This document shows positions 1 to 64,000 of a stretch of DNA of 64,000 nucleotides, piece by piece. Origin of the DNA: Caulobacteraceae bacterium (GTDB lineage: Bacteria; Pseudomonadota; Alphaproteobacteria; Caulobacterales; Caulobacteraceae); NCBI GenBank assembly GCA_019746095.1, contig JAIESL010000035.1:1-64000 (forward strand), read 5' to 3'. Below the pieces are notes generated by a model. The model made no database searches and was not told the DNA's origin. It was given only the letters and a program-made list of their open reading frames with translations. Every line of letters begins with the position of its first letter. Position 1 is the stretch's first letter. Made by a program: the position numbers and the translations under genes.

Positions 1-96
1 CCGAACCACACCGACGCCATGATGGACGATCTGGTCCGGGCCATGGATGCCCTGTGGACCCACTGCAATGTGGCGCGGATGCCGCGTGCCGCCTGA
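1..96 (+). CDS. hemA: 5-aminolevulinate synthase, C-terminal fragment (probable)
   Basis: Frame 1 is open from the window edge and ends at a TGA, giving 31 residues that begin PNHTDAMMDDLVRAMDALW. This resembles the extreme C-terminus of alphaproteobacterial 5-aminolevulinate synthases, where a T-P-x-P-x-H-T/D stretch precedes a final helix ending in a V-x-x-x-W motif. That PLP enzyme condenses glycine and succinyl-CoA in the first step of haem synthesis. The gene is cut by the window edge, so none of the catalytic domain is visible. Another alpha-oxoamine synthase, such as serine palmitoyltransferase, would be the main alternative. It converges with the hydrolase gene at 139. Confidence 0.5.
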   Translation, partial: PNHTDAMMDDLVRAMDALWTHCNVARMPRAA

Positions 97-138
97 ACAG
101 CCTCTGGCGCTTGACGGACGTTTGAAACCGACCGTGGT

Positions 139-1419
139 CTAGCGAAACCGGCATTGCCCCTGGGTCGGATACCGGGCAAGGCAGTCCGCCTGAAACCCTG
201 TGGCATCAGGGGCTATGCCCGTGTCGATCCAGTTTTCCAGCGCGGACAGGACTGTCAGATAGCCTGCATCAGTCAGCTTGCTGTGCTGATCCTCGTCGGT
301 TGCTGCCTGGACCAGAAGATGCGACCGGCCCGCGGCGGCCACGGTCGCCGCATAGGCCGCCTCGACCGAATAGTTCACGGTCGGGTCGTGGAGGGCATGC
401 AGGGTCAGGGTCGGCAGGACGATCAGGCCCGACAGGTCTGCGTCATAGGCCAGGCGCGCCACGGCATCGGCATCCGCCGTGAACCGTTCGACGCCCGCGT
501 TCAGGGCCGCATCGTCTGACGAGCCTGCGTAGACACCGGCGGCGTTGTCGAACGGATTGAGGCCGCCCAGCCGCTCATGAACCAAGTCCTGGAACAGGAA
601 GGTCGCCCAGGACAGGTGACTCACCAACTGGTCTTCCTGCACGCCCGTCACCGCCAGGATATCGCGCAGGCGGCGGGCCTGTTCGGCGGTTCGGCGGGCC
701 GCGGGCCGGTCCACACCCGTGCAGGATTCGATGCGGCTCCGCAGCTCGGCCCGGGTCATCCGGCTCTCGCGCGGCAGGCCCTGCCAGACCGGATAGGCCG
801 GTTCGCCGACCGCCGGATGATTGCGACAGTAGAACTGATAGACGGCTCTCAGTCCGGCGCGGAACTGATAGGCGCGTGTGCCGCCCGAGAGCACACCATT
901 GGTGATCAGGACACCGTCGTAGTTGCGGCGGCCCTCAACATCGAGCGCATGAAGTTCCGACGCCTTGGCCGCGACGTTTCCGCCCCAGGACTGGCCATGG
1001 AGTATGGTGCGCTCGGGGCGGCCATGCAGCGACCAGAATATCCGGCGGCTGTTGTCCGTATCCTCCGCCGCCATCCGGACCCCATAGCCCCCCCGACGGA
1101 AGGTCGAGCCGATCCAGGCATAGCCCTGACGGACCATGACCGAGAACCGGTCCAGATCCTCAAGCGGGTCGGAAGCCTCGGGTGCGCCCGTGCGGGGTCC
1201 GCCGTGGGCATGGACGATCAGGTGCCTGTTCCACTGTGCCGGCATGGCGATGACGTACCAGGCCCCGTTGGCGTCCTGGCCGGACTGGCAATGGGTCCCC
1301 TCGCCGACCGAGGGCGGACAGGGGATGGCGCGGGGCGCGACCCCCGCGTCCGCTGATGCCGGCACCGGATGGCCGGCCAGAAGACCGGCCAGCAAGACCA
1401 GCAGCGCCGGCCCCTTCAC
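139..1419 (-). CDS. secreted alpha/beta hydrolase
   Basis: This 426-aa protein has a short hydrophobic signal peptide (LLVLLAGLLAG, cleavage near ASA-D) and an alpha/beta-hydrolase fold. The nucleophile elbow is GQSWGG. An oxyanion HGG motif (VHAHGGP) lies upstream, and a late TLHALHDPTVNY segment probably carries the acid Asp. The last histidine is probably in DEDQHSKL. Paired cysteines suggest a periplasmic or secreted enzyme. The start is GTG with AGGA eight bases upstream. It lies 36 bp after the TonB-receptor gene and is probably the last gene of a dctA-receptor-hydrolase operon, so an esterase or peptidase acting on the receptor's ligand is plausible. The substrate cannot be read from the sequence. 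Confidence 0.8.
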   Translation of the reverse strand: MKGPALLVLLAGLLAGHPVPASADAGVAPRAIPCPPSVGEGTHCQSGQDANGAWYVIAMPAQWNRHLIVHAHGGPRTGAPEASDPLEDLDRFSVMVRQGYAWIGSTFRRGGYGVRMAAEDTDNSRRIFWSLHGRPERTILHGQSWGGNVAAKASELHALDVEGRRNYDGVLITNGVLSGGTRAYQFRAGLRAVYQFYCRNHPAVGEPAYPVWQGLPRESRMTRAELRSRIESCTGVDRPAARRTAEQARRLRDILAVTGVQEDQLVSHLSWATFLFQDLVHERLGGLNPFDNAAGVYAGSSDDAALNAGVERFTADADAVARLAYDADLSGLIVLPTLTLHALHDPTVNYSVEAAYAATVAAAGRSHLLVQAATDEDQHSKLTDAGYLTVLSALENWIDTGIAPDATGFQADCLARYPTQGQCRFR

Positions 1420-1455
1420 GAGCGGTATCCTGCGGGGGAAGGGGCCGGCATGGGG

Positions 1456-4400
1456 TCAGAACACCTTCGTCAGGTTGAAGTACCAGTAGCGACCATAGGG
1501 CCGGTAAAGCGATCCCAGATAGCCCCCCGACGTCAGCGGCGGCTGTTCGTCGGTGATGTTGCGCAGGCCGAACCGGACCCGGGTGCGATCGGTCCAGCCA
1601 CCATCCTCGAACTCGTACTGGGCATAGACGTTGGTCGTCAGTTGGGACTCGACCTTCCATGGCACGCCCGTGGTGCTGAGGAAGCCGGTCTCCCGGACGG
1701 CACCGGTGTACTGGGTGAAGGTGCCGATCTGAAGCGGACCCTGGCTCCAGGTCAGCGACCCCGAGACCTTCCATTCCGGTCGACCGTTGGCACCCAGAAG
1801 ATTGCTGCGGATGGGCAGGGGCGTCGCCGGATTGATGGTTCCGGCATCCCGGGCGGCGTCGAGCGCATCGATCGCCGGACCGGCATCCCGTTCGAACTCG
1901 ATCAGCTGGGTGGCGTTGATCTGGACGCTGAAGCTGCCGAAGTCTGTTTCACGCTGGCGCCAGCTGGCAGCGAAATCCAGTCCCTCGACGTTCTGCGGCA
2001 GCAGGTTCACGAACCCGTCGCTGACCGACTGGATGGTCCCGACCGGGGCCAGGCCGGTGCCCGCGAAGAAGGCGATGTCATCGACGTTGGGAGCGGCCCG
2101 GACCACATTGGTGTTCGATGAACCGGTCAGTCGCGCCAGATAGTCCTGAGCCAGGGCCGTCTGTCCCCCGAGCAGGCCGACGATGTCTTCCTGCTGGATC
2201 CGCCAGCGGTCGACGGTGAAGACGAAGTCCCCGAACGATTCCGGCAGGAAGCGCGGCTCGAATACCAGACCGACGGATTCGCTGGTGCTCTCTTCCGGCT
2301 TGAGGTCAGGATTTCCCGAAACCCGGAGGGAATAGCTGATGGACTGGGCGCAGGCATTGAAGGTCGCGATCCGCCCGGCCCGCAGGTCTGCCTCGCACCG
2401 GTAGTAGTCATTGTTGGAGGCGAGACGCGAATAGGTCGTGGCGTTGGTCTGCTCCAGGTTCGGGGCCCGGAAGCCCTCGGAATAGGAGGCCCTGACCCGC
2501 AGCCCGTCGAACAGGTCCCAGGCCATGGCGATCTTCGGCTTCGCCACGTCACCGAAGTCGCTGTAATGCTCGTAGCGGCCGGCAAGCTGGAAATCGAGGC
2601 GGTGGACCAGGGGGATGCCCATCTCGGGCGAAACCACCGGGACGGCGAATTCGAGATAGGCCGAGGCGACATCCCGCTTGCCCTCGGTATCCGGGTTGGA
2701 ACTGACGGCTGACAGGTTGGAGATGTTGACTTCGCCGGTGACGGAATCGGTGAAGATGTTGGTGCCGTCCAGGTCGGAGTCACGCTCGTCACTCTGGGTT
2801 TCGTGACGGAACTCGAGGCCGAAGGCCATGCCGAGGTCCCCGCCCCAGAGGGTCATCAGGTCCGGCCGGCTGATGCGCAGGTCGGCCATGGTCAAGGTCG
2901 TCCGGGACACCCGCACCAGCTCGGTGCTGATTGCGTCGATGGCCGCCTGCGAGCTCGGGGTGCAGTCGCCGAAGGTGGTCGAGGCGACGCAGCCCCCATT
3001 GAACGGATTGTAGGCATTGGGCGTCGACAGGGCCAGGCTGGCCTGCAGGGCCGTTGAGTTGATGGCGTTGGAACTGTCCGTCGCTTCGGCCTCGGAATAG
3101 ACCAGGGCGCTTTCCCAGTCGAAGCCCATGTATTCGCCGCGAAGGCCGGCGAGGAAGCGCGACTGGAAGTTTTCCACGTCGACGATCTGGAAGCCTGCAT
3201 CGCTGAAGCGATAGTTGGTCAGACGAACCGGAAGGCCGCTGGTCGGCACATTGACCAGACCGCTCAACCGGTTCGGGTTGAGCGAACCATCGGCAAAGTT
3301 CACCGGACCGAACGGGTTCCAGTAGTTGGAGGCCGGGATCCAGATGGCGTTCAGATTGATGGTCGGCGGCTGGATGTTCTGGGTCGTCGCCGTGTAGTAG
3401 CCGATCTCCCCGAAGGCCTCGAGCCCCGGAGCCAGTTCATAATGGCCGGCAACAAACAGGTTCAGCCGCTCGACCTCGGGCGTCACCGTCGTGCCGGTCT
3501 GGGTGTCGTAGCGCAGGTCACGCTGCACGCCGCTCGAGCTGATGAAACCGGACGCGATACAGATGTCGGTCGCGATCGGCGCGGCGCAGCCGAAGCTCGT
3601 CGGCTGGATGTGAAATGAGCCGGCCGAGGTGGTCAGGGCCGTGGTGCCCCGCCGGATGGTGACGCTGGTACGGGCCTGGAGGTTGGCCCAGGGCCCCCGC
3701 GTCGCGCGGCCGTCCGGATCAAGGCTGGTCTCGAAACCGGGCTGATTGGCAAACAGGCTGCGCAGGTTTGACGTGGCCGTATAGGGCTGGTCCTCGGCCA
3801 AAAGGGCAGAGCGGTCCGTATAGTCGAGGAAGCCCGAGATGTTGCCGCGCGCGAAATTGCGGCCGGCAAAGATGTTGGTGGTGAACTCGGTCAGATTGGT
3901 CCCTTCGGCCCCACCGTACTGGGTCGAAATCCGCATTCCGTCGAAATTGCTGCGCAACACCGTATTGACCACGCCCGCGACCGCGTCGGCTCCGTAGATC
4001 GCCCCAGCGCCGTCGAGCAGGACTTCCAGTCGGCCGGTCCCGGCGACCGGAATGGCATTGGAGTTGTAGCTCAGAACCGGGACGGTGCCGGTGTCCGACG
4101 TGCCCTGGCTGGTAGGGTGGGTTATGATCCGGCGTCCGTTCAGCAGCACCAGGGTATTGCCGACGCCGAGCGACCGGAGGTTCACCGAATTGACGTCGCC
4201 GCGCGCCGCGTTCGAGGTCTGGGGGTTGTTGGCCGCGCTGAAAAGAACATCGCCCATCTGCGGGACGGAGCGAAACAGGTCGTCGCCGCTGACGGCACCC
4301 GTCGCCGTGATCTGCTCTTCGCTGACGACCACCACCGGCAGGGCCGTGTTGACCTTCGCGCCCCGGATGTTGGAGCCGACGACGACGACGTCGTCGAGGC

Positions 4401-4527
4401 TGCTGGTCGCCTCCGGATCGCCAGCAGGCACCGCCGGCGCAGATTGCGCCCAGGCCCCCGAAGCCGATGCCAGGATCGCCAGACCGGCGGCACCGCCGAG
4501 TAGCGTGGTCTTATGGATGTTTCTCAT
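1456..4527 (-). CDS. TonB-dependent outer-membrane receptor
   Basis: This 1023-aa protein begins with a signal peptide ending GAWA-Q. A TonB-box-like DDVVVVGS (about residue 45) follows, then a plug domain (about 60-200; NTLVLLNGRRI and VEVLLDGAGAIYGADAVAG-type motifs). A long beta-barrel ends in the outer-membrane terminal Phe (YFNLTKVF). SEGFRAPNLEQ and NPDLKPEES are typical barrel motifs of Caulobacter/Sphingomonas-type receptors. Several cysteine pairs sit in predicted extracellular loops. Such proteins import bulky ligands using TonB energy. The RBS AAGGGGAGG is strong. The gene lies 32 bp downstream of dctA and 36 bp upstream of a secreted hydrolase, which suggests uptake of a substrate that yields C4-dicarboxylates or amino acids. 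The ligand is unknown. Confidence 0.93.
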   Translation of the reverse strand: MRNIHKTTLLGGAAGLAILASASGAWAQSAPAVPAGDPEATSSLDDVVVVGSNIRGAKVNTALPVVVVSEEQITATGAVSGDDLFRSVPQMGDVLFSAANNPQTSNAARGDVNSVNLRSLGVGNTLVLLNGRRIITHPTSQGTSDTGTVPVLSYNSNAIPVAGTGRLEVLLDGAGAIYGADAVAGVVNTVLRSNFDGMRISTQYGGAEGTNLTEFTTNIFAGRNFARGNISGFLDYTDRSALLAEDQPYTATSNLRSLFANQPGFETSLDPDGRATRGPWANLQARTSVTIRRGTTALTTSAGSFHIQPTSFGCAAPIATDICIASGFISSSGVQRDLRYDTQTGTTVTPEVERLNLFVAGHYELAPGLEAFGEIGYYTATTQNIQPPTINLNAIWIPASNYWNPFGPVNFADGSLNPNRLSGLVNVPTSGLPVRLTNYRFSDAGFQIVDVENFQSRFLAGLRGEYMGFDWESALVYSEAEATDSSNAINSTALQASLALSTPNAYNPFNGGCVASTTFGDCTPSSQAAIDAISTELVRVSRTTLTMADLRISRPDLMTLWGGDLGMAFGLEFRHETQSDERDSDLDGTNIFTDSVTGEVNISNLSAVSSNPDTEGKRDVASAYLEFAVPVVSPEMGIPLVHRLDFQLAGRYEHYSDFGDVAKPKIAMAWDLFDGLRVRASYSEGFRAPNLEQTNATTYSRLASNNDYYRCEADLRAGRIATFNACAQSISYSLRVSGNPDLKPEESTSESVGLVFEPRFLPESFGDFVFTVDRWRIQQEDIVGLLGGQTALAQDYLARLTGSSNTNVVRAAPNVDDIAFFAGTGLAPVGTIQSVSDGFVNLLPQNVEGLDFAASWRQRETDFGSFSVQINATQLIEFERDAGPAIDALDAARDAGTINPATPLPIRSNLLGANGRPEWKVSGSLTWSQGPLQIGTFTQYTGAVRETGFLSTTGVPWKVESQLTTNVYAQYEFEDGGWTDRTRVRFGLRNITDEQPPLTSGGYLGSLYRPYGRYWYFNLTKVF

Positions 4528-4559
4528 GTCTTGTCCTCCCCTTGTTGTGTCGACCGATC

Positions 4560-5918
4560 TCAGTCGGCCGTTACGACGTCTCGATCACCCGGGCCCGCCG
4601 CCGGATCCGGCGGTGCAGCCAATGCCTTGGGTCCGGACCCGAGCGCGGAGTGCAGCGCCGCCTGGTCGAGTTCCCCTTCCCAGCGGGCGACGACCAGGGT
4701 CGCGACCGCATTGCCCACGAAATTGGTCAGCGCCCGGCACTCACTCATGAAGCGATCAATGCCGAGGATCAGCGCCATCCCGGCAATCGGCACGGAAGGC
4801 ACCACGGCGAGGGTCGCTGCCAGGGTGATGAAGCCCGCGCCGGTAATGCCGGCGGCCCCCTTGGAACTGAGCATCGCCACAAGCAGGAGCAGGATCTGGT
4901 CCTGCAGGCTCAGCTCGATGTTCATCGCCTGGGCAATGAACAGGGCCGCCATGGTCATATAGATGTTGGTGCCGTCCAGGTTGAAGGAATAGCCCGTCGG
5001 GACGACGAGGCCGACCACGGACCGCTTGGCCCCCGCGCGCTCCAGCTTCTGCATAAGGCTCGGCAGCGCCGCCTCTGACGAAGAGGTGCCGAGCACCAGC
5101 AGCATCTCTTCCTTGAGGTAGGAAATCAGCTTGAAGATGGAGAAGCCGCTGGCCCAGCAGACCGCGCCCAGCACCCCGATCACAAAGACGAAGGACGTCA
5201 GGTAGAAGGTCGCGATCAGGGCGGCGAGGTTGGCGATCGCCCCGATGCCGTAAGCACCGATCGTGAAGGCAAATGCGCCGAAGGCCCCGACGGGGGCCGC
5301 CTTCATCAGGATCGCGACCAGCTTGAACATGATCTGGCTCAGGGCGTCGAGCGCGCGGTGCACCGGTGCCGCGGCATCTCCGACCATAGCCATGGCAATC
5401 CCGAACAGGATGGCCACGAACAGGGTCTGCAGGATGTTTCCCTCGGAGAAGGCGCTGACCAGCGTGGTCGGGATGATGCCCATCAGGAAGCCGACGATAG
5501 TCGTGTCATGGGCCGCTGCGGTGTACTGCGATACCGCCCCTGCGTTCAGCGACGCGGGGTCGATGTTCAGCCCGCGGCCCGGCTGGACCACATTGGCGAT
5601 GACGAGGCCGATGATCAGGGCAAGGGTCGAGAAGAAGAAGAAATAGGCAAAGGCCTTGGCCGCCACCCGGCCGACCTTGCCCAGATCGCGCATACCGGCG
5701 ATGCCGGTGGCAATCGTCAGAAAGATCACCGGGGCGATGATCATCTTGACCAGCTTGATGAAGGCGTCGCCCAGCGGCTTCAGGCTCTCGCCGAAGTCGG
5801 GCCAGAAATGACCGACCGTCCCGCCCGCCACGATCGCCAGCAGAACGATGAAATACAGGCTGCGATAGAAGGGTCGGCGCGCGACGGGCGCTTCGCCGGT
5901 GGCGGCTGGATGATACAA
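4560..5918 (-). CDS. dctA: dicarboxylate/amino acid:cation symporter (DctA family)
   Basis: This 452-aa protein has about eight membrane helices plus two re-entrant hairpins of the DAACS family. The serine-rich hairpin is [12 protein letters not shown], the ion/substrate motif is NLDGTNIYM, hairpin 2 contains [10 protein letters not shown], and the last helix holds [16 protein letters not shown] with the conserved Asp/Asn substrate ligands. It imports C4-dicarboxylates (or Glu/Asp) with Na+ or H+ across the inner membrane. The start is a TTG just after AGGGGAGG. It is divergent from a DctB/DctD-type two-component system, which supports a dicarboxylate substrate. A glutamate transporter is the alternative. 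It heads an apparent operon with a TonB receptor and a secreted hydrolase. Confidence 0.9.
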
Positions 5919-5985
5919 ACGACCTCCCCTGGGGTCCCTGCCGGACTCCGGTCAATGCCACGCTCTGACTGGCGCGATCACGTCT

Positions 5986-6013
5986 AGTATCGACACCCTG
6001 AAGAGCAGGACAA
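5986..6013 (-). promoter_or_regulatory. candidate sigma-70-type promoter of dctA
   Basis: On the minus strand TTGTCC and GATACT are separated by 16 bp, about 70 bp upstream of the dctA TTG start. I looked for a sigma-54 -24/-12 element (GG-N10-GC in TGGCAC-N5-TTGC context) across 5919-6088 and found only poor matches. The match is visual and weak. Confidence 0.3.
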
Positions 6014-6088
6014 GACATCGCCCTAGCCGACATTGCGCCTTGAACAGGAAGGATTATTTCAGACTGCTCTTCTGATTTCCTGCTAATT

Positions 6089-6106
6089 TGTGCGATAATC
6101 CGCACA
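6089..6106. promoter_or_regulatory. DctD-type upstream activator palindrome 1
   Basis: TGTGCGATAATCCGCACA is an 18-bp inverted repeat with arms TGTGCG(G)/(C)CGCACA. It lies in the divergent dctA-dctB intergenic region, about 170 bp upstream of the dctA start. It resembles the tandem operator architecture known for rhizobial dctA. Confidence 0.6.
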
Positions 6107-6121
6107 CACCTGTTGGACTTT

Positions 6122-6139
6122 TGTGCGCATTTCCGCATA
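6122..6139. promoter_or_regulatory. DctD-type upstream activator palindrome 2
   Basis: TGTGCGCATTTCCGCATA repeats the layout of the first palindrome 33 bp away, about three helical turns, so both face the same side of the helix. It ends eight bases before the chosen dctB ATG. Occupancy would therefore also repress dctBD expression. Confidence 0.55.
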
Positions 6140-6147
6140 GTCGTTGG

Positions 6148-7953
6148 ATGCTCGGTGCGGCCTCTTCCCTGACCCAGTGGCGACTGTTCGGCGCTGTCTG
6201 GATTCTGGTCGCGATAGGGGTCGTCCTGACGAGCGGCGAGCTCGCAAGGCGAGACGCAAGGGAGTCCGCAGAGCGGCAGGCGGCAACCGCGAGCGCGCTC
6301 CATGCCGCCGTGCTGCGCAGCGAACTGGAACGGCACAGATCCCTGCCCATGGTACTGGCCCAGGACCCCGATCTCGCGGCCCTGCTGAGCCGGCCGGATC
6401 CGTCCAAGGCCGCGCTTCTGAACCGGAAGTTCGAGTTCCTCGCGAAGGATGTTCGCGCAGCCGCAATTTATGCGCTCGATGCCGATGGACGCACCCTCGC
6501 AGCCAGCAACTGGCGTCTGCCGACCAGTTTCGTTGGGTCCAGCTACCGGTTCCGCCCCTATTATTTCGACGCGATGCGAAACGGCCAGGCGGCCTTCTTC
6601 GCCCTCGGCACCGTCAGCGGGAGGCCCGGCCTCTATCTGTCGCGGCGGGTCGACGACCGGTCCGGTCGCCCCCTCGGGGTGATCGTGGCCAAGGTCGAGT
6701 TCGATGCCCTCGAGGCTGACTGGCGTGCCTCGGGCGAACCGACCTATGTCACAGACGCCGACGGTGTGGTGGTGATCACCACGGTGCCGGCCTGGCGATT
6801 CCGCACGGCGCGACCGCTGTCGGCCGATCTGCGGCAGCGGCTGGCAGCGACCCAGACGGCGGGCTCGACCATTCCGGCTCCCCTCCCCTTTGACACCGAC
6901 GGCACCGCACTGGTGCGGGTTTCGTCGGACATTCCGGCCGGGATGTATGCGGTCGCCTCCGACCCCATTCCCGACACCGGCTGGCAACTGAACCTGCTCG
7001 CTCCGTCCGGCGAGGCCATATCGCGCGCGGTCGCCCTTGCCCGCTGGCTCGGGGCCCTGACCGTGGCCCTGCTGGCCGCCCTGACCGGAATCCTGCTGCG
7101 GCGCCGCCAGCGCGCGAGGGCCCGGGCGACCGAGGCCGAACAGGCCCGCATCGAACTCGAGCGGCAGATCGACCTGCGGACCGCCGAACTGCGATCCACC
7201 AATGATCAGTTGAGCCACGAGATCGAGGAACGGCGGCGACTCGAGACCGTTCGTCATGACCTCCAGGACGAACTGATCCAGGCCAACAAACTGGCCACCC
7301 TGGGCCAGATTGCCGCCGGGGTGGCGCATGAGATCAACCAGCCCATCGCGGCGATCCGCACCCACGCCGACAGTGCTGCGGTACAGCTGCAGCGCGACGA
7401 CAGCGTCGGTGCGCTTCGATCGCTCGCCAATATCGACCGGCTGACCGAACGGGTCGGGGTCATCACCGATGAACTCCGAGCCTTTTCGCGCAAGACGCGG
7501 TCAGAGACCCTGGCCGTGGGTGTCGACGGTGCCATCGACGGTGCGCTGTTGCTGGTGGCCGGACGTCTGAGGGAGAAGGGTATCGTCCTCGAACGACGCC
7601 GCGCCGCTGCTGGCCTTGCGGTCCGCGCCGAGCGTAACCGACTGGAGCAGGTGGTTCTGAACCTGCTCCAGAACGCGGTCGAGGCCCTGGACGGGGTCGC
7701 GGATCCCGTTGTCTCCCTGGGGGTCGAGGTCAAGGGCAAGCATGTCACCATCCGGGTTACCGACAACGGCCCCGGGGTCGCACCGACCGTCCGAGACCGG
7801 CTGTTTACCCCGTTCACGACGGACAAGCCCGACGGCCTGGGTCTCGGTCTGGTCATCAGCCGGGATATCGTCGCGGCCTTCGGCGGTGAACTGTCGCTCG
7901 AACCTTCCGCCACCGGCGCGCGGTTCGCGATCCGTCTGGCGAAGGCGTCATGA
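6148..7953 (+). CDS. dctB: C4-dicarboxylate sensor histidine kinase (DctB type)
   Basis: The track begins at a TTG (6088), but that would put two regulatory palindromes inside the gene. I take the ATG at 6148 (601 aa), just before the first membrane helix (WRLFGAVWILVAIGVVL). A periplasmic PDC/Cache-like sensor domain spans about 35-290, and helix 2 follows (WLGALTVALLAALTGILL). Then come a coiled coil rich in Glu/Arg, the HisKA box AHEINQP (His394), the N box NLLQNAVEAL, and the ATP-lid motifs DNGPGV and GLGLGLVIS. This is the DctB architecture: it senses periplasmic dicarboxylates and phosphorylates its partner. The stop overlaps the regulator start by four bases (ATGA). No clear ribosome binding site precedes the ATG. 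Confidence 0.85.
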   Translation: MLGAASSLTQWRLFGAVWILVAIGVVLTSGELARRDARESAERQAATASALHAAVLRSELERHRSLPMVLAQDPDLAALLSRPDPSKAALLNRKFEFLAKDVRAAAIYALDADGRTLAASNWRLPTSFVGSSYRFRPYYFDAMRNGQAAFFALGTVSGRPGLYLSRRVDDRSGRPLGVIVAKVEFDALEADWRASGEPTYVTDADGVVVITTVPAWRFRTARPLSADLRQRLAATQTAGSTIPAPLPFDTDGTALVRVSSDIPAGMYAVASDPIPDTGWQLNLLAPSGEAISRAVALARWLGALTVALLAALTGILLRRRQRARARATEAEQARIELERQIDLRTAELRSTNDQLSHEIEERRRLETVRHDLQDELIQANKLATLGQIAAGVAHEINQPIAAIRTHADSAAVQLQRDDSVGALRSLANIDRLTERVGVITDELRAFSRKTRSETLAVGVDGAIDGALLLVAGRLREKGIVLERRRAAAGLAVRAERNRLEQVVLNLLQNAVEALDGVADPVVSLGVEVKGKHVTIRVTDNGPGVAPTVRDRLFTPFTTDKPDGLGLGLVISRDIVAAFGGELSLEPSATGARFAIRLAKAS

Positions 7954-9284
7954 GTTTTCAGGTCCTGAACCGCGTCGCGCTGATCGACGACGACGACGCC
8001 TTCCGTCAGGCCCTGGCGGAGCGGCTGGAATTGGACGGGCTGGGCGTCGCCGCCTTTGCCTCGGCGGAGGCCGCGCTCAAGGTGGTGAATGAGCGGTTCG
8101 AGGGCGTGGTCGTCACCGACCTGCGCATGCCGGGCATGGACGGCCGGCAGCTCGTCGAACGCCTCAATGGTCTCGATCCGGACCTGCCGGTGGTGATGAT
8201 GACCGGCCATGGCGACATTGCCGAAGCCGTCGATTCGATGAAGCGCGGGGCCTATGATTTCCTGGCCAAACCCTTTGCGCCGGAACGGCTGATCGGGACG
8301 CTCGGCCGGGCGCTCGAGAAGCGCGCCCTGGTGCTGGATAACCGCCGCCTCGCCGCCCAGGCCGCCGACGACGAGGGTTCGATCCCGCTCAGTGGTTCCA
8401 GCCGGTCTGTCGAGGCGCTCCGGGCCGCGATCCACAGGCTGGCGGACGCCGGGGTGGACGTGCTCATCGAGGGTGAAACCGGCTCCGGCAAGGAGGCTGT
8501 CGCGCGCGCTATCCACAATGCTGGACGACGGCGACTGCGTCCCTTCGTGGCGGTCTCCTGCGCCGCCCTGCCGGAGAGCGGGCTGGAAAGCCTGCTTATG
8601 GGCGACGCCGTCGGCCCCTCGGGCACCTTCCGGCGACGCCAGGGACAGGTCGAACAGTCACATCAGGGCACCTTGTTCCTGGATGAGATCGATCTGGCCC
8701 CACGCGCCGCCCAGTTGCTGCTGCTGCGGGTGCTGGAGGAACGCGAGGTTCATCCCGTCGGGGCAATGGAGCCACATGCGCTGGACCTGCGCATCCTCGC
8801 GGCGACCAAGGGGGACCCGGTCGAGGCCGTGGCGGGCGGGCGTCTGCGCGAGGATCTCTACTACCGGCTCAACGTCGTCCGCCTGCGGACGCCGCCCCTG
8901 CGCGAGCGCCGGGATGACGTGCCCCTGCTCTTCGCGCGCTTTCTGGGTCGCGCGGCAGGCCGGCTGAACCGCGAAACGCCCCCCATAGATCATGCGATCC
9001 GACGACGCCTGCTGGAGCACGACTGGCCCGGCAACCTGCGGGAGCTGGCGAACTACGCCAGCCAGGTGGCGGTCGGTCTGGCACCGCTTGCCCCGGACTC
9101 CCTGTCCGAGGACGGGCTGGTATCCCGCGTCCAGGCCTATGAGGCCGAGCTGATCCGGGAAGCCCTGACGCGGCACCGCGGCGACATCCGCCAGGTCACG
9201 GCTGAACTCAGGATTCCCCGCAAGACCCTGTACGACAAGATGGCCCGGCACGGCCTCAATCCGGCCAGCCACCGCAACCGCTAG
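7950..9284 (+). CDS. dctD: NtrC-family response regulator (DctD-like) lacking the GAFTGA loop
   Basis: This 444-aa regulator has a receiver domain (1-120; phosphoacceptor Asp57 in VVTDLRMPG, Lys in FLAKPF). An AAA+ domain follows (about 145-370; Walker A GETGSGKE near 175, Walker B TLFLDEID, arginine-finger region YYRLNVV). A Fis-type helix-turn-helix ends it (RKTLYDKMARHGL), very like DctD. In place of the sigma-54 contact motif GAFTGA, the loop after ESLLMGD reads AVGPSGTF. Family members without GAFTGA act with sigma-70 or as repressors, so sigma-54 activation is unlikely here. It is translationally coupled to the kinase gene. Confidence 0.85.
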   Translation: MSFQVLNRVALIDDDDAFRQALAERLELDGLGVAAFASAEAALKVVNERFEGVVVTDLRMPGMDGRQLVERLNGLDPDLPVVMMTGHGDIAEAVDSMKRGAYDFLAKPFAPERLIGTLGRALEKRALVLDNRRLAAQAADDEGSIPLSGSSRSVEALRAAIHRLADAGVDVLIEGETGSGKEAVARAIHNAGRRRLRPFVAVSCAALPESGLESLLMGDAVGPSGTFRRRQGQVEQSHQGTLFLDEIDLAPRAAQLLLLRVLEEREVHPVGAMEPHALDLRILAATKGDPVEAVAGGRLREDLYYRLNVVRLRTPPLRERRDDVPLLFARFLGRAAGRLNRETPPIDHAIRRRLLEHDWPGNLRELANYASQVAVGLAPLAPDSLSEDGLVSRVQAYEAELIREALTRHRGDIRQVTAELRIPRKTLYDKMARHGLNPASHRNR

Positions 9285-9346
9285 CCCCAGGACACATCGG
9301 CGACTTCAGCCTTCCGTCAGCATCCGGCCCCGGACGGTATGGCCGG

Positions 9347-12300
9347 TCAAGCGCGCCGCGCCTTCTCGGCCGCCCCTCCCTCTGTCACCGGCAGGACCTG
9401 CCGGAACCGGGTGACAGCGTCTGGCCAGGTCTCGATGAGCCACCGCGCCAGGGGCGAGCCCGTTTCCGCTGCATGTCGGGTCACGAGACCCTTCAGCCGT
9501 TCCGCCGCATCACCGATGACGGCACCGCCGATGACCGAGTCGGCATTGAAGCGTGCCCCGGCATCACCGGCCGGATCGAGCACGAACGCCTCACCGCCCG
9601 ACATCCCGGCCCCGAAATTCCAGCCCGTCGTGCCCAGGATCACCACGGTTCCGCCGGTCATGTATTCGCAGCCGTGTGCACCACAGCCCTCGACCACCGC
9701 CGTTGCGCCCGAGTTGCGGACGGCGAACCGCTCGCCCGCGGCACCCGCCGCGAACAGGGCACCGGAGCTGGCACCGTACAGGCAGGTGTTTCCGATCAAC
9801 GCCTCACCGGCGGCCCATGATGTCGGCCGCACGATGATCTCGGCACCCGACAGCCCCTTGCCGACATAGTCATTGGCCTCACCGTCCAGCTCGACGCGCA
9901 GGCCGGTCATGCCCCAGGCGGCCAGGGACTGACCGGCCGCGCCCCGCAGCTTGAGCGTCAGATGGCCGGCCGGCAGGGTCGAGCCGTAGCGGCGCACAAT
10001 GTGCGAGGAGATGCGCGCCCCGATGGCCCGCTGGGTGTTCGTCACCGCATAGGTCAGGGACATCTTCTCACGCCCATCGAGGAAGCGGGCGGCGTCCTCG
10101 ACAATGCGGGCGTCCAGTGTATCCGGCACGGCATTGTAGGGAGCTTCGGCCGAGCGGGCTTCACCCTCTCCGACCCGGACCAGAAGTGGGTTGAGGTCGA
10201 GATCGTCCAGATGGGCGTCGCCGCGCGACACCTGGCGCAGCAGATCGGTCCGGCCGACCGCCTCATGCAGGGATCGCAACCCAAGGGAGGCCAGCACCTC
10301 ACGCGTCTCCTCGGCGATGAAGGTGAACAGATTGACGACCTTGTCGGGCGTGCCGGTGAACATGGCGCGCAGCCGTTCGTCCTGGACGCAGACCCCGACC
10401 GGACAGGTGTTGGAATGGCACTGACGAACCATCAGACAGCCGACCGCGATCAGGCTGGCCGTGCCGATGCCGAACTCCTCCGCGCCCAGGATGGCGGCAA
10501 TGACGATGTCGCGTCCCGTACGCAAACCGCCGTCGGTGCGCAGTCGCACATGACCGCGCAGGCCATTCAGGCTAAGCACCTGATGCGCTTCGGACAGGCC
10601 CAGTTCCCAGGGCATGCCGGCGTGTTTGATCGAGCCGAGGGCCGAGGCTCCCGTGCCCCCGTTATGGCCGGCGATCAGGATCACATCGGCCTTGGCCTTG
10701 GCGACGCCCGCAGCAACCGCGCCGATGCCCGAATGGGACACCAGCTTGACCGTCACCCGCGCGTCCGGATTGACCTGTTTCAGGTCGTAGATCAGCTGGG
10801 CCAGATCCTCGATCGAATAGACATCGTGATGCGGCGGTGGGCTGATCAGGCCGACGCCCGGCGTCGAATGGCGCATACGGGCGATGAATTCAGTGACCTT
10901 GAACCCCGGCAGTTGCCCGCCCTCGCCGGGCTTGGCCCCTTGCGCCACCTTGATCTCGATCTCGCGGCACTGGTTCAGATATTCGGCCGTCACGCCGAAC
11001 CGGCCCGAAGCGATCTGCTTGACCGCGCTGTTGGCATTGTCGCCATTGGGACGCGGCTGATAGCGATCCGGGTCTTCGCCGCCCTCGCCGGAAACCGACC
11101 GGGCCCCGATCCGGTTCATGGCAATGTTCAGAGTCTCGTGCGCCTCCGGCGACAACGCCCCGAGGGACATCCCGGGCGTGACGAACCGGCGGCTGATGTC
11201 GTGCACGCTCTCCACCTGGTCCACCGCAACCGGGCTGGCCTGGCGGAAGTCGAGCAGGTCGCGCAGGGCCGTAGAGGGCAGTTCCCGCACCCGGCGGCTG
11301 TAGGCCTTGAACCGCCCGTAGTCGCCGCGCGTGGTGGCGTCCTGAAGCCGGTGGATCAACTCAGCATCCCAGCCGTGGGTTTCCTCGCCTGCCCGGATGC
11401 GGTGCGAGCCGCCGATGCGCAGCGAAGGGTGCCAGGTCTCGAAGCCGCGTGCCGTCTTGCGGATGACCTGGGCCTCGATCCCGGCCAGGCCAATGCCCGA
11501 AATGCGCGAGGTCATGCCGGGAAAGAACTCCGCCACCAGGGCGCGTGACAGCCCCAGGGCCTCGAACTCGCGGGCCCCGCGATAGGCGGAAATGACCGAG
11601 ATGCCCTTCTTGGCGAGGATCTTCATCAGGCCGGCCTCGACGGCGGCCTTGTGGTTCAGACAGGCGGCGCGCAGCGTCAGCCCCGGATAGCGCCCGCCCT
11701 CCAGCCGCTCGAGAAAGGTCTCCTGGGCCAGCCAGCCGTTGACCGCCGTGGCCCCGACACCGACCAGGACCGCAAAGGCATGGGCGTCGATCGCCTCGGC
11801 CGCGCGCACAACCAGCGAGCAGAAGGTCCGCAGACCTTCGTCCACCAGCCGGCCATGCACGGCCGCGGTGGCCAGGATCATGGGGATCAGCGGTCGCCCC
11901 TCGCCCATCCGTTCGTCGGTCAGGACGATCAGCCCCGCCCCGTCGCGCGCCGCCGCCACAGCCTCGTCCCGGATGCGGTCCAGCGCCTGTTTCAGCGAGC
12001 CACTTCCCGCCGGGAAGGTGCAGTCGATGACTGTGGTTGCACCCGCCCCGACCACATCCAGCATGCGGTCGTACATGCCGGTGGTCAGCACCGGGCTGTC
12101 GAGCACGAACACCTTCGTCTGGGTCTCGTCCTGGGCGAGGATGTTGCCGAGGTTCTTGAACCGGGTCCGCAGACTCATCGCCCCGGCCTCACGCAGCGGA
12201 TCAATCGGCGGATTGGTGACCTGGGCGAAGGCCTGGCGGAAATAGTGGGCGAAGGGCCGGTCCTGATCCGACAGCACAGCCGGTGGCGCGTCATCGCCCA

Positions 12301-13810
12301 TGGAGGCGACGGCCTCCTTGCCCTCCCCGGCCATGGGATCCAGCAGGGTGTCGATGTCTTCCTGGGTCCAGCCGACCGCAGCCTGGAACCGGGTCAGGGC
12401 CTCGCCCGAAAGACGGCGCGGTTCGGGACCCGGACCGACGAGCGGCTCCAGCTCGATCATGTTCGACAGCCACTGGCGATACGGCAACGCCGTCGCCAGC
12501 TGGTCTACCGTCTGGGTCTCGTCGTAGAGAACGCCCGCCTCCAGATCGACCGAGATCATCCGCCCGCCGCCGATGTGCAGGCGTCGCTTGATGCGGTCGT
12601 CGGCGATCCCGGTCATGCCGACCTCGGAGCCACAGATCAGCAGGCCGTCGATGGTCTCGGCCACCCTGAGCGGGCGCAGACCGTTGCGGTCCTTGCCCGC
12701 CACGACCCAACGGCCATCGGTGGCACAGACGGCAGCGGGCCCGTCCCATGGCTCCATCACGGCGTTGCAATAGGCATAGAGGGCGCGGTGCTCATCCGAG
12801 ATCACGCCCTCAATGGGGGCCTCGGGCATCAGCAGGGCCTTAACCATCGGGGCCGGTCGACCGGCACGGACCAGCACCTCGAACACATTGTCCAGCGCCG
12901 CCGAGTCGGAGCCGCCAGCCTGGATCACCGGCTTGACGATACCGTCGTCCGCGCCGAAGGCCTCGGCCGTCATGCGGATTTCGTGGCTACGCATCCAGCC
13001 GGCATTGCCGCGCAGGGTGTTGATCTCGCCGTTGTGGGCCAGCATCCGGAACGGCTGGGCCAGCCGCCACTCCGGGAAGGTGTTGGTCGAATAGCGCTGG
13101 TGGAACAGGGCGACATTTGCCTCGACCTGCGGGTCGTTCAGGTCCGGATAGAAGTCCGCCAGCGCCTGGGCCAGCATCATCCCCTTGTAGATGACTGACC
13201 GCGCCGACAGGGAGCAGATGTAGAAATGCTGCAGGCCCGAGGCCGTCGCCCGCGCCTCGATCCGGCGACGTAGAAGATACAGCGCCCGCTCCAGGGCCTC
13301 GCCGTCCAGACCGTGCGGCGCGCTGAGCATGATCTGCTCAATCTCGGGCCGGGTCGCAGCCGCCCTCTGGCCCAGAACCAGCGCATGGGTCGGAACCTGA
13401 CGCCAGCCGTACAGCCAGAACCCGCCCGCCATGACTTCGCGTTCGACGATCGTGCGTGCCCGCTCCTGTGCTGCAAGGTCGACACGCGGCAGGAAGATCA
13501 TCCCGACGGCGATCGGCCCGGGCCGGGGCTCATGCCCGGCATCGCGCACCTGGGCCTCGAAGAAGGCGCGCGGCAACCCGATCAGGATTCCGGCCCCGTC
13601 GCCCGACTTGCCGTCCGCATCGACCGCGCCACGGTGCCAGATCGCCTTCAGCGCCTTGAGCGCCAGATCGATCACCTCGCGCCGCGGCTTTCCGTCGATG
13701 GCGGCCACCAGACCCACGCCGCAGGCGTCCCGCTCTGATGCTGGGTCATAGGCGTGGCCGTCGATCAGCCGCTGGCGCTCGCGCGCATAGTGTTCCGGGT
13801 CGAAGGTCAT
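9347..13810 (-). CDS. gltB: glutamate synthase (NADPH) large subunit
   Basis: This 1487-aa protein has the full GltB architecture. An N-terminal class II (Ntn) glutaminase domain has its nucleophile at Cys30 (ERDACGVGL), so about 29 residues are presumably removed as a propeptide. Central and FMN/2-oxoglutarate-binding domains follow, with GEGGEDPDRY, GAKPGEGGQLPG and the 3Fe-4S cysteines in CHSNTCPVGVC. The C-terminal GXGXG helix domain comes last. It transfers the glutamine amide nitrogen to 2-oxoglutarate to form two glutamates. The ATG overlaps the gltD stop by four bases, so the subunits are co-translated. It converges with the DctD gene. Confidence 0.97.
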   Translation of the reverse strand: MTFDPEHYARERQRLIDGHAYDPASERDACGVGLVAAIDGKPRREVIDLALKALKAIWHRGAVDADGKSGDGAGILIGLPRAFFEAQVRDAGHEPRPGPIAVGMIFLPRVDLAAQERARTIVEREVMAGGFWLYGWRQVPTHALVLGQRAAATRPEIEQIMLSAPHGLDGEALERALYLLRRRIEARATASGLQHFYICSLSARSVIYKGMMLAQALADFYPDLNDPQVEANVALFHQRYSTNTFPEWRLAQPFRMLAHNGEINTLRGNAGWMRSHEIRMTAEAFGADDGIVKPVIQAGGSDSAALDNVFEVLVRAGRPAPMVKALLMPEAPIEGVISDEHRALYAYCNAVMEPWDGPAAVCATDGRWVVAGKDRNGLRPLRVAETIDGLLICGSEVGMTGIADDRIKRRLHIGGGRMISVDLEAGVLYDETQTVDQLATALPYRQWLSNMIELEPLVGPGPEPRRLSGEALTRFQAAVGWTQEDIDTLLDPMAGEGKEAVASMGDDAPPAVLSDQDRPFAHYFRQAFAQVTNPPIDPLREAGAMSLRTRFKNLGNILAQDETQTKVFVLDSPVLTTGMYDRMLDVVGAGATTVIDCTFPAGSGSLKQALDRIRDEAVAAARDGAGLIVLTDERMGEGRPLIPMILATAAVHGRLVDEGLRTFCSLVVRAAEAIDAHAFAVLVGVGATAVNGWLAQETFLERLEGGRYPGLTLRAACLNHKAAVEAGLMKILAKKGISVISAYRGAREFEALGLSRALVAEFFPGMTSRISGIGLAGIEAQVIRKTARGFETWHPSLRIGGSHRIRAGEETHGWDAELIHRLQDATTRGDYGRFKAYSRRVRELPSTALRDLLDFRQASPVAVDQVESVHDISRRFVTPGMSLGALSPEAHETLNIAMNRIGARSVSGEGGEDPDRYQPRPNGDNANSAVKQIASGRFGVTAEYLNQCREIEIKVAQGAKPGEGGQLPGFKVTEFIARMRHSTPGVGLISPPPHHDVYSIEDLAQLIYDLKQVNPDARVTVKLVSHSGIGAVAAGVAKAKADVILIAGHNGGTGASALGSIKHAGMPWELGLSEAHQVLSLNGLRGHVRLRTDGGLRTGRDIVIAAILGAEEFGIGTASLIAVGCLMVRQCHSNTCPVGVCVQDERLRAMFTGTPDKVVNLFTFIAEETREVLASLGLRSLHEAVGRTDLLRQVSRGDAHLDDLDLNPLLVRVGEGEARSAEAPYNAVPDTLDARIVEDAARFLDGREKMSLTYAVTNTQRAIGARISSHIVRRYGSTLPAGHLTLKLRGAAGQSLAAWGMTGLRVELDGEANDYVGKGLSGAEIIVRPTSWAAGEALIGNTCLYGASSGALFAAGAAGERFAVRNSGATAVVEGCGAHGCEYMTGGTVVILGTTGWNFGAGMSGGEAFVLDPAGDAGARFNADSVIGGAVIGDAAERLKGLVTRHAAETGSPLARWLIETWPDAVTRFRQVLPVTEGGAAEKARRA

Positions 13811-15240
13811 GCGGCCGCCCTCGCCCGACTGGACAGCCAGGCTTCGATTTCAGCAGCGGCATCCTGTCCGTCCTTGACGGCCCAGACCACCAGTGAGGCT
13901 CCGCGCACAATGTCTCCCGCAGCAAAGACACCCTCCAGCGTCGTGGCCTTGGTGTGACCGGCGGTGCGGATCGTCCGCCAGTCGGTCAGGGCCAGGTCGG
14001 GTTCCGCGAACGCGCCCGGTATATCCTCAGGCTCGAAGCCCAGGGCCTCGATCACCAGATCGGCCGCCAGATCGAACTCGCCGCCCGGAACCGGCTCGAC
14101 ACTCCAGCGACCGTCGGATGACTGACCCGTCAGGGCCATCCGCTGCGCCCGAACGCCGGTCACCCGATCAGCCTCGCCCAGCACCGCACGCGGCGTGGCC
14201 AGCCATTCGAAGACCACGCCTTCCTCCTCGGCATTGGCGACCTCACGCGCGCTGCCCGGCATGTTGTTGCGATCGCGACGGTACAGACAGATGACCGAAG
14301 TCGCGCCCTGACGGACCGCCGTGCGCACACAGTCCATGGCCGTGTCGCCCCCGCCGATCACCACCACCCGCTTGCCCGCCGCGTCCAGCGCACCGCTGTC
14401 GAACGCCGGGACCGCATCGCCCAGTCCCTTGCGGTTGGAGGCGATCAGATAGTCCAGGGCTGCAATCACCCCGGTCGAGCCGCAGCCCGGTGCCGTCAGC
14501 CGCCGCGCCTGATAGACCCCCGTGGCCACCAGAACCGCATCATGCGCGGCCCGGACGGCCGTGAACGGCAGGCTCCCGCCGACATCGACCCCCAGCCGGA
14601 ACTCCACGCCGGCCTCGGCCAGCCGGTCGAGCCGTCGCTGCACCACGGGCTTTTCCAGCTTGAACCCCGGAATGCCGTACATCAGCAGGCCGCCCGCCCG
14701 GTCTTGCCGGTCGTAGAGGGTCACTGCATACCCGGATGCCCGCAGCCGGTCGGCCGCAGCCATCCCTGCGGGTCCGGCACCGACGATGCCGACGGACTGG
14801 CCGCGCTCGACCCGCGGCCGGATGGGTGCGATCCAGCCGTTCTCGAATGCCATATCCCCAAGCCAGCGTTCGACTGCGCCGATGGTCACCGTCTCCCAGC
14901 CCGACTGCTCGAGCGTGCAGGCCCCCTCGCACAACCGGTCCTGGGGACAGATGCGGCCGCAGATTTCCGGCATGGTGGAGGTCGCCTCGGACTGTCGCCA
15001 GGCCTCTTCGGCGCGCCCTTCGGCGGCGAGCTTCAACCAGTCGGGGATGTTGTTCTGAAGCGGACAGCCGGTCTGACAGAAGGGCACCCCGCACTGGGCA
15101 CAGCGGCTCGACTGGCTCGACCCCGCTACGGGGCCGAAGTCGGCATAGATCTCGGCGAAATCACGCACGCGCTCCGTCGCCGGTGCCTTGGCCGGTGCCG
15201 TCCTCGGCACGACCACAAATGTCTGGTTTGACGACGCCAC
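13807..15240 (-). CDS. gltD: glutamate synthase (NADPH) small subunit
   Basis: This is the FAD/4Fe-4S subunit that passes NADPH electrons to GltB. Two cysteine clusters lie near the N-terminus (CAQCGVPFCQTGCP and CGRICPQDRLCEGAC). They are followed by the FAD dinucleotide fold (VGIVGAGPAGMAAADRL) and the NADPH fold (VVVIGGGDTAMDCVRTA). The track starts at a TTG (15264). The GTG at 15240, preceded by GAAAGGA at good spacing, is the better start and gives 477 aa (MASSNQTF). It has its own promoter region, because a strong terminator lies between torF and this gene. Confidence 0.95.
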   Translation of the reverse strand: MASSNQTFVVVPRTAPAKAPATERVRDFAEIYADFGPVAGSSQSSRCAQCGVPFCQTGCPLQNNIPDWLKLAAEGRAEEAWRQSEATSTMPEICGRICPQDRLCEGACTLEQSGWETVTIGAVERWLGDMAFENGWIAPIRPRVERGQSVGIVGAGPAGMAAADRLRASGYAVTLYDRQDRAGGLLMYGIPGFKLEKPVVQRRLDRLAEAGVEFRLGVDVGGSLPFTAVRAAHDAVLVATGVYQARRLTAPGCGSTGVIAALDYLIASNRKGLGDAVPAFDSGALDAAGKRVVVIGGGDTAMDCVRTAVRQGATSVICLYRRDRNNMPGSAREVANAEEEGVVFEWLATPRAVLGEADRVTGVRAQRMALTGQSSDGRWSVEPVPGGEFDLAADLVIEALGFEPEDIPGAFAEPDLALTDWRTIRTAGHTKATTLEGVFAAGDIVRGASLVVWAVKDGQDAAAEIEAWLSSRARAAA

Positions 15241-15332
15241 TTCGATCCTTTCGCTACCGCACAATGCTTAGGGTCGGTCAGGCGACTCAGCAACTTACGT
15301 GCAAACCGTGCGCTTCAAGCCACCAATGTTGG

Positions 15333-15374
15333 AAAAACAAACCGGCCGGACGCGCCTGAAAGCAACGTCCGACC
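15333..15374 (-). terminator. intrinsic terminator after the torF-like gene
   Basis: On the minus strand a 9-bp stem (GGTCGGACG with CGTCCGGCC, one G-T pair, 13-base loop) is followed by GGTTTGTTTTT. It lies 25 bases past the porin stop and 93 bases before gltD, and should separate the amtB/torF transcript from gltDB. Confidence 0.75.
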
Positions 15375-15398
15375 AGTTCATCTTGTGCGACGCAGATA

Positions 15399-16082
15399 TC
15401 AGAACAGGAATTTCAGCGTCGCGACCGCCCGGTCATCAGACAGCGGCCCGTCCACGTCGGTGTCGTGATAACGAAGATCGATGGCGACATTGTCTGTGAC
15501 GGCATAGGCCACGCCGGCGTTCCAGGTCGCATAGTCGTCGTTGACGTCGAGCGATTGATGTCCGAAGGCCCCCGACACCGTCCACTGGGCGGCCGGCGAG
15601 AACGAGGCATTGGCCTCGACATAGGTGGCCTCGTCATCGGCTCCGAAGAAGTCCGGCGACCAGTATACCGAAGCGCCCAGTGTGACCGGTCCGAAGGCGC
15701 GGGAGGCGGCCGCCTTCAGTTCGGCGTAGTCATAGTCCGCAGCGCCGGGTTGCGAGGTATAGAGGTAGCCTACGACGCCGACATCAACGGCGAAGCCGGA
15801 TACCTCGCTGCGATAGCCTCCGTAGAGATCGATTTCAGCATCGGTGCTGTCGCCGAAGTCGACATTGGAGGCCCAGGCACCGGCGTAGAAGCTGCCGACG
15901 GTCAGGTCCACGCCGCCGAAGATGGCGGGGTCTTCACTGGTCTGGCTGTAGCCGCGGAAGACATAGTCGCTGGTCGCGCCGAGATTCCAGGCGATCTCCG
16001 GCGTCTCCTGGGCCGAAACGGCCGAGGCGGTCAGCAGCACGGCCATGGCGGCGGCGCAGGCAAAAATGGTTTTCATGCTCAT
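15399..16082 (-). CDS. TorF-family putative porin
   Basis: This 227-aa outer-membrane protein has a signal peptide (ending AVSA-QE) and the TorF/Gcw_chp signature near the N-terminus (WNLGATSDYVFRGYSQT), followed by short amphipathic strands. It ends in a beta-barrel terminal Phe (VATLKFLF). I start it at the ATG at 16082 (MSMKTIF), where AAGGGGAT is correctly spaced; the track's longer form adds 11 residues with no ribosome binding site. It lies directly downstream of amtB, a common pairing in Alphaproteobacteria. A role in passage of ammonium or small nitrogen compounds across the outer membrane is likely but unproven. Confidence 0.85.
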   Translation of the reverse strand: MSMKTIFACAAAMAVLLTASAVSAQETPEIAWNLGATSDYVFRGYSQTSEDPAIFGGVDLTVGSFYAGAWASNVDFGDSTDAEIDLYGGYRSEVSGFAVDVGVVGYLYTSQPGAADYDYAELKAAASRAFGPVTLGASVYWSPDFFGADDEATYVEANASFSPAAQWTVSGAFGHQSLDVNDDYATWNAGVAYAVTDNVAIDLRYHDTDVDGPLSDDRAVATLKFLF

Positions 16083-16126
16083 ATCCCCTTGTTGTCGTTG
16101 ATGTTCGAGACGCACGCAGACTGGTT

Positions 16127-16156
16127 GGCGACGCGGAGGGGAGGCTCCGCGTCGCC
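16127..16156 (-). terminator. 12-bp perfect hairpin between amtB and torF
   Basis: GGCGACGCGGAG and CTCCGCGTCGCC form a perfect 12-bp stem with a 6-base loop, 13 bases after the amtB stop. No U tract follows on the minus strand. It may be a weak terminator or a 3' stabilising structure that sets the amtB:torF ratio. Confidence 0.6.
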
Positions 16157-16168
16157 GGCGGATGGTGG

Positions 16169-17530
16169 TCAGACGCCTTCCATCACCTCGCCATGCAGAT
16201 GGCCGTCGAGGCCGTCGTCTTCCTGGCTCTCGGTCACCCGCAGGCCAGTGGTGAATTTGCAGACGATCAGGATCAGGAAGGTCACCACAGCGCTCCAGCC
16301 GATGGTGACGCCGAGGCCCCAGATCTGTTTGGCGACCGTCGCACCCTCGGCGACCCCGTTGACAGCGGCGGAGGCGAACACGCCGGTCAGGACGGCTCCA
16401 AGAATGCCGCCCGCGCCGTGAATGCCGAAGGCGTCGAGGCTGTCATCGTAACGCAGCAGCTTCTTGATCCAGACTGAGGCGGCGTAGCAGACCGGACCTG
16501 AAGCCAGGCCGATGATCACGGCGCCTCGCGGGTCGACGAGTCCCGCCGCCGGAGTGATGGCCACAAGCCCGGCGATCAGGCCGGAGAGCACGCCGATCAG
16601 CGACGGCTTCTTCTTCTCCATGACCTCGACGATCTTCCAGGTCAGCGACCCGGCCATGGCGGCGAGGATGGTGTTCAGCAGGGCGACGGAGGCAATCGAG
16701 TCCGCCGTCCAGGCCGAGCCCGCATTGAAGCCGATCCATCCGACCAGCAGAAGGGAGGCGCCGATCATCGTCAGCACCGGATTGTGGGCGACGATGCTCT
16801 CCTTGCCGTAGCCCTTCCGGGCACCGAGGAAGATGGCGCAGACCAGGCCGGCCACTCCCGCATTGACGTGCACCACGGCGCCGCCAGCGAAGTCCAGCAC
16901 GCCCGCAGAACCAAGGAAGCCACCGCCCCAGACCCAGTGACAGATGGGGGCATAGACCAGCAGGGTCCACAGGCCCGTGAACAGCAGCAGGCCCGAGTAT
17001 TTGATCCGCTCGGCGAAGGCCCCCGCGATCAGCGCCGGCGTTATAATGGCGAAGGTCAGCTGGTAGGCGATCCAGAGATACTCGGGCAGGCCGGGCGCAA
17101 GACTGTGCGCGGTCGACGGCGTGACCCCGTTGAGGAACAGGGACTGGAACGAGCCGATCACGCTTTGCACCTCATCGCCGGAATAGCCGGCGATCGGCTG
17201 GCCCACCCCGAATGAAAGGCTGTAGCCGGCGATGAACCAGGCCAGGGTGACCACCGAAGCCACACCGAGCGACTGTGTGATGGTGGCGATGACGTTCTTG
17301 CGTCTGACCATGCCACCGTAGAAAAGCGCCAACCCCGGCAGGGTCATCAGCAGGACGAGCGCCGTAGACGTCAGGATCCAGGCGGTCGCGGCCCCATCGA
17401 GCGCCAGCGTTGCCTGGTGAGCAAGAAGCGCCGGTTCAGGCGCGGCGGCCGCAGCCGCAGAAGCCGTTCCGGCTACCCCGCAAAGCAGAAGGACGAAAAC
17501 GCCCGCAAGTCCGATCCGAAGTCGTGTCAT
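16169..17530 (-). CDS. amtB: ammonium transporter
   Basis: This 453-aa protein has a cleavable signal peptide, as usual for AmtB, and eleven membrane helices. Family motifs include LPGLALFYGGMVRRKN, the Phe gate region, AGGAVVHVNAGVAGLV with a pore His, and DAFGIHGAGGILGAVLTG with the second pore His. It conducts ammonium across the inner membrane. The ATG at 17530 with GGGGGATCAG upstream replaces the track start 29 codons earlier. No glnK gene is next to it, which is unusual because amtB is commonly paired with a PII gene. It heads the amtB-torF-gltDB nitrogen cluster. Confidence 0.96.
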   Translation of the reverse strand: MTRLRIGLAGVFVLLLCGVAGTASAAAAAAPEPALLAHQATLALDGAATAWILTSTALVLLMTLPGLALFYGGMVRRKNVIATITQSLGVASVVTLAWFIAGYSLSFGVGQPIAGYSGDEVQSVIGSFQSLFLNGVTPSTAHSLAPGLPEYLWIAYQLTFAIITPALIAGAFAERIKYSGLLLFTGLWTLLVYAPICHWVWGGGFLGSAGVLDFAGGAVVHVNAGVAGLVCAIFLGARKGYGKESIVAHNPVLTMIGASLLLVGWIGFNAGSAWTADSIASVALLNTILAAMAGSLTWKIVEVMEKKKPSLIGVLSGLIAGLVAITPAAGLVDPRGAVIIGLASGPVCYAASVWIKKLLRYDDSLDAFGIHGAGGILGAVLTGVFASAAVNGVAEGATVAKQIWGLGVTIGWSAVVTFLILIVCKFTTGLRVTESQEDDGLDGHLHGEVMEGV

Positions 17531-17557
17531 CTGATCCCCCAAGCGCTCATTACGCAT

Positions 17558-17592
17558 TTGCGAAATCTTTACCGCAATTGCGAAGTGCGCAA
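17558..17592. promoter_or_regulatory. overlapping TTGCG/CGCAA inverted repeats upstream of amtB
   Basis: TTGCG-N10-CGCAA (17558-17577) is immediately followed by TTGCG-N5-CGCAA (17578-17592), 28-62 bases upstream of the amtB ATG. These could be operators for a nitrogen regulator. They do not match the enteric NtrC consensus, and I cannot assign a protein. Confidence 0.5.
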
Positions 17593-17638
17593 GGGGCATC
17601 AATGAGCAATCCGCCATATTCTTGCAGCGCGCTCATCT

Positions 17639-17659
17639 TATGCCCGTTTATAGGGCATA
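17639..17659. promoter_or_regulatory. perfect 7-7-7 inverted repeat upstream of amtB
   Basis: TATGCCC-GTTTATA-GGGCATA is a perfect inverted repeat about 110 bases upstream of the amtB start. The adjacent T-rich run is on the plus strand, the wrong strand to terminate the phytase transcript. An operator is therefore more likely than a terminator. Confidence 0.45.
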
Positions 17660-17776
17660 GTTTTCTATTTTTTGTTCATCAAATGCATGATCGTGACGAT
17701 TGACGATCATTTACAGCAATTCGCACTCGCAGCATTTTTTCCGGCCAATCCGAACCGTGGCCCTGCCAGCGCAGGA

Positions 17777-17797
17777 AGTCGCCCGAGCCGGGCGACT
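17777..17797 (-). terminator. hairpin at the phytase stop codon
   Basis: AGTCGCCCG-AGC-CGGGCGACT is a perfect 9-bp stem that begins within the phytase stop codon. A second smaller hairpin, CCTGC-CAGC-GCAGG, follows. There is no U tract, so termination efficiency is uncertain. Confidence 0.5.
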
Positions 17798-19893
17798 CAG
17801 CGAACCTCCAGGTCGAGCGCCCGGGCGATGCTGCTCCAGGGGATGTATTTGTAATTCTGAAGCTCGCCCGGAAGCACGTTCCGCCCGTCCTGGGCGATCA
17901 TGGCACCGTGTTCGAACCCGGGCCCCAGATTGGCGCTGGTGACCTCAAGACCATCCGTTTCGGAGACGCCGTCGATGCCTGAACGCGCATCAGCGACCAC
18001 GGCGAACGATCCCAGATAGGCCTGGTCACCCTCCCGCCGATAGACGGCATAGGTGTTGTTGCCCTGGCTTGAAGCGATCAGATAGCCGCGACCGCCGCCC
18101 AGGTCATAGAGGCCAATGCCCTCCATATCGTCCTTGATGGCCGGGTTGGTGTCGACCCGGTCCACCGCGATCATGGCGTTCCCGCCGTCCGGCTCGGCAC
18201 CCAGGCGCCACAGGCCAACATCTTCCTCATTGACGAACAGGACGCCGGTCTCGTCATCCGCCACACAGCCTTCGACCTGCGACTCGAAGGCAAAGTCGCG
18301 CACCCGTTCGGCCCGCACCCGCCCGTTGCCAGCGTCGATCAGTTCCCACTGCCGCTTCTCGCCATTGCTGTCGTTGATGAAGACAAAGGACTTGCCGGAC
18401 CGCGGGCTGCGATACAGGCACAGGCCGTAGGGGTCGCCCTGGCCTGTCGGCTGCAGGCCATCCGCGATATCGACGAGCTGACGATTCACTGTGTCCAGAC
18501 GATAGAGGGCGATCGACTTGCGGGTCCGGTCGCTGGCGGCGACCAGAACGATCGGCTCTCCGCCCAGCATGAAACCGGTCCTCAGGTCGACATTGTTCAT
18601 CTTGCCGTCCGGCAGATGCTGAACCACCCGCCCCTGCATGTCGTAGAGATAGAGGCCCGACTTCTTGTCGGTGGCCACCACCAGACTGGCCGCAGGATCG
18701 ACCGGATTGGCCCAGATCGCGGGATCATCGGCGGCATCGCCATGGCTCAGCACCGGCACGGTCTCAAACGTCGCGACAACTGTCGGGACCGGAGCAAGGG
18801 CGGGGGCCGCCGACCCGCGCGGCGCCCCGGCCCGCAGGTTCAGCGGCCCGGCCAGTTCGGTGATGGAGACCAGTTTGTAGTCGGCCCCGGTTTCCGCATC
18901 CTCGTCGGCCGCCAGCAAACCGCCGGCCGGCAGGCCAGGCCCCATGGCCGTGCCAGTCGCAAACAGGCCGCCGGGTTCACCGACCAGGGCACCGGACGGT
19001 GCGGCGATCCGGGCCATTCCGATCCAGGCATCATCGGCGTCGCGGTCATAGGCATAGAGGCGACCGCCCGAGGCATCGGACGCGATCAGATAGCGGGCTC
19101 CGGCACCGCCGTCATACAGCGCCACCCCGCCCACCTCTTCCGAAATCCGGCCCAGACGGGGGGCATCGATCAGGACAGGTGTCGCGTCGGTCTCGGGGTC
19201 GCCGTTGAATCGCCAGATGCCGACCGCCTGTTCGGACACGTAGACCTGGCCCGTCGCGTCGTCGGCGACACAATGCTCGGCCGGCGAGGGAAGACCCAGA
19301 CGACGGCTCTGCCGGCTGTCGACCCGGCCCTGGTCATTGATGAAAACCAGCTGCTGATCGAACTCCCCGCCGTCTCCGACCGCGATCACATAGAGACCAC
19401 CGTCCGAAGCGTTGCGCAGAAAACAGACACCCTCGACCGCAAAACCCAGCGGGACAGAGCGGGCCCCGACCTCGCTGAGGGTGCCCCCGCTCATCGCGAA
19501 ATAGCGCAGGCTGTTGTCGGTGACATCCGTGGAGACGATCAGGGTTGTGGACCGCCCGGCGAGGTCGAAGCCCTGCCGGACATCGAGACTGGCGGCCTCT
19601 CCCGCCGGCGTTGAGCCCAGACGCTGACCGGCCAGGTCATAGACCTCCAGGCCCCCCAGTCCGGCCGAGCCGACAATGCGGCCGGCGGGGGGGTCGCTGG
19701 CGTCCTGCAGCAGCACCGCCTTGTTGACCTGACCCAGGGCAGCGGCCGTCGTAGCCACCATCGCTCGAACCGTGGCGGGCTCAGACGCGGCGACCGGCCC
19801 GGTTTCCGTCGTGGCGGTGGCGCAGGCCGAAAACCCACACATCGCCGCCGCCAAGCCCATCGCGTACACAAACTTCCCTGACCGCCGCTGCAT
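17797..19893 (-). CDS. double-domain beta-propeller phytase, lipoprotein
   Basis: This 698-aa protein has a lipoprotein-type signal (MCGFSACAT, acylated Cys) and two tandem beta-propeller phytase domains. The first (about 50-350) is divergent. The second (about 370-690) is canonical: DDPAIWANPVDPAASLVVATDKKSGLYLYD, EGCVADDETGVLFVNEEDVGLW and EGIGLYDLGGGRGYLIASSQG carry the Ca-binding and catalytic acidic residues. Segments such as VFINDSNGEKRQW recur as VFINDQGRVDSRQ in the first domain. These enzymes release phosphate from Ca-phytate outside the cytoplasm. In known double-domain forms the incomplete domain aids the active one. A GTGACAG (Pho-box-like half) lies 42 bases upstream of the start. 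Confidence 0.92.
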   Translation of the reverse strand: MQRRSGKFVYAMGLAAAMCGFSACATATTETGPVAASEPATVRAMVATTAAALGQVNKAVLLQDASDPPAGRIVGSAGLGGLEVYDLAGQRLGSTPAGEAASLDVRQGFDLAGRSTTLIVSTDVTDNSLRYFAMSGGTLSEVGARSVPLGFAVEGVCFLRNASDGGLYVIAVGDGGEFDQQLVFINDQGRVDSRQSRRLGLPSPAEHCVADDATGQVYVSEQAVGIWRFNGDPETDATPVLIDAPRLGRISEEVGGVALYDGGAGARYLIASDASGGRLYAYDRDADDAWIGMARIAAPSGALVGEPGGLFATGTAMGPGLPAGGLLAADEDAETGADYKLVSITELAGPLNLRAGAPRGSAAPALAPVPTVVATFETVPVLSHGDAADDPAIWANPVDPAASLVVATDKKSGLYLYDMQGRVVQHLPDGKMNNVDLRTGFMLGGEPIVLVAASDRTRKSIALYRLDTVNRQLVDIADGLQPTGQGDPYGLCLYRSPRSGKSFVFINDSNGEKRQWELIDAGNGRVRAERVRDFAFESQVEGCVADDETGVLFVNEEDVGLWRLGAEPDGGNAMIAVDRVDTNPAIKDDMEGIGLYDLGGGRGYLIASSQGNNTYAVYRREGDQAYLGSFAVVADARSGIDGVSETDGLEVTSANLGPGFEHGAMIAQDGRNVLPGELQNYKYIPWSSIARALDLEVR

Positions 19894-20003
19894 GATTCCG
19901 CTCCCTGCCGATGCGGGGCCTATCGCCGGAATTTGTGACAGTTCGTTTGCCCGGAGCCCAACGACACCGCGTCAAATCCGCCGGGCAGAACCCGGTCGGC
20001 GCT

Positions 20004-21260
20004 TCACCCTCGTTCGGCAGTGCCGAAACGCTCAATCCGGAACGGCGAGAGATCGATCGCGGGCTCCGCCCCCTGGGCAAGCGCGGCCGACAGTTCTGCG
20101 GTAATCGCGGCCATGGTCAGGCCGAGATGCTGGTGGCCGAAGGCGTAGAGGATGCGTGGATCGCGCTCCAGCTGGCCGATGGCGGGCAGATAGTCGGGCA
20201 GGGTCGGACGCGGACCCACCCACCGATCCGGCCGGGGGGAGAAGCCTATGCCGAGGTCGGCGAGCCTTCGCTCGAGCGCCTGCCATTTGCGGGCATCGCC
20301 CGGTGCGTCGGGCGAGCCGAACTCGACAAAACTGGAGGCACGAAGTCCGCTGGTGAAGCGCGACACCACCATCGAATGCTCCTCGAACACCGTGGGAGGC
20401 AGGGTCTCATCCCAACCGTGCTCGGCGCTCTGCACCGAATAGCCGCGCTCGCCGATCACCGGGGCCGCGACGCCGAGATCGCGCATCAGCCGGCCCGCCC
20501 AGGCCCCGGCGGCGACCAGGGCACCGTCCGCTTCTCGCACACCCCCGCCGTCAAGATGTGCCGCGATCACCAAACCGGCGGAAAGACGGGTGACCCGGGC
20601 GTGAACCACCTCGCCTCCGACTGCCAAAAAGGCGGCCATGATGGCATTGCGCGCGGCCTGGGGCTCGCTGACCTGAGCCGTGCCGGAGAAGCGGATTCCG
20701 GCGACCGGTACCCGCGCCATCACCGCCGCATAGGGAGCGAGGTCGGCGGCCTGCATCGGCCGGAAGCCCGCACTCCCCGTCGGCGACCGTTCCCACCCCC
20801 GGAGGCCTTTTTCAGCGGCCCTCTCCGTCATCCAGACAATGGCGTGGCCATCGGGCCCGACGACGCCGGGCGCGCCGGAGAATTCCGCCAACCGGCGCCA
20901 GGCCGGCAGGGCATGGGCGAGAATGCTGGTCAGGGCCGCCTGCCCGCGCGCGTGCCGGCCGGGGTCCGAGGCCGCGATGAAGCGCAGCGCCCAGGGCCCC
21001 CAGAGGCCGGCGTCCCGCCAGCGGAAATCCAGCGGCCCTCCCAGACCGAACAGCCGGCCGGGAAAGGTACGCAGGCTCTCGCGCGAGGCCAGGGGCGAAA
21101 CCTGTTCGGCGGCGATGTGGCCAATGTTGCCGAACGAGGCCGCGCGGCGCGGATCGCCCGGGTCGATCAGGGTCACGGCAAAACCTGCTGCCTGCAGCCG
21201 CAGCGCCGAGGCGGCCCCGACCAGGCCGCCACCGATGACGAGATAGGACTTGGGCTGCAT
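20004..21260 (-). CDS. FAD-dependent D-amino acid (probable cis-4-hydroxy-D-proline) dehydrogenase
   Basis: This 418-aa DadA-type flavoprotein has an N-terminal FAD fold (YLVIGGGLVGAASALRLQAAG) and a C-terminal YAFGHQHLGLTMAAITAEL segment typical of the family. It oxidises the D-amino acid to an imine at the membrane. Because it is divergent from a DapA-family deaminase and a proline-racemase-family epimerase, the most likely substrate is cis-4-hydroxy-D-proline, giving 1-pyrroline-4-hydroxy-2-carboxylate. The start lies just below the ATCGTATACGAT palindrome, so it probably shares GntR control with the genes on the other strand. General D-amino acid dehydrogenase is the alternative. Confidence 0.85.
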   Translation of the reverse strand: MQPKSYLVIGGGLVGAASALRLQAAGFAVTLIDPGDPRRAASFGNIGHIAAEQVSPLASRESLRTFPGRLFGLGGPLDFRWRDAGLWGPWALRFIAASDPGRHARGQAALTSILAHALPAWRRLAEFSGAPGVVGPDGHAIVWMTERAAEKGLRGWERSPTGSAGFRPMQAADLAPYAAVMARVPVAGIRFSGTAQVSEPQAARNAIMAAFLAVGGEVVHARVTRLSAGLVIAAHLDGGGVREADGALVAAGAWAGRLMRDLGVAAPVIGERGYSVQSAEHGWDETLPPTVFEEHSMVVSRFTSGLRASSFVEFGSPDAPGDARKWQALERRLADLGIGFSPRPDRWVGPRPTLPDYLPAIGQLERDPRILYAFGHQHLGLTMAAITAELSAALAQGAEPAIDLSPFRIERFGTAERG

Positions 21261-21286
21261 CGGACTCCCGTTGCCTCGAACTCAGG

Positions 21287-21298
21287 ATCGTATACGAT
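21287..21298. promoter_or_regulatory. GntR/FCD operator palindrome (copy 1)
   Basis: ATCGTATACGAT is a perfect 12-bp palindrome of the TNGT-N2-ACNA type bound by FadR/VanR-subfamily GntR regulators. It sits between the divergent dehydrogenase and deaminase genes. A possible -35/-10 for the deaminase (TTGCCT-N16-TACGAT) would place the -10 inside the palindrome, which fits repression. Confidence 0.8.
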
Positions 21299-21329
21299 AA
21301 TGGCTTAAGTCACTGGAAGCGAGGACCCG

Positions 21330-22226
21330 ATGTCGATTTCCTGGGAGGGCGTAATCCCCGCCGCCACTACGCAGTTCTCAGCGGATTTCTCGATCGATTT
21401 TGACTCCACCGCCGAGGTGCAGGATGGGCTGATCCGGGACGGCGTGCACGGCCTGATCGTCATGGGCACCGTGGGAGAGAACAACTCGCTCGACGCCGAC
21501 GAGAAGCGCGCCATGCTGGCCGCAACCGTGAAGACCGTGGCCGGGCGCGTGCCGGTTATCGCCGGTGTCGCCGAACTGGACACCCGCCGCGCGGCGGCCT
21601 TCGCCCGCGACGCCGAGGCCATCGGTGCCGACGGCCTGATGGTCCTGCCGGCCATGGTCTATGTGCCGACCCAGGCTGAACTGGCCTCGCATTTCCGCAC
21701 TGTGGCCGAGTCCACGGGCCTGCCGATCATGCTGTACAACAACCCGCCGGCCTATCGGGTCAGCATCGGCTTCGAGGCCCTGCATGCCCTGTCGGACCTG
21801 CCCAATGTCGTCGCCCTCAAGGAGAGCGCCCCCGATACCCGCCGGTTCACGGACCTGCTGAACGAGTTCGGCGACCGCTATGTCCTGTTCGCGGGGCTGG
21901 ATGATGTGGCGCTGGAAGGCCTGATGCTGGGCGCCAAGGGCTGGGTCTCCGGCCTGACCAATGCCTTTCCCAAGGAGTCGCTGGCCCTGTGGGATGCCTT
22001 CAAGCGCGGCGACATGCAGACCGCCCTGGCCATCTATCGCTGGTTCATGCCCCTGCTGCACCTCGACGCTGATCATGACCTGGTCCAGTCGATCAAGATC
22101 GCCGAACAGGTCATGGGACGCGGTCACGAACGCGTCCGCCCCCCGCGCCATCCGCTGGTCGGTGCCCGCCGGGCCGAGGTGATCGCCATGGTCGAAAAGG
22201 CCGCCGCCACCCGCCCGGTCCTCTAG
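21330..22226 (+). CDS. DapA-family aldolase/deaminase (probable 1-pyrroline-4-hydroxy-2-carboxylate deaminase)
   Basis: This 298-aa TIM-barrel protein is of the dihydrodipicolinate synthase/N-acetylneuraminate lyase superfamily. The Schiff-base Lys is in VVALKESAPD, the conserved Tyr in MLYNNPPAY, and the substrate-carboxylate loop in GTVGENNSL. In hydroxyproline loci this family removes ammonia and water from 1-pyrroline-4-hydroxy-2-carboxylate to give 2-oxoglutarate semialdehyde. It is followed after one base by the epimerase gene and preceded by the GntR palindrome, so true lysine biosynthesis is unlikely. RBS GAGGA. Confidence 0.85.
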   Translation: MSISWEGVIPAATTQFSADFSIDFDSTAEVQDGLIRDGVHGLIVMGTVGENNSLDADEKRAMLAATVKTVAGRVPVIAGVAELDTRRAAAFARDAEAIGADGLMVLPAMVYVPTQAELASHFRTVAESTGLPIMLYNNPPAYRVSIGFEALHALSDLPNVVALKESAPDTRRFTDLLNEFGDRYVLFAGLDDVALEGLMLGAKGWVSGLTNAFPKESLALWDAFKRGDMQTALAIYRWFMPLLHLDADHDLVQSIKIAEQVMGRGHERVRPPRHPLVGARRAEVIAMVEKAAATRPVL

Positions 22227-22227
22227 G

Positions 22228-23229
22228 ATGGCCCGGCACGTCTTCCGCTGCATCGACGGTCACACCGCCGGCAATCCCGTGCGGCTGGTGATCGAAGGCG
22301 CGCCAGAGCTGACCGGCGACAGCATGAGCGCCCGGCGGCAGGACTTCATGGCGCGCTACGACTGGATCCGGACCGGCCTTTGTTTCGAGCCCCGCGGACA
22401 CGACATGATGAGCGGCGGCTTCCTCTATCCGCCGACGACCCCGGAGGCCGATGTCGGCATCCTGTTCATCGAGACCAGCGGCTGTCTGCCGATGTGCGGC
22501 CACGGGACCATCGGCATCATCACCTTTGCGCTGGAGCACGGACTGATCACCCCGCGCATACCGGGCAGGGTCATCGCGGAGGTCCCGGCCGGCACGATCG
22601 AACTGGACTATGTGCAGGACGGAGCTCGCGTCCGTTCCGTGCGCATCCGCAACGTCGCCTCCTGGCTCGACAAACAGGGCATAGAGATCGAGGTGCCGGA
22701 CTTCGGCCCTCTCACGATCGATGTGGCCTATGGCGGAAATTTCTATGCCATCATCGAGCCGCAGGGCCCCTACCCCGGGCTGGACGCCCTCGGGGCCGCG
22801 CGCATCCTCCAGCTTTCGCCGGTGATCCGCTCGCTCCTGCGCGAAACCTTCACCCCGGTGCATCCACTCGACCCGACCATTCGCGGCGTCTCCCACCTGC
22901 TCTGGGCGGACGTACCGAAGGGCGAGGGGGCAGACGGGCGCAATGCCGTCTTCTATGGCGACAAGGCCATCGACCGCAGTCCCTGCGGCACCGGCACCTC
23001 CTCGCGGCTGGCACATCTGCATGCCACCGGCCGCCTGCCGGTCGGCCAGGCCTTCGTCCACGAGAGCTATATCGGCAGCCGGTTCACCGGTCGCGTCGAA
23101 GCCGAGACAGAGGTCGGCGGCCGGCCCGCCATCATTCCCTCGGTCGAGGGCTCGGCCATCGCCACCGGCCTGAACGAGATCTGGATCGACGACGAAGACG
23201 TCTTTGCCCACGGCTTCCAGGTCGTCTGA
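22228..23229 (+). CDS. proline racemase family, probable 4-hydroxyproline 2-epimerase
   Basis: This 333-aa protein is of the diaminopimelate-epimerase-like fold. Both catalytic cysteines are present: CGHGT in LPMCGHGTIG and CGTGT in RSPCGTGTSS. This is the two-Cys pattern of proline racemases and 4-hydroxyproline epimerases; trans-3-hydroxyproline dehydratases have Thr in the second position. It would convert trans-4-hydroxy-L-proline to cis-4-hydroxy-D-proline for the divergent dehydrogenase. Its start is one base after the deaminase stop, and the GntR gene starts two bases after its own stop, so the three form an operon. Confidence 0.9.
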   Translation: MARHVFRCIDGHTAGNPVRLVIEGAPELTGDSMSARRQDFMARYDWIRTGLCFEPRGHDMMSGGFLYPPTTPEADVGILFIETSGCLPMCGHGTIGIITFALEHGLITPRIPGRVIAEVPAGTIELDYVQDGARVRSVRIRNVASWLDKQGIEIEVPDFGPLTIDVAYGGNFYAIIEPQGPYPGLDALGAARILQLSPVIRSLLRETFTPVHPLDPTIRGVSHLLWADVPKGEGADGRNAVFYGDKAIDRSPCGTGTSSRLAHLHATGRLPVGQAFVHESYIGSRFTGRVEAETEVGGRPAIIPSVEGSAIATGLNEIWIDDEDVFAHGFQVV

Positions 23230-23231
23230 GG

Positions 23232-23882
23232 ATGTCGTCCCGCGCGCCGCGCCCGCTGCCGGATCAGGTTCTTGCCGAGGCGCGGGAGCGGATCCTGTCC
23301 GGACGTCTGGCGGCTGATACCCCCATCCGTCAGGACGCCCTGGCGCTCGAACTGGGGGTCAGCAAGATCCCCCTGCGCGAGGCCCTGGCACGGCTGGAGA
23401 GCGAGGGACTGGTCGTCTCCCATCCCAACCGCGGCTACATCGTCCGGCCGCTGTCGCGCACCGACGCGGAAGACGTCTTCGACCTTCGTCTGCGCATCGA
23501 ACCGAACGCCTGCGTTCTCGGCGCTCTCGGCGCGGATCAGGCCGCCCGGGACGCAGCCTGCGCCGCCCTGGCTGCGCTCGACACCGCACTGCGCGACGGG
23601 TTGGCCGATGTCGGTCGGCGCAACCGCGAATTCCACCTGGCGCTGGTTCGTCCCTCCGGTCGTGATGTCACCATCGAGACCGTCGACCGGCTGCTGGCCC
23701 TGTCGGAACGCTATGTGCGGGTGCATCTCGGCGAGCACCGCCGCCTCGACCGCGCCAGCCACGAGCACGGGATCCTGCTCCAGGCCTGGCTTGAGCGCCG
23801 GACCGAAACGGTGCGTCGCGAAGCCCGCGCCCACATCCGCGCGACCCTGTCGGACCTGCGCGCCCAGTTGCCGGAGGTCTAG
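23232..23882 (+). CDS. GntR-family (FCD domain) transcriptional regulator
   Basis: The real gene begins at the ATG at 23232 (MSSRAPRPLPDQ, 216 aa), two bases after the epimerase stop. The 500-aa track ORF only extends upstream in a shadow frame. A winged helix-turn-helix spans about 10-75 (LALELGVSKIPLREALARLESEGLV). An all-helical FCD ligand domain follows, with the metal-binding pattern of RLRIEPNA, NREFHLAL and EHGILLQA. The likely operator is ATCGTATACGAT, found at 21287 and 25080 flanking this cluster. It probably represses the hydroxyproline genes and responds to a pathway compound. Its stop overlaps the convergent M24 gene's stop in CTAG. Confidence 0.92.
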   Translation: MSSRAPRPLPDQVLAEARERILSGRLAADTPIRQDALALELGVSKIPLREALARLESEGLVVSHPNRGYIVRPLSRTDAEDVFDLRLRIEPNACVLGALGADQAARDAACAALAALDTALRDGLADVGRRNREFHLALVRPSGRDVTIETVDRLLALSERYVRVHLGEHRRLDRASHEHGILLQAWLERRTETVRREARAHIRATLSDLRAQLPEV

Positions 23883-25051
23883 CCGGCGGGCCAGGCCGGG
23901 ACGTCGGCGAACGGATCATCGAGACTGTGCTGGGGCCGGGTGAACCACTGCGGCCCGGCGTCGGTCATGTGGAAATGATCCTCCAGCCGTACACCGAACC
24001 GGCCCGGTACGACGATCATCGGCTCGTTGGAGAAACACATGCCCGTCGCCAGCGGGGTGGCATCGCCCTTCACCAGATAGGGCCCCTCGTGGATGTCCAG
24101 ACCGATGCCGTGGCCCGTCCGGTGCGGCAGTCCGGGCCGGCTGTAGCCAGGGCCGAAGCCATCCGCCTCCAAAGACCGCCGGGCCGCTGCATCGACGGCC
24201 TCGCAGGCAAGTCCGGGCCGGGCGGCATCAAAAGCCGCGGCCTGGGCCCGCTTCTCGGCCTCCCAGACGCGGCGAACCTCGGGCGTCGCCTCCCCGAACA
24301 CATAGGTGCGGGTGATGTCGGAGCTGTAGCCGTCGATCCGCGTGCCGGTGTCGATCAGCACCACATCGCCGGACTGTAACGCCCTGTCGCCCTCCCCGCC
24401 GTGCGGCAGGGAGGTGTCCTCGGCGAAGGAGACGATGCAGAAGGAGTTGCCCGATCCGCCCAGGGCACGATGCTGCTCGTCGATGAAGCGGATCACCTCC
24501 GAGGCGCGCTGGCCGGCATGGAGCGTTTGGCGGGCGCGCCGGTGAACCTCGATCGTGATGGCTTTGGCGTGGGACATCAGGGCGATCTCGGCGGGCGATT
24601 TACGGCTCCGCAGGGCATGTATCAGCGGCCCGGCATCAGCGAGGCGGGCATCGTCAATCTCGCCGCGCAGGCTGCGGTACATGGCCAGCGCCATCCGCTC
24701 ATCGACCGCCATCCGGCCGGCGGGCCCGATCCGGTCGGCGACCAGACGCCAGGGGCTCTCGTCTTCCTCCCAGGTCAGGACCTCACCCGGCAGGCTGATC
24801 AGCCCCTCGATCTTCTCCAGCTCAAACTGCGGCGTGATGTAGTCGAGTCCGCCCGACGCATGGACCATGGCCCCCACCAGGCGTTCGGAGGCGTACCAGT
24901 CGATACCGGTGAAATAACGCAGGCTCGACGTCGAGCCGAGCAGCACGGTCCCGACCCCCGCCGCCTCCATCCCGCGCCTCAGCCCCGCCAGACGTCCCTG
25001 TCGCTCGGCCACGCCAATCGGTGCGGGCACCGTTGCTGACACGCTGACCAT
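23879..25051 (-). CDS. M24-family aminopeptidase P/prolidase-like metallopeptidase
   Basis: This 390-aa protein has a creatinase-like N-terminal domain (about 1-150) and a C-terminal pita-bread domain with all five metal ligands: Asp in LIDTGTRID, Asp in SSDITRTY, His in RTGHGIGLDIH, Glu in FSNEPMIV and Glu in VRLEDHF. Such enzymes cleave X-Pro bonds. In this locus it may free proline or hydroxyproline from peptides. It is divergent from the TauE/SafE gene, with the second GntR palindrome in the shared promoter region. It has no signal peptide and should be cytoplasmic. Other M24 hydrolases (creatinase, ectoine hydrolase) are possible. Confidence 0.88.
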   Translation of the reverse strand: MVSVSATVPAPIGVAERQGRLAGLRRGMEAAGVGTVLLGSTSSLRYFTGIDWYASERLVGAMVHASGGLDYITPQFELEKIEGLISLPGEVLTWEEDESPWRLVADRIGPAGRMAVDERMALAMYRSLRGEIDDARLADAGPLIHALRSRKSPAEIALMSHAKAITIEVHRRARQTLHAGQRASEVIRFIDEQHRALGGSGNSFCIVSFAEDTSLPHGGEGDRALQSGDVVLIDTGTRIDGYSSDITRTYVFGEATPEVRRVWEAEKRAQAAAFDAARPGLACEAVDAAARRSLEADGFGPGYSRPGLPHRTGHGIGLDIHEGPYLVKGDATPLATGMCFSNEPMIVVPGRFGVRLEDHFHMTDAGPQWFTRPQHSLDDPFADVPAWPAG

Positions 25052-25079
25052 GGCCCGCTCCGTCGTCGCTGGATTGAGT

Positions 25080-25091
25080 ATCGTATACGAT
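25080..25091. promoter_or_regulatory. GntR/FCD operator palindrome (copy 2)
   Basis: This is the identical ATCGTATACGAT palindrome between the divergent M24 peptidase and TauE/SafE genes, 39 bases before the proposed TTG start of the permease. Repetition of a perfect 12-mer at both divergent promoters links these genes into one regulon. Confidence 0.8.
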
Positions 25092-25130
25092 CGTGCTCAG
25101 TTGGAACCCGAACGACAAGGGGGAAAGATC

Positions 25131-26000
25131 TTGGTCCTGACAATTCTGCTGACGGCCCTGACCCTGCTGGCGACGGTCTTCGTCGTCGTGCTGGGGCGCG
25201 CTGCCCTCAAACGCGGGACCGGCACACCCCGACCCGAGGCCGTCATCCTCGGTGCCGTCGCCAATTTCTTCGACACCCTCGGCATCGGCTCCTTCGCCCC
25301 GACTACGGCCTGGCTGAGGTTCCGCAAGATGACGCCCGACAGCTTCATCCCCGCGACCCTGAATGTCGGCCACGCCCTGCCCACCATGGTGCAGTCGGCG
25401 GTCTTTCTCGTGCTGCTGGGCGTACATGTCGACCCCATGCTGCTGGTCTCCTGCATCATCGCAGCCGTCGCCGGGGCCGTGGTCGGGGCACCGCTGATGG
25501 TCCGGGCCCCGGTTCGGGTGGTGCAGGCGATAGTCGGCGTGGCCCTGCTGATCGCCGCAGCCCTCTATGCCATGAGCAATCTGGACCTGATGCCCATCGG
25601 CGGGACCGCCACCGCGCTGGCGCCCCGCCTGATGTGGATCGCTATCGCCGGCCATTTCATCATGGGCATGCTGATGTCGTTCGGGATCGGCCTCTACGCC
25701 CCGGCCCTGATCATGCTCAGCCTGCTGGGCCTCGACCCGCGCCTGGCCTTCCCGATCATGGCAAGCGCCTGCGCCTTCCTGATGCCGACCACCGGTTTCC
25801 GCTACATCAACGCCGAGCGCATCGACCTGCGGATCGTCATCGGCATCGCGCTGGGCGGCATACCCGCCGTTCTGGTCGCGGCCTTCCTGGTCAAGGAAAT
25901 GCCGATCGAGCCTTTGCGCTGGGCCGTCGTGGTCGTGGTCCTCTACGCCGCCGCCCTGCTGCTGCGGACAGCGGCCAGGGGGGATGCCGCGAAGGCCTAG
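25131..26000 (+). CDS. TauE/SafE-family membrane permease
   Basis: The track starts at an ATG (25050) inside the neighbouring gene's start region. The TTG at 25131, preceded by AAGGGGGAAAG, removes the operator from the coding region and gives 289 aa beginning with a membrane helix. About eight helices arranged as two repeats are typical of TauE/SafE proteins (GAVANFFDTLGIGSFAPTTA, MLMSFGIGLYAPALIML). The family exports sulfite, sulfoacetate or other organic anions, and some members import. Control by the hydroxyproline-type operator suggests movement of a related compound, though the substrate is unknown. Its stop overlaps that of phaC in CTAG. Confidence 0.85.
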   Translation: MVLTILLTALTLLATVFVVVLGRAALKRGTGTPRPEAVILGAVANFFDTLGIGSFAPTTAWLRFRKMTPDSFIPATLNVGHALPTMVQSAVFLVLLGVHVDPMLLVSCIIAAVAGAVVGAPLMVRAPVRVVQAIVGVALLIAAALYAMSNLDLMPIGGTATALAPRLMWIAIAGHFIMGMLMSFGIGLYAPALIMLSLLGLDPRLAFPIMASACAFLMPTTGFRYINAERIDLRIVIGIALGGIPAVLVAAFLVKEMPIEPLRWAVVVVVLYAAALLLRTAARGDAAKA

Positions 26001-27781
26001 TGCCGGACCCGGACGTAGTCGCCCGGAGCAGCGGTGCCGGCCTTCAGCTTGCCTGACCCGACCTTGCGCGCCTTGACCTTGTCGTCGGCCGCGGCCGCGT
26101 CGAGCCAGCCCTGCCACTCGGGCCACCACGAACCGGGCTTCTGCCCCGCGCCGGCCAGCCAGGCCTCGGCGTCAGCGGGAGCGTCGTCATTGGTCCAGTA
26201 GCCGTGCTTGTTGGCGGCCGGCGGATTGATCATCCCGGCATTGTGGCCCGAGCCGCCCAGCAGGAAGCGCGTCGGTCCGCCGAAGAAGTGGCGACCGGCA
26301 TAGGTGTTCTTCCAGGCCGAGACATGGTCGTCCTTCAGAGCCACGATCATCACCGGTGTCTCAATGGCCTTGAGGTCCAGGGTGACGCCGTCGATCTGGA
26401 CCCCGCCGTCCTTGAGCTGGTTTCCACGAAGGATCTGGCGGCCGTATTCCTTGAGCATCCGCGCCGGGATGCGCGAACCGTCGTCGAACCACCACAACAG
26501 GTCGGAGGCGCGCACCTCGTCGCCGAGCAGATAGTGGTTCACCACCGACGACCAGATCAGATCGTTGGCGCGCACCGCCGAGAACAGCTTGGTCAGGTCG
26601 TGCGCCTCGACATAGCCCTTCTCGTCCAGATAGCGGTCGAAGGCGTTCAGATCGTCTTCACTCGTGAACACCGACCATTCGCCCATGTCGCCGAAGTCGA
26701 CCAGGGTCGCGATCAGGGTGGCCGAGGCTATGCGATCAGCGCGACCGGTCTGTGCGAGATAGGCCAACGTCATGGCCGAGAGCGTGCCGCCCAGGCAGTA
26801 GGACACCAGATCGGCGTCGGCCTCGCCCGTCGCGGCCTCGACCGCGTCGAGGGCCGCGATGACGCCGTCCTTCACATAGGCGTCCATGCCCGTGTCGGCG
26901 TGGCTCTCGTCCGGATTGGCCCAGGAGATGACGAAGACGGTGTGCCCCTGATCCACCAGCCATTTGAGATAGCTGGCCTTGGGCGTCAGATCGAAGAGAT
27001 AGTATTTGTTGACCAGCGGCGGCACGAACAGCAGCGGGCGGCGATAGACCGTGTCGGTCGTCGGCGCATACTGGATCAGCTCCATCAGGTCGTTCCTGAA
27101 CACAACGGCACCCGGGGTGGCGGCGACGTTGACGCCCAGTTCGAAATCATTCGGCGCGCGGCGGCTGACCAGCCCCTGCCCCTTGCCGACGTCCTCAAGC
27201 AGATTGGACAGGCCGGTCATCAGGCTCAGGCCTCCACTCTCGATGGTCCGGCGGGCGACCTGCGGATTGGTGTGAGGGAAGTTGGTGGGTGCCAGCGCAT
27301 TCATCATCTGCCGGCTGGCGAAATCGACCTGGGCCCGGGTCGCGTCATCGACCGGGGCGACGGCGACGAACTCCTGCAGCTGGCGCGCGGCCAGCAGATA
27401 GGCCTGTTTCAGATAGTCGTAGACGGGCTCGTCGCTCCAGGCCGGATCGGCGAAGCGTCGATCGCCCTTCGCGGGGGCCGCGACAGGGGCGGTCTCCCGG
27501 CCCAGGGCCCGCTCACCCATGGTGCGCCAGAGGGCGGTCCAGTCGTTCCAGTTCTTCGCCTGGGCCTCGAACAGGGCAGACGGTCGGGTCAAGACGGCGG
27601 TATTGAAGTCGATCATCGCCCGCGTCAGCGTCGTCGGATCATACGGCAGAACCTGGGGCGTGGCCGCCTGGACCATGGTGGTGCGGACCGCTGCGGCGGC
27701 GTTCTGCATCAGGGTGGTCAGGGCCTCCGCCACGACGGTCGGATCGGGCAGCTGGGGAACCGGCGGCGAGGAAACGGTCAT
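25997..27781 (-). CDS. phaC: class I poly(3-hydroxyalkanoate) synthase
   Basis: This 594-aa protein starts at the ATG at 27781, with GCGGAAAG upstream; the longer track form is upstream shadow. An N-terminal PhaC domain (about 60-230) precedes an alpha/beta-hydrolase core. The lipase-like box has the catalytic Cys329 (SYCLGGT), Asp in LKDDHVSAW and His in GGSGHNAGMINPP, the Cys-Asp-His triad of PHA synthases. It polymerises (R)-3-hydroxyacyl-CoA on granules. Length and lack of a phaE partner indicate class I. It follows a 62-aa gene by 16 bases. No phaA/phaB genes are in the window. Confidence 0.96.
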   Translation of the reverse strand: MTVSSPPVPQLPDPTVVAEALTTLMQNAAAAVRTTMVQAATPQVLPYDPTTLTRAMIDFNTAVLTRPSALFEAQAKNWNDWTALWRTMGERALGRETAPVAAPAKGDRRFADPAWSDEPVYDYLKQAYLLAARQLQEFVAVAPVDDATRAQVDFASRQMMNALAPTNFPHTNPQVARRTIESGGLSLMTGLSNLLEDVGKGQGLVSRRAPNDFELGVNVAATPGAVVFRNDLMELIQYAPTTDTVYRRPLLFVPPLVNKYYLFDLTPKASYLKWLVDQGHTVFVISWANPDESHADTGMDAYVKDGVIAALDAVEAATGEADADLVSYCLGGTLSAMTLAYLAQTGRADRIASATLIATLVDFGDMGEWSVFTSEDDLNAFDRYLDEKGYVEAHDLTKLFSAVRANDLIWSSVVNHYLLGDEVRASDLLWWFDDGSRIPARMLKEYGRQILRGNQLKDGGVQIDGVTLDLKAIETPVMIVALKDDHVSAWKNTYAGRHFFGGPTRFLLGGSGHNAGMINPPAANKHGYWTNDDAPADAEAWLAGAGQKPGSWWPEWQGWLDAAAADDKVKARKVGSGKLKAGTAAPGDYVRVRH

Positions 27782-27797
27782 GGCGCAGACTTTCCGC

Positions 27798-27986
27798 TTA
27801 GAGCGAGACAAGAACATCCACGGCCGCGCAGTCGCGCGGGGCCACGAACAGCAGGGCCAGGGCACGGTCGGGGTTCTCGGCCGCCCAGACAGGGCAAGGC
27901 GCGTCGAAGGCATCGATCAGCGCGGCTGTCGGCATCGGAACAGCGGTCCGGATTTCGGGCGTATAGGCGACGGAGTCGAAGGCCAT
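27798..27986 (-). CDS. uncharacterised 62-aa protein upstream of phaC
   Basis: This small gene (MAFDSVAYTPEIRTAV to VDVLVSL) has an AGGA site seven bases before its ATG and ends 16 bases before phaC, with the phaC ribosome binding site in the gap. Its third codon positions are almost all G or C, like neighbouring real genes. The peptide is not transmembrane; its middle has CPVWAAENPDRALALLFVAPRDC, with two Cys. I do not recognise a family. It is likely co-transcribed with phaC and could be a small PHA-associated or coupling peptide, but that is only context. It may also be a conserved hypothetical unrelated to PHA. Confidence 0.65.
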   Translation of the reverse strand: MAFDSVAYTPEIRTAVPMPTAALIDAFDAPCPVWAAENPDRALALLFVAPRDCAAVDVLVSL

Positions 27987-28061
27987 GACGGTGTCCTAGG
28001 AACGGAGACGTTCGGATGCCGTCGATATGCCATGGCTTTTCTGCTCTTGCGATGCCACGAT

Positions 28062-28080
28062 ATGCGCAATCATTGTGCAT
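28062..28080. promoter_or_regulatory. inverted repeat upstream of the LysR gene
   Basis: ATGCGCAAT-C-ATTGTGCAT has 9-bp arms with one mismatch. It lies 18 bases before the LysR GTG and 75 bases upstream of the divergent 62-aa/phaC genes. Its position and symmetry suit a LysR autoregulatory site. Confidence 0.5.
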
Positions 28081-28098
28081 TTTTGCACAGGAGGGGCG

Positions 28099-28998
28099 GT
28101 GGCCGATTTCAACTGGAACGACCTGCGTGCCTTTCTCGCTGTGGCCCGGTCCGGACGGCTGACCTCGGCCGCAGCGCGGGTCGGGATGGACCATACGACG
28201 GTGGCCCGGCGCATCGCAGCGCTTGAGGAGGGCTTGGGGGCGCGACTGTTCGACCGAAGCCCCCAGGGCTATGCCCTCACGCCACACGGCGAACGGCTGA
28301 TGCCGACGGCAGAGAAGATCGAGAGCCTGACCCTGCTGGCCGCCAATGAACTGGGTGAGGCGGACCAGGCCCTGTCCGGCACGGTGCGGATCGGGGCCCC
28401 CGAAGGCTTCGGCAGCTATGTCCTCGCCCCCCTCATGGCGAAGCTGGCCGACAGACATCCCGGACTGGACATCCAGCTGGTGGCCATTTCGGGTGTGCTC
28501 AGCCTGTCCAAGCGCGAAGCCGATATCGCTGTGACGCTCAGCGCACCACGCGAGGGACGGCTGATCTCGCGGAAGCTCACCGACTACGGCCTCAGCCTCT
28601 ACGCGGCTCCCGCCTACCTCGATGCCCGCCCGCCGATCCGGACCCGCACCGACATGGCCGGCCAACGCTTCATCGGCTACATAGGCGACCTGCTCTACGC
28701 TCCCGAGCTCGACTATATGCAGGCGCCGGACGTCGACATTCATGTCGCCCTGCAGAGCTCCAACCTCATCGCCCAGCTTCAGGCGACCCTCGCCGGTGCC
28801 GGCCTCTGCGTCCTGCCGGACTTCATCGCCGCACGGGAGACCGGACTGCGGCGGGTCCTGCCCGACGCCGTCCACCTGGACCGCAGCCTTTGGCTGGTGA
28901 CCCATGCCGATCTCAAGCCGCTGGCCCGCATCCGGGCTGTGACGGCGATGATCGTCGAGGCGGTCAAGGCCGACCGAGCCATGTTCACAGGCGGCTAG
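28099..28998 (+). CDS. LysR-family transcriptional regulator
   Basis: The GTG at 28099, just after AGGAGGGG, gives a 299-aa protein starting VADFNWNDLRAFLAV. An N-terminal LysR helix-turn-helix (about 5-65; SAAARVGMDHTTVARRIAALEEGLGARLFDR) is followed by a type 2 periplasmic-binding-like effector domain. The substitution of DHTTVARR in the recognition region is typical of the subgroup that includes many short-range regulators of unknown ligand. It is divergent from phaC and 38 bases upstream of the anthranilate operon on the same strand, so it may control either or itself. A palindrome lies just ahead of its start. Confidence 0.9.
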   Translation: MADFNWNDLRAFLAVARSGRLTSAAARVGMDHTTVARRIAALEEGLGARLFDRSPQGYALTPHGERLMPTAEKIESLTLLAANELGEADQALSGTVRIGAPEGFGSYVLAPLMAKLADRHPGLDIQLVAISGVLSLSKREADIAVTLSAPREGRLISRKLTDYGLSLYAAPAYLDARPPIRTRTDMAGQRFIGYIGDLLYAPELDYMQAPDVDIHVALQSSNLIAQLQATLAGAGLCVLPDFIAARETGLRRVLPDAVHLDRSLWLVTHADLKPLARIRAVTAMIVEAVKADRAMFTGG

Positions 28999-29036
28999 GT
29001 CTGGACTTCGGTCCCGGACTGTTTCAAGCTTAAAAT

Positions 29037-31334
29037 ATGTCCTTGGAACGCGCTGTCAGAAGCATCGCCGTGGTCGGAGCCGGGCCCGGTGGCCTGTACC
29101 TCGCCATTTCCCTCAAGCTGCGCGATCCGTCGCTGGATGTCATCGTCCACGAACGCAACCGCCCGGACGACACCTTCGGCTGGGGCGTGGTCTTCTCCGA
29201 CCAGACCCTGGCCAATCTCAAGGCCAATGACCCCGAGACAGCGGCGCTCATCGAGGCCGCCTTCGTCCACTGGGACGACATCGATGTGCACATCCACGGC
29301 CAGACCGTCCGGTCGGGTGGACATGGATTCGCCGGCATCGGCCGGCAGCGCCTGCTGACCATCCTGCAGGAACGCGCCCGCTCGCTCGGGGTCGAACTGA
29401 GGTTCGAGGATGAGGTCGCCGACATCCGCGCCCTGCCCGCCGACGTCATCGTCGCCGCCGACGGCCTGAACAGCCGCATCCGCAACGATCACCCCGAGGT
29501 CTTCGGCGTCGACATCGACGTCCGGACCAACAAATACATCTGGCTGGGCACGAAACAGTCATTCGATGCCTTCACCTTCGCCTTTGTCGAGACCCCGCAC
29601 GGCTGGATCTGGGCCCACGCCTACCAGTTCGAGCCGGGAGCCTCGACCTTCATCGTCGAATGCTCCGAGGCGACCTGGCGCGGCCTCGGCTTCGACGTCA
29701 TGGACCAGGACCAGACCTGCCGGGCGGCCGAGGGCCTGTTCGCGGACTGGCTGGGCGGCCATGCCCTGATGAGCAATGCCCGGCACCTGCGCGGTTCGGC
29801 CTGGCTCAACTTCCCGCGCGTCGCCTGTTCCAACTGGCGCGACGGCAAGATCATCCTGCTGGGTGACGCCGCCCACACGGCGCATTTCTCCATCGGCTCC
29901 GGGACCAAGCTGGCCTTCGAGGATGCCATCCGGCTGGCCGAGACCCTGACCGAAGCCGATGACCTGGATGCGGGCCTCGCCGCCTATGAGGCCGAGCGAC
30001 GGGTCGAGGTGCTCAAGCTGCAGAGTGCGGCCCGCAACTCCACCGAATGGTTCGAGACCATCGACCGCTATGTCGGCCTCGACCCCCTGCAGTTCACCTA
30101 CAGCCTGCTGACCCGCAGCCAGCGCGTCAGCCATGAGAACCTGCGTCTTCGCGACCGTGACTTCCTGACGGGCGTCGAACGCTGGTTCGCCGACAGCGCC
30201 GGCGCTTCGTCCACGGACATTCCGCCGCCGCCCATGTTCGCGCCACTGACGCTGCGCGGCCTGACCCTGCCCAACCGCGTCGTCGTCTCGCCCATGTGCA
30301 TGTACTCGGCCGAGGACGGCCTGGTCGACGACTTCCACCTTGTGCACCTCGGCAGCCGGGCGCTGGGTGGCGCGGGGCTGATCTTCACCGAAATGACCGA
30401 CGTCGCCGCCGATGCCCGCATCACGCCGGGCTGCGCGGGGATGTACCGCCCGGAGCATCGCGACGCCTGGCGGCGGATCGTCGACTTCGTTCATGCCCAG
30501 GGATCGCGGGTCGCCATCCAGCTGGCCCATGCGGGCCGCCGCGGATCAGTCGAACGGCCCTGGGGCCCCCGCGCAGATCAACCTCTCGAGGACGGCTGGC
30601 CCCTGATCGCCCCCTCCCCCGTTCCGTGGACGGACAGGGACCAGACACCGCGCGAAATGAACCGGGCCGACATGGGCCGCGTGCGCGACGACTTCGTCCG
30701 GGCGACGCGCTGGGCCGACGAAGCCGGCTTCGACATGGTCGAGCTGCACTGCGCTCACGGCTATCTGCTCTCGTCCTTCCTGACCCCCCTCTCCAACCAC
30801 CGCACGGACGAATACGGCGGCCCGGTCGGGAACCGGCTGCGTTTCCCGCTTGAGGTCTTCACCGCCATGCGCGCCGTCTGGCCGCAGGACCGGCCGATGT
30901 CCGTGCGACTGTCCGCGACCGACTGGGTCGATGACGGCCTGACGCCTGAGGACTCCGTCATCATCGCCCGCGCCTTTGCGGACGCCGGCTGCGACCTGAT
31001 CGATGTCTCGGCCGGATCGACCACACCCGATGCCCAGCCCGTCTATGGCCGCATGTTCCAGACCCCGTTCAGCGACCGCATCCGCAACGAGGCGGGCGTG
31101 GCGACCATCGCCGTCGGCAACATCTACGAGACCGACCACATAAACAGCATCCTCGCCGCCGGCCGGGCCGACCTGTGTGCCCTTGCCCGGCCTCATCTGG
31201 CCGATCCCAACTGGAGCCTGCGTGCGGCCGCAGAACTGGGCTGGAGGGGGATCCGGCCGCCGGTCCAGTATCTCGCCGGCTTCGCCCAGCTGGCCCGGAA
31301 CCTGGAGAGGCAGCAGCAGGCGGGGCCGGTATGA
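29037..31334 (+). CDS. 2-aminobenzoyl-CoA monooxygenase/reductase (salicylyl-CoA 5-hydroxylase-type fusion)
   Basis: This 765-aa fusion flavoprotein has two parts. Residues about 1-385 are a PHBH-type FAD monooxygenase ([35 protein letters not shown]). Residues about 395-755 are an Old Yellow Enzyme-type FMN reductase ([38 protein letters not shown]). This is the architecture of the Azoarcus 2-aminobenzoyl-CoA monooxygenase/reductase, which hydroxylates and then reduces the ring to 2-amino-5-oxocyclohex-1-enecarboxyl-CoA. A CoA ligase and RidA in the same operon support anthranilate. Salicylyl-CoA 5-hydroxylase is the alternative, but no gentisate dioxygenase is present. The ATG has no visible ribosome binding site and follows TAAAAT directly. 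Confidence 0.88.
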
Positions 31335-32092
31335 GCCTGACCGGACACCATGCCGTCGTCACCGGGGCGGGCTCGGGCATCGGCCGGGCCACCGCCGAAC
31401 GCCTGGCCGAGGCTGGCTGCCAGGTCACCCTGATCGGCCGTCACCTCGCCCGACTGGGTGAGACCGCTGACCGCATCGGCGACCTCGCCTTCCCCGCCCC
31501 CGCCGACGTCACCGACGCCGACATGCTGGCCGCCGCGATCGAGGCGGGACGCGACCGGTTCGGGCCGGTCGACATCCTCATCAACAATGCCGGGGCCGCC
31601 AGCTCGGCCCCCTTCCTCAAGACCGACGCCGACGCCTTGCGCGCCATGCTCGCGCTCAATCTCGAGGCACCGGCCGAGGCCGCCCGTCTGGTCCTGCCTG
31701 GCATGCTGACCCGCCGCCGGGGCCGCATCGTCAATGTCGCCTCGACCGCCGGGCTCAAGGGCTATCCCTATGTCTCGGCCTATGTCGCGGCCAAGCACGG
31801 CCTCGTCGGCCTGACCCGCGCCCTCGCGCTGGAGGTCGCCAGCAAGGGTGTCACCGTCAACGCCGTCTGCCCCGGTTTCACCGACACCGATCTGGTCGCC
31901 CGGTCGATCGAAGCCATCACCGGCAAGACCGGCCGAAGCGAGGACGAAGCCCGCGCGGCCCTGTCCGCCTCCAATCCGCAAGGGCGGCTGATTACGCCGG
32001 ACGAGGTCGCCACGACCATTGTCTGGCTCTGCAGCGACGGTGCCTCGGGGGTCAACGGCGCCGCCGTCCCGGTGGCAGGCGGTGAGCTTTGA
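31331..32092 (+). CDS. short-chain dehydrogenase/reductase (probable 3-hydroxyacyl-CoA dehydrogenase role)
   Basis: The ATG at 31331 overlaps the previous stop (ATGA) and gives 253 aa; the track's upstream extension is shadow. This is a classical SDR: cofactor motif [15 protein letters not shown] motif (LINNAGAAS), catalytic Ser in NVASTAG and Tyr/Lys in YVAAKHG. The C-terminal loop and [13 protein letters not shown] end are typical of 3-hydroxyacyl-CoA or 3-oxoacyl reductases. In this operon it may reduce or oxidise the ring ketone or a hydroxyacyl-CoA during the beta-oxidation-like stage. Cofactor preference is not clear by eye. Confidence 0.9.
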
Positions 32093-32607
32093 TGCCTGCC
32101 CTCGCCGCGCTGCCCGACCGTATTCTCCCCGACAGACTGGGCGGCGCGCCCGACGGCAAACGGTCCCTGCGTCTCTGGCTGCGTCTGCTGACCTGTTCGA
32201 CCCGGATCGAGCAGACGGTCGCCCAGCGGCTGCGCGACGATTTCGGCTCCACCCTGCCCCGGTTCGACATGCTGTCGGCGCTGGACCGCGCGGGTGAGGC
32301 AGGCCTGACCATGGGCGAGGCCGCCGGCATGCTGATGGTCTCCAACGGCAACGTCACCGGCCTGGCCGCGCGGCTCAAGGCTGACGGCCTGATCGAGGCC
32401 ATGGCCGGGACCGATCGGCGGGTGCAGCGCGTCCGCCTGACGCCTATCGGCCGGACCCGTTTCACCGCCATGGCCCAGGCCCATGAACGCTGGATCGAGG
32501 CGCTGTTCGCCGACCTGACCACGGACGAGGCCGACGACCTGACCCGCCTGCTGGAGCGGACCAAACGGTCGCTGCATGCGACCACTTTCGAGGAGCTGAA
32601 CGGATGA
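32092..32607 (+). CDS. MarR-family transcriptional regulator
   Basis: The ATG at 32092 shares a base with the SDR stop (TGATG), giving 171 aa. A winged helix-turn-helix spans about 55-120 ([30 protein letters not shown]) with the wing [13 protein letters not shown]. MarR proteins of aromatic-CoA loci usually repress the operon and are released by an aryl-CoA thioester, so control of this operon by 2-aminobenzoyl-CoA is a reasonable inference. It sits inside the operon, which would give negative feedback on its own synthesis. Its stop overlaps the next start in ATGA. Confidence 0.92.
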
Positions 32608-33416
32608 AGGCGCGCGACTACAAGGCGGCCCATTTCCTGTGGACGGTGGATGAACACGGCGTGGCCTTGCTCACCCTCAACCGCCCCGAGCGCAAGAACC
32701 CGCTGACCTTCGAATCCTATGCCGAAATGCGCGACCTGTTCCGTGCCCTGGTCCACGCCGACGACTGCAAGGTCGTGATCGTCACCGGTGCCGGCGGAAA
32801 CTTCTCATCGGGCGGCGACGTGCACGAGATCATCGGCCCGCTGACCGAAATGGACATGCCGGCCCTGCTCGCCTTCACCCGGATGACCGGTGATCTGGTC
32901 AAGGCCATGCGCGGCTGTCCCCAACCGGTGATCGCCGCGCTGGACGGCGTCTGTGTCGGCGCCGGTGCCATCATGGCCATGGCCTCGGACCTCCGGATCG
33001 CGACACCGCGGACGAAGACCGCCTTCCTGTTCACCCGTGTCGGCCTGGCCGGTTGCGACATGGGTGCCTGCGCCATCCTGCCCCGCCAGATTGGTCAGGG
33101 CCGGGCCTCCGAACTGCTGTTCACCGGCCGCGTCATGACCGCCGACGAGGGTGAGCGCTGGGGCTTCCATAACCGTCTGGTCGAGGGTGAGGCCCTGATG
33201 GAGACGGCGCTGGAGCTGGCGCGTTCCCTGGCCCGGGGCCCGACCTTCGCCCACGGCATCACCAAGAACCAGCTCAACGTCGAATGGGACATGAGCCTGG
33301 ACGCCGCCATCGAGTCCGAGGCCCAGGCCCAGGCCATCTGCATGAAGACGAATGACTTCCGCCGCGCCTATGAGGCCTTCGCGGCCAAGCGCGAGCCGGT
33401 GTTCGAGGGGAACTGA
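32604..33416 (+). CDS. enoyl-CoA hydratase/isomerase (crotonase) family protein
   Basis: This 270-aa crotonase-fold protein has the oxyanion-hole segments [13 protein letters not shown] and [19 protein letters not shown], and the typical C-terminal trimerisation region. By eye, both hydratase glutamates appear replaced. The GGGCELA position reads GAGAIMA, and the QPEIGL position reads FTRVGLAG. It is therefore unlikely to be a classical hydratase. It may catalyse a ring-opening hydrolysis, isomerisation or dehydration of a cyclic acyl-CoA. It overlaps the MarR gene by four bases and precedes the acyl-CoA dehydrogenase by two. Confidence 0.88.
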
Positions 33417-33418
33417 CC

Positions 33419-34585
33419 ATGGCGGACCGCACCTTTCTGGACTGGCCCTTCTTCGACGACCGCCACCGCGCCTTCGCCGCCGATCTGGAAGCCTGGGCGG
33501 ACCGGACCGATGCGGTGAAACTGCACGGCGATCACGACCTGGACGGCGACTGCCGCACCATCCTCAAGTCGCTGGCCGAGGGTGGCTGGCTCCGCAATGC
33601 CGTGCCCGATGCGGCCGGCAAACTCGACGTCCGCACCCTGTGCCTGACCCGGGAGACGCTCGCCCGTCGTTCCGGCCTCGCTGACTTCGTCTTCGCGATG
33701 CAGGGTCTGGGCTCCGGCCCCATCAGCCTGTTCGGCACCGACGCCCAGAAGGCCCGCTGGCTTCCGGGCGTGGCCGCGGGCGAGACCATCGCCGCCTTCG
33801 CCCTGTCCGAGCCCGATGCCGGTTCGGACGTCGCCGCCCTGTCGACCAACGCGCGCCGGGACGGCAACCATTGGGTGCTGGACGGCACCAAGACCTTCAT
33901 CTCCAACGGCGGCCTCGCCGACCGCTATACGGTCTTCGCCCGCACCGGCGAGGGGACGGGTGCCAAGGGCCTGAGCGCCTTCGTTGTCGATGCGGACACG
34001 CCCGGCTTCGGGATCGTCGAACGCATCCCCCTGATGGCCCCGCACCCGTTGGCCACCATCCGGTTCACCGACTGCCGCATCGACGCTGACCGCATCCTCG
34101 GCGCGCCCGGCGAGGGCTTCCGCATCGCCATGGCCACCCTGGACGTGTTCCGCTCGACCGTGGCCGCCGCCGCGCTCGGTTTTTCGCGCCGCGCCCTCGA
34201 CGAGGCTGCGGCCCGCACCACCGCCCGCCGCCTGTTCGGGGCACCGATGAGCGACCTGCAACTGGTCCAGGCCTCGATCGCCGACATGGCCCTGAAGATC
34301 GATGCTTCTGCCCTGCTGATCTACCGCGCCGCCTGGCTGAAGGATCAGGGCGCGCCGCGGGTCACCCGCGAGGCCGCCATGGCCAAACTCTTCGCCACCG
34401 ACGAGGCCCAGGCTGTCATCGACGCGGCGGTCCAGCTGTTCGGCGGCCTCGGCGTCGTCGCCGGCCATCCGGTCGAGCGGCTGTATCGCGAGATCCGTGC
34501 CCTGCGCATCTATGAAGGGGCCTCCGAGGTGCAGAAGATCGTCATCGCCCGCCAGGTTCTGGCCGGGATCGGTGGAGGTGCCTGA
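33419..34585 (+). CDS. acyl-CoA dehydrogenase family protein
   Basis: This 388-aa flavoprotein has the acyl-CoA dehydrogenase signatures [15 protein letters not shown] (FAD/substrate loop) and [24 protein letters not shown]. The C-terminal [15 protein letters not shown] contains the catalytic Glu at the MCAD-type position. It would introduce a 2,3 double bond in an acyl-CoA or alicyclic-CoA intermediate and pass electrons to ETF. It lies between the crotonase-like gene and the CoA ligase, sharing one base with the ligase start (TGATG), so it belongs to the same pathway. Confidence 0.92.
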
Positions 34586-36189
34586 TGGGGACCAGCGCCC
34601 ATCTCGACCGGTTCGTTCTCGACCATCTGCCGGCGGCGGACCAGCAGCCCGACCTTGTTTTCGACCTGCCCGAACTGGCCTATCCCGCCCGTCTGAATGC
34701 CGCCGTTGAACTGCTGCGTCGGGCGATCTCCGCTGCGGGCCCCGACGGCCGGGCCCTGATTGATCACGACCACGAATTCTCCTGGTCCCGCGTGGATGCG
34801 ATCTCCGGCCGGATGGCGCGGGTGCTGGTCGAGGAGATGGGGCTGGTGCCGGGAAACCGGGTGCTGCTGCATGGCCCGAATTCCGCCTGGACCGTCATGG
34901 CCTGGTTCGCGATCCTGAAGGCCGGCGGCGTTGTCGTGGCCACCATGCCCATGCTGCGCGCGGCGGAACTGTCGACCGTGATCGAAAAGGGCCGGATCAG
35001 CCACGCGCTGGTCTATCAGACCTTTGCGGACGTCGTGGCCGAGGCGCGGGCGTCGGCACCTTCGCTGACCCGGATGATGGACTCCGCCGCCCTGCAGAAA
35101 GCCGCCCAGGCCCTGCCGCCAGGTTTCCGCTTCGACCCGGTCGAAACCGCCGCCGACGACCCGGCCCTGATCGCCTTCACCTCGGGCACCACCGGCAAGC
35201 CCAAGGGCTGCGTCCATTTCCATCGCGACATCCTTGCCATGGCTGACACCTTCGGCCGCCATGTCGTCGGCCTGACCCGGGTCGATGTCGTCGTCGGCAC
35301 CCCGCCCATCGCCTTCACCTTCGGGCTCGGCGGACTGGTGGTCTTCCCTGCGGCCGCGGGCGCCGCCACCGCCTTCGCACCGCGCCCCGGGTTCGACGCC
35401 CTGGCGGAGACCATCGAGCGTTGCCGCGCCACTACCCTGCTCACAGCCCCGACCGGCTATCGAGCCCTGCTGAAGCTGACCGCCGCGCACAACCTCTCGA
35501 GCCTGCGCACCTGCATTTCGGCGGGTGAGGCCCTGCCGGCCGCCACCTCGGACGCCTGGCATGACGCCACCGGCGTGCGCATCATCGACGGCATCGGCTC
35601 GACCGAGATGACCCACATCTTCATCTCGGCCTCGGGCGATGACATCCGTCCGGGTGCCACCGGCAAGGCCGTACCGGGCTATGAGGCCCGTATCATTGAC
35701 GCACACGGCCGTACCCTGCCGGCCGGCGAGACCGGACGGCTTGCGGTTCGCGGCCCGACCGGCTGCCGCTATCTCGATGACGACCGACAGGCCGTCTATG
35801 TCCAGAACGGCTGGAACCTGACCGGCGACGTCTATCGCCTCGATGAGGACGGCTATTTCTGGTTCGTGGCCCGCTCCGACGACATGATCGTCTCGTCCGG
35901 CTACAACATCGGCGCGCCCGAGGTCGAAAACGCCCTGCTGCGCCACTCCGCCGTCACCGAAGCCGCCGTGATCGGTGTTCCGGATTCCGAACGCGGCCAG
36001 ATAGTGAAGGCGTTCGTCGTCCTCGGCGACGGCCATCACGCCTCGGATGAACTGAGAACCGCGCTCCAGGAGCATGTGAAGCAGGTCATCGCCCCCTACA
36101 AATATCCCCGCGCCCTCGATTTCGTGGACGCCCTGCCCAAGACACAGACCGGCAAGCTGCAGCGCTTCCGGCTCAAGGCGGATGCATGA
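34585..36189 (+). CDS. 2-aminobenzoate-CoA ligase (probable)
   Basis: This 534-aa adenylate-forming enzyme is of the benzoate-CoA ligase group. The P-loop-like motif is AFTSGTTGKPKGCVHFHRD, A5 is IDGIGSTEMTHIF, A7 is NLTGDVYRLDEDGYFWFVARSDDMI, A8 is SSGYNIGAPEVEN, and the A10 lysine is in KTQTGKLQRF. The GIGSTEMTHIF form is shared with 2-aminobenzoate and related aryl-CoA ligases. It would activate anthranilate with ATP and CoA as the pathway's first step. Benzoate or salicylate as substrate cannot be excluded, but the monooxygenase/reductase fusion and RidA favour anthranilate. Confidence 0.87.
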   Translation: MGTSAHLDRFVLDHLPAADQQPDLVFDLPELAYPARLNAAVELLRRAISAAGPDGRALIDHDHEFSWSRVDAISGRMARVLVEEMGLVPGNRVLLHGPNSAWTVMAWFAILKAGGVVVATMPMLRAAELSTVIEKGRISHALVYQTFADVVAEARASAPSLTRMMDSAALQKAAQALPPGFRFDPVETAADDPALIAFTSGTTGKPKGCVHFHRDILAMADTFGRHVVGLTRVDVVVGTPPIAFTFGLGGLVVFPAAAGAATAFAPRPGFDALAETIERCRATTLLTAPTGYRALLKLTAAHNLSSLRTCISAGEALPAATSDAWHDATGVRIIDGIGSTEMTHIFISASGDDIRPGATGKAVPGYEARIIDAHGRTLPAGETGRLAVRGPTGCRYLDDDRQAVYVQNGWNLTGDVYRLDEDGYFWFVARSDDMIVSSGYNIGAPEVENALLRHSAVTEAAVIGVPDSERGQIVKAFVVLGDGHHASDELRTALQEHVKQVIAPYKYPRALDFVDALPKTQTGKLQRFRLKADA

Positions 36190-36608
36190 ACCCCCAGATC
36201 TTCACCACCGAACGTCTCGTGCGCTTCGCCGACTGCGATGCAGCCGGGATCGTCTTCTTCCCGCGCTATTTCGAGATGCTGAATGGTGTGGTCGAGGACT
36301 GGTTCGCCGGTCCGCTTCAGGCCTCGTTCCGCGAAATGCACGTCAACCGCCAGGTCAGCGTTCCGACGGCGGCCGTCGAGGCTCGCTTCATCGCTCCGTC
36401 GCGGCTGGAAGACGAACTGACCTTCGCCCTCACGGTCACCAAACTGGGCCGCTCATCCTGCAGTCTCCGCCACCGGATCAGCGCCGATGGATCCCTGCGT
36501 TTCGAGGCGAGCCAGACCTTCGTCTACGTCGGCCGGTCACTTAAGCCCGAGCCCTGGCCCGAAGATCTGCGCGCCCGCATGGCAGACTATCTGGAGACAG
36601 CCGAATGA
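36186..36608 (+). CDS. 4-hydroxybenzoyl-CoA-type thioesterase
   Basis: This 140-aa hot-dog-fold protein has the 4HBT active-site segment VRFADCDAAGIVFFPRYFEMLNGVVEDWF with the catalytic acidic residue (Asp in FADCD). Its length is normal for the family. In aromatic-CoA operons such thioesterases release CoA from dead-end or excess aryl-CoA, which rescues the free CoA pool. It overlaps both neighbours by four bases (ATGA), so it is translationally coupled to the ligase and RidA genes. Confidence 0.9.
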   Translation: MNPQIFTTERLVRFADCDAAGIVFFPRYFEMLNGVVEDWFAGPLQASFREMHVNRQVSVPTAAVEARFIAPSRLEDELTFALTVTKLGRSSCSLRHRISADGSLRFEASQTFVYVGRSLKPEPWPEDLRARMADYLETAE

Positions 36609-37000
36609 ACCGCGTCCTGCTGCCCGAGGGCTGGCCGCGCCCGAAGGGCTATTCCAACGGCGTCGAGGCCGCCGGCCGCATGGTCTTCGTCGCTGGCCAG
36701 ATCGGCTGGACGCCCGAAGGGGCCTTTGTAGAGAAGGGGTTCGCCGGCCAGTTCCGCCAGACCATCGAGAATACGCTCGCGGTCCTCGCGGAGGCCGGGG
36801 CCGGACCGGAACACATCGTCCGCATGACCTGGTATGTCGTCGACAAGCGCGAATACCTGGCCAGCCTGCTCGACATCGGGGCCGCTTGGCGCGCGCTGAT
36901 CGGCCCCCACTATCCGGCCATGGCCGTGGTCGAGGTCAAGGGGCTGATCGAGGACGCCGCCCGGATCGAGATCGAGACGACCGCCGTCATTCCCGCATGA
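36605..37000 (+). CDS. RidA/YjgF-family enamine/imine deaminase
   Basis: This 131-aa protein is of the RidA family, with KGYSNGVEAAGRMVFVAGQIGW, the central QTIENTLAVLAEAGAGPEHIVRMTWYV, and a C-terminal ARIEIETTAVI that carries the conserved Arg and Glu. RidA enzymes hydrolyse enamines or imines and release ammonia. The predicted product of the fused monooxygenase/reductase is an enamine (2-amino-5-oxocyclohex-1-enecarboxyl-CoA). A dedicated deaminase in the operon makes chemical sense and is strong support for 2-aminobenzoate as the substrate. It is probably the last gene of the operon. Confidence 0.9.
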   Translation: MNRVLLPEGWPRPKGYSNGVEAAGRMVFVAGQIGWTPEGAFVEKGFAGQFRQTIENTLAVLAEAGAGPEHIVRMTWYVVDKREYLASLLDIGAAWRALIGPHYPAMAVVEVKGLIEDAARIEIETTAVIPA

Positions 37001-37038
37001 GGCTTGGCACCGTGCGATTCCGGGGCCACAGCTAGACC

Positions 37039-37944
37039 ATGCGGCTTCACGACGACGTCCTTGGCTCACTCGAGGCCGAGGCCCTGCAGATTTTCCGGGA
37101 GGTGGTCGCCGAGTGCGAGCGGCCCGTGCTGCTGTTCTCGGCCGGCAAGGACTCGGCTGTCCTGTTGCACCTCGCGCGCAAGGCCTTCTTCCCGGCCGTG
37201 CCGCCGTTTCCCCTGCTTCACGTCGATACGATGTGGAAATTCCGGGAAATGTACGCCTTTCGAGACCAGGCCGCCGAGACCGCGGGCATGACCTTGCGGG
37301 TTCACCGCAACCCGGAGGCCGTGGCCGAGGGCATCAACCCTTTCGACCACGGTGCCAGTGTCCATACGGATATCTGGAAGACGCAGGGCCTGAAGCAGGC
37401 GCTCGACGCCGGACGGTTCGACGCGGCCTTCGGCGGCGCGCGCCGCGACGAGGAGAAAAGCCGCGCCAAGGAGCGGATCGTCTCGGTCCGCACCGCCGCC
37501 CACGGATGGGACCCGAAGCGCCAGCGCCCCGAGCTCTGGAACCTCTACAACACCCGCCTTCACGACGGAGAGTCGGTGCGGGTCTTCCCCCTGTCGAACT
37601 GGATAGAGCTGGATATCTGGCGCTACATCCAGCGTGAGAATATCGCCCTGCCCTCCCTCTATTTCGCCGCTGACCGGCCCGTGATCGAGCGTGACGGTGC
37701 CCTGCTGATGCTCGACGACGACCGTATGCCCCTTCGCGCCGGAGAGGCCGCACGGATGCGTCGCGTCCGCTTCCGCACACTCGGCTGCTGGCCCCTGACC
37801 GCGGCCGTCGAAAGCGATGCCGCGACCCTGGACGCTGTGGTGCGCGAGGTCCGTGAGGCGTCCATGTCCGAGCGTCAGGGTCGGACCATTGACCACGACC
37901 CCTCCGCCTCGATGGAGCAGAAGAAGCGCGAGGGTTATTTCTGA
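37039..37944 (+). CDS. cysD: sulfate adenylyltransferase subunit 2
   Basis: This 301-aa PP-loop ATPase has the CysD form of the motif ([16 protein letters not shown]), [12 protein letters not shown], the sulfate/ATP segment [17 protein letters not shown], and a C-terminal [20 protein letters not shown] typical of CysD. With CysN it makes adenosine 5'-phosphosulfate from sulfate and ATP. Its stop shares a base with the cysNC start (TGATG). A 38-base gap after RidA leaves it unclear whether cysD has its own promoter or reads through from the anthranilate operon. Confidence 0.97.
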
Positions 37945-39794
37945 TGACCTCGCTCCCCGATACCGGCCCCCGCCAGATCGTGCGCCTGATCACCTGCGGC
38001 TCGGTTGATGACGGCAAGTCGACCCTGATCGGCCGCCTGCTGTATGACGCCGGAGCCATCCCGTCCGACCAGCTCGCGGCCCTGCCGTATCTGGACGGCG
38101 CGCCAGACCTGTCCTTTCTCGTCGATGGCCTCGCCGCCGAGCGCGAGCAGGGCATCACCATCGACGTCGCCTACCGCTTCTTCGACATCGGCGAGCGCCG
38201 CTTCATCCTCGCCGACACCCCTGGGCACGAGCAGTACACGCGCAACATGGTCACCGCCGCCTCGACGGCAGACCTCGCCATCGTTCTGGTCGATGCCCGC
38301 AAGGGCGTCCTGACCCAGACACGCCGGCACAGCCGGCTGCTGGCCCTGCTGGGGGTCCGCCGGGTCGTGCTGGCGGTCAACAAGATGGATCTGGTGGACG
38401 GAGCGCAGGACCGCTTTGACGCCATCGTCGCTGACTACCGCGACTTCGCCGACCAGATCGGCCTGACCGACATCACCCCTGTCCCGACCTGTGCGCGAAC
38501 CGGAGAGAACGTCTCGGCCCCGGGTGCCCTGACGCCCTGGTATTCGGGGCCCGGCCTGATGGCACACCTCCGCACCGTCACACTGCCGGAGACGACATCC
38601 GGTTCATTGCGCATGACGGTGCAGGGCGTCAGCCGACCGAACGCAGACTTCCGTGGCGTTTCGGGCAGGATCGTCGCAGGTCAGGCCCGGCCCGGGAACC
38701 CTGTCCGCATTCTGCCCTCGGGTGTCAGCGCGGCGATCGACCGTATCGTCACCCTGGACGGCGATCTGGACGAGGCTCGGACCGGCCAGTCTGTGACCCT
38801 GACCTTGACCCCGGACGTGGACGTCTCGCGCGGCGACCTGATCGCAGCCGCCGGAGACCCGCCCGAAGTCGCCGATCAGTTCGAGGCCCATCTGGTCTGG
38901 ATGTCCGACCGCCCGCTGCTGCCCGGCCGCTCCTACTGGCTCAAACTGGGCGCGACGACGGTGCCGGCCCGGATCAGCGACCTGCGGCATAAGGTCAATG
39001 TCGATACCGGCGAGCGGCTGGCCGCACCGACCCTGGGGCTGAACGATATCGGCCTGTGCACCCTGGCGCTGGATGCGCCGATCGCCTTCGAACCCTATGC
39101 CGCCAATCGCGATCTGGGCGGCTTCATCCTGATCGACCGGATGACCAATGAGACCGCCGGGGCGGGAATGATCCGCTTTGCCCTGCGACGCTCCGCCAAT
39201 GTGCGGCCGCAGGCACTCACGGTCAGCCGCGCCGACCGGGCCGGACTCAAGCGGCAGGCACCGCTGGTGCTGTGGTTCACGGGCCTGTCCGGCGCGGGCA
39301 AGTCGACCATCGCCAACCGCGTCGAGCAACGGCTGTTCTCCGAGGGCCTGCATTCGGTGCTGCTGGACGGCGACAACGTACGTCACGGTCTCAACCGCGA
39401 CCTCGGCTTCACCGATGCCGACCGGGTCGAAAACGTCCGCCGGGTGGCCGAGGTGGCGCGGCTGATGACCGACGCAGGCCTGATCGTCCTGGTGTCCTTT
39501 ATCTCGCCCTTCCGTGAAGAGCGGCAGATGGCCCGTGAGTTGATGGAGCCCGGCGAGTTCGTCGAGATCTTTGTCGACGTTCCGCTGGCCGTGGCCGAGG
39601 CGCGTGACGTCAAGGGCCTCTATGCCAAGGCCCGGGCCGGTCAGCTGAGCCATTTCACCGGCATCGACAGCCCCTATGAAGCCCCCGCTGCGCCCGAACT
39701 GAGGATCGATGCCGCCGCCTGTTCCGCGGATGAGGCGGCCGAGCGGATCATGGCCTTCGTCCACGCGGCCCAGACGGCCCGACGCACAGGCTGA
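37944..39794 (+). CDS. cysNC: bifunctional sulfate adenylyltransferase subunit 1/adenylylsulfate kinase
   Basis: This 616-aa fusion begins with an EF-Tu-like GTPase, CysN (about 1-425: [36 protein letters not shown]). APS kinase CysC follows (about 435-616), with its P-loop GLSGAGKST near 447 and a C-terminal [11 protein letters not shown]. CysN couples GTP hydrolysis to APS formation with CysD, and CysC phosphorylates APS to PAPS. The NC fusion is common in Alphaproteobacteria. No cysH/cysI genes are in the window. It converges with the tyrosinase gene, leaving only four bases between stops. Confidence 0.97.
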
Positions 39795-39798
39795 GACG

Positions 39799-41118
39799 TC
39801 AGGCGGCGTATTCCGCTACCGTAAACGTCGCCTCCAGCGACAATGCCCTCGCCGGCGGCCGCTGCTCTTCCGGCCGCAGGTCCTGCGCTCTCGAAACGAT
39901 CGTCATCGGCCCGGTCGTCAGCTTCGCCAGCTGGACCACCGCGCTGTCGAAGGTGAAGATGTGGGCATAGTCGCCGTGGCCGCTGTGGCCTGAGTGGTCG
40001 CCCTCCTCCGCGCTGCCGAAGTGCACGAAGGTCGGCGAAACGCCCAGATCGACCCGCCCCTTTTCCGTCAGGACGCTGGTGGCGATGGCCCGGCCGGTCA
40101 GGTTTTCGGACCGCTCATAGGCGACGACCCCGGTCCCCTCGACCGTCACCCGACCCGGTGCCTCACGCAGCATGCGCACGACCTCGGCGGGCAGCTCCAG
40201 ACGGACGGAGCCGTCGCTGGAATCGGCATCGACACGCACGGAGACCTGGTTCGTCGAGATCGGAGCTCCACCCAGCGCACCCGGCGGCAGGGCGAAGACT
40301 CGCAGCGGATACAGGGCGTCATAGCCATAGCCGAGGCCGCGCGTGGAGGTGATGCGCGAGGCCAGCCAGCGCCCGGTCTGCCGGCCGTCCGGGCCGGTGA
40401 ACCCGGCCATGGAGACGTCCTTCCACGGTCGTGGGTAGGCACTGTCGCCGTTCTTCTGGTGCCAGGTCGCCCAGACCCGGTCGACATTGCAGTGATGCAG
40501 CCAGAAGACCGGGTCCAGCGCCGCGGTGCGGGTGCTGGACATATAGCCGCCGACCAGCATGTGGATGATGTTGTGGCCATAGGCCTCGACCCGGCCCGCG
40601 GCCCGTTCACGGCCGCAGAAGGCGTCGAAATTGTCGTCCGAAACCCGGGCCACATCGCGGCTCTGGGCGAACCGGGCCTTCTGGAAATCAAGCGTCTCGG
40701 CGGCCGGATCGCGCTGGCGCTCGAACAGGGGCGAGGTCGGGTCCAGCACCCAGGGCGGCAGGAAGCGATCCACCTGCCAGTCCCAGTAGGGCATGGCGAA
40801 AGTGGCATGGCCGGTCAGCTGGGCGATGATCCGCTCCATATGGGCCACCTGCAGCCGGTGCCAGGGCAGGAAACGCCAGTTGCCGTGCTCGGCGCGCTGG
40901 GCATGGAGCCGGTTCTGCGCGTCCCAGGACAGCGCGTCCGAGCGGCGCTTCATGATCCGGACGCCCTCGGCGAAGGCCATGATGTCGTCGCTGGCCGAAC
41001 TCAGCGAAGAAGCCGCCTTCCGCACGCGCCGGGAGTCCTGCGCCCAGGCCTCGCCGGTCGCGAGCGCGGTCATCAGACCACCCGCCCCCGCCAGCGCACC
41101 TCGTCGGTTCAGCAACAT
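39799..41118 (-). CDS. tyrosinase/polyphenol oxidase-type copper protein, Tat-type signal
   Basis: This 439-aa protein has an N-terminus resembling a twin-arginine signal (LLNRRGALAG, hydrophobic stretch, cleavage near AWA-Q). The CuA site is formed by His residues in LHAQRAEHGNW, LPWHRLQ and VAHMERI. The CuB site is formed by HNIIH and FWLHHCNVDRVW. The C-terminal part (about 290-439) is a beta-rich shielding-type domain with a late HSGHSGHGDYAH cluster of histidines. It would oxidise phenols to quinones outside the cytoplasm. Its substrate and any melanin role are unknown. Confidence 0.9.
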   Translation of the reverse strand: MLLNRRGALAGAGGLMTALATGEAWAQDSRRVRKAASSLSSASDDIMAFAEGVRIMKRRSDALSWDAQNRLHAQRAEHGNWRFLPWHRLQVAHMERIIAQLTGHATFAMPYWDWQVDRFLPPWVLDPTSPLFERQRDPAAETLDFQKARFAQSRDVARVSDDNFDAFCGRERAAGRVEAYGHNIIHMLVGGYMSSTRTAALDPVFWLHHCNVDRVWATWHQKNGDSAYPRPWKDVSMAGFTGPDGRQTGRWLASRITSTRGLGYGYDALYPLRVFALPPGALGGAPISTNQVSVRVDADSSDGSVRLELPAEVVRMLREAPGRVTVEGTGVVAYERSENLTGRAIATSVLTEKGRVDLGVSPTFVHFGSAEEGDHSGHSGHGDYAHIFTFDSAVVQLAKLTTGPMTIVSRAQDLRPEEQRPPARALSLEATFTVAEYAA

Positions 41119-41241
41119 GGATCGGCCCCCGCCTTCAGAACGCCGTTACGCTTTCAGACCCGCGGGCCCCTGTCCATCACCATCGCCCGCAGGTTGTCGT
41201 GCCTTGCCGGGTTCAGATCAGACCGAGGCCGCATCACCCGG

Positions 41242-42873
41242 TCAGGGGACCGGGGCGGCCTCCGCACCTTGCGACAGCTGTGGCGGCCGTCGCTCATGGG
41301 TCCGCTGCTCATAGGCGTGGCCCAGAGACAGGATCCGGGCATCGTCCCATTTGCCGCCGATGAAGCTGATCCCGACCGGCATGCCCCGGTCGAAGCCCAT
41401 GGGCACGGTCAGGTGCGGATAGCCGGCGACCGCCGCCAGTGAGCTGGATGAACCCTGCGGATTGTCATTATCGTCGCGGTCATTGGTCCAGGCCCGCGAG
41501 GTCGTCGGCGCGACCAGGGCCACCACATTGTGCGTGGACATCATCCGGTCGATCCCCTCCGGCCCCGCCGCCCGGAACGAACGCGCGCGCGCCTCGACAT
41601 AGGCCGGGTCTTCCAGCCCTGACGTGGCCTCGGCGCGGATGAACAGCTCCTGGCCGAACAGCGGCGTCTCGCGCGGCTCGGCGGCGTTGAAGGCGATCAG
41701 GTCGGCCAAGGTCCGGGTCGGGACCTGCGTCGGGTCGGTCGAGGCCAGATAGGCGTTCAGATCGACCTTCAGCTCGGTCATCAGCACCTGGAAACTGGCC
41801 CCGACGGCCTGCAGGTCCGGGCCCTCGGTGATCTCGACCAGTTCGGCTCCCGCGTCGCGCATGGACTGCAAGGCCCGCTCGAACTCCGCCTGCGTCTCGG
41901 CCGAATAGTTGGCGATCAGGAACCGCATCACCCCGATCCGGGCACCGCTCAATGACCCGGCGTCCAGCGCAGCGCGATAGTCGACCTTGCGCGCATCGGC
42001 CTCGACGGTGGCGGGGTCCATCGGGTCGGATCCGGCGATGACGCTCAGCACGATGGCCGCGTCCTCGACCGTCGTCGTGATCGGTCCGGCGGTGTCCTGC
42101 GAATGGCTGATCGGCACAATGTGGGTGCGCGAAACCAGACCCACGGTCGGCTTGAACCCGACCACCCCATTGACCGAGGCCGGGCAGACGATCGAGCCGT
42201 TGGTCTCGGTGCCGATGGCGGCCGGGGCCAGACCCATGGCGACTGCCGTCGCGCTGCCCGAGGACGAGCCGCACGGGGTCCGCGCCGGATCGTAGGGGTT
42301 CAGCGTCTGCCCACCGACAGCACTCCAGCCGCTGATGGAATTGGTCGAGCGAATGTTGGCCCATTCGGACAGATTGGCCTTGCCCAGGATAACGGCCCCG
42401 GCCTCACGCAGCCGGGTGACCAGCGGGGCGTCCCGCCCGGGGGCATTGTCGACCAGCGCCAAAGAGCCGGCGGTTGTCGGCATGTCTGCCGTCTCGATAT
42501 TGTCCTTGAGCAGGATCGGCAGACCGCCAAGCGCACCGCCCGGGCTCGGCAGGGGCTGATCTCCCTGCAGGGCCGGACTGACCGCGATGACGGCGTTGAA
42601 GGGCTCCGGCCCGATCGTGTCGACGCTCCGGATCAGCACCAGCGAGCCTTCCAGCGCGCCCGTGCCCGGGTAATGCCCATCCACAATCGCCGCGACAGTC
42701 GGCGGCTGGAAAATCCGGCCGCCGTCCTCACCGGGCAGGGTCCAGCTTCCGTCGCCATTCGGTGTGGCACAGCCGCCGAGAGACAGCGCCGCCAGCGCCC
42801 CCGCAATCAGTCCTGCGCGGCGGGTGCCCGCGAACCGATCGTGCGATCGAGGAAGTCCAGATAGGTGCGCCAT
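41242..42873 (-). CDS. secreted amidase (amidase signature family), lipoprotein-like
   Basis: This 543-aa protein has a signal ending in a lipobox-like LSLGGC and the full Ser-cisSer-Lys triad of the amidase signature family: Lys in PILLKDNIETAD, and the serines in TPCGSSSGSATAVAMGL with GTETNGSIVCPAS. It would hydrolyse an amide in the periplasm. Only an ATG at 42873 supplies a suitable n-region, so the first 22 codons overlap the last codons of the S9 peptidase gene in another frame. The substrate is unknown; the family also contains peptide and aryl-amide hydrolases. Confidence 0.88.
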   Translation of the reverse strand: MAHLSGLPRSHDRFAGTRRAGLIAGALAALSLGGCATPNGDGSWTLPGEDGGRIFQPPTVAAIVDGHYPGTGALEGSLVLIRSVDTIGPEPFNAVIAVSPALQGDQPLPSPGGALGGLPILLKDNIETADMPTTAGSLALVDNAPGRDAPLVTRLREAGAVILGKANLSEWANIRSTNSISGWSAVGGQTLNPYDPARTPCGSSSGSATAVAMGLAPAAIGTETNGSIVCPASVNGVVGFKPTVGLVSRTHIVPISHSQDTAGPITTTVEDAAIVLSVIAGSDPMDPATVEADARKVDYRAALDAGSLSGARIGVMRFLIANYSAETQAEFERALQSMRDAGAELVEITEGPDLQAVGASFQVLMTELKVDLNAYLASTDPTQVPTRTLADLIAFNAAEPRETPLFGQELFIRAEATSGLEDPAYVEARARSFRAAGPEGIDRMMSTHNVVALVAPTTSRAWTNDRDDNDNPQGSSSSLAAVAGYPHLTVPMGFDRGMPVGISFIGGKWDDARILSLGHAYEQRTHERRPPQLSQGAEAAPVP

Positions 42874-45065
42874 TGCTGCAGCTGCCTTTCGTTGCCACGC
42901 ACACCGTGGCGCTGGCCGGGATAGAGCATCATCTCGAACGGCACGCTGCGGCTCTGCAGACCGTCGATGATGCGGGTGGCGTTTTCGAAGATGACATTGT
43001 CGTCGGCCATGCCGTGAAGCAGCAGAAGCCGCCCGGTCAGCAGGTCCAGCTGGTCGAGGACGTCGGAGGCGGCATAGCCTTCGGGGTTGGCCCCGGGCGT
43101 CGACATGAAGCGTTCGGTGTAGTGGGTGTCGTAGAGGCTCCAGTCGGTGACGGGAGCCCCCGAAATGGCCGAGGTCAGGCCCATCGCCGGCTCGGTCAGC
43201 ATGTGCAGGGTCATGAAACCGCCATAGCTCCAGCCCATTGCCGAGATACGATGATCCGCAACAAATGGCAGCGACCTCAGATAGTTGATAGCCAATACCT
43301 GATCTTCGATCTCAGGTTGGCCCATGCGCAGATACAGGGCCTGTTTGAAGGCTGCCGAGCGGTCGCCCTCGCCGCGGTTGTCGAGGCGGAAAACGATATA
43401 GCCGGCCTCGGTCAACAGTTGATTGGTCGCGCCCTGCCAGCTGCGGCGGACGCCACCGCCGGAGGGACCACCATAGACCTGCATGACCACCGGATACTGT
43501 TTCGAGGGGTCAAAGCCGGGCGGGGTGGTCATCTGCCAGACCAGGGTCTCGCCATGGCTTTCCAGCGTGCCGAAGGTCACCGCACCGCGGCGTGAGACAT
43601 AGGGATAGATGGGATGGTCGGCATCGAGCCGGTTCTCCTCGATCCACCGCACGAAGGTCCCGTCGGCGCGATAGAGGGCCGACTGCGCCGGCGTGTTCAG
43701 GTCGGTGTAGTTGCCGACATAGGCCGTGCCCGTCCGGTTCATCGACGCGCCCCACCAGCCGCCACCCGGCGTCACCGCCACGGGCGTCACGGTCCGGCGC
43801 AGGCTGGCGCGGAACATCTGCTGTTCGATCGGCAGCTCCGCCCCGTCACGCATCGAGGCCGTGAAGAAGACCTCGCCCGTCCGCTGGTTGACCCCGTTCA
43901 GGGTCTTGACCGGCCAGTCGCCCGAGGTGATCGCCCGGATGCGGCGGCCGTCGCGGTTGTAGAGATAGAGGTGCCGCCAGCCTGTCTCTTCCGACGACCA
44001 GATGAAGTTGCCGTTTTCCAGGGGCGTGAAATCGTCGGTCAACGGCACCCAGGCATCCGAGGTCCGCGTCAGGATCACGCGCGAGGCCCCCGTCGCCGGG
44101 TCGACGCTCAGCAGGTCCAGCGTCTTCTGGTCGCGCGACTGGCGCTGGACATAGAGGGTGCGACCGTCAGCGGACCAGTCCACCCGCGCCAGGTAGATGT
44201 CGGGGTTGGCACCCAGGTCGACCTTCGTCCGCTGGCCGGAGTCCCGGTCATGCACAAACAGTTCAACCACCGCATTGGGCCGACCGGCGCGCGGATAGCG
44301 CTGCTCGATCACACTGGCCCCGCCGCCGGTGATGTCGAGCCGCGGAATGATGTCGACCGTGCTCTCGTCAGTGCGTTGCAGGGCGATGCGACGCTCGTCG
44401 GGGCTCCACCAGTAGCCGGTGTCGCGATTCATCTCTTCCTGGGCGATGAACTCGGCCGTGGCCCAGGTGATCAGGCCCTCGCCATCCGTCGTAACGGCCG
44501 TCTCGCGATTGCCGTTCAGGTCCAGGACAACCAGGTCCTGATCCCGGACAAAGGAGACAAAACTGCCCCGGGGCGAGACCTTGGCATCGATCTCGTCGGC
44601 CTCGGTCTCCGTCAGGCGGCGCACCGCCCCGCCCGCGCGTTCCGCGAGGAAGATGTCACCCTCCAGCGGGGCGAGGATGTAGCGGCCCTGCTGGTCCCAG
44701 GAATATTCGACCACGCCGCGCTGGCTGATCCGCATCCGCTCGCGCCGGGCCTTCTCGGCCTCGGACAGTTCGCCGGCGTCGGGGACCAGGGCCCGGGCGT
44801 CGATCAGCTTGAACGGCTCGCCCTCACCGGTTGGCGCGGCCCAAAGATCCAGCACGTCAACGTCGTCTTCCCGCGAGCGCAGGAAGGCCACCAGCTCTCC
44901 ATCCGGAGACAGGCTGACGCCGCGCGCCACCGGCCCGGCCAATGACGGATTGGCGAACACCCGCTCGGGCGTCAGGACCGCAGGATCCGCGGCTTGCGCC
45001 ATCACGGCGGTGAACGGCGAAAGGGCCGCGAGGAACAGGGTGGAGGCGAGGAGTTTGTTGCGCAT
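42807..45065 (-). CDS. secreted S9 family peptidase (dipeptidyl peptidase IV-like)
   Basis: Starting at the ATG at 45065 gives 752 aa with a signal peptide (LLASTLFLAALSPFTAVMAQA). An N-terminal DPP IV beta-propeller (about 40-490) contains the double-Glu-like helix WATAEFIAQEEMNRDTGYWWSPD. The C-terminal alpha/beta-hydrolase domain has its nucleophile in GWSYGGFM, Asp in LHGMADDNV and His in PGQRHGV. The AEFIAQEEM segment supplies the N-terminus-binding glutamates of DPP IV enzymes. It probably releases X-Pro dipeptides in the periplasm. The track's 98-residue extension lacks any start signal. Confidence 0.93.
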   Translation of the reverse strand: MRNKLLASTLFLAALSPFTAVMAQAADPAVLTPERVFANPSLAGPVARGVSLSPDGELVAFLRSREDDVDVLDLWAAPTGEGEPFKLIDARALVPDAGELSEAEKARRERMRISQRGVVEYSWDQQGRYILAPLEGDIFLAERAGGAVRRLTETEADEIDAKVSPRGSFVSFVRDQDLVVLDLNGNRETAVTTDGEGLITWATAEFIAQEEMNRDTGYWWSPDERRIALQRTDESTVDIIPRLDITGGGASVIEQRYPRAGRPNAVVELFVHDRDSGQRTKVDLGANPDIYLARVDWSADGRTLYVQRQSRDQKTLDLLSVDPATGASRVILTRTSDAWVPLTDDFTPLENGNFIWSSEETGWRHLYLYNRDGRRIRAITSGDWPVKTLNGVNQRTGEVFFTASMRDGAELPIEQQMFRASLRRTVTPVAVTPGGGWWGASMNRTGTAYVGNYTDLNTPAQSALYRADGTFVRWIEENRLDADHPIYPYVSRRGAVTFGTLESHGETLVWQMTTPPGFDPSKQYPVVMQVYGGPSGGGVRRSWQGATNQLLTEAGYIVFRLDNRGEGDRSAAFKQALYLRMGQPEIEDQVLAINYLRSLPFVADHRISAMGWSYGGFMTLHMLTEPAMGLTSAISGAPVTDWSLYDTHYTERFMSTPGANPEGYAASDVLDQLDLLTGRLLLLHGMADDNVIFENATRIIDGLQSRSVPFEMMLYPGQRHGVRGNERQLQQWRTYLDFLDRTIGSRAPAAQD

Positions 45066-45489
45066 GCGGCGGACGCTAGCGGTCGTTTCGGCCGGCGTCA
45101 TCCCCGATTTCGCACGGCGGGTGGAGGGGGCGGGAATACACCATGGAGCCGGAAAAATCGGGCGCGATCGCTTGGGTGCCCCGGTACACCTCACCCGACC
45201 GGCCTCCGGGTCTGCATATCGTTGCCCTGCTGTGTCCCGAACCGTCAAAATTCCCTGTCCCCGTGGCCCTTTCACATAGAGGCACAGGGCTGCGTCAGCT
45301 TCGGTCGCAGGCCGGAGGGCGGCGGTCGGGCGAGGTCGGATCGGGGGGTGGGAAGACACGGTCAGGGGCGAGAAGGGATGCGATGATCAGGGGCGAGAAG
45401 ACAGCATCGGGCCGGGTGGCTGCGGAACATTTTCGACGCGACAACCGCATCCCTTCCCCACTCGCCTCTCACCCCCTAAGAAGCGCGCA
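45066..45489. other. 424-bp divergent intergenic region with repeats
   Basis: No gene is supported here; the 116-aa plus-strand ORF has atypical codon use and no ribosome binding site. The region must hold promoters for the S9 peptidase (left) and fpr (right), but I find no confident -35/-10. It contains a direct repeat TCAGGGGCGAGAAG (45362 and 45387, 25-bp period) and an 11-bp perfect inverted repeat GAAGGGATGCG/CGCATCCCTTC (45372 and 45446). Confidence 0.6.
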
Positions 45490-46305
45490 ATGACCGACGT
45501 CGCCGCCTCTCCGCCGCCTGCGAAAGCATCCGCCTTCCATGAGCTGGAAGTGCTGTGGGTGCGTCACTGGACCGACCAGCTGTTCAGCTTCGCCATCGCC
45601 CGGCCCGAGGACTTCCGCTTCCGCTCCGGCGAGTTCGTGATGATCGGCCTGCCCGGTACAGACGGCGGCAAGCCGGTCCTGCGCGCCTATTCCATCGCCA
45701 GCCCCGGCTGGGCCGAGGAGCTGGAGTTCCTGTCGATCAAGGTCCCCGACGGCCCCCTGACCTCGCGCCTGCAGAAGATCCAGCCCGGCGACACTGTCCT
45801 GATGGGCAAGAAGCCGACCGGCACCCTGGTGCTGGATGCCCTGACCGGGGGTGAGCGGCTGTGGCTGATCGGAACCGGCACAGGCCTGGCCCCCTGGCTC
45901 AGCGTCGCCCGCGATCCGGACACCTACAGCCGCTTCGGCCATGTCGTGGTCTGCCACACGGTCCGCCACGCGGCCGACCTGACCTATCGCGACTTCCTGA
46001 CCTCCGGCATCCACGACGACCCGTTGATCGGCGAGGAGGCCAGGGCCCAGCTGACCTACTATCCGACCGTGACCCGCGAGCCGTTCGAACACCGCGGCCG
46101 GATCACCGACCGGATCAGTTCGGGTGCCCTGTTCGACGACCTCGGCCTGCCGCACGGCTTCTCGCCGGAGCACGACAGGGTGATGCTGTGTGGCTCCATG
46201 GCCATGATCAAGGAAACCGCCGAACTGCTGGAAGGCTTCGGCATGAAGGAAGGCTCGAACGCCGAGCCGGGCGACTATGTGCTGGAGCGCGCCTTTGTCG
46301 GATAG
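45490..46305 (+). CDS. fpr: ferredoxin-NADP+ reductase
   Basis: This 271-aa protein has an N-terminal FAD beta-barrel (FRSGEFVMIGL, RAYSIASP, with the SIKVPDGPLTSRL phosphate-binding region) and a C-terminal NADP domain (LIGTGTGLAPWLSVARD, LCGSMAMIKET). The C-terminus RAFVG is of the short bacterial type. It exchanges electrons between NADPH and ferredoxin or flavodoxin and supports redox defence and Fe-S metabolism. It overlaps the start of the chorismate mutase gene by 11 bases. Confidence 0.95.
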   Translation: MTDVAASPPPAKASAFHELEVLWVRHWTDQLFSFAIARPEDFRFRSGEFVMIGLPGTDGGKPVLRAYSIASPGWAEELEFLSIKVPDGPLTSRLQKIQPGDTVLMGKKPTGTLVLDALTGGERLWLIGTGTGLAPWLSVARDPDTYSRFGHVVVCHTVRHAADLTYRDFLTSGIHDDPLIGEEARAQLTYYPTVTREPFEHRGRITDRISSGALFDDLGLPHGFSPEHDRVMLCGSMAMIKETAELLEGFGMKEGSNAEPGDYVLERAFVG

Positions 46306-46621
46306 CGTCACGATCGATCCGCGCACCGCGCCGGAGAACTGCAGTTCCATGGTGGAGGTCCGTCAGGGCGTGGACGCCCTGGACCGCGCCCTCGTCGTGC
46401 TCCTGGCCGAGCGCCAGCGCTATATGGACGCCGCCGCCCGCATCAAGCCGGACCGCTCGGTGGTGCATGACGACGCCCGCATCGAGGATGTGGTCGCCAA
46501 GGTGCTGGCCGCCGCCGGCCCTGCGGGCCTGTCGCCCGCCATCGCCGAGCCGGTGTGGCGCACCCTGATCGACCGTTGCATCGCGCATGAGTTCGACGCG
46601 TTCGACCGGACGCGCGGTTAG
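46295..46621 (+). CDS. chorismate mutase (AroQ type)
   Basis: The track begins at an ATG (46277) inside fpr. The TTG at 46295, preceded by GGAG, is an alternative that gives 108 aa (MSDSVTID), and I chose it because it reduces the overlap to 11 bases. The all-helical AroQ fold is recognised from VEVRQGVDALDRALVVLLAERQRYMDAAARIKP, with conserved Arg, Lys and Glu/Asp positions, followed by DDARIEDVVAKVLAAA. It converts chorismate to prephenate. PchB-type isochorismate-pyruvate lyase activity is an alternative for this short form. Confidence 0.88.
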   Translation: MSDSVTIDPRTAPENCSSMVEVRQGVDALDRALVVLLAERQRYMDAAARIKPDRSVVHDDARIEDVVAKVLAAAGPAGLSPAIAEPVWRTLIDRCIAHEFDAFDRTRG

Positions 46622-46626
46622 CGTCT

Positions 46627-46684
46627 ACTCCCCGCCGTGCAGGGAGCGGGACCATCCTGAGGCGAAGGCAAAGGATGGTGGAGT
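46627..46684. repeat. imperfect palindromic intergenic element between convergent genes
   Basis: The outer arms ACTCC/GGAGT (46627 and 46680) and inner arms ACCATCCT/AGGATGGT (46651 and 46672) are nested around GAGGCGAAGGC. The first half contains its own CCCGC/GCGGG hairpin. It lies between the convergent chorismate mutase and Hpt genes. It may be a bidirectional terminator or a copy of a REP-like element; copy number cannot be judged from one window. Confidence 0.55.
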
Positions 46685-46691
46685 GGGCCGG

Positions 46692-47045
46692 CTACCCCCG
46701 CAGCGACCTGAGCATCAGCGCGTGCCGGTAGGCCGCCACATCGGCCAGGGCGATTTCCAGCGCGTCACGCACCCGGTCGAGCAGCGGCGGGGCTGTGGCC
46801 TTGTCCACGGCCTCGGCCGTCTGGCAGGCCTGTGCCAGCGCCCCCGCACCGATGCCCGCCGCCGCGCCGCGGATCGTGTGCACCCCGTCGCGCCAGCCCT
46901 CCTCGCGCACATCCAGCAGCGGCGACCACATCGCGGCCTGCTGGGCGAACAGGCCCAGCACCTCTTCCGTGATCGCGTCGTCGCCGCCGGTCATCCGTTC
47001 CAGCACGGTGAAGTCGACCGCGCCGGACAGGTCGCGCAACGCCAT
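46692..47045 (-). CDS. Hpt (histidine phosphotransfer) domain protein
   Basis: The ATG at 47045 (MALRDLSG) gives 117 aa; the track's 57 extra residues are shadow. This is a single four-helix Hpt domain with the phospho-His in VHTIRGAAAGIGA; the usual HxxKG has Arg in place of Lys. Hpt proteins relay phosphate between hybrid kinases and response regulators. Its ATG shares one base with the stop of the APC transporter gene (TGATG), so it is translationally coupled to a transporter rather than a kinase. No partner kinase is adjacent. Confidence 0.82.
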   Translation of the reverse strand: MALRDLSGAVDFTVLERMTGGDDAITEEVLGLFAQQAAMWSPLLDVREEGWRDGVHTIRGAAAGIGAGALAQACQTAEAVDKATAPPLLDRVRDALEIALADVAAYRHALMLRSLRG

Positions 47046-48496
47046 CAGCCCGCCGTCTCTTCGCCCTTGGCCAGTCGGGAGTTCCAGGCCGACCAGCCGA
47101 AATAGACGAGCAGGCCGACGGCGTTCCAGATCAGGAACCACATCTGGGTCCGGGCCGAGAGGCTGAAGAAGAAGACGATACAGCCGACGATGGTGATCCC
47201 GCCGACCAGCCACCACAGCGGGGCCTTGAACAGGCGCGGCCGGTGCGGATCGCGGATGCGCAGGACGATCAGGCAGACGCCCACCGCCGCAAAGGCCGCC
47301 AGGGTTCCGGCATTGGCCAGCGAAGCCAGTTCATCCAGCCGCATGACCCCGGCCAGTCCGGCCACCACGATGGCGGTGAAGATCGTCACCACCGCCGGCA
47401 CGCCGCGCGCTGACACCTTGGCCAGACGACGCGGCAGCAGGCCGTCACGCGCCATGCCGAGGAAGATGCGGCTCTGGCCGAACAGGAAGGCCAGCAGGAC
47501 GGTCGGCAGGGCGACCACGGCCGAGACCGCGATCCACTGCGCCGCCGTGCCCTGCCCCATTTCGCGCAGGATCAGGGCCAGGGGCTCGGGGCTTTCAGCG
47601 AAGCTGGCTACCGGCCGGGCACCGATCGCAGCAGCGGCCACGACCAGATAGAGGGCCGTGCACACAACCATCGAGCCGACGATGCCGATGGCCAGGTCAC
47701 GCTCGGGCCGTTTGGTCTCTTCCGCCGCCGTCGAGATGGCATCGAAGCCGTAGAAGGCGAAGAAGATGATGGCCGCCGCCGCCATGACCCCGGTCTGGAC
47801 CACGGGCTGGCCGGTGATCTGCTCGGCGAACGGCAGGGCCGGCGCGCCGAAGCCATTGGGCATGAAGGGGGTGAAGTTGGCAGGGTCGAAGGCCGGCAGG
47901 GCGATGGCCACAAAGGCGATCAGGGCAACGATCTTGATGACCACCAGGATGGCGTTCAGCGTGGCGCTCTCGCGGGTACCCAGCAGCAGCAGGCCCGTCA
48001 CCACGGCGATGATGAAGACGGCCGGCAGGTTTATCAGCCCGCCCTCGACGTGCGGTCCCGCCGCCAGCATGGCCGGCAGTTCAACGCCCATCCCGGCGAG
48101 GAAGCCGACCGCATAGCCCGACCAGCCCACGGCCACCGCCGACACCACCAGCGAGTATTCGAGGATCAGGCTCCAGCCCACGATCCAGGCGATCAGCTCG
48201 CCCAGCACGGCATAGGAATAGGTATAGGCGCTGCCTGCCGCCGGCATCATGGTCGAGAGTTCGGCATAGGCCAGGGCGGCGCAGGCGCAGACCAGTCCCG
48301 CCAGGGCGAAGCTGATCATCACCGCCGGTCCGGCCAGCCCGGCCCCGACCCCGATCAGGGTCAGGATGCCGGTGCCGACAATGGCACCGACGCCCAACGC
48401 CATCAGATGCGGCCAGCCCAGGGTCTTCTTCAGCGCCGGTCCGTCGTGCGGGGCCAGCATGGCGTCGATCGAGCGCCGGCGGTTCCAGAAGGCCAT
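47045..48496 (-). CDS. APC-family amino acid permease (CAT/YfnA type)
   Basis: About 483 aa starting at the ATG at 48496, with GGGGAAAA upstream; a GTG six codons earlier is also possible. About twelve helices follow a short cytoplasmic N-terminus. Family motifs are ALGVGAIVGTGILTLIGVGAG (helix 1), ELSTMMPAAGSAYTYSYAVLGE and FFAFYGFDAISTAAEETKRPERDL. It transports amino acids, often cationic or branched-chain; the exact substrate is uncertain. It is followed by the Hpt gene with a one-base overlap. Confidence 0.92.
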   Translation of the reverse strand: MAFWNRRRSIDAMLAPHDGPALKKTLGWPHLMALGVGAIVGTGILTLIGVGAGLAGPAVMISFALAGLVCACAALAYAELSTMMPAAGSAYTYSYAVLGELIAWIVGWSLILEYSLVVSAVAVGWSGYAVGFLAGMGVELPAMLAAGPHVEGGLINLPAVFIIAVVTGLLLLGTRESATLNAILVVIKIVALIAFVAIALPAFDPANFTPFMPNGFGAPALPFAEQITGQPVVQTGVMAAAAIIFFAFYGFDAISTAAEETKRPERDLAIGIVGSMVVCTALYLVVAAAAIGARPVASFAESPEPLALILREMGQGTAAQWIAVSAVVALPTVLLAFLFGQSRIFLGMARDGLLPRRLAKVSARGVPAVVTIFTAIVVAGLAGVMRLDELASLANAGTLAAFAAVGVCLIVLRIRDPHRPRLFKAPLWWLVGGITIVGCIVFFFSLSARTQMWFLIWNAVGLLVYFGWSAWNSRLAKGEETAG

Positions 48497-48585
48497 GGTC
48501 GTTTTCCCCGTCACCGCTCCCCGGCGGCTGATTCACAGGACCTTAGCCCGTCCTGCGACAAACCGAAACGGACCCCTGAATCTCC

Positions 48586-48614
48586 TTGCGCGCGAGCGGC
48601 ATTGCCATTAGGTA
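48586..48614 (+). promoter_or_regulatory. candidate promoter of tRNA-Lys
   Basis: TTGCGC and TAGGTA are separated by 17 bp and lie 84 bases before the tRNA. The match to sigma-70 is moderate. A 15-bp palindrome CCGGTCC-C-GGACCGG at 48631-48645 follows and would be in the leader. Confidence 0.35.
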
Positions 48615-48697
48615 CCCGCGCTCTCTGCAACCGGTCCCGGACCGGCGCACGCGCAGATCGCACGGGCCCTGCAAGGCTCCGCGCAGACGAATGGTCA

Positions 48698-48773
<76 letters not shown>

Positions 48774-48927
48774 TCGTCCTTTTCCACACCCCGTAGAAGG
48801 TGTCCCGGCGCGAGGCGGCGCATCTGCTGGACTTCCGCCCCCCGACAATGTTCATCTCCCCCGGCCAAGGACGCGGCCGCGGAGCGCGGCGGGAGACGTC
48901 CGCACATGTCCCCGGGGATGACACATC

Positions 48928-51900
48928 ATGAAGCGCGCTTTTCTGACCACGGTCGCCTTGCTGGCGATCGCCGGCGCCGCCGCTGCCCAGACGCCTCAAC
49001 CCGTCCCGCCGACCGCCGCCCCGCCCGTCCCCGGACCGGTCGAGCCGCAGGCGGCCGCCGTCGCCGCCCCGGCCGAGACGCCCAAATGGGACGTGCAGAA
49101 CCCGCCCGGGCCGGCGCGCGACATCTCCATTGATGTGACCCGCGGGACCTGGATGTCGCTGGACGTCAGCCCCGACGGCCAGACCATCGTCTTCGACATG
49201 CTGGGCGACATCTATGTCATGCCCGTCAGCGGCGGCGAGGCGCGGGCCATCGCCTCGGGCGTGGCCTGGGACATGCAGCCGAAATGGTCGCCCGACGGCC
49301 GCCACATCGCCTTCACCTCGGACCGGGCCGGCGGCGACAACATCTGGATCATGGAGGCCGACGGCTCCAACCCGACCCAGGTATCGAAAGAGAGCTTCCG
49401 CCTGCTGAACCAGCCGGAATGGTCGCCCGACGGCCAGTTCATCGTGGCGCGGAAACATTTCACCTCGTCCCGCTCGCTGGGGGCCGGCGAGCTGTGGATG
49501 TACCACCGCTCGGGCGGCAACGGCGTGCAGATGACCGAGCGCCGCACGCAGCAGAAGGACACGGGCGAGCCCGCCTTCTCGCCGGACGGCCGCTATGTCT
49601 ATTTCAGCGACGACGCCACGCCGGGGGCGACCTTCGAATACTCCAAGGACGTCAACGACCAGATCTACATCATTCGCCGTCTCGACCGCCAAACCGGCGA
49701 GATCGATCCCTATATCACCGGCCCCGGCGGTTCGATCCGTCCGACGCCCTCGCCCGACGGCCGGTCGATCGCCTTCATCCGCCGCGTTCGCTACCAGTCG
49801 ACCCTCTATGTCATGGACATCGAGTCCGGGCGCGAGACCGCGATCTTCTCGGGCCTCGACCGCGACCTGCAGGAAACCTGGGCCATCCACGGCGTCTATC
49901 CGGCGATCAGCTGGACCCCCGACAACCGCTCCATCGTCTTCTGGGCCGACGGCCGCATCCAGCGCGTCGAGGTCGCCAGCCAGGCGGTCGCGGACATTCC
50001 CTTCCATGTCGCCGATACACGCCGGGTGCAGGACACGGTCCGCTTCCCCGTCGAGGTCGCGCCGGACACCTTCGACGTCCGCATGATCCGCTGGGCCCGC
50101 CCCTCGCCGGACGGGACAAAGGTGGTCTTCGAGGCCCTCGGTAATCTGTGGATCCGCGACCTGCCGACCGGGACCGCGCGCCGGCTGACGCGCCAGAACG
50201 ACCATTTCGAACTCTATCCCAACTGGTCCCGCGACGGCCGCTCCATCGTCTATACGACCTGGGACGACCAGGCGCTTGGCTCGGTCCGGGTGGTCCCGGT
50301 CTCGGGCGGCGTCGGCCGCGTCGTGACCCCGCGCCCCGGCCACTATGTCGAGCCGGTGTTCTCGCCGGACGGTCGCACGGTGGTCTATCGCGCCACCGGC
50401 GGCGGCTCGCTGATGTCGGCCCTGTGGACCCGCGATCCCGGCATCTATCGTATCCCGACGGCTGGCGGAGAGCCGGTCCTTGTGACCGAAGAGGGATCGC
50501 GGCCCCAGTTCGCCGCTGAAGACGACCGCCTGTTCCTGTCCAGCCGCGAAGGGACCAGCCAGACCCTGATCTCGGTCGATCTGGACGGCAGCGACGAACG
50601 CACCCACCTGACCTCGGAATGGGCCAGTGAATTCGCCGTCTCACCCGACGGGAACTGGATCGGCTGGACCGAGCGGTTCAACGCCTATGTCGCCCCCTTC
50701 GTCATGGCGGGCCGGCCCGTCGCCATCAGCGCCGAAGGCAAGTCCCTGCCCCAGGCCCGGGTCACCCGCGACGCCGGCGAATGGCTGAGCTGGTCGGGCG
50801 ACTCGCAGCGGCTGCAGTGGTCGCTGGGGCCGGAACTGTTCACCCGCGACCTGAACCAGGCCTTCACCTTCGTCGACGGCGCGCCGGACGAACTGCCCAA
50901 GCCGGACGAGGCCGGTATCAACCTCAGCTTCAGCGCCCAGGCGGACATGCCCGAAGGCCGGATGGCCCTGACGGGTGCCCGACTGATCACCATGAACGGG
51001 ACCGAGGTGATCGAGAACGGCGTCGTCATCGTCAACGGCAACCGGATCGAGGCCATCGGTCCGGCGTTCAGCACCCCGGTGCCGGCCGGCGTCCCGGTCA
51101 TGGACATGGCCGGCAAGACCATCATGCCGGGCCTGATCGACGCCCACTGGCACGGCCCCATGGGGTCGGACGAGATCATCCCCGAACAGAGCTGGGTCAA
51201 CTACGGCTCACTGGCCTTCGGTGTGACCACGATCCACAACCCCTCGGCCGACACCAGCGAGATCTTCGCCCACAGCGAACTCGGCCGGACCGGCCGTGTC
51301 GTGGCACCGCGCATCTTCTCGACCGGCACCATCCTGTACGGGGCCACCACCGCCTTCACCGCCCAGATCGACGGCCTCGACGATGCCCTGTCGACCCTGC
51401 GACGCATGCAGGCGGCCGGAGCCTGGAGCGTCAAGAGCTACAACCAGCCCCGGCGTGACCAGCGCCAGCAGGTCATAGAAGCGGCGCGCCAGCTGAATGT
51501 GATGGTGGTGCCGGAGGGCGGCTCGCTGTTCCAGCACAATATGTCGATGATCGTCGACGGCCACACCACGATCGAGCATTCGATCCCGCTGGCCCGACTG
51601 TATGACGACGTCCACCAGCTGTGGCGGCAGACCGGCGTGGCTTACAATCCGACCCTGGCGGTGGCCTTTGGCGGCAGCTACGGCGAGAACTACTGGTACC
51701 AGGAGAGCGAGGTCTGGAACCATCCGATCCTGACCCAGTATGTCCCGCGCCGACTCCTGGACGCCCGTGCCCGCCGGCCGGTGACCCTGCCCGACAATGA
51801 GTGGAACCACATCTCTGTTGCCCGTGAGGCCACGCGCCTGTCCGAACAGGGGGTCGCCGTCCTCATCGGCGCCCACGGTCAGCGCGAAGGCCTGGCAGCG

Positions 51901-52251
51901 CACTGGGAGATGTGGATGCTGTCCCAGGGCGGCATGGCACCGCTCGATGTGATCCGGGCCGGCACCCTGAGTGGCGCGCGCGCCCTGGGCCTGGACCGGG
52001 ACCTCGGCTCGCTGGAGGTCGGCAAACTGGCCGATATGGTGGTGATGGAGCAGAACCCGCTGGAGAACATCCGCAACACCACCTCGATCGCCTTCACCAT
52101 CGCCAACGGCCGCGTCTACGACTCCGGCATGAACGAGGTCGCGCCGCGCCAACGGGCCCGTGCGCCCTTCTGGTTTACCGAGGCAGGCGGCGAAGGCTGG
52201 GCTGCCGGCACGAGCGAGGCCGAGGCCGAGGCCGACGGTCACGGTCACTGA
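48928..52251 (+). CDS. secreted TolB-like propeller/amidohydrolase fusion protein
   Basis: This 1107-aa protein has a signal peptide (VALLAIAGAAAAQ) and a Pro/Ala-rich linker. A TolB/WD40-like beta-propeller (about 60-650) repeats SPDGxxIxF blades such as DVSPDGQTIVFDM and WSPDGRHIAFTSDR. A C-terminal amidohydrolase domain (about 680-1075) has HxH in LIDAHWHGPMG, a candidate carbamylated Lys in WSVKSYNQP, His in TTIEHSIPL and a late GAHGQREGLAAH. It ends in a His/Asp/Glu-rich tail. The form is close to periplasmic imidazolonepropionase-like amidohydrolases fused to a propeller. The substrate is unknown. It follows the tRNA by 154 bases. Confidence 0.88.
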   Translation: MKRAFLTTVALLAIAGAAAAQTPQPVPPTAAPPVPGPVEPQAAAVAAPAETPKWDVQNPPGPARDISIDVTRGTWMSLDVSPDGQTIVFDMLGDIYVMPVSGGEARAIASGVAWDMQPKWSPDGRHIAFTSDRAGGDNIWIMEADGSNPTQVSKESFRLLNQPEWSPDGQFIVARKHFTSSRSLGAGELWMYHRSGGNGVQMTERRTQQKDTGEPAFSPDGRYVYFSDDATPGATFEYSKDVNDQIYIIRRLDRQTGEIDPYITGPGGSIRPTPSPDGRSIAFIRRVRYQSTLYVMDIESGRETAIFSGLDRDLQETWAIHGVYPAISWTPDNRSIVFWADGRIQRVEVASQAVADIPFHVADTRRVQDTVRFPVEVAPDTFDVRMIRWARPSPDGTKVVFEALGNLWIRDLPTGTARRLTRQNDHFELYPNWSRDGRSIVYTTWDDQALGSVRVVPVSGGVGRVVTPRPGHYVEPVFSPDGRTVVYRATGGGSLMSALWTRDPGIYRIPTAGGEPVLVTEEGSRPQFAAEDDRLFLSSREGTSQTLISVDLDGSDERTHLTSEWASEFAVSPDGNWIGWTERFNAYVAPFVMAGRPVAISAEGKSLPQARVTRDAGEWLSWSGDSQRLQWSLGPELFTRDLNQAFTFVDGAPDELPKPDEAGINLSFSAQADMPEGRMALTGARLITMNGTEVIENGVVIVNGNRIEAIGPAFSTPVPAGVPVMDMAGKTIMPGLIDAHWHGPMGSDEIIPEQSWVNYGSLAFGVTTIHNPSADTSEIFAHSELGRTGRVVAPRIFSTGTILYGATTAFTAQIDGLDDALSTLRRMQAAGAWSVKSYNQPRRDQRQQVIEAARQLNVMVVPEGGSLFQHNMSMIVDGHTTIEHSIPLARLYDDVHQLWRQTGVAYNPTLAVAFGGSYGENYWYQESEVWNHPILTQYVPRRLLDARARRPVTLPDNEWNHISVAREATRLSEQGVAVLIGAHGQREGLAAHWEMWMLSQGGMAPLDVIRAGTLSGARALGLDRDLGSLEVGKLADMVVMEQNPLENIRNTTSIAFTIANGRVYDSGMNEVAPRQRARAPFWFTEAGGEGWAAGTSEAEAEADGHGH

Positions 52252-52272
52252 CGAACAGGGAATGACAGGTCA

Positions 52273-52296
52273 GGCGGGGCCGTTCGCGGTCCCGCC
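52273..52296. terminator. bidirectional hairpin with UUCG loop between convergent genes
   Basis: GGCGGGGCCG-TTCG-CGGTCCCGCC forms a 10-bp stem with one G-T pair and an extra-stable TTCG tetraloop, between the amidohydrolase stop and the Anbu stop. No U tract is present on either side, but the stem is very stable. Confidence 0.7.
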
Positions 52297-52304
52297 GCTG
52301 TCGC

Positions 52305-53069
52305 TCAGCCTTCGAGTAGCGAGGGTCCGGGACGCTTCATCCACGGCGGCTCTGGCATCGACCGGCGGGCGGCGGCCTGGGCCTGTGTCCAGCGCAGGTG
52401 CAGGTCGGCGAAATAGGAATCGTCCTCCTCGATCCGCCGCTGGTCGCCGCTGAAATAGTCCCGGCGCAGGGTCAGGACATCGAACGGTGCGCCCACACCG
52501 ACGTTCGAACGCATCGTGGTCGAGAAAGAGATCAGCCCCAGTTTCACAGCCTCGGCCAGCGGCGTGTCGAAGGCCAGGCCGCTCTCGAGTATGGGCTTGC
52601 CGTATTTCAGCTCACCGATCTGGAGATAGGGCGTGTCGCGCCCGCATTCGATGAAATTGCCCTGGCTGTAGATCAGGTACAGGGCCATCTGCCCGCCGTT
52701 GATCTGGCCGCCCAGCAGCATCGAGGCCGAGGTGTTCAGACTGTCCGCCTCCAGCGCCGGCGCGATCGACAGCCGAACACTGCGCAGGGCGTGACCCAGT
52801 ATCTGGGCGCAGCGGAACAGGGTTGGTGCCGTCTCCAGCGTCTCGGCCGGCTCCCCGACGTTCAGATGGACCCCTTCCCGCGCCATGGCCAGGGCCGTCT
52901 GGGTGACGGAGAGATTGCCTGCGGTGCAGATGCCCAGCACCCGATCGCCCGGGCGATCGACGACATGGAGCTTGCGATAGGTCGAGATACTGTCGACGCC
53001 CGCATTGGTCCGCGTGTCGGCGATCATCGCCAACCCGTCGTCAACCAGCATGCCCACGCAATAGGTCAT
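52305..53069 (-). CDS. proteasome-type peptidase, Anbu (ancestral beta-subunit) family
   Basis: The ATG at 53069 gives 254 aa starting MTYCVGMLVDDGL, so Met removal exposes Thr as the N-terminal nucleophile. The track's 39-residue extension would bury it. Other Ntn/proteasome features are ADTRTNAGVDSIS, the Lys in STYRKLH, and the glycine-rich GICTAGNLSVTQ and ASMLLGGQINGG. Anbu proteins form ring-like or helical assemblies of uncertain peptidase activity. This gene is the last of a four-gene operon with ATP-grasp, alpha-E and transglutaminase-like genes, the classic Anbu neighbourhood. No ATPase unfoldase is nearby. Confidence 0.93.
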   Translation of the reverse strand: MTYCVGMLVDDGLAMIADTRTNAGVDSISTYRKLHVVDRPGDRVLGICTAGNLSVTQTALAMAREGVHLNVGEPAETLETAPTLFRCAQILGHALRSVRLSIAPALEADSLNTSASMLLGGQINGGQMALYLIYSQGNFIECGRDTPYLQIGELKYGKPILESGLAFDTPLAEAVKLGLISFSTTMRSNVGVGAPFDVLTLRRDYFSGDQRRIEEDDSYFADLHLRWTQAQAAARRSMPEPPWMKRPGPSLLEG

Positions 53070-53142
53070 GCGGCGCGCACTCCCCACCGCCCGTCCGTCA
53101 TGAGGCTCACGGTAACAGATTCCCGCGACAGGTAACCCACGC

Positions 53143-53970
53143 TCATGCCTGTTGCTGGCCCTGTTGCATGTCGGCGTCGCGCACATTCAGCCGCACGGCC
53201 AGCCGCTCTCCGCCGCCGCCGTAGCTGGCCCCGCGCACCGGGGCCGCGCCGCGATAGTCCAACCCCGCCGCGACGCGCACATAACGGTCGGTGGCGCAGA
53301 TGCCGTTGGCGGGATCGAAGCCGACCCAGCCGAGGTCCGGGACCCAGGCCTCGGCCCAGGCATGGGCCGCTTCCTGGTCGTCCTTGCCGTCACGGCGCAG
53401 CAGATGACCCGAGACATAGCGGGCCGGCACCCCCATCTGGCGGGCGCAGGCGATGAAGACATGGGCGTGGTCCTGACAGACACCCCGGCCAAGGGCCAGA
53501 ACCTCAGCCGCCGTATGGGTGGGGGTGGTCACCCCGACCTCAAAGGCCACTGAACCATGGATACCGGCCATCAGCCGGTGCAATCGCTCGAGGGGCGGAT
53601 GGGCCGAGAACTCCGAGGCGAAGACCCCGATCAGCTTGTCACGCCGGGTCAGGGCGGTGTCGCGCAGAAAGACCAGGGGTGACAGCGTCTCCTGCCCTGC
53701 GGGAACGACCCCCGCCGTATCCGTGGTCACCACCTCGCCCGAGACCCGGACCGTCAGGCTCTGGGTCGGCTGTTCGGTGTAGAGGGTGTGGACGATGTTG
53801 CCGAAGGCGTCCTCGGACTGGCGCAGGCGCGCGTCGACATCGGTCTCCACCCGCCAGTTGCGGACCTGCTGGGCCTCGGACGAGCGCGGTGTCAGCCGCA
53901 GGGTCTGGATGATGAAACGGGCCGCCCGGTCGTAGGCATAGGTGGTCGCGTGGTCGATCCTGATACGCAC
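53143..53970 (-). CDS. transglutaminase-like cysteine protease/amidase of the Anbu operon
   Basis: This 275-aa protein has an N-terminal beta domain typical of bacterial transglutaminase homologues (MRIRIDHATTYAYDRAARF). It also has the Cys-His-Asp triad: Cys165 in GRGVCQDHAHVF, His in EAAHAWAEAWV and Asp in GWVGFDPANG. Such proteins probably cut or form isopeptide/amide bonds. It starts three bases after the alpha-E stop. With the ATP-grasp ligase, this enzyme suggests a synthesis-and-removal cycle of a peptide-like tag or metabolite, an inference made from conserved neighbourhoods. Confidence 0.92.
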   Translation of the reverse strand: MRIRIDHATTYAYDRAARFIIQTLRLTPRSSEAQQVRNWRVETDVDARLRQSEDAFGNIVHTLYTEQPTQSLTVRVSGEVVTTDTAGVVPAGQETLSPLVFLRDTALTRRDKLIGVFASEFSAHPPLERLHRLMAGIHGSVAFEVGVTTPTHTAAEVLALGRGVCQDHAHVFIACARQMGVPARYVSGHLLRRDGKDDQEAAHAWAEAWVPDLGWVGFDPANGICATDRYVRVAAGLDYRGAAPVRGASYGGGGERLAVRLNVRDADMQQGQQQA

Positions 53971-53973
53971 GGG

Positions 53974-54906
53974 TCAGCTCAGATACTGGTCATGGATGGC
54001 CTGACCCAAGCGGCCGTTCTCGGCGAGGAAGGCCTGGATGTATTCGTGCAGGCCCGACTGGAAGATGTCGTCCATGCGGGAGTTGTCGAACGCCCGCATC
54101 CGTTCCGCCGCCAGCCGCTGAGCCGGGCCGCGGCGACCGTAGTCGTGGGCCAGTCGCTCGAGGTAGCGCACGATCGAGGCCTGGCAACTGGCCAGGGACC
54201 GCGGCATCTGCCGGTTCAGCACCAGCAGATCGGCGACCAGCCAGGGCTTGACGCTGTCGCGATAGACCCAGCGATAGGCGGTCAGGGCCGAGACCTCGCG
54301 CAGCAGGGTGGTCCACTGGAAATAGTCCAGCTGGCCCCCGACGCGTTCGCCCTCGGGCAGCAGCAGATGGTATTTCACGTCCAGCAGCCGCGCCGTGTTG
54401 TCGGCCCGTTCGATGGCCGCACCCAGCCGCAGGAAATAATAGCCGTCGTTGCGCAGCATGGTCCGCGAGGTCGCGCCCTCGACCGACAGGGTGACGGTCT
54501 TCACCCATTCGAGGAAGCGGGCGAACTCATCGCGCCGGGTCGGCTGGCCCTGCTCCTCCAGCCCGTTCCAGGCCCCGTTGATCGCCTCCCACAGTTCGAC
54601 CGTCAGGGCCGTGCGCACCGAGCGGGCATTGGTCCGGGCCCGGGTGATGCAGGCGGTGATCGATGAGGCATTGTTCGGCGCGAAGGCCAGATACTCACGC
54701 ACCGACTTCTCGGTCGGCGACCGGCCCAGGGCCCTGGGTGCACCGGCCGAGGCCAGGGCACTGGCCCAGACCGTCTCGGCATCGCCGTCGCCGCGCGTCG
54801 GGATGGCGGCGAGACGGAGCGTGGCCTCGAGGATTCGCGCCAGGAAGTCCGCCCGCTCGATATAGCGGCCGGTCCAGTACAGGCTGTCTGCAGTTCTCGA
54901 AAGCAT
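53974..54906 (-). CDS. alpha-E domain-containing protein
   Basis: This 310-aa all-helical protein has the alpha-E signature at its N-terminus (MLSRTADSLYWTGRYIERADFLARILE) and ends LGQAIHDQYL. Recurring Glu/Arg pairs (IERADNTARLLDVKYHLLLP) give the family its name. Its biochemical role is unknown. It is always found with circularly permuted ATP-grasp and transglutaminase-like genes, as here. It shares one base with the ATP-grasp stop, so the pair is translationally coupled. Confidence 0.93.
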   Translation of the reverse strand: MLSRTADSLYWTGRYIERADFLARILEATLRLAAIPTRGDGDAETVWASALASAGAPRALGRSPTEKSVREYLAFAPNNASSITACITRARTNARSVRTALTVELWEAINGAWNGLEEQGQPTRRDEFARFLEWVKTVTLSVEGATSRTMLRNDGYYFLRLGAAIERADNTARLLDVKYHLLLPEGERVGGQLDYFQWTTLLREVSALTAYRWVYRDSVKPWLVADLLVLNRQMPRSLASCQASIVRYLERLAHDYGRRGPAQRLAAERMRAFDNSRMDDIFQSGLHEYIQAFLAENGRLGQAIHDQYLS

Positions 54907-56318
54907 CAGACGTCCAGCACCCAGGTGTCCTTGGTCCCGCCGCCCTGGCTGGAGTTGACCACCAGCGAGCCGGGCTTCAGCGCCACCCGCGTCAGGCCGC
55001 CGGGTGCCACCTTGACCCCGTCCGGGCTCGACAGGACGAACGGTCGCAGATCCACGTGGCGACCGTGCAGCTCGCCCTTGTCCAGCGTCGGGGCGGTCGA
55101 CAGGTCCAGGGTCGGCTGGGCGATGAAGTCATCGGGGTCGTTGATCAGCTTCTTCCGGAAGGCCTCGATCTCGGCCCTGGTCGCGGCCGGTCCCACCAGC
55201 ATGCCGTAGCCGCCCGAGCCGCCGACCTCCTTGACCACCAGCTGGTCCAGTTTCGACAGCACCTCCTTCAGCGCCTCCGGCTCGCGGCAGCGCCAGGTCG
55301 GGACATTCTTCAGAATCGGCTCCTCGCCGGTGAAGAAGCGGATGATTTCGGGCATGTAGGTATAGACGGCCTTGTCGTCGGCCACCCCGGTGCCGACGGC
55401 ATTGGCCAGGGTCACCGTCCCCGCCTGATAGGCCGTCATCAGGCCGGGCACACCGAGGCTGGAGTCCGGCCGGAAGGTCAGGGGGTCGAGGAAGTCGTCA
55501 TCGATCCGGCGATAGATGACATCGACCTGCTGACGGCCCTGGGTCGTGCGCATGAAGACCTTGCCGTCGTCGACGAACAGGTCGCGCCCCTCGACCAGAT
55601 CGACGCCCAGTTTGTCGGCCAGGAAGGAGTGTTCGTAATAGGCCGAGTTGAACGGCCCCGGTGTCAGAACGACGATGGTCGGATCACTGCCCGCCGCCTC
55701 GGGTGCCGACCCGCGCAGGCTGGCCAGCAGCATGTCGGTATAGGTCTCGACCGGACGCACCGGATAGTCGGCGAACAGGTCGGGGAACAACCGCATCATC
55801 ATCTCGCGGTTCTCCAGCATGTAGGAGACCCCGGACGGCGTGCGGCAATTGTCCTCGAGCACGTAGAAACCATCCTCGCCGGTCCGAACGAGATCGACAC
55901 CGGCGATATGCACCCAGACCCCGCGCGGCGGACGCCGCCCCTGCATCTCGGGCACATAGTGGGGGTTGGTCAGGATCAGCTCGGCCGGCACGACCCCGGC
56001 CTTCAGACACTCCTGCGCGCCATAGACGTCGGCGAGGAACAGGTTGATCGCCCGGACCCTCTGGGTCAGCCCGGCCTCCAGCCCGGCCCATTCGGCCGCG
56101 CCGATGATGCGCGGCACGACATCGAACGGGATCAGCCGCTCGCTGGACTCGGCATCGCCATAGACGGCGAAGGTGATGCCCATGCGGCGGAAGAACAGCT
56201 CCGCCTGGCGCGAGCGCGCCTGCAGGAGTCCATCCGGGGCATCGGCCAGCCAGCGCGCGAGTCCGCGATAGCTTTCGCGGACTCCCCCGCCGTCACCGGA
56301 CATCTCGTCGAAGGCCAT
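54906..56318 (-). CDS. circularly permuted type 2 ATP-grasp protein
   Basis: This 470-aa protein is of the circularly permuted ATP-grasp (CP_ATPgrasp type 2) family. Recognisable are GITFAVYGDAESSERLIPFDVVPRII, IFLADVYGAQECL, GVDLVRTGEDGFYVLEDNCRTPSGVSYMLENR, the basic KEVGGSGGYGMLVGP loop and the C-terminal SLVVNSSQGGGTKDTWVL. ATP-grasp enzymes join a carboxylate to an amine through acyl-phosphate; its substrate is unknown. It is the first gene of the Anbu operon. GGGAG precedes the ATG, and a 7-bp hairpin (56327-56347) sits directly upstream of it. Confidence 0.93.
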   Translation of the reverse strand: MAFDEMSGDGGGVRESYRGLARWLADAPDGLLQARSRQAELFFRRMGITFAVYGDAESSERLIPFDVVPRIIGAAEWAGLEAGLTQRVRAINLFLADVYGAQECLKAGVVPAELILTNPHYVPEMQGRRPPRGVWVHIAGVDLVRTGEDGFYVLEDNCRTPSGVSYMLENREMMMRLFPDLFADYPVRPVETYTDMLLASLRGSAPEAAGSDPTIVVLTPGPFNSAYYEHSFLADKLGVDLVEGRDLFVDDGKVFMRTTQGRQQVDVIYRRIDDDFLDPLTFRPDSSLGVPGLMTAYQAGTVTLANAVGTGVADDKAVYTYMPEIIRFFTGEEPILKNVPTWRCREPEALKEVLSKLDQLVVKEVGGSGGYGMLVGPAATRAEIEAFRKKLINDPDDFIAQPTLDLSTAPTLDKGELHGRHVDLRPFVLSSPDGVKVAPGGLTRVALKPGSLVVNSSQGGGTKDTWVLDV

Positions 56319-56326
56319 GCCGCTCC

Positions 56327-56347
56327 CGCTGCAACGTTCGTGCAGCG
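56327..56347. promoter_or_regulatory. inverted repeat just upstream of the Anbu operon
   Basis: CGCTGCA-ACGTTCG-TGCAGCG is a perfect 7-bp inverted repeat ending eight bases before the ATP-grasp ATG, adjoining its ribosome binding site. It could be an operator or a translation-modulating hairpin. Confidence 0.4.
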
Positions 56348-56366
56348 TGGCCCGACAAACGGCGCT

Positions 56367-56388
56367 GGCGCAACAGGAATGTTGCGCC
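56367..56388 (-). terminator. hairpin after the lipoprotein gene
   Basis: GGCGCAAC-AGGAAT-GTTGCGCC is a perfect 8-bp stem 17 bases past the lipoprotein stop. It has no U tract, but the position suits termination before the Anbu operon. Confidence 0.55.
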
Positions 56389-56405
56389 GCCGCAAAGGAT
56401 CAGTG

Positions 56406-56783
56406 TCAGCGCGACTGGACCGTGGTGACCCGTCCGGGCGTGACCGTCACCTTGGTATAGCCCTCGGTCCAGGTGTTCTGGCTCAGGACCTCGCCCGCGC
56501 CCACGTCCCAGCAGCCGGCGGAGAGGGTGAAGGTATAGCTGCCGCCCGGCGGGATACTGTAGCCGGACGGCAGACGGTTCAGGCCGTAGGTCAGGGCGTT
56601 GCAGTCCGACACCACCACCACATCGATCGAATTGGTCCGCGAGACATTGCGAATCTGCAGGCCGCCCGTGGGCTCGCCCGGCCGGATCAGCTCGCCGCCG
56701 GTGATCAGCGAGGCGCAGCCGCCGAGGCCGCCGGCCAGGCCGATGATGGTCGCCGCAGCCGCGGCGCGAACAAGCGTTTTCAT
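56406..56783 (-). CDS. small lipoprotein of unknown function
   Basis: This 125-aa protein has a lipoprotein signal (TIIGLAGGLGGC, acylated Cys23). The mature part is a beta-rich domain with NVSRTNSIDVVVVSDCNALTYGLNRLPSGYSIPPGGSYTF-like content and a conserved-looking Cys pair (SDCNAL and SAGCWDVG). This pattern resembles small extracytoplasmic beta-sandwich proteins. I do not recognise the family. It is probably transcribed alone, with hairpins on both sides. Confidence 0.78.
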   Translation of the reverse strand: MKTLVRAAAAATIIGLAGGLGGCASLITGGELIRPGEPTGGLQIRNVSRTNSIDVVVVSDCNALTYGLNRLPSGYSIPPGGSYTFTLSAGCWDVGAGEVLSQNTWTEGYTKVTVTPGRVTTVQSR

Positions 56784-56800
56784 GGAATCTCCCTCCGGTT

Positions 56801-56824
56801 CCGCGCGCAGATCACCACGCGCGG
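56801..56824 (-). terminator. hairpin after the S9 (GEP-like) peptidase gene
   Basis: CCGCGCG-N10-CGCGCGG is a perfect 7-bp inverted repeat in the 78-base gap after the peptidase stop and before the lipoprotein start. No U tract follows. Confidence 0.4.
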
Positions 56825-56861
56825 GGCCGGTCAGGGCCTGTCGATTCCTGACGAACGCCGG

Positions 56862-59318
56862 TCAGGGAGCGGGGGTCGGCACCGCTCGCGGCCCGGCATT
56901 CTTGAGATACCGGTCCAGCCAGCGGGCCATCTCCCACTGGGTGTGGCCGACCGATTCCCGCGCCCGGTAGCCGTGCGCCTCGAGCGGCAGGACGACGTAC
57001 CGGACATTGGCCCCGTTGCCCTTCAGGGCCGCATAGAAGCGCTCGGACTGGATCGGGAAGGTGCCGGAGTTGTCGTCAGCCTCACCGTGGATCAGCAGGA
57101 TCGGCTCATTGACCCGGTTGGCGAAGGTGAAGGGCGACATTTCCGTATAGGTGTCCCCGGCCTCCCAGTAGGTGCGCTGCTCGGCCTGGAAGCCGAACGG
57201 GGTCAGGGTGCGGTTATAGGCACCCGAGCGGGCGATGCCGGTACGGAACAGGTCGGTGTGGGCCAGCAGGTTGGCCGTCATGAAGGCCCCGTAGCTGTGC
57301 CCGCCGACGGCGATCCGGTCGCGGTCGGCCACGCCCATCTCGACCACCGCATTCACCGCCGCCTCGGCACTGGCGGTCAGTTGCTGGATATAGGTGTCAT
57401 TGGGCTCGGCCCCGTTGACGCCGACGATGGGCATGGAGGGATCGTCCAGCACGGCATAGCCCTGGGTCAGCAGGAACAGATGGCTGATGCCGCCCGGCCG
57501 GGTGAAACGGTTGGCGGTGTCGACCACCTGCCCGGCCACGGCGGCGTCGGTGAACTCGGCCGGATAGGCCCACATCACCAGAGGCAGCGGCCCGTCGCGG
57601 TCCTTGTCATAGCCGGCGGGCAGATAGAGCGTGCCCGACAGCTGCACCCCGTCGGCGCGGGTGTAGCTGATCAGCTGTTTCGTCACCCCCGCCATCTGCG
57701 GGGCCGGATCCGGGAAGCTGGTGAGCGGTGTCGCATCAGCGTCCAGATCACGGACAAAGAGGTTCGGCGGGTCGTTGCGGGTCTCCCGCCGCGTCACCAT
57801 CCGGCGACCGTCCTTGTCGAGGATGCCGACGACGCTCTCATAGACCCCCTCTGCCGAGGTCCAGATCCGTTCGGTCGCGCCGGTGGTCAGGTCCAGGGTC
57901 GACAGGAAGGGATACTCCCCCGCCCGCGTCGCCCCCGCCCCGGTCATAAGCACCCGCGATCCGTCGGCAGTGAACCGCATGACCGGGAAGCCGCTGGCAT
58001 TGGGTTCGGTCACCGGAGTGCCGGGGTCGTTGTAGCGGTCCTGATAGTTCCGCTCCAGCAGGACACTCTCCTGTCCGGGGCTGGAGGGATCGACCAGATA
58101 GCGGGTCTCGCGCCGGCTGTTGAACTGTCGGCTGACGACCAGCGCCGTATCGGCATCGCCCCAGACCACGCCGGCGTAGCGGTCCTTCAGATCGATCAGC
58201 GGCGACGGCGCGGCGTCAAACGGTGCCTCGAGCGTATAGACCCGGTCACGCACCTCGGCCGGGGTGCGCGGATCGCCACCGTCCTGGGCCTCGACCCAGA
58301 CCAGGGTCGAGGGCGCGTCGGCCCGCCACTGGGCCGAGCGCGGGCCCGGTGCCACGGCATCAAACGGGGTCGGGATGTTGTCGCGCAGCGGCAGGTCGGC
58401 GACCCGGTGCACCACCACACCCTCCAGGTCCGTCACCAGCACCTCGGCGGGAAACAGCGCAGCCGGTACGACATAGCTGTAGGGCCGCTTCACCCGGGTC
58501 TGCAGGACATAGCGCCCGTCGGGCGAAACGCCTGCGCCCAGATAGACCGCCGGAGCCCCGAGGGTCCGCGCCCGCCCCTCCAGCGGAACCACGGTCAGTT
58601 GCGAGGTGAAATAGTGTTCGAACAGGGCCTCGTCGCCGGCGTTGGACAGCAGGTCCTGATAGGTCCGGGCGGGGGCCGTGCGGCCCATGCTTTCCTCAAC
58701 GATCGGCCCCTCGGGCGGACGGCTCATGTCCGGCGCAGGGCCACGTCCCGCCGGTGTCATCCGGACCAGCAGACCCGAGCTGTCAGGCAGCCAGTCGAAG
58801 GCACCGCCGCCCGCGGCATTGACCCGGGCGTCGGTCAGCTTGCGCGCGGTGCCGGTGGCCACATCCACGACCCAGAGCTCCAGACCGGTCGGCGCATCCA
58901 TCAGCAGGGCCACCGAGCGGCCGTCCGGCGACCAGCCGGGCGAGAGGAAGCGGGAATCGGCCGGCAGGCTCACCGCAAGCGCGGGTCCGCCCGCGACGGG
59001 CTGGAAGCTGAGGCCGGTCAGCCAGGTCACCCGACTGTTGGCCTGGCCATTGTTGCGCGGATTGATCCGGTATCCGGCCAGCCGCAGCATGGGCTCGGCC
59101 ATTTCCGCGATCGGCGGCAGATTGGCGCGGTCGAACAGGGCCAGCGTCGTCCGGTCGGGCGACAGGCTGGGCGTCGGGGTCGGCCTGGTGTCGAGAATTT
59201 CGGCGATCGGGGCCGGGGGCTGCTGATAGGTCCGGCCTTCCTGCGCCAGCACGGGACCGGCCAGGGCGGCCAGCAGCACAAAGGCGGGCAGGGCCCGGCC
59301 GAGCAGACGATGACGCAT
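56862..59318 (-). CDS. secreted S9 prolyl-oligopeptidase-family peptidase (glutamyl endopeptidase-like)
   Basis: This 818-aa protein has a signal peptide ending PVLA-Q. A long beta-propeller begins PPAPIAEILDTRPTPTPSLSPD and LPPIAEMAEPMLRLAGYRI, the opening found in plant chloroplast glutamyl endopeptidases and their bacterial relatives. The C-terminal alpha/beta domain carries the triad: Ser in GGHSYGAFM, Asp in IHGEADDNSG and His in LPLEAHGYRA. It probably cleaves peptides in the periplasm; preference for Glu is only by family resemblance. It is transcribed alone. Confidence 0.92.
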   Translation of the reverse strand: MRHRLLGRALPAFVLLAALAGPVLAQEGRTYQQPPAPIAEILDTRPTPTPSLSPDRTTLALFDRANLPPIAEMAEPMLRLAGYRINPRNNGQANSRVTWLTGLSFQPVAGGPALAVSLPADSRFLSPGWSPDGRSVALLMDAPTGLELWVVDVATGTARKLTDARVNAAGGGAFDWLPDSSGLLVRMTPAGRGPAPDMSRPPEGPIVEESMGRTAPARTYQDLLSNAGDEALFEHYFTSQLTVVPLEGRARTLGAPAVYLGAGVSPDGRYVLQTRVKRPYSYVVPAALFPAEVLVTDLEGVVVHRVADLPLRDNIPTPFDAVAPGPRSAQWRADAPSTLVWVEAQDGGDPRTPAEVRDRVYTLEAPFDAAPSPLIDLKDRYAGVVWGDADTALVVSRQFNSRRETRYLVDPSSPGQESVLLERNYQDRYNDPGTPVTEPNASGFPVMRFTADGSRVLMTGAGATRAGEYPFLSTLDLTTGATERIWTSAEGVYESVVGILDKDGRRMVTRRETRNDPPNLFVRDLDADATPLTSFPDPAPQMAGVTKQLISYTRADGVQLSGTLYLPAGYDKDRDGPLPLVMWAYPAEFTDAAVAGQVVDTANRFTRPGGISHLFLLTQGYAVLDDPSMPIVGVNGAEPNDTYIQQLTASAEAAVNAVVEMGVADRDRIAVGGHSYGAFMTANLLAHTDLFRTGIARSGAYNRTLTPFGFQAEQRTYWEAGDTYTEMSPFTFANRVNEPILLIHGEADDNSGTFPIQSERFYAALKGNGANVRYVVLPLEAHGYRARESVGHTQWEMARWLDRYLKNAGPRAVPTPAP

Positions 59319-59383
59319 GATAAACTCCCCAAACCACCGGCCCGGATGGGCTGCGGCACGCTAGGGGCCGGTTGTGGCTCCGG

Positions 59384-59881
59384 TCAAGGCGCGGGCGGTG
59401 CCGGTTCCTGGCTCGGGAACCGCATTTCGCGCGCCGCCATCCAGGCCTCGCGTACACCCTGTCGCGGCATGTCGACCCCGAACACGGCCAGTTGTCCGAC
59501 CCAGACCTCAGACATCTGCTGGACCGTGCCCTGCAGCCAGGACGGGGCCTGCTGCCGCGACCAGTTCAGCGGCGAGACGGCGTTGAACACCAGCAGGAAG
59601 AGCGCGCTGACGAGGATCGTGCGGCTGGTCCAGCGGCGGTCCCGGGCCGCAAGGCCTTCGTCGTCGAGCGGCGGGGACGGCGGAAAGGCGAACCGCCCCA
59701 GGGCCGCCAGCCGGTTCTCGCGGGTCGGCAGGTCGTGGGCGTCGGCGCTCTGGTTCCAGTCGCTCAAGGGATCGCCCGGCCCGGAGGTCAGGCCGTCATC
59801 CAGCGGCGGAAAGGGCGACTCCTGCCGGTAGACCGGAAACGGCTCCAGCGGGATTTCGTGTCGATCGCGCTCGTCGGTCAT
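59384..59881 (-). CDS. single-pass membrane protein of the MBOAT/SGNH operon
   Basis: This 165-aa protein has a long hydrophilic N-terminal part rich in Pro, Asp and Glu, one membrane helix (TILVSALFLLVFNAVSPL, about 86-103) and a short C-terminal segment with WVGQLAVFGVDMPRQGVREAW. I recognise no family. It starts 15 bases after the MBOAT stop, making it the last gene of a tight four-gene operon. A partner or scaffold for the acyltransferase is likely from context only. Confidence 0.75.
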   Translation of the reverse strand: MTDERDRHEIPLEPFPVYRQESPFPPLDDGLTSGPGDPLSDWNQSADAHDLPTRENRLAALGRFAFPPSPPLDDEGLAARDRRWTSRTILVSALFLLVFNAVSPLNWSRQQAPSWLQGTVQQMSEVWVGQLAVFGVDMPRQGVREAWMAAREMRFPSQEPAPPAP

Positions 59882-59896
59882 CGTCGCTTCAACGCC

Positions 59897-61297
59897 TCAG
59901 AACTGGAAATAGATGAAGGGGGCCACGCCTTCCGGACGGACGGCCTCGACCAGCAGTATGGCCGCCCCGATCAGCAGGCCGAGGGTCAGCGAGGGGGCCG
60001 CCTTCATCCGCTCGGCCACGCCCTCGATGGCGCGCGGCGGCAGCCAGTGCATGGCAAGACCACCGACGATCAGGGTCAGCAGCAGGGGCGTCAGCATCGT
60101 CACCGGTCCGACCCGGCCGAGCCCCTCCAGCATGGCCATGGCCAGTTCGAAATTCTCGGCGCGGAACAGGATCCAGCCGAGGCAGACGATGTGGAAGGTC
60201 ACCAGTACCCCGATCACGGTCGGCACCACCTTGCGGTCGCCGAAGGCTGCCCGACCCAGTCGCTCGATGACCTGCACCCCGCCGTGCAGGGCACCCCAGG
60301 CCAGGAAGGTCCAGGCCGCCCCGTGCCACAGGCCGCCCAGTACCATGGTGATGAAGACGTTGACGCAGGACGCGAACAGCCCCTTTCGCCCGCCGCCCAG
60401 CGGCACATAGAGGTAGTCCCGCAGCCAGCTCGACAGGCTGATATGCCAGCGCCGCCAGAAGCTCTGCATGGACGAAGCCCGGTAAGGCTGGTCGAAATTC
60501 CGCGGGAAGGAATAGCCCAGCAGGGCCGCCAGCCCGATGGCCATGTCTGAATAGGCCGAGAAGTCGCAGTAGATCTGGACCGCATAGCCATAGACCGCCG
60601 CGGCGATGTCGACGGCCCCGTAGGCGGTGGGGTCAAAGAAGACCGGATCGACCAGGTTCACCGAGAGTTCGGACGCGATCACCGTCTTCTTGAACAGGCC
60701 CCAGACGATCAGCAGCAGGCCGTGGGTCGCCATGGCCCGCGACAGCCGCGGGGCCTGGTCGAACTGCGGCAGCAGGTCCGAGGCCCGCACGATGGGCCCC
60801 GCCACCAGATGCGGGAAGAAGCTCATCAGCAGCATGACGTCGAGCAGGCTCTTCGCCGGGGGCGTCTTGCCGCGATGGACGTCCACGACATAGCTGATGC
60901 CCTGGAAGGTGAAGAAGGATATCCCGACCGGCAGGACGATCTGCAGCAGGGGCAGGTCCCGTTCCCAGCCGAACCGCATCAGCAGGTCGCCGGCCTGTTC
61001 GATGAAGAAGCCGTAGTATTTGAAGAAGCCGAGGATCAGCAGATTGGCGGCGACGCCGAGGCCGACCAGCCAAGCCTTCTTCACCCCCGGTTGCCGCGCG
61101 ATCAGCGCCCCGACCGCCCAGTTCAGCACCGCCGAGGCGATCAGCAGGGCGACGAAACGCCAGTCCCACTGGGCAAAGAAGAACCAGCTGGCCAGCAGCA
61201 GGAACACCTTGCGCCGCCCGTTCTCGCGGTCCAGCGACCAGGCTGTGAAATAGACGAAAAGGAAGAAGACGCCGAAGGCGAGAGTTGGAAACAGCAT
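59897..61297 (-). CDS. MBOAT-family acyltransferase (AlgI-like)
   Basis: This 466-aa protein has about ten helices and the AlgI motifs WDWRFVALL, FFTFQGISYVVDVHRG, FFPHLVAGPIVRASDLLPQF and GLWHGAAWTFLAWGALHGG with the catalytic His. It is the inner-membrane O-acetyl carrier enzyme type that moves acetyl groups to periplasmic O-acetyltransferases for alginate, cellulose or peptidoglycan-like polymers. Its ATG directly follows the SGNH gene stop. The acceptor polymer cannot be read here because no synthase is nearby. Confidence 0.92.
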   Translation of the reverse strand: MLFPTLAFGVFFLFVYFTAWSLDRENGRRKVFLLLASWFFFAQWDWRFVALLIASAVLNWAVGALIARQPGVKKAWLVGLGVAANLLILGFFKYYGFFIEQAGDLLMRFGWERDLPLLQIVLPVGISFFTFQGISYVVDVHRGKTPPAKSLLDVMLLMSFFPHLVAGPIVRASDLLPQFDQAPRLSRAMATHGLLLIVWGLFKKTVIASELSVNLVDPVFFDPTAYGAVDIAAAVYGYAVQIYCDFSAYSDMAIGLAALLGYSFPRNFDQPYRASSMQSFWRRWHISLSSWLRDYLYVPLGGGRKGLFASCVNVFITMVLGGLWHGAAWTFLAWGALHGGVQVIERLGRAAFGDRKVVPTVIGVLVTFHIVCLGWILFRAENFELAMAMLEGLGRVGPVTMLTPLLLTLIVGGLAMHWLPPRAIEGVAERMKAAPSLTLGLLIGAAILLVEAVRPEGVAPFIYFQF

Positions 61298-62545
61298 TTA
61301 TTCCCCTCCCCCGCGCCGCGCTGACCAGGCCGCATAGGCCGTCATCAGGTCGGCATGCAGAACCCCGCCGATCCAGTCGGCACCGGCGGAACTGAAATGC
61401 ACCCGGTCGCGCAACATGAAGGGTTCGTCCCTTGTCGCCAGTCGATCCGCTGAACAGTCGCCGCCCATCCGCCCGTGCCAGTCCCAGAACGCCACACCCA
61501 TGTCGGCGGCGACCCGCCGTTGCACGTCCCGCACCACCGCCAGCGAAGGCGGCGGGCTGCGACGGCCATCGGCACTGCAGCCGTCGGACACCCCGCTGCG
61601 AAGCGCGTCGGGCGCGCCGAGCAGCATCAGCGAGGCCCCCGGTGCCAGTCGCCGCAGGCGCACGATCTGTCCTCGCAGCAGGGCCTCATAGGCCCGGGGG
61701 TCCAGTCCGTCGTCGAACCCTTCATTGGTGCCGAAGGCCAGTATGATCAGCGCCGGTCGCCAGGCGTTCAGCTCGCGCGCCACCACGGACTGGTCGCGTC
61801 CGGCCAGGTCCTTCAGGGTCGCACCGACCACGCCCAGGTTGGACAGCTCGACACCGGCCGGGGTGTTGGTCAGACGGACTGCGTGGAGGGAGAGGGAGTT
61901 GTCGAGCGCCCGCAGCGCGACCTGGCCGTGCGCCCGCTCGGGCCGCAGGGACAGGCAGCGGCCCTCCTCGAACGCCACGGTCCAGATCTCGTCACCGGCG
62001 ACGACCTCAAGCCGTCCAGGCCCCGCGCCGCAAAGCTCGATCCGCAACAGGGCCCGCGAGGTTGCATCCCGGCGGAGGGTCAGCGTACTTCCGGGCCGGA
62101 CGGTGATCGCCTGTACCCCGGTCAGCCCGACCCCCACCCGGACATAGCCCGTATTGCCGACCAGCGGCGCGAGCGTGGTGGTCCAGCCGCTGGCCGCCAC
62201 CTCGACCTGCCTGGGCGCATAGCCGTCATAGGGGATGCCGGGCGGCAGGACGCCGCGTCCACCGTCGCCGAACCGCGCCTGCAACGCCGTCCTCAACCGG
62301 CCGGTAATGCGGTCGCCCGCCGTGTGGCTGTCGCCGATCTGGAGGATGTGCACGGGCGCGCGACCCCGCCCGGCTTCCACCTGCGCCAGGGCCTCGAACA
62401 CTCCGGACAGGGCCTCGGGCTGGCACAGGCCGTCGGGACAGGCTGTGACTCCAGGCGTGGGTACGTCAGCCGGTCCATAGGGCGTCTGGGCGGCCGCGCT
62501 GGACGCCAGAGCAGCCGCGACGAGGGCCCCGGCGAACCGCTTCAT
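61298..62545 (-). CDS. secreted SGNH/GDSL hydrolase-family protein
   Basis: This 415-aa protein has a signal peptide (ALVAAALASSAAAQ) and SGNH-fold blocks: block I in LQIGDSHTAGDRI (Ser), FGTNEGFD with the Asn, and RVHFSSAGADW with the Asp/His-type dyad (DRVHFS). A middle beta-rich segment (about 100-230) resembles a carbohydrate-binding insert. Following the AlgI-like gene's partner role, it is probably the periplasmic O-acetyltransferase (or acetylesterase). It is one of two SGNH proteins in this operon. Confidence 0.88.
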   Translation of the reverse strand: MKRFAGALVAAALASSAAAQTPYGPADVPTPGVTACPDGLCQPEALSGVFEALAQVEAGRGRAPVHILQIGDSHTAGDRITGRLRTALQARFGDGGRGVLPPGIPYDGYAPRQVEVAASGWTTTLAPLVGNTGYVRVGVGLTGVQAITVRPGSTLTLRRDATSRALLRIELCGAGPGRLEVVAGDEIWTVAFEEGRCLSLRPERAHGQVALRALDNSLSLHAVRLTNTPAGVELSNLGVVGATLKDLAGRDQSVVARELNAWRPALIILAFGTNEGFDDGLDPRAYEALLRGQIVRLRRLAPGASLMLLGAPDALRSGVSDGCSADGRRSPPPSLAVVRDVQRRVAADMGVAFWDWHGRMGGDCSADRLATRDEPFMLRDRVHFSSAGADWIGGVLHADLMTAYAAWSARRGGGE

Positions 62546-62547
62546 GC

Positions 62548-63480
62548 TCAGGCGGCGGGCGCTGCGGGCGGCGGGGTGACCGGACGCGCCGCCTGCGGGC
62601 GATCCAGTCCGGCGTCACGCTTCAGCCGCGCCGCGACCGGCGCGCTCATGCGCAGATAGCCAGCCATCGACATGTGAATTCCATCGCCGGCGCGCATCAG
62701 GACCCGGCGTCCGCCGTCGGTCGGCAGATAGGCCTCATAGCCGCCATCGGCATTGGAGGTCAGGCCCTCGGTCCCGATATAGGGCACGCCAAGCGCCCGC
62801 ATCCGGGCCTCGACCACGCCGTTGATCAGCATCATCTTGTCGTCGAAGCTGTCGCGCTTCATCCGCGGCAGGCCGACCCAATAGACCGCGACATCCCGGC
62901 TGCGGAGCAGGGCGACCAGATCGTCGATCCGCTTGGCATAGGCCGCCTTCCAGCCCTCGGTGCCGAACATGTGGACGACGCTGCCTGTATCAATGCCCTG
63001 GGCGTCATTGGTGCCGAACAGCATGACCGCGACATCGACGGGCTGCTCGTCGAGCTGGGCCTGGGTCCTGGCCTGGATGTTCACATAGTCGTAGCGGCTC
63101 AAACCGGTCGAGACCTGCGAGAATTTGAGCACCGTGAGGTTCGGCTGGTCCTGCAGGTCGCGGTACAGGCCCGCGTACAGGCCGTCGGCCATGGAGTCCC
63201 CGAACACGCCGATCCGCAAGGGACCCCGCGCCAGCCGCTCGTTCAGCGGGGTCAGGCGGGTGATCGCCGGAGCGGGTGTGGCCACGGGGGCAACGGGAGC
63301 CGGCGCGGCTGCCGGTGCGGGCGGCGCGGACGCCGCGGCCTTGTCACCGAGCATGAGGGTCGGATGGCGCAGCCACGCACGACCGTCCGGCGTCAGCGCC
63401 AGTCCGGCCAGAACGCCGATCACGAAGACCGCCGTCAAAGCGTTGATGCCAGCGCGCAAAACGTCCCCCGACTGAACCAC
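62548..63480 (-). CDS. membrane-anchored SGNH-family protein (DUF459-like)
   Basis: This 310-aa protein has one N-terminal helix (INALTAVFVIGVLAGLAL) and an Ala/Pro-rich linker (about 50-75). Its SGNH domain has block I in GVFGDSMADGLYAG (Ser), LFGTNDAQG (Asn/Gly) and GDGIHMSMAGYLRMS (Asp/His). The DUF459 type is often found beside polysaccharide or envelope genes. It is the first gene of the operon, with two bases to the second SGNH gene. It probably acts in the periplasm on the same polymer. Confidence 0.87.
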   Translation of the reverse strand: MVQSGDVLRAGINALTAVFVIGVLAGLALTPDGRAWLRHPTLMLGDKAAASAPPAPAAAPAPVAPVATPAPAITRLTPLNERLARGPLRIGVFGDSMADGLYAGLYRDLQDQPNLTVLKFSQVSTGLSRYDYVNIQARTQAQLDEQPVDVAVMLFGTNDAQGIDTGSVVHMFGTEGWKAAYAKRIDDLVALLRSRDVAVYWVGLPRMKRDSFDDKMMLINGVVEARMRALGVPYIGTEGLTSNADGGYEAYLPTDGGRRVLMRAGDGIHMSMAGYLRMSAPVAARLKRDAGLDRPQAARPVTPPPAAPAA

Positions 63481-63563
63481 GTCCAGTCCGACCTTTTACC
63501 CTATCCCCCTGATCTGGCCACCACGTGCCCGCGTCGCGGGAAGATAAAGGTTAACCGGGAGGG

Positions 63564-63977
63564 TCAGCCGAACCGGCGTTCGGCCCAACGCGCGCTGAGA
63601 TATCCGCCCAGCGCCGAGACGCTCGTCAGGGTCGTGCCCCAGGCCAGGTCGATCAGGGTGAGGTGCAGCGACCAGACCTTCAGCGTCGCCTGGTTGGTCA
63701 GATCATAGGTGGCGTAGGCCACAAACCCCAGCACAGCCCCGTTGATGACCGCCCGCTGCCAGGCCCCCTTGCGCAGGGCCGGGGCGATGGCGAGGAAGAC
63801 CGTTCCGAAGATGGAGATGAGATAGAAGGCGACCGCCGCCTGCATGTCCGGCTTTTCGGCCAGGATCGGCCCGAGCACCGGCCTGTAGAGCCGGTCGAGC
63901 ATATTGCTCAGCCAGACCGCGTCGATGGCCGCGAAAGTCACGCCGGCACCCAGATAGGCGAAGATGTATTTGATCAT
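63564..63977 (-). CDS. DUF2177-family membrane protein
   Basis: This 137-aa protein has four membrane helices and the DUF2177 features: DAVWLSNMLDRLYRPVLGPI near the start, a central GAVLGFVAYATYDLTNQATLK and a C-terminal DLAWGTTLTSVSALGGY. The function of this family is unknown. It stands alone, upstream of the SGNH operon and reading in the same direction, with an 83-base gap. Only 23 bases of the window remain beyond its start. Confidence 0.93.
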   Translation of the reverse strand: MIKYIFAYLGAGVTFAAIDAVWLSNMLDRLYRPVLGPILAEKPDMQAAVAFYLISIFGTVFLAIAPALRKGAWQRAVINGAVLGFVAYATYDLTNQATLKVWSLHLTLIDLAWGTTLTSVSALGGYLSARWAERRFG

Positions 63978-64000
63978 GGCTTCAGATCCTCAAGCCGGCT

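Follow-up and report, generated by a model that had tools for sequence, protein, structure and literature searches.

The dct locus of the window (the whole 64-kb stretch of DNA analysed here) encodes a DctD regulator without the GAFTGA motif in its L1 loop, next to a divergent dctA gene without a recognisable sigma-54 promoter and behind a tandem pair of DctD-type sites that has been kept. DctD and dctA are the standard model of enhancer activation through sigma-54. We consider it probable that phosphorylated DctD now activates a sigma-70-type dctA promoter from the old enhancer, a rewired form of the sigma-54 switch. Enhancer-binding proteins (bEBPs) that lack GAFTGA are already known; the value of this case lies in the paired change of activator and promoter with the enhancer retained. 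In the open-access literature, outside which most subscription papers lie, we found no report of a DctD lacking GAFTGA or of a dctA switch from sigma-54 to sigma-70. Loop, promoter and enhancer can be traced across more than 90 loci; these include orthologues from either side of the switch, in hosts that keep sigma-54 for other genes. The role of an AAA+ protein at a sigma-70 promoter and the change of sigma factor itself thereby become directly testable.

DctD and its L1 loop

The dctD gene (7950..9284, + strand) encodes a response regulator of 444 amino acids with the REC, AAA+ and Fis-type HTH domains of the DctD family, as read from the translated open reading frame and from Pfam matches to Response_reg, Sigma54_activat, AAA_lid_14 and HTH_8. 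The AAA+ ATPase motifs are intact in both the translation and the conservation table: Walker A reads GETGSGKE (8472..8495, +) and Walker B reads GTLFLDEID (8667..8693, +). GAFTGA, the L1 motif of sigma-54-dependent bEBPs, is missing. The L1 loop (SLLMGDAVGPSGTFRRR; 8589..8639, +), placed by homologue alignment and by a stretch of low pLDDT, reads LMGDAVGPSGTFRRR at the position where DctD homologues read LFGHEAGAFTGAQKRR, and the change is in frame. When all collected homologues were aligned, the window DctD showed GP-SGT in the GAFTGA columns, with the Phe/Thr pair absent and one residue deleted; thus, a shifted but intact GAFTGA was ruled out. The initial annotation had credited this protein with good Walker A and B motifs and a loop devoid of GAFTGA, and both readings held.

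Close relatives from independent assemblies carry GPSGA, GPTGA, GPAGA, GPGGP, GVTGP or GASGA at the same position, and this similarity among the nearest relatives rules out a sequencing or frameshift artefact. The Pfam Sigma54_activat model scored the window DctD at 165 bits despite the missing motif; domain matches alone are a poor basis for annotating such proteins as sigma-54-dependent.

Among 89 non-canonical DctDs, the Walker A Gly and Lys, the Walker B Asp, R300, R306, sensor II Arg364 and the phospho-acceptor Asp57 (also present in the window protein) were 100% conserved, and the Walker B Glu was conserved in 92%. L1 residues that are invariant among canonical DctDs dropped to as little as 29% in the non-canonical set. 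The conserved ATPase residues suggest that the AAA+ ring still binds ATP and perhaps hydrolyses it. Loss of the L1 motif with retention of the ATP site is the combination that characterises NtrC of the Rhodobacter capsulatus type. The AlphaFold model of DctD had a mean pLDDT of 88.5, with its weak spots at the L1 tip (residues 221–230, mean 63) and in the linkers. Its closest solved structures in a Foldseek search were bEBPs, with NtrX first and NtrC1 among the others, and these added nothing on function.

The dctA promoter and its upstream sites

The dctA gene (4560..5918, − strand) encodes a C4-dicarboxylate symporter (NCBIfam NF002461, 659.5 bits, cut-off 513) and starts at a TTG that is conserved in the alignment together with its ribosome-binding site (AGGGGAGGTCGTTTG; 5916..5930, −). 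It diverges from the dctBD operon, a linkage conserved across relatives. The Cache-type kinase of that operon, dctB (6148..7953, +), has the dCache-HisKA-HATPase architecture of a sensor kinase by Pfam. Its listed open reading frame opens at a TTG at 6088, just ahead of the DctD sites described below, which would put both sites within the gene. We take the ATG at 6148 as the likely start, because in the promoter alignment it lines up with a CAT that relatives mostly conserve.

At every locus whose DctA homologue reached 60% identity, 27 with a canonical DctD and 67 with a non-canonical one, we scored the 300 bp ahead of dctA against TGGCACG-N4-TTGC, with GG and GC mandatory and a maximum of 11. 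The GAFTGA-bearing loci served as the positive control, since a stringent sigma-54 pattern was too weak in the window's own genome (five matches versus three in the reversed control). All 27 canonical loci scored 10 or 11 of 11, at sites between −84 and −173, and none of the 67 non-canonical loci reached 10/11 (27/27 versus 0/67, Fisher 4 × 10−24, a value uncorrected for kinship; the association depends on a single main transition in evolution rather than on many). The best candidate in the 300 bp upstream of the window dctA, a GG-N10-GC at 6/11 (shuffle p ~0.69), did not amount to a sigma-54 site, and the whole 64 kb held none at 10/11 or above. Thus, dctA in the window has no −24/−12 promoter by this measure.

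The gene for sigma-54 itself has been kept. Among 50 relatives tested, 48 had rpoN, as did the window's own genome, and both absences were in metagenome-assembled genomes, so the switch did not follow from loss of sigma-54 and a lineage-wide loss was ruled out as its cause. We recognised four clear bEBPs in the own genome. Two of them carry GAFTGA, FlbD and a protein that we take to be TacA; NtrX and DctD are without it. In NtrX (L003:1012-2433, contig C101; NCBIfam 746 bits) the corresponding stretch reads LFGEEGHDGRPRKIG. The PF00158 matches of this genome included no NtrC.

Retention of rpoN would suit a degenerate loop that contacts sigma-54 in an altered way, at a non-consensus dctA promoter that our scan missed, as would the near-canonical GAFSGA and GAFPGA loops of some clade members. 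However, the loop varies freely, to the point of complete deletion, and single changes, of Phe and Thr especially, mostly abolish activity (Francke et al., PMC3162934). The best sites of the non-canonical loci all scored 9 or less, for the most part no better than chance, and did not share a position; only four loci reached 9/11, and three of these four sites lie at most 11 bp from the start codon. We therefore regard altered contact with sigma-54 as very improbable.

In Brevundimonas, a conserved sigma-70-like candidate core replaces the −24/−12 promoter. Across 13 aligned Brevundimonas-type loci, little is conserved between the palindromes and dctA; the exceptions are a CA pair, a TTG and a GATACT-like block. 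The window has TTGTCC-N16-GATACT here (6013-5986, −), made up of a −35-like TTGTCC (6008..6013, −), whose TTG is invariant in the 13 loci, and a −10-like GATACT (5986..5991, −). This pair is weak, at 8/12, and predicted from conservation only; a generic sigma-70 scan upstream of the window dctA returned nothing at its 9/12 cut-off. GATACT recurred in four of six more diverged loci, and Sphingopyxis has TTGACC-N18-TAAATT or a close variant at the corresponding place. Overall, a TTG core with xAxxxT at −10 spacing was present at 46/67 non-canonical versus 1/27 canonical loci, and about one third of the non-canonical loci were without a TTG...AnnnT core. The initial annotation had seen no convincing sigma-54 promoter before dctA, which the scan bore out. 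It had also thought a sigma-70-like promoter possible, and here the conserved TTG and GATACT-like block speak for it and the failure of the generic scan against it.

In canonical loci such as L055 and L049, the −24 box TTGGCA matches the −35 hexamer TTGACA at five of six positions. Given this match, one or two changes may separate a sigma-54 promoter from a sigma-70 −35 element, which offers a candidate evolutionary route.

Upstream of the weak predicted core stand the two DctD-type palindromes. UAS1 (TATGCGGAAATGCGCACA; 6122..6139), identified by alignment, is separated from the likely dctB ATG by 8 bp, and UAS2 (TGTGCGGATTATCGCACA; 6089..6106) lies 33 bp from UAS1, about three helical turns. 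Nowhere else in the 3.05-Mb genome is there a match with one mismatch or none. The TGCG-N6-CGCA palindrome was kept at 24/27 canonical and 53/67 non-canonical loci, and most near relatives have equivalent palindromes near −219/−186.

Between these sites and the core lies a degenerate IHF-like element (TTCAAGGCGCAAT; 6032..6044, −), weak in the window but conserved in position among relatives; many loci retain such an element at a constant spacing. The IHF consensus is WATCARN4TTR. When the 46 non-canonical loci with a TTG core were aligned on the TTG, an A-tract and AATACAA-N4-TTA, near that consensus, appeared 20–45 bp upstream, and this had not been a criterion for their selection. The commonest spacing from CAR to TTG in non-canonical loci was 29 bp; in canonical loci the IHF-like element was mostly 27 or 36–37 bp ahead of TGGCA, two distances about one helical turn apart. 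A likely IHF-alpha gene in the own genome scored 118.9 bits, just below the cut-off of 120.25. IHF stimulates dctA of Rhizobium leguminosarum, according to the account of Sojda 1999 given in PMC9827912.

Because UAS1 ends so close to the probable dctB start, DctD probably represses its own operon through this site. The main rival to activation of dctA extends this role, making DctD a repressor or autoregulator only, which blocks dctB, or dctA until it is phosphorylated, with dctA running from an activator-free sigma-70 promoter. The position of UAS1 is indeed repressor-like, and some GAFTGA-less relatives do repress, among them Caulobacter NtrC, which both represses and activates (PMC10274813). 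However, the palindromes lie upstream of the dctA core and do not overlap it, and that core is weak, as would suit a promoter that needs an activator. Repression alone would also leave idle the conserved ATPase residues and the IHF-like bend, which keeps a fixed distance from the −35 element. We judge a repressor-only DctD unlikely, at roughly one chance in six.

Proposed mechanism and known systems

In the activation that we favour, DctB would phosphorylate DctD in response to C4-dicarboxylates, and DctD would bind both palindromes of the tandem, whose centres lie near −118 and −151 relative to a dctA transcription start predicted near 5979 on the − strand. From these sites it would activate a sigma-70-type RNA polymerase at the TTG-like/GATACT promoter, rather than sigma-54 polymerase at a −24/−12 element. 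The ancestral layout of tandem sites, IHF bend and core promoter would thereby be kept, with the core promoter exchanged and the sigma-54-contacting tip of L1 lost. From these sequence features we infer that DctD works through DNA looping, needs ATP, acts directly on sigma-70 polymerase and does so without rpoN.

The closest counterpart is the rhizobial DctB/DctD-dctA system of R. leguminosarum and Sinorhizobium meliloti, which shares with the window its protein domains, the TGCG-N6-CGCA sites upstream of dctA and an IHF-like site in between. The divergent arrangement of dctA and dctBD also occurs in the rhizobial-type relatives examined. Unlike the rhizobial system, the window has neither GAFTGA nor −24/−12, and a −35/−10-like core stands in their place.

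The proposed mechanism resembles that of NtrC of R. capsulatus, a bEBP with a deleted L1 that acts on sigma-70 polymerase and requires phosphorylation and ATP binding (PMC10274813). That protein belongs to another regulon and another lineage, whereas the window DctD retains a visible sigma-54 enhancer layout and has intact orthologues that permit a before-and-after comparison. NtrC of Caulobacter crescentus shares the bacterial family, the L1 deletion and the use of sigma-70 promoters, and ATP hydrolysis was predicted for it (PMC10274813). It is, however, a different gene, and the only regulators of this type reported for the C. crescentus genome are NtrC, NtrX, FlbD and TacA. Other GAFTGA-less regulators also work at sigma-70 promoters (PMC10274813, PMC3162934). 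NtrX, TyrR, HupR, DhaR and VpsR are bEBP-like AAA+ proteins without the canonical motif (PMC10274813, PMC3162934); TyrR, DhaR and HupR are listed as sigma-70-dependent, and Thr-to-Pro is a frequent change within GAFTGA (Francke et al., PMC3162934). None of these five is a DctD orthologue. We know of no documented promoter swap at their targets of the kind seen at dctA.

Spread and ancestry of the non-canonical loci

We collected 80 homologues from the named scan and 56 more loci from 119 same-family and 289 same-class genomes. None of the Caulobacteraceae DctDs in this set had the canonical motif; they read GAFSGA, GAFPGA, GAFAGA, GAFNGA or GAFDGA, or were degenerate or partly deleted. In the alignment, the loop tip was gone from sphingomonad DctDs, in some of them completely. 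A maximum-likelihood tree built with the loop columns removed united 78 non-canonical DctDs in one clade (SH-aLRT 98; a quick search without bootstrap, with some long branches and uncertain inner details); they come from Caulobacteraceae, Sphingomonadales and a few rhizobia. This clade was nested among GAFTGA-bearing, dctA-linked DctDs of Rhizobiales, Roseomonas types and Bordetella types. The canonical/non-canonical label needs two changes on the tree, the second involving three GAFPGA proteins that are not beside dctA. With a single clade and only two label changes, loss of GAFTGA is best interpreted as a single event, after which the loop decayed. Many independent losses were unsupported, one of the two changes falling in loci without dctA.

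What the initial annotation had suspected in a single case, a dct system that has moved off sigma-54, is supported as a clade-wide change: 67 loci have lost the loop motif and the −24/−12 promoter and mostly kept the DctD sites, set against 27/27 intact pairs. Loop states inside the clade run from GAFSGA, GAFPGA and GAFAGA to full deletion. More tentatively, and somewhat short of an even chance, the whole enhancer module of tandem sites, IHF bend and catalytically intact AAA+ ATPase may have passed from sigma-54 to sigma-70 by exchanging only the core promoter and L1, and may now act through a DNA loop to drive a housekeeping promoter, possibly still with ATP hydrolysis. If so, the clade records intermediate stages of that passage in its GAFSGA, GAFPGA, GP-SGT and deleted loops.

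The dct locus is patchy, occurring in 6 of 17 same-genus genomes with the window's own counted in. Such patchiness is compatible with a takeover of dctA by another alternative sigma factor or activator, leaving DctD as a decaying remnant. This seems highly unlikely, since the REC, ATPase and HTH residues and the upstream sites are constrained across the non-canonical set and dctA has stayed linked to dctBD.

A few rhizobial and Brucella members fell inside a Sphingomonas subgroup of the tree and look transferred. A separate, second GAFPGA group from other Alphaproteobacteria (L193, L196, L202, L203), not adjoining dctA, may have lost contact with sigma-54 independently. DctBD pairs that lack the L1 tip and have no neighbouring dctA were found in Sphingomonas and Rhizobium/Brucella-type genomes (L057, L066, L067, L074, L075, L077, L078, L081, L084, L085) and may represent a paralogue that moved between orders. 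At L057, the upstream region on the opposite strand holds, past a porin-like open reading frame, an MFS permease that by eye resembles KgtP.
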